From assembly GCA_026985515.1 (NCBI GenBank), contig JALSQH010000074.1, positions 1 to 15,762 on the forward strand: a DNA stretch of 15,762 nt, given 5' to 3'. Under the pieces are notes generated by a model that was given only the letters and a program-made list of their open reading frames with translations, had not been told where the DNA came from and did not search any database. The stretch comes from a bacterium (GTDB lineage: Bacteria > JALSQH01). Of this stretch, positions 1 to 15,762 are shown one piece after another (within the stretch, counting starts at the first letter, position 1; each line of letters starts with the position of its first letter). The translations under genes were made by a program, and so were the position numbers.

Positions 1-167
1 CGGTTTATCTTGCCACTTCTGAGGAAGTTGCTGATGTTACTGGTGAGTATTTTGTTAACAGAAGGATTGCAAAGGCTGCAAAAATTGCTTATGATTATGA
101 TGTTCAGAAGAGGTGCTGGGATTTGAGCGAGAAATTTACAGGCGTCAGATGGATTGACAAGTTTTGA
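1..167 (+). CDS. Short-chain dehydrogenase/reductase, C-terminal fragment (5' end outside window)
   Basis: Reading from base 3, 54 residues are open to a TGA at 165-167. The peptide starts VYLATSEEVADVTGEYFVNR and continues with a basic stretch, then a Trp-containing segment (RCWDLSEKFTGV). The pattern 'YLA(S/T)...VTGxYF' followed by 'W..SE..TG' is typical of the C-terminus of SDR oxidoreductases of the retinol-dehydrogenase-like type. These are soluble NAD(P)-dependent enzymes acting on alcohols or ketones. The Rossmann fold and the Tyr-x-x-x-Lys catalytic motif lie outside the window, so substrate and cofactor cannot be judged. The last codons contain the -35 element of the promoter for the next gene. 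Family assignment is fairly safe; the specific function is unknown. Confidence 0.7.
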   Translation, partial: VYLATSEEVADVTGEYFVNRRIAKAAKIAYDYDVQKRCWDLSEKFTGVRWIDKF

Positions 168-183
168 TTTTCTATTGTAAAAT
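154..183 (+). promoter_or_regulatory. Sigma-70-type promoter for the PilZ-regulator operon
   Basis: TTGACA at 154-159 matches the -35 consensus exactly. It is followed by an 18-base spacer and TAAAAT at 178-183 as -10. The predicted transcript starts near 190, leaving a leader of about 20 bases with AGGAGG at 200-205, five bases before the ATG at 211. The -35 box lies inside the last codons of the preceding dehydrogenase gene. Activity is inferred from sequence only. Confidence 0.7.
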
Positions 184-210
184 ATTATTAACAAAATTCA
201 GGAGGTTGAA

Positions 211-921
211 ATGAGCAACGATAAGCCTGTTAAAATTCTTCTGGTAGACGATATGCGGAATTTCCTTGATCTTGAAATTTCTTTTTTGAGAAGATCAGAT
301 GTTAAAATTTTGACGGCTGAGGATGGGGTTGAGGCTCTTAAAATCACCAAGGCTGAAAAACCAGATATAGTTCTTCTTGATATTGAGATGCCCAGAATGG
401 ATGGAATTCAGGTGTGCAGGATTATTAAGAGTGACCCTTCCCTCAAACACATCCCCGTGGTAATGGTTACTTCTACCAACAGATATGAGGAAGCGATGAA
501 TGCCGGGGCTAATGATTTCTGGAAGAAACCAATTTTTGAGAAGGATTTTCTTGAGGGTATAAAGAAATTTGTACCCATCAAAGAGAGAGTTGAAGAAAGG
601 ATACCCGTGGGTCTGCAGGTAGATTACAGAGTGGGGGAGGATAAGAATAAGGTCGTTCAGGCTTTTACAGCAAACATCAGTAAAGGTGGAATGTTTCTGA
701 TAACAAGAGATACACTTCCAGTGGGTTCTGTGCTTGAACTTGAAATCCACCTTCCAGATGGGAAAGTGAAGGCAAAAGGAGAGGTGGTGAGAGAGGTTAA
801 AGAGGAGGAAGAGGGACTTTACACTTCGGGTATGGGAATTAAACTCATCTCATTTGAGAATGACGGGAAAAAGGTTTACGAAGATTTCATAGAGAGCAAA
901 CTTAAAGAAAAGGAGAGTTAA
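211..921 (+). CDS. Response regulator with N-terminal receiver and C-terminal PilZ domain
   Basis: The 236-residue cytoplasmic protein has two domains. Residues 5-120 form a CheY-like receiver with acidic pocket D13/D14, phosphoacceptor D57 (in LLDIEM), T87 and K106. Residues about 124-232 form a PilZ domain with both c-di-GMP-binding signatures: RxxxR (R126-R130) and NxSxxG (N155, S157, G160). The segment ISKGGMF and the following strand pattern resemble the PilZ subgroup common in myxobacteria and other deltaproteobacteria. The protein should therefore read both phosphorylation and c-di-GMP. There is no DNA-binding domain, so output is probably by protein contact. It is the first gene of a four-gene operon and has a strong Shine-Dalgarno. 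No partner kinase is adjacent; the nearest kinase (5572-7668) has its own regulator. Domain calls are secure; the regulated process is not known. Confidence 0.93.
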   Translation: MSNDKPVKILLVDDMRNFLDLEISFLRRSDVKILTAEDGVEALKITKAEKPDIVLLDIEMPRMDGIQVCRIIKSDPSLKHIPVVMVTSTNRYEEAMNAGANDFWKKPIFEKDFLEGIKKFVPIKERVEERIPVGLQVDYRVGEDKNKVVQAFTANISKGGMFLITRDTLPVGSVLELEIHLPDGKVKAKGEVVREVKEEEEGLYTSGMGIKLISFENDGKKVYEDFIESKLKEKES

Positions 922-922
922 T

Positions 923-1354
923 ATGCCGGCTGCACAGGATTCCATTATAATCAATGTTCCAAAAGAGAAATTCTTTGAGGTGATAACCGATTTTGAAAAG
1001 TATCCAGAATTTATCCCTGAAATGAAGAGTGCACAGGTAGTTGAGCATAAGGACAATGAATACATAGTTGATTTCACCGTTACCCTCATAAAAAAGATTG
1101 ATTACAGGTTGAAACTGATTGCCCATCCCTATACAAAGCTGGAGTGGAATCTCGTTAAAGGCTTCTTCAAAAAGAATTACGGCTACTGGGAGATTGAGGA
1201 ACTGGGTCCGGAGCAGATTAAAGCAACTTACTATGTGGAACTTGAAATGGGTATGCTTGTGCCAAAGAAAATTCTCAATGAACTGGCACAGATAGGCTTG
1301 CCCAGAATGCTTAAGAATTTCAAGGAAAGGGCAGAATCTCTCTATAAATCCTGA
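923..1354 (+). CDS. SRPBCC/START-like protein (RatA/COQ10 type)
   Basis: This 143-residue protein has the SRPBCC (polyketide cyclase/START-like) fold expected of the COQ10/RatA family. It opens with a short strand (DSIIINVP), then 'KEKFFEVITDFEKYPEFIP', the family's usual helix and Asp-x-x-x-Tyr-Pro turn. Beta strands follow, and a long C-terminal helix closes the hydrophobic pocket. Length is normal. Homologues are often labelled ribosome-association toxin RatA. In E. coli RatA blocks subunit joining, while COQ10 binds quinone in mitochondria. Neither role is shown here, and lipid or quinone binding fits the neighbouring MCE and lipase genes better. One base separates its ATG from the preceding stop, with AGGAG about eight bases upstream. 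Family call is strong; function is open. Confidence 0.85.
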   Translation: MPAAQDSIIINVPKEKFFEVITDFEKYPEFIPEMKSAQVVEHKDNEYIVDFTVTLIKKIDYRLKLIAHPYTKLEWNLVKGFFKKNYGYWEIEELGPEQIKATYYVELEMGMLVPKKILNELAQIGLPRMLKNFKERAESLYKS

Positions 1355-1361
1355 GCATTTG

Positions 1362-2348
1362 ATGAATAGCAGAGTTTGCAGGGAAGTAGCTGTTGGAATT
1401 TTGATTATTGATGCTCTAATTGTGCTTATTTTTCTTGCGTTTAAAATCGGTGGGGCAGGGCTTGGGAGGAAGAATATTTACATCATAAGGGCAAAAGATG
1501 CACTGGGACTTGTTGAAAACAGCTCTGTCATGATTGCAGGGGTGGAGGTGGGTAAGATAAGGCATTTGAGCATCGAGGGAGACCACGCCTTAATCGAATT
1601 TGCTGTTGATTCCACAATAAAATTGAGAGAGGGCACAAAATTTTACATAAGGGGGAAGAGCCTCCTTGGAGAAAAGTATCTTGATGTTATTCCCTCCCTC
1701 CATGGAGGATTTTTGCCTGAAAATACTCCCCTTGATGAATGGGCAACACATGAAACAGAAATTGGTGACTTTGTTACGAAAATCAACCAGAAATACATGC
1801 CTTCACCTGAGGATTTCCGGAGAATTTTCAATGCTTTTATGCTCTTACTTGTAAGACATTCCGGTGATATTGAGAGGTCTCTGGAGTGGTTTGGAAAACT
1901 GACGGAAGAGATACCGCCTGAAAGGGCAGGTGAATTTATAGCTGAGACGGAGAGTTTTTTTCGCTTTCTCCATATTGTGGAGAGTGATTATATGAGGTGG
2001 AGGAAAGGCGTAGATAATGCCTTTAACTTACTCAACAGGGTTTCCAGGGATTATTCCACCATATCGGCCCAGATTCAGAAATATGGTGGATATTTTCCCG
2101 ATGTGACCACGGTATCCTGGTATGTGGAAAATGTAAGGGATATTCTCCTGAATACCAGAAAACTTCTCTGCAATCTCAATTACCAGCTTCACAAATTTGA
2201 CAATGTTGATTTTGAAACTCTCAAGGAAATTCTTGAGGATGAGGGGTTTAAGGTGAGATTCTGGGGAAGAAGCAGAGAGGAGAGGGAGAGGGATATAAAG
2301 TTGTTCAGATCTTACCAGAAGAATGTAACGGGGGAGGGATGTAGATGA
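1362..2348 (+). CDS. MCE-domain (MlaD-like) lipid-transport protein
   Basis: The protein has 328 residues from the ATG at 1362; a TTG directly before it is possible but less likely. It starts with one membrane anchor (about residues 8-29). An MCE domain follows (about 39-117), with the typical sequence around ALGLVENSSVMIAGVEVGKI and the 'G-x-x-(Y/F)-x-x-x-G-x-x-x-L-G-x-x-Y' end. About 200 mostly helical, charged residues then extend to the C-terminus. MlaD-type proteins sit in the inner membrane facing the periplasm, form hexameric rings, and pass phospholipids between membranes with a permease (MlaE) and an ATPase (MlaF). Neither partner gene is in the window. The long tail could form a coiled needle-like extension, which is inference. 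The gene follows the START-like gene by seven bases and shares ATGA with the hydrolase gene. Confidence 0.85.
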   Translation: MNSRVCREVAVGILIIDALIVLIFLAFKIGGAGLGRKNIYIIRAKDALGLVENSSVMIAGVEVGKIRHLSIEGDHALIEFAVDSTIKLREGTKFYIRGKSLLGEKYLDVIPSLHGGFLPENTPLDEWATHETEIGDFVTKINQKYMPSPEDFRRIFNAFMLLLVRHSGDIERSLEWFGKLTEEIPPERAGEFIAETESFFRFLHIVESDYMRWRKGVDNAFNLLNRVSRDYSTISAQIQKYGGYFPDVTTVSWYVENVRDILLNTRKLLCNLNYQLHKFDNVDFETLKEILEDEGFKVRFWGRSREERERDIKLFRSYQKNVTGEGCR

Positions 2349-4234
2349 GATTTGTTAGAATTTTGCCTTTCTTGATTTTTCTTTTTCTGACTTCATGTAA
2401 TGTAACCACAAATGAGAAGCTCAGAGTTCACCCCATCTATGATGTTAAAGCTTTTGAATCTGGTGACTACTTTGCCATACCTTTTCCCGATTTTCACAGA
2501 GTCAGTGAAGGTAAGGTGGATTTCAGAGATTTCCCCGGCGTCAATTCAAATGAGATGTTCAGAAGAGTTGCCCGACAGCTCGAGGAGAATTTTACGGGCT
2601 TTGGACTCAACTCAGCAATTTTTGTTCCCTTTTCTGGAGAAGTTTCTGAAGAATCCCTTTCATTTTCTGTGACAGATTCTGTGAATGGTGGTTCTCCGGT
2701 TTACCTCGTTGACATTGACGATAATTCCCCACAGAGGGGAAAAAGGATACCCATAATGGTCAGGTTTTATAAAGGTGACTCAAAATATTTGCCATCAAAC
2801 ACTCTGATCGTAATCCCTGTTCCCGGATTCCCCCTGAGGGAAAACACCTGGTATGCACTGGTGATAAAGGATGGGCTGCTGGATAAAGATGGTAACAGAG
2901 TCGTTCCCCCGGAGGATTTTGAAGAGGAGTATAACCGGGGGATTTATCCATTCAATTTGGTCCGAAAAATAACAGGGAATGAAAAGATCATACTGGCTGT
3001 TCCTTTTAGAACAGGGGTGGCTTCTGAGGGGTTAAAGAAAATCTATCAGTATGTTCAGGGCATAGATGTTAAATTTACTGTGGATCCAGATCTTTACTAT
3101 GCATACTGGAACTATGATCCGAGACCCGAAATTGAGGGAAAGTTTCTGTCACCCCAGTTTCAAAAGGGTGATCCACCATATTTGAAAGAGGGAGAGGGTT
3201 ATTTCGTTTTTGACAGTGAGGGTAATCCCGTTCCTCAGAGATGGGAATGGGTGAGGTTTTCCATCCTGCTTCCCGATTCTCCACCTCCAGAAAATGGCTA
3301 TCCCGTTGTGATCTATGCTCACGGCACAGGTGGAGATTATCAAACTTACATAAGAAGCTGGGTTGGGTATTATCTCACTTCCATGGGATATGCAGTTGTT
3401 GGATTTGATCAGCCGCTTCACGGGGCGAGAAACCCGAGACATGGCGGAGAGGAGCTATACACCTTCAATTTTATAAATCCAGTTGCCATGAGGGACAATA
3501 TCAGGCAGGGTGCAGTGGATCTATTTGTGCTCAGAAAGATGGTGGAAAAGTTTTATCTTTCTCCTGCGTCCTCTCCCACAGGGTGGAAGATCTTTTTTGA
3601 TATGGAGAGGGCTGGATTTTTCGGTCATTCCCAGGGAGCACTAACCGGTGCCCTCTATCTTGCCATAGAAGATTTTCCCTTTCGTGGTGCTGTTCTCTCC
3701 GGTTCAAGTGGGGACCTCATTCTGGCTTTCCTGTACAAGGTTTCTCCTGTCAATATTCCTGATCTGTTTAAAATCTTTCTCACTGAGTATGACAATTACA
3801 CCCTTTTCAATCCCATCTTATCTCTTTTCCAGATCATGGCTGATCCTGCTGATCCCATTAACTTCGGGAAGGATATTATCTACCATCACGGAAGAAAGTC
3901 ACCCATGAACCTTTATATCTCTGAGGGTCTTGAGGATGAGGAAACACCACCTCCTCTCATAGAGGCTTTTGGGTCAACAACAGGGGTGGTTCCCGTTGAA
4001 CCTGTGTACAAAATGCCCATCCAGTTTAATTTGAAAAAAGTTACTCCTCTGACAAGGCCTGTTGAGGGAAATCTAACAATCGATACAGACTCGGGTGAAA
4101 AGAGGGTGACAGCTGTATTTATACAGTATCCCGGATATGGACACTTTGCATGTTTTGAAAGTGAAGATGCCATTGATGACTGGACTCAGTTTTTCAGGTC
4201 TCTGCTGGATAGTAGAGTGGCGGAAATAAAGTAG
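2345..4234 (+). CDS. Secreted lipoprotein alpha/beta hydrolase (lipase/esterase-like)
   Basis: The 629-residue protein begins with a lipoprotein signal: basic MRFVR, a hydrophobic stretch and lipobox LTSC (Cys18), followed by Asn. Residues about 85-250 form an all-beta, Ig-like region similar to the N-terminal part of large secreted lipases. This region contains 'SVxxVDID', an RGKRIP segment and 'PVPGFPLRENTWYALVI'. From about 300 comes an alpha/beta-hydrolase domain with oxyanion-hole segment YAHGTGG (324-330), nucleophile elbow GHSQG (Ser429) and probable catalytic His600 in YPGYGHF. The acid is probably in SEGLEDEE (528-533). It should hydrolyse an ester in the periplasm or at the outer membrane; lipid is an inference from the MCE neighbour. 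ATGA overlaps the preceding stop, with GGGGAGGG upstream. The TAG at 4232-4234 directly abuts the stop of the convergent regulator gene. Confidence 0.82.
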   Translation: MRFVRILPFLIFLFLTSCNVTTNEKLRVHPIYDVKAFESGDYFAIPFPDFHRVSEGKVDFRDFPGVNSNEMFRRVARQLEENFTGFGLNSAIFVPFSGEVSEESLSFSVTDSVNGGSPVYLVDIDDNSPQRGKRIPIMVRFYKGDSKYLPSNTLIVIPVPGFPLRENTWYALVIKDGLLDKDGNRVVPPEDFEEEYNRGIYPFNLVRKITGNEKIILAVPFRTGVASEGLKKIYQYVQGIDVKFTVDPDLYYAYWNYDPRPEIEGKFLSPQFQKGDPPYLKEGEGYFVFDSEGNPVPQRWEWVRFSILLPDSPPPENGYPVVIYAHGTGGDYQTYIRSWVGYYLTSMGYAVVGFDQPLHGARNPRHGGEELYTFNFINPVAMRDNIRQGAVDLFVLRKMVEKFYLSPASSPTGWKIFFDMERAGFFGHSQGALTGALYLAIEDFPFRGAVLSGSSGDLILAFLYKVSPVNIPDLFKIFLTEYDNYTLFNPILSLFQIMADPADPINFGKDIIYHHGRKSPMNLYISEGLEDEETPPPLIEAFGSTTGVVPVEPVYKMPIQFNLKKVTPLTRPVEGNLTIDTDSGEKRVTAVFIQYPGYGHFACFESEDAIDDWTQFFRSLLDSRVAEIK

Positions 4235-5575
4235 TTAAAGGTCTTTTCTGTAGATGGTTCTTTTGCTGATTCCGAGCAGTTCAGCTGCTTTCCCCTTGTT
4301 GCCACCGGTAAGCTCAAGAACTTTTCTTATGTAGATCCTTTCCAGTTCCTCCAGAGGTATGATTTTATCAAGGATCAGTATGGGTTCGCTCTCCGGCTGG
4401 GGAAGTTTGCACTCTTCGACGGGAATGTCTATCTCTTCAATTCTCTCTCCGTCGGCCAGTGCCACAGCCCTTTCTATGGCATTTTCCAGTTCTCTTACAT
4501 TTCCGGGCCATGGATAACTCTCGAGACATGAATATAGTCGTGGATTTATCCCTTTTACCTTTTTCCCATATTTTTCTGAATACTTTTTTATGAAATGTTC
4601 CACCAGGAGAGGGATATCCTCTTTCCTCTCACGGAGAGGAGGTAGTTTGATGTTGAGTACGTTTAATCTGTAGTAGAGATCCTCTCTGAACTTCTTTTCC
4701 TCCACAGCTTTTTTCAGATCCTGATTGGTTGCCGCAATTATTCTGACATTTACGGGAATTTGCTGATTGCTTCCAAGTGGTCTTATGGTTTTTTCCTCGA
4801 GCACCCTGAGTAGCTTGCTCTGGAGATTCAGGCTCATATCTCCAATTTCATCCAGAAATATTGTTCCACCATCTGCCTCTGCAAAGAGTCCCTTCTTTGA
4901 CTGGGTTGCACCTGTAAAGGCCCCCTTGACATATCCGAAAAGTTCGCTTTCAAGGAGATTGTCAGGTATGGCTGCGCAGTTTATCGTAACAAATGGCCCA
5001 TTGGCCCTATGGCTGTTGAAGTGTATTGCCCTGGCTACCAGTTCTTTTCCCGTTCCAGATTCCCCCTCAATCAGTACGTTACTGTCAACTCTGCTGATCT
5101 TCTCAATCAGATCGAAAATAGCCTGCATTTTTGATGATCTGCCAATAATGTTGTAGAACTGGTACCTCTCAGTGAGAATTTTCCTGAGAAGAATGTTTTC
5201 CTGCTGCAACTTCTTCGTTTCCAGAGCTTTTTTCAGTGTGTGACGGAGACCGGAGATTTTGAACGGTTTGGTTATGTAATCAAAGGCTCCTTCCTTTATC
5301 GCCTGTATGGCTGTTTCAACTGTTCCAAATGCTGTCATTATTATGACTTCAGTGTCGGGTGAAATTTCCTTAACCATTTTAAGAATGGCGAAACCATCCA
5401 CTTCCCCCATTTTTAAATCTGTCAGCACGATATCGTACTGCTTCTCTCTGATGACTTTCTCCGTCTCTCTGCTTTCAGTGAGGGTATCCACGTCATATTC
5501 TTTTGAAAGTGCATCTTTTAACATTTCCACCATTTCAGGATCGTCGTCTATTACAAGAATTGAATATCTGCTCAT
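4235..5575 (-). CDS. NtrC-family sigma-54-dependent response regulator
   Basis: The 446-residue protein has the full three-part layout. The receiver (1-120) carries D11/D12, phosphoacceptor D53, T81 and K103. The AAA+ domain (about 143-375) has Walker A GESGTGKE (171-178), GAFTGA at 218-223 for sigma-54 contact, and Walker B around TIFLDEIGD. The Fis-type helix-turn-helix (about 407-446) has the usual NKGKAAELLGISKRTIYRK core. Phosphorylation should trigger ATPase-driven activation of sigma-54 promoters. The end is compact: only DL follows YRK, where many relatives carry a few more residues. The ATG at 5575 overlaps the kinase stop by four bases (ATGA), so the two are co-translated as a pair. 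The target genes are not known; I found no convincing -24/-12 promoter in the window. Confidence 0.95.
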   Translation of the reverse strand: MSRYSILVIDDDPEMVEMLKDALSKEYDVDTLTESRETEKVIREKQYDIVLTDLKMGEVDGFAILKMVKEISPDTEVIIMTAFGTVETAIQAIKEGAFDYITKPFKISGLRHTLKKALETKKLQQENILLRKILTERYQFYNIIGRSSKMQAIFDLIEKISRVDSNVLIEGESGTGKELVARAIHFNSHRANGPFVTINCAAIPDNLLESELFGYVKGAFTGATQSKKGLFAEADGGTIFLDEIGDMSLNLQSKLLRVLEEKTIRPLGSNQQIPVNVRIIAATNQDLKKAVEEKKFREDLYYRLNVLNIKLPPLRERKEDIPLLVEHFIKKYSEKYGKKVKGINPRLYSCLESYPWPGNVRELENAIERAVALADGERIEEIDIPVEECKLPQPESEPILILDKIIPLEELERIYIRKVLELTGGNKGKAAELLGISKRTIYRKDL

Positions 5576-7668
5576 GGTTCCTCTCCTGCAGGTAAGATTA
5601 TGGTAAAGGTTGTACCTTTGCCCGGTTCACTTCTAACTTTGATCCACCCTCCATGCTGTTTAACTATGTTCCTGGTGACTGTGAGTCCCAGGCCTGTTCC
5701 CTGTCCCGGTTTTTTCGTGGTGAAAAAAGGATCAAATATTCTGTTGAGATTTTCCTGACTTATTCCCATCCCGTTATCTGCTACTCTGATAACGATTTTT
5801 GAATTTGCCTTCTTAATTGCCACACTTATTTTACCATTTTCACCGGTTGCATCTATTGCATTCATGATCAAATTGAGAAAAACCTGCTCCCACTGATGAG
5901 GATCAATCAGAACTTCTGGAAGATCAGGGTCATAATCCTTTGTTATCTCAATTTTTTTCTTTTTAAGCCTGATCTGTAAAAGATCGATTATCCTGTCAGA
6001 AACCTTTGTAATATTTGTTTTCCTGAGGGCAGGTTCCTTTGGCTTTACAAAATCCATGAGCTGTCTGATAATGGAGGTTATTCTTTCTATCTGTTCAATG
6101 ATCGTTCTGAGAGATCTTTTTGCTGTGGGATTGTCTGAAAGGGATTCCATCAAAACTTCAGCTCTTCCCATTATGACATTGAGAGGTGTACCTATCTCGT
6201 GAGCCAGCCCTGCTGCAAGGACTCCAATAGTTGCCATTTTTTCAGACTCAATTAGTTTCTGCTCATACAGGACTTTCTCCGTTATATCATCAAAGGTGAA
6301 TATGAGAATTGGTTCGCCGATGCTCTCGGTGGCGGAGCTCACCCGGTAATCAATTATGAGTTCTCTCTCCCCTTTCTCGCAGTTGATTCTGCCACTTTTC
6401 TCCTTCTCAATTTCAATTGTTTTCCCGCAGTGTTTTGCAATAAAATCCAGAAAATTTTCTCCTCTCGATATGGGAAATATTTTTCTGGCCGCCTTGTTTA
6501 TCTCAATAACTTCACTATTTTCCCTCATTGTAATCACGCCGGCAGAAATATTTTCCAGTATCAGTTCAAGTCTTTTTGAAATTGCCTGCGTTTCACCGAG
6601 TGCTTTCTGTAAATCCCTTGTTCTCTCTGCTACCTTCTCCTCCAGAGTTCCGTAGAGTTTTTCCAGTTTGTCTGCCATTCTGTTAAATTCTATTGCAAAT
6701 TTGCCTATTTCGTCCTCCCTTAAAACTGGCACTCTCTCTGAGAGGTTACCCTCTCCTATTATTCTTGCCTTCTCAGACATCTGCTTCAGAGGATAGGTAA
6801 TTTCATTTGCAAAAAGGGAGGTTATGGCTATTGTGAAGAGTGTCACGAAAAAGATGAATATGAAAGCCGCATTCCGCAGTTTAATTATGGCTGAAAAGGC
6901 GGATTTTTTATCCCTTGAAATTGTTAAAATAAGATTAAGGGGCTGGTAAATCTGGCATCTTGAGATATAATCTCCCGTCTCCACCCATGGCGATGAACGG
7001 CTTCTGCTGTAGTAACATGTACCGGGGATGGGGGACTTAAAGGGTTCCGAGGAAAATATTAAGTTGCCGTTAAAATCGTACAATTCCACCTGGAATCCAA
7101 TCTTTGTTAAATCTTCAACTCCAAGGTGCTGTATCAGCGTGGAAATGGGAAATAACGCTATGATGAAATATTTTCTATCTCTGACTTCAAAGGGCTGATC
7201 AATTCTAATGTATTTTTTCCCTTTGTAGAGGATGATGGTTTTCTCCAGGGATAGATTTTTGAGTTCCTGAGAGAAGTATTGAACTGTCCCTGACGGGTCA
7301 CAGATCAGAAGGATCGTACCATGAGGAATAGTTGAAGTTTTTGAAGAGAGGAGGGAATTTATAACTGATTTCAAATTAATGTATTTTTTGTATCTTGTCA
7401 TGATTAGCGAGAGATCTCTGTATGCAAAATCTCTCAGAGCTTCTCTGTTGGTGTTTACAAATGTGTCTATTTTTATCAGTTCAAGTTTGAGCAAAGTGGC
7501 AATATGATTCTGGATCTCTCTGAAGATGTATTTTTTCCCGTAGTAGTATCCCAGTGAAGTTGCAAGGAAAACCGGAATTATTGAGAAAGCAAGAGTCCAG
7601 GCGAATAGCCTTGTTCTCAAAGATGTTTTCCTTCTCATAACTTTTATTTTAACCATACCGTATGGCAT
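5572..7668 (-). CDS. Membrane sensor histidine kinase (HAMP-PAS-HisKA-HATPase)
   Basis: The protein has 698 residues from the ATG at 7668. ATGs at 7656 and 7638 are alternatives, none with a clear Shine-Dalgarno, and the start at 7638 (MRRKTSLRTRLF) looks natural. Numbered from 7668: TM1 about 21-43; a periplasmic sensor of about 220 residues; TM2 about 267-289; HAMP about 290-342; a PAS-like domain about 362-463. HisKA follows with phospho-acceptor His490 in LAHEIGTPL. The ATPase domain has N box NLIMNAIDAT (599-608), G1 DNGMG (631-635) and G2 GTGLGL (657-662). The periplasmic region could be a Cache-type fold; its ligand is unknown. It partners the NtrC-type regulator that overlaps its stop. 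The gene is divergent from pal, which hints at, but does not show, envelope sensing. Confidence 0.93.
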   Translation of the reverse strand: MPYGMVKIKVMRRKTSLRTRLFAWTLAFSIIPVFLATSLGYYYGKKYIFREIQNHIATLLKLELIKIDTFVNTNREALRDFAYRDLSLIMTRYKKYINLKSVINSLLSSKTSTIPHGTILLICDPSGTVQYFSQELKNLSLEKTIILYKGKKYIRIDQPFEVRDRKYFIIALFPISTLIQHLGVEDLTKIGFQVELYDFNGNLIFSSEPFKSPIPGTCYYSRSRSSPWVETGDYISRCQIYQPLNLILTISRDKKSAFSAIIKLRNAAFIFIFFVTLFTIAITSLFANEITYPLKQMSEKARIIGEGNLSERVPVLREDEIGKFAIEFNRMADKLEKLYGTLEEKVAERTRDLQKALGETQAISKRLELILENISAGVITMRENSEVIEINKAARKIFPISRGENFLDFIAKHCGKTIEIEKEKSGRINCEKGERELIIDYRVSSATESIGEPILIFTFDDITEKVLYEQKLIESEKMATIGVLAAGLAHEIGTPLNVIMGRAEVLMESLSDNPTAKRSLRTIIEQIERITSIIRQLMDFVKPKEPALRKTNITKVSDRIIDLLQIRLKKKKIEITKDYDPDLPEVLIDPHQWEQVFLNLIMNAIDATGENGKISVAIKKANSKIVIRVADNGMGISQENLNRIFDPFFTTKKPGQGTGLGLTVTRNIVKQHGGWIKVRSEPGKGTTFTIILPAGEEP

Positions 7669-7713
7669 TGCAAAATATTTTAATTACAGAGCTTTTTCTC
7701 TTACATATTTTTT

Positions 7714-7742
7714 TTGAGAAGCAATTCCTCCTGTGTTAAAAT
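7714..7742 (+). promoter_or_regulatory. Sigma-70-type promoter for the pal-cpoB-tsaD-rsmA operon
   Basis: TTGAGA at 7714-7719 and TAAAAT at 7737-7742 are separated by exactly 17 bases. The predicted start is near 7749, so any upstream start codon of the pal frame, such as the TTG at 7714, would not be transcribed. It lies in the 102-base gap divergent from the histidine kinase gene. On the opposite strand a weak TAAAAT (7677-7682) with no good -35 might serve the kinase. Confidence 0.7.
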
Positions 7743-7760
7743 AAGAAGAAATCGAGAAAA

Positions 7761-7765
7761 GGAGG
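7761..7765 (+). promoter_or_regulatory. Ribosome binding site that fixes the pal start at GTG 7771
   Basis: GGAGG lies five bases before the GTG at 7771, ideal spacing. Starting there gives a normal lipoprotein signal with Cys22. Starting upstream would add 19 polar residues in front of the signal, encoded largely by promoter sequence. Confidence 0.75.
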
Positions 7766-7770
7766 AAGTT

Positions 7771-8562
7771 GTGAAGAGGAAGTTACTTTTTTTGCTGGTA
7801 GCTGTTATTTTGGGTGTTATGTTTGCCAGTGGTTGTCAGAAGAGACCTGATAAAGAGATTGCCGAGGCTGAAAAGGCCCTTGAAGCAGCCAAGGAGGCAG
7901 GGGCACCCCAGTATGCGCCTAAAGAGTTTAAGAGTGCCGAGGATATGATGGCAGAAACATACAAACTCGTTGATGCCAAGAAATATAAAGACGCAAGGGA
8001 AGCTGCCATCACTACCAAGGAACTTGCTGATGTGGCAAGGATGAAGGCTCTTCAGAGGAAGCAGGAGCTGGAGAAGGAGCAGCGGAATAAACAGCAGATG
8101 AAGCAGAAGGAGAGTTATCCCGGAACTGCTACACTGGCTCCCGGTGCAGTTACCGGTGAGGCACTGAATGAAGAGATCCAGCAGAGTAAAGTGGGAACGG
8201 GAGCCCTGGGTGAAGGTGTAACCATTACAAAATTACCACCGATCCACTTCGATTTTGATAAATACAACATCAGAGAACAGGATAAGAAAATTCTTCAGCA
8301 GATTGCAGACTGGCTTAAAAAACACCCAACTGTAAGGATAAGAATTGAGGGACATACGGATGAGAGAGGAACAGAGGAGTACAACATGGCTCTGGGAGAA
8401 AAGAGGGCGAAGGCTGCAAGGGACTATCTTATCATGCTGGGGATCGATCCTTCGAGAATTGAGATTGTGAGTTTCGGAGAAGAGGACCCTGTTGATCCAA
8501 GACACAACGAGGAAGCATGGGCAAAGAACAGAAGAGATGAATTTGTAATCATCAAAAAATGA
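7771..8562 (+). CDS. pal: Peptidoglycan-associated lipoprotein, Pal-type (OmpA C-terminal domain)
   Basis: The protein has 263 residues from GTG 7771. The signal peptide is MKRK plus a hydrophobic stretch with lipobox FASGC (Cys22) and Gln at +2, predicting outer-membrane lipidation. Residues about 28-115 form an alanine/lysine/glutamate-rich helical region (EAEKALEAAKEAG and repeats), resembling DUF4398-like segments. A Gly/Thr/Pro-rich linker follows. The OmpA-like domain (about 152-263) has FDFDKYNIR, GHTDERGTEEYN and GEKRAKAARDYL, including the Asp and Arg that hold diaminopimelate in the cell wall. Pal ties the outer membrane to peptidoglycan in the Tol-Pal system. It is longer than the E. 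coli protein because of the helical spacer. Its stop overlaps the cpoB start by ATGA. tolB and tolQRA are not in the window. Confidence 0.88.
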   Translation: MKRKLLFLLVAVILGVMFASGCQKRPDKEIAEAEKALEAAKEAGAPQYAPKEFKSAEDMMAETYKLVDAKKYKDAREAAITTKELADVARMKALQRKQELEKEQRNKQQMKQKESYPGTATLAPGAVTGEALNEEIQQSKVGTGALGEGVTITKLPPIHFDFDKYNIREQDKKILQQIADWLKKHPTVRIRIEGHTDERGTEEYNMALGEKRAKAARDYLIMLGIDPSRIEIVSFGEEDPVDPRHNEEAWAKNRRDEFVIIKK

Positions 8563-9395
8563 AGAGAAAAATTTTTCCAGCGGTAATTGCAATTCTGTTG
8601 CTTAACGGCTGTCAGTACATTGTTACACAGCAGGATCTTGCTGTTTTGAGGGGGAGAATTAACATACTTGAGAGCAGAGTGAAGAATCTGGAGGATGAAA
8701 CGGAGACTCTGAGGGGACTCACGAAGAGTGAAGTATCAGAGACTAAGAAATCCCTGATTGAGGAGGTTGAATCCCTCAGAAAGAGTAATCTGGTTCTTCT
8801 CAGTAAAATAGATGAGATGAGACAGGAAATACAGTCTCTCAGAAACAGGGTTGAGGTCCTTGCACAGAAAGTCAACTCTTCAGGAGAAAAAGATGAAATT
8901 GAGGAGCTGAAGAAGGAGGTGGCTCAACTATCGCTTACCGTGGAGAAACTGGGTAAGACTGTGGAGAATCTGGGAGTAGGTGCTACAAAGGGTACCGAGA
9001 TAATTGGGGCTACCTGGAAGGGTCCCAGGGATGCCTACTATGACGCAATGTCTGATTTTAAAAAGGGTAACTACAAAATTGCCAAACTTAAATTTGAGAA
9101 GTTAATTCAGAAGTATCCCCATTCAAAATATGTTGTGAATGCACATTTCTGGATTGGTGAATGTTATTTTAAAAATGGTGATTATATAAACGCCCTTGAC
9201 AAGTATTACCTCATCATAGAAAAGTATCCCAGGTCTGAAAAGGCTCCGGCTGCTTTTCTGAAGGCGGGGATAAGTATTTATAGACTTGGAGAAAAGAAGA
9301 AGGCAAAGTTATTTTTCAAAGAAGTAATAAAGCGATACCCGAGAACAGAATATGCAAAAAAAGCCAGAGTCTGGCTCAAAAAGATTGGCAAATGA
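8559..9395 (+). CDS. cpoB: Tol-Pal accessory coiled-coil/TPR protein CpoB (YbgF), lipoprotein-like
   Basis: The 278-residue protein starts MKRKIFPAV, a short hydrophobic stretch and LLLNGC. This suggests a lipobox (Cys18, Gln at +2), although Asn at -2 is unusual. Residues about 22-140 are heptad-rich coiled coil (ILESRVKNLEDETETLRGL and onward), matching the trimerising N-terminal region of CpoB. Residues about 155-278 hold three tetratricopeptide-like repeats of the YbgF kind: DAYYDAMSDFKKGNYKIAKL, then ...YPHSKYVVNAHFWIGECYF and ...YPRSEKAPAAFLKAGI. CpoB links Tol-Pal outer-membrane constriction with septal peptidoglycan synthesis. Unlike in E. coli, the protein here is probably lipid-anchored. 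It overlaps pal by ATGA and tsaD by ATGA and lacks its own Shine-Dalgarno, so it probably relies on coupled translation. Confidence 0.88.
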   Translation: MKRKIFPAVIAILLLNGCQYIVTQQDLAVLRGRINILESRVKNLEDETETLRGLTKSEVSETKKSLIEEVESLRKSNLVLLSKIDEMRQEIQSLRNRVEVLAQKVNSSGEKDEIEELKKEVAQLSLTVEKLGKTVENLGVGATKGTEIIGATWKGPRDAYYDAMSDFKKGNYKIAKLKFEKLIQKYPHSKYVVNAHFWIGECYFKNGDYINALDKYYLIIEKYPRSEKAPAAFLKAGISIYRLGEKKKAKLFFKEVIKRYPRTEYAKKARVWLKKIGK

Positions 9396-10378
9396 TTGTT
9401 CTTGGAATAGAAACTTCCTGTGATGAAACTGCGGCATCTGTTGTTGAGGATGGGAAAATTCTTTCCAATATTGTTGCTTCACAGATAGAGATACATAAAC
9501 CCTACGGTGGAGTGGTCCCGGAGCTTGCATCCAGACATCACATAAGAAACATAGTCCCTGTGGTGGATACCGCTCTTGAAAAGTCTGAAAGGGATATTTC
9601 TCAGGTAGATGGCATAGCAGTTACGAATGGTCCAGGTTTAATCGGGTCTCTCCTGGTTGGACTTTCCTTTGCCAAGGGGGTTGCTGCTTCCTATGGAAAG
9701 AAAATAGTGGGGATAAACCATCTTGAAGCGCATTTTACCATAGCATTTGCTCTTTATGAGATCCCTCTTCCAGCCATTGCTCTGGTAGTGTCAGGTGGAC
9801 ATACAAACCTCTATCTTGTAAGGGGAAAACTCAACTACAAAAAGCTTGGTGAGACCAGAGACGATGCGGCTGGTGAAGCCTTTGACAAAGTTGCCAAGCT
9901 TCTGGGGCTCGGTTACCCTGGAGGGGTTGTAATTGATAAACTTGCTAGGAAAGGTGATCCAGACAGATTTCACTTTCCGCGAGGTATGATGAGAAGTGGT
10001 GATTACGACTTCAGTTTCAGTGGCTTGAAAACAGCCGTGGCTGTACATGTAAAGAAAAAAGGAATTAGAGGGAAAATTGAGGATCTGGTTGCATCTTTTC
10101 AGGAGGCAGTGGTGGATGTCCTTGTTTTTAAAACAATATCTGCAGCGGAGGATTATGGTGCCAGAAGTATTATAGTGGCAGGTGGAGTGGCTGCCAATTC
10201 CAGATTGAGAGAAAAGATGAAAAGCGAGGCTGAGAGAAAAAAATTATCCATCTTTTTCCCTCCCATGGAGTACTGCACCGATAATGGTGCAATGGTGGCA
10301 TACACCGGTTATCTTTACTTTACTGCAGGAAGAGAAGATCCCCTTACCCTTGATGCTTACGACACAGATCCAGATTGA
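9392..10378 (+). CDS. tsaD: tRNA N6-threonylcarbamoyladenosine (t6A) transferase TsaD
   Basis: The 328-residue protein is full length for bacterial TsaD. It opens with MIVLGIETSCDETAASVV, the family signature. It has metal-binding H110 and H114 in INHLEAHF, VVSGGHTNL, the DDAAGEAFDK segment, SFSGLKTAV, and a C-terminal CTDNGAMVAYTGY with the third metal ligand Asp. With TsaB and TsaE it moves threonylcarbamoyl from TsaC-made adenylate to A37 of tRNAs reading ANN codons. It was formerly called Gcp or O-sialoglycoprotein endopeptidase. It sits third in the pal operon; the ATG overlaps the cpoB stop (ATGA) and its own stop overlaps the rsmA ATG (TGATG). The other t6A genes are not present here. 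Confidence 0.97.
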   Translation: MIVLGIETSCDETAASVVEDGKILSNIVASQIEIHKPYGGVVPELASRHHIRNIVPVVDTALEKSERDISQVDGIAVTNGPGLIGSLLVGLSFAKGVAASYGKKIVGINHLEAHFTIAFALYEIPLPAIALVVSGGHTNLYLVRGKLNYKKLGETRDDAAGEAFDKVAKLLGLGYPGGVVIDKLARKGDPDRFHFPRGMMRSGDYDFSFSGLKTAVAVHVKKKGIRGKIEDLVASFQEAVVDVLVFKTISAAEDYGARSIIVAGGVAANSRLREKMKSEAERKKLSIFFPPMEYCTDNGAMVAYTGYLYFTAGREDPLTLDAYDTDPD

Positions 10379-11157
10379 TGTACAGTAGAAGAAAGGCACT
10401 GGGACAGCATTTTCTCATAAGTGATGGAATCGCTGATAAAATAGTATCCTCCCTTGGTATTCCTCCAGGTGCCAGAATCCTTGAGGTTGGTCCGGGTAGA
10501 GGCTTTCTCACTGAAAGGCTGATAAAAGCTGGTTATGAGGTGGTGGGAATTGAAAAGGATGAAGTTCTTTTTCAAAAACTGAAAGAATTACACCATAGAA
10601 AATTAACAGTTTTAAATGAGGATATTCTCAACATCAATTTAAAAACCTTCGTGGAGGAACACTCTATTTCAGCCATTGTTTCCAATCTTCCATATGTGAT
10701 CTCAACCAGATTTGTGGAGAAACTGGTAAGGGAAATGCCATCCGTTGAGGAAATTGTCCTGATGTTTCAGAAGGAAGTTGCAGATAAATTAATAGCCCCG
10801 GCAGGAAGCAGAAATACTGGACCCCTTTCAATAGCACTTCAGGAATTTTTCAGTGTGAGGAAGCTTTTTAATGTGAAGCCTGGAGCTTTTAATCCTCCCC
10901 CTTCTGTTCAATCTTCTGTTTTGAAAATGACTCCTCTTTCCGGTTCTTCACTGGAAAGGGAACTTTCCGGTGAGTATCTTGATTTTCTTTTTCTTCTATT
11001 TGAAAACAGAAGAAAAAAAATAAAACATAAATTGAATCTGCAGTGTGAAATAGAGAATTCCGTTTTCGATAAAAGAGCGGAAGAAATTGATGCCAGGATG
11101 TTGAGAGAGTTGTTCAGATGCTACAGAAGTTCACTCCAGAGTAATTCTGTTGAGTAA
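10378..11157 (+). CDS. rsmA: 16S rRNA (adenine1518-N6/adenine1519-N6) dimethyltransferase RsmA (KsgA)
   Basis: The protein has 259 residues from ATG 10378, chosen over the in-frame TTG three bases earlier because TGATG coupling is usual. Motifs: ALGQHFL near the start, SAM-binding ILEVGPGRGFLTE, acidic IEKD after strand 2, catalytic NLPY (in SNLPYVIST) and late FNPPPSVQSSVLKM. A basic, helical C-terminus includes RRKKIKHK. The enzyme dimethylates two adenines in helix 45 of 16S rRNA late in 30S assembly; its loss usually confers kasugamycin resistance. It closes the pal-cpoB-tsaD-rsmA operon. Its last 27 bases are antisense to the end of recR, and there is no terminator hairpin between the two. 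Confidence 0.96.
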   Translation: MYSRRKALGQHFLISDGIADKIVSSLGIPPGARILEVGPGRGFLTERLIKAGYEVVGIEKDEVLFQKLKELHHRKLTVLNEDILNINLKTFVEEHSISAIVSNLPYVISTRFVEKLVREMPSVEEIVLMFQKEVADKLIAPAGSRNTGPLSIALQEFFSVRKLFNVKPGAFNPPPSVQSSVLKMTPLSGSSLERELSGEYLDFLFLLFENRRKKIKHKLNLQCEIENSVFDKRAEEIDARMLRELFRCYRSSLQSNSVE

Positions 11158-11727
11158 AGCTCTGGAGAGGGTTCTCTCATCTGTAAATTCAAGATCTGCA
11201 CCGAATGGTATCCCTGAGGCAAGTCGTGATATTTTTACGGGTGTGTTTTCAAAGAGTTTTTTTATATAAAGTGCCGTTGTTTCTCCCTCAACTGTTGGAC
11301 TTGTGGAAATTATCAGTTCCTTTACTCCTTCCTTTACGACCCTCTCTTTAAGTTCTTTTATTCTGAGCTTATCTGGAGTAATCCCCGCTGAAGGAGAAAT
11401 AAGACCACCGAGTACATGGTATTTTCCTTTAAAGACCCCTGTTTTCTCAAAAACAAATATATCCTGAGGCTTTTCGACCACCATGAGAATACTCCTGTCC
11501 CTGTATGGATCACTGCAGATTTCACATGGATCTTCTACTGTGAGTCCACCGCAAATGGAACAGAATTTAAGATTTCTTTTTATATCCACCAATTTTCTCG
11601 CAAATTCTTCCACTTCTTCCTGAGGCCTTGACAGAATATGAAGGGTAATTTTAAATGCACTTTTCTCCCCGATTCCGGGTAGTTTTTTGAGTTCTTCTGT
11701 AATTTCTTCAAGCCACTTATTCTTCAT
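11131..11727 (-). CDS. recR: Recombination mediator protein RecR
   Basis: The protein has 198 residues from the ATG at 11727; GTG at 11733 would add two, and neither has a clear Shine-Dalgarno. It has an N-terminal helix-hairpin-helix (KLPGIGEKSAFKI), a four-cysteine zinc finger (CSIC, then CEIC nine residues on), and a Toprim domain with VVEKPQDI and HVLGGLISPSAGI. The C-terminal Walker-like end includes ASGIPFGADLEF. RecR works with RecF/RecO to load RecA at gaps in DNA. It is the last gene of the dnaX-ybaB-recR module found in many bacteria. Its start overlaps the ybaB stop by up to 17 bases, and its 3' end overlaps rsmA on the other strand by 27 bases. Confidence 0.96.
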   Translation of the reverse strand: MKNKWLEEITEELKKLPGIGEKSAFKITLHILSRPQEEVEEFARKLVDIKRNLKFCSICGGLTVEDPCEICSDPYRDRSILMVVEKPQDIFVFEKTGVFKGKYHVLGGLISPSAGITPDKLRIKELKERVVKEGVKELIISTSPTVEGETTALYIKKLFENTPVKISRLASGIPFGADLEFTDERTLSRALLNRITLE

Positions 11728-12064
11728 TGCCACCGAGCATATCTTTAATCATGTTTATGAGTGGAAGATTTTCTTCCATTATTTCAGTGAGAGATTGCTG
11801 AAAGAGTTTTTTCAGTTCTTCCATGGCAAGATTAATTGCCGCAGATAACATGTCCTCCATCATACTTTTATCATTCATCTTTATGAGTTCTTCGTCAATT
11901 TCAAGTCTTACCACTTTACCAAGACCATTCATTGTGAGTTTAACCATTCCACCTCCAACACTGGACTCGACAGTTTTTGAGGATAGTTTTCTGGTGAATG
12001 TATCCAGAAGTTGATTGAAATTTCCAAATAATTCCATCATTTTTCCTATGTCAAAGTTCTCCAT
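11717..12064 (-). CDS. ybaB: YbaB/EbfC family nucleoid-associated protein
   Basis: The 115-residue protein matches YbaB/EbfC size and layout. An N-terminal helix (MMELFGNFNQLLDTFTRKL) is followed by a central beta sheet with GGGMVKLTMNGLGKVVRLEIDEEL. A C-terminal helix rich in Ala, Glu and Leu (AAINLAMEELKKLFQ) completes the fold. Family members form tweezer-like dimers that bind DNA without cutting it; their cellular role is not settled. The gene lies between dnaX and recR, the usual position. Its Shine-Dalgarno, AGGAGGAGA, is formed by the last Arg codons of dnaX, and two bases separate its ATG from the dnaX stop. This implies tight coupling of the two proteins' synthesis. Confidence 0.93.
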   Translation of the reverse strand: MENFDIGKMMELFGNFNQLLDTFTRKLSSKTVESSVGGGMVKLTMNGLGKVVRLEIDEELIKMNDKSMMEDMLSAAINLAMEELKKLFQQSLTEIMEENLPLINMIKDMLGGNEE

Positions 12065-12066
12065 AT

Positions 12067-13635
12067 TTATCTCCTCCTCGGGATTATTTTTACTATTCTT
12101 CCCTCAAATTCCTCCACTATTTTTTTTAGCAATTCTGAATTTTCAATATCTTTAAGGGTCGGAACAGGTTTTTCCCTTTCCTCAAGCTCCTTCTGTGGCA
12201 GTTTGTTTTCGTAAATGATTTCCGGGTCTCCCAGGTATTTTTTTGCAAGTTCCCTGATTGTTTCCTTTAAATCGGGGTGGGTTTTTAATACCTCTTCCTG
12301 TCTTCTGGACATAATGGGGATTGTAAGTGTGTTGTTTCCCGGATCGTATTTCATTAAACCAAGCAGAGCTATTGATTCTTTTCTCTGTTGCATTAATTTT
12401 CTTTTAAATGTATCAAAGGAGGATGGTTCCTTTCTGCTGTTGCGTGGTTCTCCCGGTAAAGATGTGTGACTCACCCTTTCATTTTTTTTTAATTCAGATT
12501 CTATCCTCTGGTGAGTTGAAGGGGATGGGGAATTTTCGGAGAGAGATGAGATCAGTTTTTCAATTGCAATTAACTTTGGCCTCGTGGCGAGTGATAGAAG
12601 AGCGACTTCAAGTTTTACTTCTGGAAAAGGAGAACTGAGAACATCTATGGATAATAGATTAATTGAGTTGAAGAGGTGGAAGAGTTCCTCTTTGTCAACA
12701 CCTTCAATAATTTCTGCATCTTCCCTGCTACCCTGAGTGAGTCCAAGTTTGATTTTAATAAGTTCATCAAGGTATAGAAGAATCTCTTTCAGAAAATTTT
12801 TAATATCGCTTCTTCCAAGTACATCTTCAGAGAGGATCCTGTCCATTTCCCTGAAGTCTCTTTTTATCAGTGCTTTTACAAGATTTCGTGTTACTCTTCT
12901 CCCTGCTATTCCCAGTATCTTTTCAATGTTTTCAGGATCAAGTTCGGGATCAAGGACCAGTACCTGATCAAGAAGACTCAGGGCATCCCTCAGGGATCCA
13001 TCTGCGGCTTTTGCAATTATTCTAAGGGATTCCTCATCCCGGTATGTGACGCCTTCCTCAGTGAGAATGTGCTTTAATCTCTGAAGGATAAGATCCTCAG
13101 GAATTTTTCTGAAATCAAACCTCTGGCACCTTGAAATGATTGTTGCAGGAACTTTGTGGGGTTCCGTGGTAGCAAAAATGAAGATCACATGGGAAGGAGG
13201 TTCTTCCAGTGTTTTCAGAAGGGCATTAAATGCACTTATTGAGAGCATGTGAACTTCGTCAATTATGTAAACACGGTATCTCCCCTTTACAGGCCTGTAG
13301 TTGACTTTCTCTATGAGATCCCTTACATCGTCAACACTGTTGTTTGAGGCACCATCAATTTCAATTACATCTGGAAATCGGTTTTCCATTATCTCTATGC
13401 AATTTGAACATCTGTTGCAGGGATGCGGTGTGGGACCATGCTCACAGTTCAGAGCCTTGGCGAGTATTCTTGCTGTGGTTGTTTTCCCCACCCCCCTTGG
13501 TCCGGTGAATAGATAGGCGTGTCCTATTCTTCCAGTTTTAACGGCATTCTGGAGTGTTTGGGTGATATGCTCCTGACCTGTGACTTCTTCAAAGGTTCGG
13601 GGACGCCATTTGCGGGCAAGAACCTGATAGGACAT
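12067..13635 (-). CDS. dnaX: DNA polymerase III subunit tau (and probably gamma), DnaX
   Basis: The 522-residue protein is a clamp-loader AAA+ ATPase. It has RKWRP(R/K)TFEEV near the start, Walker A GPRGVGKT (45-52), a four-Cys zinc module (C64, C73, C76, C79), Walker B IIDEVHM (D126-E127) and the SRC arginine-finger motif (168-170). Sensor 2 residues lie in DGSLRDALSLLDQ. The collar domain ends near 355. A polar linker (about 356-415) leads to a C-terminal domain expected to bind the polymerase alpha subunit. It is short compared with E. coli (643), mainly in the linker and C-terminal domains. A run of nine A's at codons 382-385 offers a slippage site that would give a roughly 385-residue gamma form. 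The gene lies just downstream of the SRP RNA and leads ybaB and recR. The Shine-Dalgarno before ATG 13635 is weak. Confidence 0.96.
   Translation of the reverse strand: MSYQVLARKWRPRTFEEVTGQEHITQTLQNAVKTGRIGHAYLFTGPRGVGKTTTARILAKALNCEHGPTPHPCNRCSNCIEIMENRFPDVIEIDGASNNSVDDVRDLIEKVNYRPVKGRYRVYIIDEVHMLSISAFNALLKTLEEPPSHVIFIFATTEPHKVPATIISRCQRFDFRKIPEDLILQRLKHILTEEGVTYRDEESLRIIAKAADGSLRDALSLLDQVLVLDPELDPENIEKILGIAGRRVTRNLVKALIKRDFREMDRILSEDVLGRSDIKNFLKEILLYLDELIKIKLGLTQGSREDAEIIEGVDKEELFHLFNSINLLSIDVLSSPFPEVKLEVALLSLATRPKLIAIEKLISSLSENSPSPSTHQRIESELKKNERVSHTSLPGEPRNSRKEPSSFDTFKRKLMQQRKESIALLGLMKYDPGNNTLTIPIMSRRQEEVLKTHPDLKETIRELAKKYLGDPEIIYENKLPQKELEEREKPVPTLKDIENSELLKKIVEEFEGRIVKIIPRRR
12482..12509 (-). 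promoter_or_regulatory. Putative slippage/frameshift site in dnaX (A9 run with upstream SD-like hexamer)
   Basis: On the coding strand, nine A's (12490 to 12482) span codons TTA AAA AAA AAT (residues 382-385). In frame they contain the slippery heptamer A AAA AAA. Adding one A, or a -1 ribosomal shift, gives TGA after K385. Losing one A gives ATG AAA GGG TGA, ending at residue 387. An SD-like AGAGGA (12509 to 12504) lies 13 bases upstream of the run, within the range that stimulates -1 shifting in E. coli dnaX. I saw no clear downstream stem-loop. The mechanism (RNA polymerase slippage or ribosomal shift) cannot be decided from sequence. Confidence 0.6.
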
Positions 13636-13660
13636 TTAGGAAAACCTGATAAAAATTTGC

Positions 13661-13761
13661 GATAGCCGAGCTACCCATGCACACGGCTGGAACTGCTACC
13701 GCTGCTCCCTTCCAGGCCTGACGGGGTTCACAGCCCAACCGTCGCATGGGGCCCGACTATC
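13661..13761 (-). ncRNA. ffs: Signal recognition particle RNA, small bacterial (4.5S) type
   Basis: The minus strand shows the conserved SRP core: GTCAGGCCTGGAAGGGAGCA, then GCGGTAGC. The GGAA tetraloop and flanking symmetric and asymmetric internal loops bind the M domain of Ffh. The ends pair: GATAGTCGGGC with its partner GCTCGGCTATC (allowing G-U), then CCCATGC with GCATGGG. The result is one long hairpin of about 101 nucleotides, without the Alu domain of Gram-positive 6S-type RNAs. The RNA guides membrane-protein targeting together with Ffh and FtsY. Its 5' end matches the start predicted from the promoter just upstream. The dnaX start is 25 bases past the 3' end; only a short T5 run follows, so readthrough into dnaX is likely. 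Confidence 0.95.
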
Positions 13762-13767
13762 AATTTC

Positions 13768-13796
13768 ATTTTAACATTGTGGGTCCGGGAATGCAA
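13768..13796 (-). promoter_or_regulatory. Sigma-70-type promoter for the SRP RNA (and probably dnaX-ybaB-recR)
   Basis: On the minus strand, TTGCAT (13796-13791) and TAAAAT (13773-13768) are 17 bases apart. Six bases later comes G at 13761, exactly the first base of the terminal SRP RNA helix. The agreement of promoter geometry and RNA end supports both calls. Confidence 0.8.
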
Positions 13797-13804
13797 GGAG
13801 AGGT

Positions 13805-14470
13805 TCACTGGTCATCGTTCTGACCTAAATTGTGCTTTATTATTTTGCCTTCCGCCATATATACTGTATTTTCACATATGTTGGTGGACAGGTCACCTAT
13901 CCTCTCCAGACTCCTCGAGATCCTGATGAGATGGATTGCTCTCTCAATTGTTGATGGATTACCTGTCATGTAAGTTATCAGTTCCCTTAAGATTTGATCT
14001 CTCAAACTATCGACAATATAATCTCTTTTACACACATTTCTTGCTTTCTGGGTGTCTCGATTTATGAAGGATGTAATGGCATCATGTAACATCATGGTTG
14101 TTTCTTCTGCCATCCTGGGGATATCAATGAGTGGTTTAACTGGAGGTTGTTTTATAAGGTATAGTGAACTCTGAGCTATATTTACGGCGAGATCACCTAT
14201 CCTTTCAAGGTCGCTGTTAATTTTCAGTATTGTTAAAATTGTCCTCAGATCTCCTGCTTCTGGTTGATAAAGGGCTATCAGAGCAGTACCCATCTCATCA
14301 ATTTCCACCTCTGAACTGTTGATTTCATTTTCCATTCGGTTTATTACCTCATTGAGCATGTCCTCATCTTTTTTTATCAGTCCATCTACACTGTCTCTTG
14401 TCATTTTTTCTGCCAGTAGTGCTTCACTTACAAGTTTTTGCTTGAGTTCTTCCAATTTTTTATTTAACAT
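13805..14470 (-). CDS. phoU: Phosphate signalling/transport accessory protein PhoU
   Basis: The 221-residue, all-helical protein has the two PhoU repeats. Each carries the metal-binding E-x-x-x-D pattern: SDLERIGDLAVNIA in the first half and RSLERIGDLSTNICE in the second. Length matches PhoU (about 220-240). In Pho systems it binds the PstSCAB transporter and the PhoR kinase, limits phosphate uptake and keeps the regulon off when phosphate is plentiful. It follows pstB by nine bases, with GGGGG close before the ATG. No phoR/phoB pair is visible here. The stop lies only 43 bases upstream of the SRP RNA, and no terminator hairpin is evident between them. Confidence 0.95.
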   Translation of the reverse strand: MLNKKLEELKQKLVSEALLAEKMTRDSVDGLIKKDEDMLNEVINRMENEINSSEVEIDEMGTALIALYQPEAGDLRTILTILKINSDLERIGDLAVNIAQSSLYLIKQPPVKPLIDIPRMAEETTMMLHDAITSFINRDTQKARNVCKRDYIVDSLRDQILRELITYMTGNPSTIERAIHLIRISRSLERIGDLSTNICENTVYMAEGKIIKHNLGQNDDQ

Positions 14471-14479
14471 TTTTCCCCC

Positions 14480-15238
14480 TTATCCGAATTTCCCCGTCAA
14501 ATATTCTTCAGTTTTCTTATTGCGAGGAACTGTGAATAGTTTTTCAGTTGGTCCAAATTCAATAAGTTCTCCAAGATACATGAAAGCTGTGTAATCTGAT
14601 ACTCTGGCTGCCTGAGATCGGTTGTGGGTGACAATTATTATGGTTACACTTTTTTTCAGTTCTGTAATGAGTTCCTCAATTTTTGCGGTTGATTTGGGGT
14701 CAAGGGCAGATGTTGGTTCATCAAGAAGTAATATTTCGGGATTCATTGCCAGTGCCCTCGCAATTGAAAGTCTCTGTTGCTGGCCACCAGAAAGAAATGT
14801 ACCTTTTTTGTGAAGTTCATCTTTTACTTCATCCCATAAAAACACCTTTTTTAGATTTTCTTCAACTATCCGTTCCTTTTCTGATTTGCTGAGTTTTATA
14901 CCATTCAGTATATATCCGGCTATTACATTCTCAAAGATGCTCATTGTGGGAAAGGGTGTCGGCTTTTGAAAAACCATTCCTATTCTTCTTCTTAACTTTA
15001 CTGGATGAATATTGAAGATGTTTTCTCCATGAAATAGAATCTCTCCATGAACGTCTGCTTCAGGGTTCAGTTCGTGCATCCTGTTAATGCATCGTAACAA
15101 GGTGGATTTGCCGCAACCCGAAGGTCCCATTATAGCCGTCACTCTGTTAGCCGGAATTTCCATATTTATGTTTTTTAGCACAATTTTTTTACCATAGCTT
15201 GCTGACAGGTTTTTAATTTTAATTACAGGCTCATTCAT
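14480..15238 (-). CDS. pstB: Phosphate ABC transporter ATP-binding protein PstB
   Basis: The protein has 252 residues from ATG 15238, the normal PstB length. An upstream in-frame ATG (15325) would add 29 residues overlapping pstA and is unlikely. Motifs in order: Walker [10 protein letters not shown] (38-46), Q-loop VFQKPTPFP (Q91), signature LSGGQQQR (149-156), Walker [12 protein letters not shown] (170-180) and H-loop THN (H205). QKPTPFP and [15 protein letters not shown] are typical of PstB rather than other ABC ATPases. It powers high-affinity phosphate import through PstC/PstA from the binding protein PstS. The start overlaps the pstA stop as ATGA, with AAAGGAG about ten bases upstream. 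Confidence 0.97.
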
Positions 15239-15762
15239 TTTCGCCTGACTCCTTTTGCAATGATATTCAGAAGGAGCACAAAAGTGATGAGTATTAACGA
15301 GGCTGTCCAGCTTATTCTGTGCCATTCTTCATAGGGACTCATTGCATAATTGAAAATAACGAGAGGGAGTGCATCTACAGGTTTGAGAGGATTTAAATTA
15401 ACAAACGGATTGCCAAAGGCAGTAAATAAAAGAGGAGCAGTTTCTCCTGCTACTCTTGCTATTGCAATAAGACTTCCTGAAATTATACTTTTTGATGCAA
15501 CTGGAATAACTATTTTAATCACTGTTCTGGAGTATGACGCTCCCAGTGCATGAGCTGCTTCTCTTAACTCAGGAGGTATCATTTTTATAGATTCTTCAGT
15601 GGCTTTTGTAACCAGTGGCAACATCAGTAGTCCAAGTGCAAAACTTCCGGAAATTGCAGAAAAATGTCCAGCGGGTTTTACCACTAAAAGATAAGCAATT
15701 ATACCCACCACGATTGAAGGTATTCCCTGAAAAATATTTACGGTTACACTGAGGATTTTGCT
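15235..15762 (-). CDS. pstA: Phosphate ABC transporter permease PstA (5' end outside window)
   Basis: The frame is open from the window edge, and 175 residues are seen. The portion contains [17 protein letters not shown], typical of PstA. The inner-membrane permease coupling loop follows: [20 protein letters not shown], the EAA motif that docks on PstB. Two or three hydrophobic segments and a late [17 protein letters not shown] helix are also present. PstA and PstC form the phosphate channel in the cytoplasmic membrane. Its stop overlaps the pstB start (ATGA), consistent with the conserved order pstS/C-A-B-phoU. The beginning, with the first membrane helices, lies beyond the window. Confidence 0.94.

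Follow-up and report, generated by a model that had tools for sequence, protein, structure and literature searches.

Does a run of nine adenines within dnaX allow an uncultured bacterium to make two clamp-loader subunits, tau and gamma, from a single gene? The question is raised by contig JALSQH010000074.1 of GenBank assembly GCA_026985515.1 (GTDB lineage JALSQH01), which was analysed as one stretch of 15,762 nucleotides, hereafter called the window. We suggest that the run (A9) is a programmed transcriptional slippage site that would yield gamma beside tau, and we put the probability of this reading at roughly 80%. A gamma form of about 385 residues beside a 522-residue tau had been proposed for this locus in an original prediction; it is now supported as the property of a class of dnaX genes, by the enrichment of such runs across bacteria, by a threshold at nine A's and by conservation in one family (f11). 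The features of the gene are the following.

12067..13635, minus strand: dnaX, encoding the 522-residue tau, a clamp-loader ATPase (family profiles, Pfam, E. coli gamma structures).
12550..13635, minus strand: codons 1-362, domains I-III, common to tau and the predicted gamma (Pfam, E. coli gamma matches).
12504..12509, minus strand: AGAGGA, a weak SD-like hexamer 13 nt upstream of the A9 (sequence; no accompanying hairpin).
12482..12490, minus strand: the A9, candidate slippage site, codons 382-385, TTA AAA AAA AAT (sequence; evidence for the class from the survey).
12479..12481, minus strand: TGA reached at once with one extra A or a -1 ribosomal shift, predicted to end a 385-residue gamma in LKKK (read from the sequence).
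12471..12473, minus strand: TGA reached after the loss of one A, predicted to end a 387-residue product in LKKMKG (read from the sequence).
12085..12135, minus strand: C-terminal motif ELLKKIVEEFEGRIVKI, confined to tau and conserved in the relative G001 (comparison with G001, ending NLQKILEEFEGRITKII).

The gene is intact over its 522 codons, and its product contains the AAA+ clamp-loader domains and scores above the cut-off of its family (NCBIfam NF004046, 481 bits against a cut-off of 400; TIGR02397, 444 bits). The product matches E. coli gamma chains with E = 2e-88, and the gamma structures align to residues 1-297. Downstream of dnaX the window holds ybaB and then recR, and dnaX-ybaB-recR is a common gene order in bacteria. 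Pfam assigns residues 20-178 to DNA_pol3_delta2, 183-226 to the ATPase lid and, with a score below its cut-off, 235-362 to gamma3, which places the end of the collar at about codon 362 and thus 19 codons before the A9. With domains I-III ending near residue 362, truncation after 385 or 387 residues would leave the clamp-loader ATPase complete and take away the tail.

On the minus strand the run is embedded in AGAGGA-TAGAATCTGAATT-AAAAAAAAA-TGAAAGGGTGA, and its codons specify L382, K383, K384 and N385. It is the only A9 or T9 of the window. One additional A, or a -1 shift, adds LKKK and meets TGA immediately, and with one A fewer the frame continues through ATG AAA GGG, giving LKKMKG, before it also meets TGA. 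The original prediction had placed the run over codons 382-385 just past the collar domain, with a TGA that follows at once in one of the off-frames and three codons later in the other, and with the SD-like hexamer 13 nt before it, and each of these positions is borne out. A second long run is present in dnaX, an A8 at 12120-12127 (minus strand, codon 503) inside the C-terminal motif, with a stop at once in the +1 frame and after five codons in the -1 frame. This A8 is probably due to chance, since A8 runs in the tails of the survey described below carry no double-stop signal.

Because there are so few relatives in the phylum, for which our collection contains only one other genome, G001, we undertook a wide bacterial survey. 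It comprises 224 dnaX genes, namely 143 from genomes that each represent a different family, 80 from named GTDB genomes and the gene of the window. We find that runs of at least nine A's (A≥9) occur 31 times in the tau-specific tails of these 224 genes (39,897 codons), never in the shared N-terminal part of the same genes (82,795 codons), and once in the flanking genes of the same loci (97,134 codons). The tails are thereby enriched about 75-fold over the neighbouring genes. The tail runs span GC contents of 0.32-0.69 and are present in every GC class. When the flank rate is scaled by 2-4 to account for tail composition, about 1-2 of the 31 tail runs are left to chance, and an A≥9 in a dnaX tail would therefore be about 95% likely to be functional at face value; for the window we lower this figure because the run is absent from G001. 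Synonymous shuffling of the tails across species was considered as a null for the number of runs and set aside in favor of the flanking genes: it is weak (16 seen, 10 expected), since the runs contribute their own AAA codons to it.

The tail runs of the survey also differ by length in the stops that follow them. In single-ORF tails, stops within 6 codons in both off-frames accompany 14% of A5, 13% of A6, 19% of A7 and 12% of A8 runs, and 59% of A9 and 70% of A10 runs. With the window included and genes treated as independent, stops are closer at A≥9 than at A5-A7 with p = 1e-8 (Mann-Whitney), and closer than at other positions in the same tails with a combined p = 6e-7. Few cases are as tight as the gene of the window, whose stops lie at 0 and 3 codons. 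The RNA-DNA hybrid inside RNA polymerase has a length of nine, and runs of this length are known to slip (PMC5009743); a jump at nine A's, together with both-frame stops, is the pattern expected from transcriptional slippage.

Several genes of the survey deserve separate mention. L229 has a GC content of 0.69 and carries its run at codon 446 of 513; this agrees with the dnaX of Thermus as described in PMC1088944, and we use L229 as a positive control, its identity being presumed from this agreement. Four of the A≥9 runs, in L088 (Opitutaceae), L031, L223 and L363, belong to the two-ORF type known from PMC3711429: the zero frame comes to a stop directly behind an A9 or A10, and about 125-150 codons lie open in the -1 frame; as the zero frame ends after the run, tau of these genes would need slippage or a shift. 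L049, L013, L219, L335, L372, L322 and L010, which belong to different families, some of them deltaproteobacterial, have an A9 or A10 clustered 30-60 codons from the C-terminus of dnaX, and slippage at these runs would cost the protein no more than its last conserved C-terminal motif.

Conservation could be followed within families that have several members. Family f11 is represented by 22 genomes, with 18 dnaX genes that span the site, and the run is found there at a fixed place just past the collar, as A9 in 17 of the 18 and as A8 in the remaining one. It is always written AAA AAA, though several f11 dnaX genes favor AAG elsewhere, and it persists even though mean pairwise identity drops from 73% over residues 1-345 to about 33-34% in the stretches flanking the run. 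Three f11 members have TTAAAAAAAAA(C/T) coding LKKN, like the window, and one has an A9 followed at once by TGA, again like the window. All four dnaX genes of family f45 keep an A9 or A10. Most of the 24 members of family f6 (L259-L281) have A9-A11, and two have only A7; the run usually lies about 33 codons from the end and in some members at codon 384-407, so that the truncation point would have moved within a single family.

The dnaX of G001 is 69% identical to that of the window over residues 1-367 and 34% identical over the C-terminal part. Its linker and tail contain no run above A7 and thus no A9, and the A7 (GTAAAAAAACATGG) is found elsewhere in the linker than the A9 site, with stops that are not close. 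The gene is split by a contig break in the linker (L032, L033), and the two contig ends share a 31-nt overlap containing a single mismatch (TTTTCCCCCC versus TTTTCTCCCC). The absence of the A9 from G001 is the main evidence against a programmed use. It counts less, however, as the run has also been lost or relocated in some members of families that clearly conserve it; the dnaX run is conserved yet mobile, and its lack in G001 is not unusual. Among the tests that the original prediction set itself, the one on the run in relatives speaks partly against it, G001 being the single comparison available within the phylum.

Could the run be there by chance? A Lys/Asn-rich and weakly constrained linker in an AT-leaning genome could acquire an A9 that has no programmed use, perhaps with slight gamma-like noise as a consequence, and the missing run in G001, the single relative, is what such an origin would lead one to see. 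The original prediction had itself cautioned that AT-rich sequence might produce such a run, and composition does leave it unsurprising: 2.4 A9 runs are expected in the window by dinucleotide shuffling, and 15% of synonymous shuffles of dnaX generate one. The whole assembly of 2.36 Mb contains 21 runs of exactly A9/T9 as well as 3 that are longer; genes carry about 12 of these on their sense strand, and the about 11 genes other than dnaX with a sense A9 (CheA, KdtA, LptG, a glycosyltransferase and others) have no common function or theme. The genes of this genome nevertheless avoid such runs: in 442 kb of coding sequence A≥9 is seen 8 times where synonymous shuffling predicts 33, an approximately fourfold depletion, whereas A6 is not depleted (768 seen, 764 expected). 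Depletion that starts at a given run length is regarded as a sign that RNA polymerase slips there (PMC1088944), and by this reasoning the polymerase of this bacterium would slip at A≥9. The main weight had earlier been placed on the double stop and the domain boundary. Both are present, but the double stop by itself is too weak to serve as proof, as 8 of the 229 other A≥7 runs in the genome likewise have both off-frame stops within 3 codons, and the comparison with other positions in the same dnaX tail gives p = 0.044. Taken by itself the window is suggestive of a function for the A9, and the case is made by the cross-species survey. Chance would explain no more than about 1-2 of the 31, given how much commoner such runs are in the tails than in neighbouring genes, and it would not place close stops in both frames only at runs of nine or more. 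We therefore regard a chance origin of the run in the window as unlikely.

A shortened product could also arise during translation, by a -1 programmed ribosomal frameshift at A_AAA_AAA that is aided by AGAGGA and terminates at the adjacent TGA, in the manner of E. coli dnaX. The heptamer is in frame, the -1 frame does stop at once and the SD-like hexamer is present 13 nt upstream. The hexamer pairs poorly with the anti-SD, however, with only about 4 nt complementary, and it lies further from the site than in E. coli, where the spacing between SD and shift site is 10 nt; it is probably incidental. No 3′ hairpin was detected after the A9, where the RNA folds no better than shuffles do (z = -0.21 and 0.47). 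A frameshift would furthermore not need the second stop, in the +1 frame, and a heptamer needs seven A's, whereas the runs in the survey have nine or more and A7 and A8 tail runs are without the double-stop signal. Finally, the genome encodes two tRNA-Lys genes, UUU and CUU, and in Thermus the presence of two Lys tRNAs has been linked to slippage being used instead of frameshifting (PMC5009743). The choice between slippage and a -1 frameshift had been left open in the original prediction; structure, SD, both-frame stops and tRNAs all weaken the frameshift, which we consider highly improbable here, and the evidence favors transcriptional slippage.

We propose that transcriptional slippage would act as follows. 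While the nine template T's are copied, RNA polymerase would realign the nascent A-tract, and the resulting dnaX mRNAs would be heterogeneous, some with nine A's and others with more or fewer. Those with 9 or 9+3n A's would be translated into the 522-residue tau, and those of other lengths would run into a TGA once 385 residues have been made, where the net change is one A more, or 387, where it is one A fewer. The shortened product would be gamma, consisting of the three clamp-loader domains without the linker and the polymerase-binding tail. What the analysis demonstrates is the anatomy of the site, the avoidance of A≥9 in the genes of this genome, and the enrichment, threshold and conservation of such runs across other bacteria; from these we infer that slippage occurs in this organism, at whatever frequency, and that the resulting gamma would be made and used. 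It speaks against slippage that recombinant E. coli reportedly yields tau alone from the dnaX of several bacteria (PMC3290774).

The closest known system is dnaX of Thermus thermophilus, which uses transcriptional slippage on an A9 (Larsen et al., 2000, as described in PMC1088944 and PMC5009743). Both genes have a sense-strand A9 in a single-ORF dnaX with off-frame stops close in both frames, tau is the zero-frame product in both, and both organisms have two Lys tRNAs. Slippage is known in Thermus, whereas in the window it is predicted. The Thermus run lies about seven-eighths through the gene (PMC1088944), while that of the window, at codon 382 of 522, lies directly past the collar, and the predicted gamma would therefore, unlike that of Thermus, lack the whole tail. 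With E. coli dnaX, where a -1 frameshift takes place at A_AAA_AAG, the window shares the making of tau and gamma from one gene (predicted in the window), an A-rich site past domain III, an immediate off-frame stop and an upstream purine-rich hexamer. It differs in that a stem-loop is lacking, the SD is weak and distant, the site has AAA rather than AAG, the run is longer than a heptamer and a second stop is found in the other frame. Two-ORF dnaX genes with a poly-A run of 7-10 have been described in Chlorobi and others, with slippage proposed (PMC3711429); their run is located at the same junction as in the window, but their zero frame ends just past it and tau needs a shift, whereas tau of the window is the zero-frame product.

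The mechanism is thus already known, from Thermus and, in the two-ORF variant, from Chlorobi and others, and the window is a further case, in the lineage JALSQH01. According to a 2012 review, a frameshift signature is missing from the dnaX of most bacteria, which may produce tau alone (PMC3290774), and whether gamma is made outside enterobacteria and Thermus has so far been left as an open question. Compared with the literature in open-licence papers, the breadth of the run seems under-reported, as 24 of the 143 family representatives carry it. We think it likely that slippage at A9-A10 in dnaX is a widespread and repeatedly gained and lost route to a short clamp-loader subunit, used in about one bacterial family in six; the position of the run would vary from the collar junction to about 33 codons from the end, with loss of the C-terminal polymerase-binding tail as the common effect. 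A truncating slippage site has been described as hard to predict, since no new coding sequence arises from it (PMC1088944). The nine-A threshold for close stops in both frames provides a sequence signature for such sites, and this signature predicts gamma in the present uncultured lineage and in many families.
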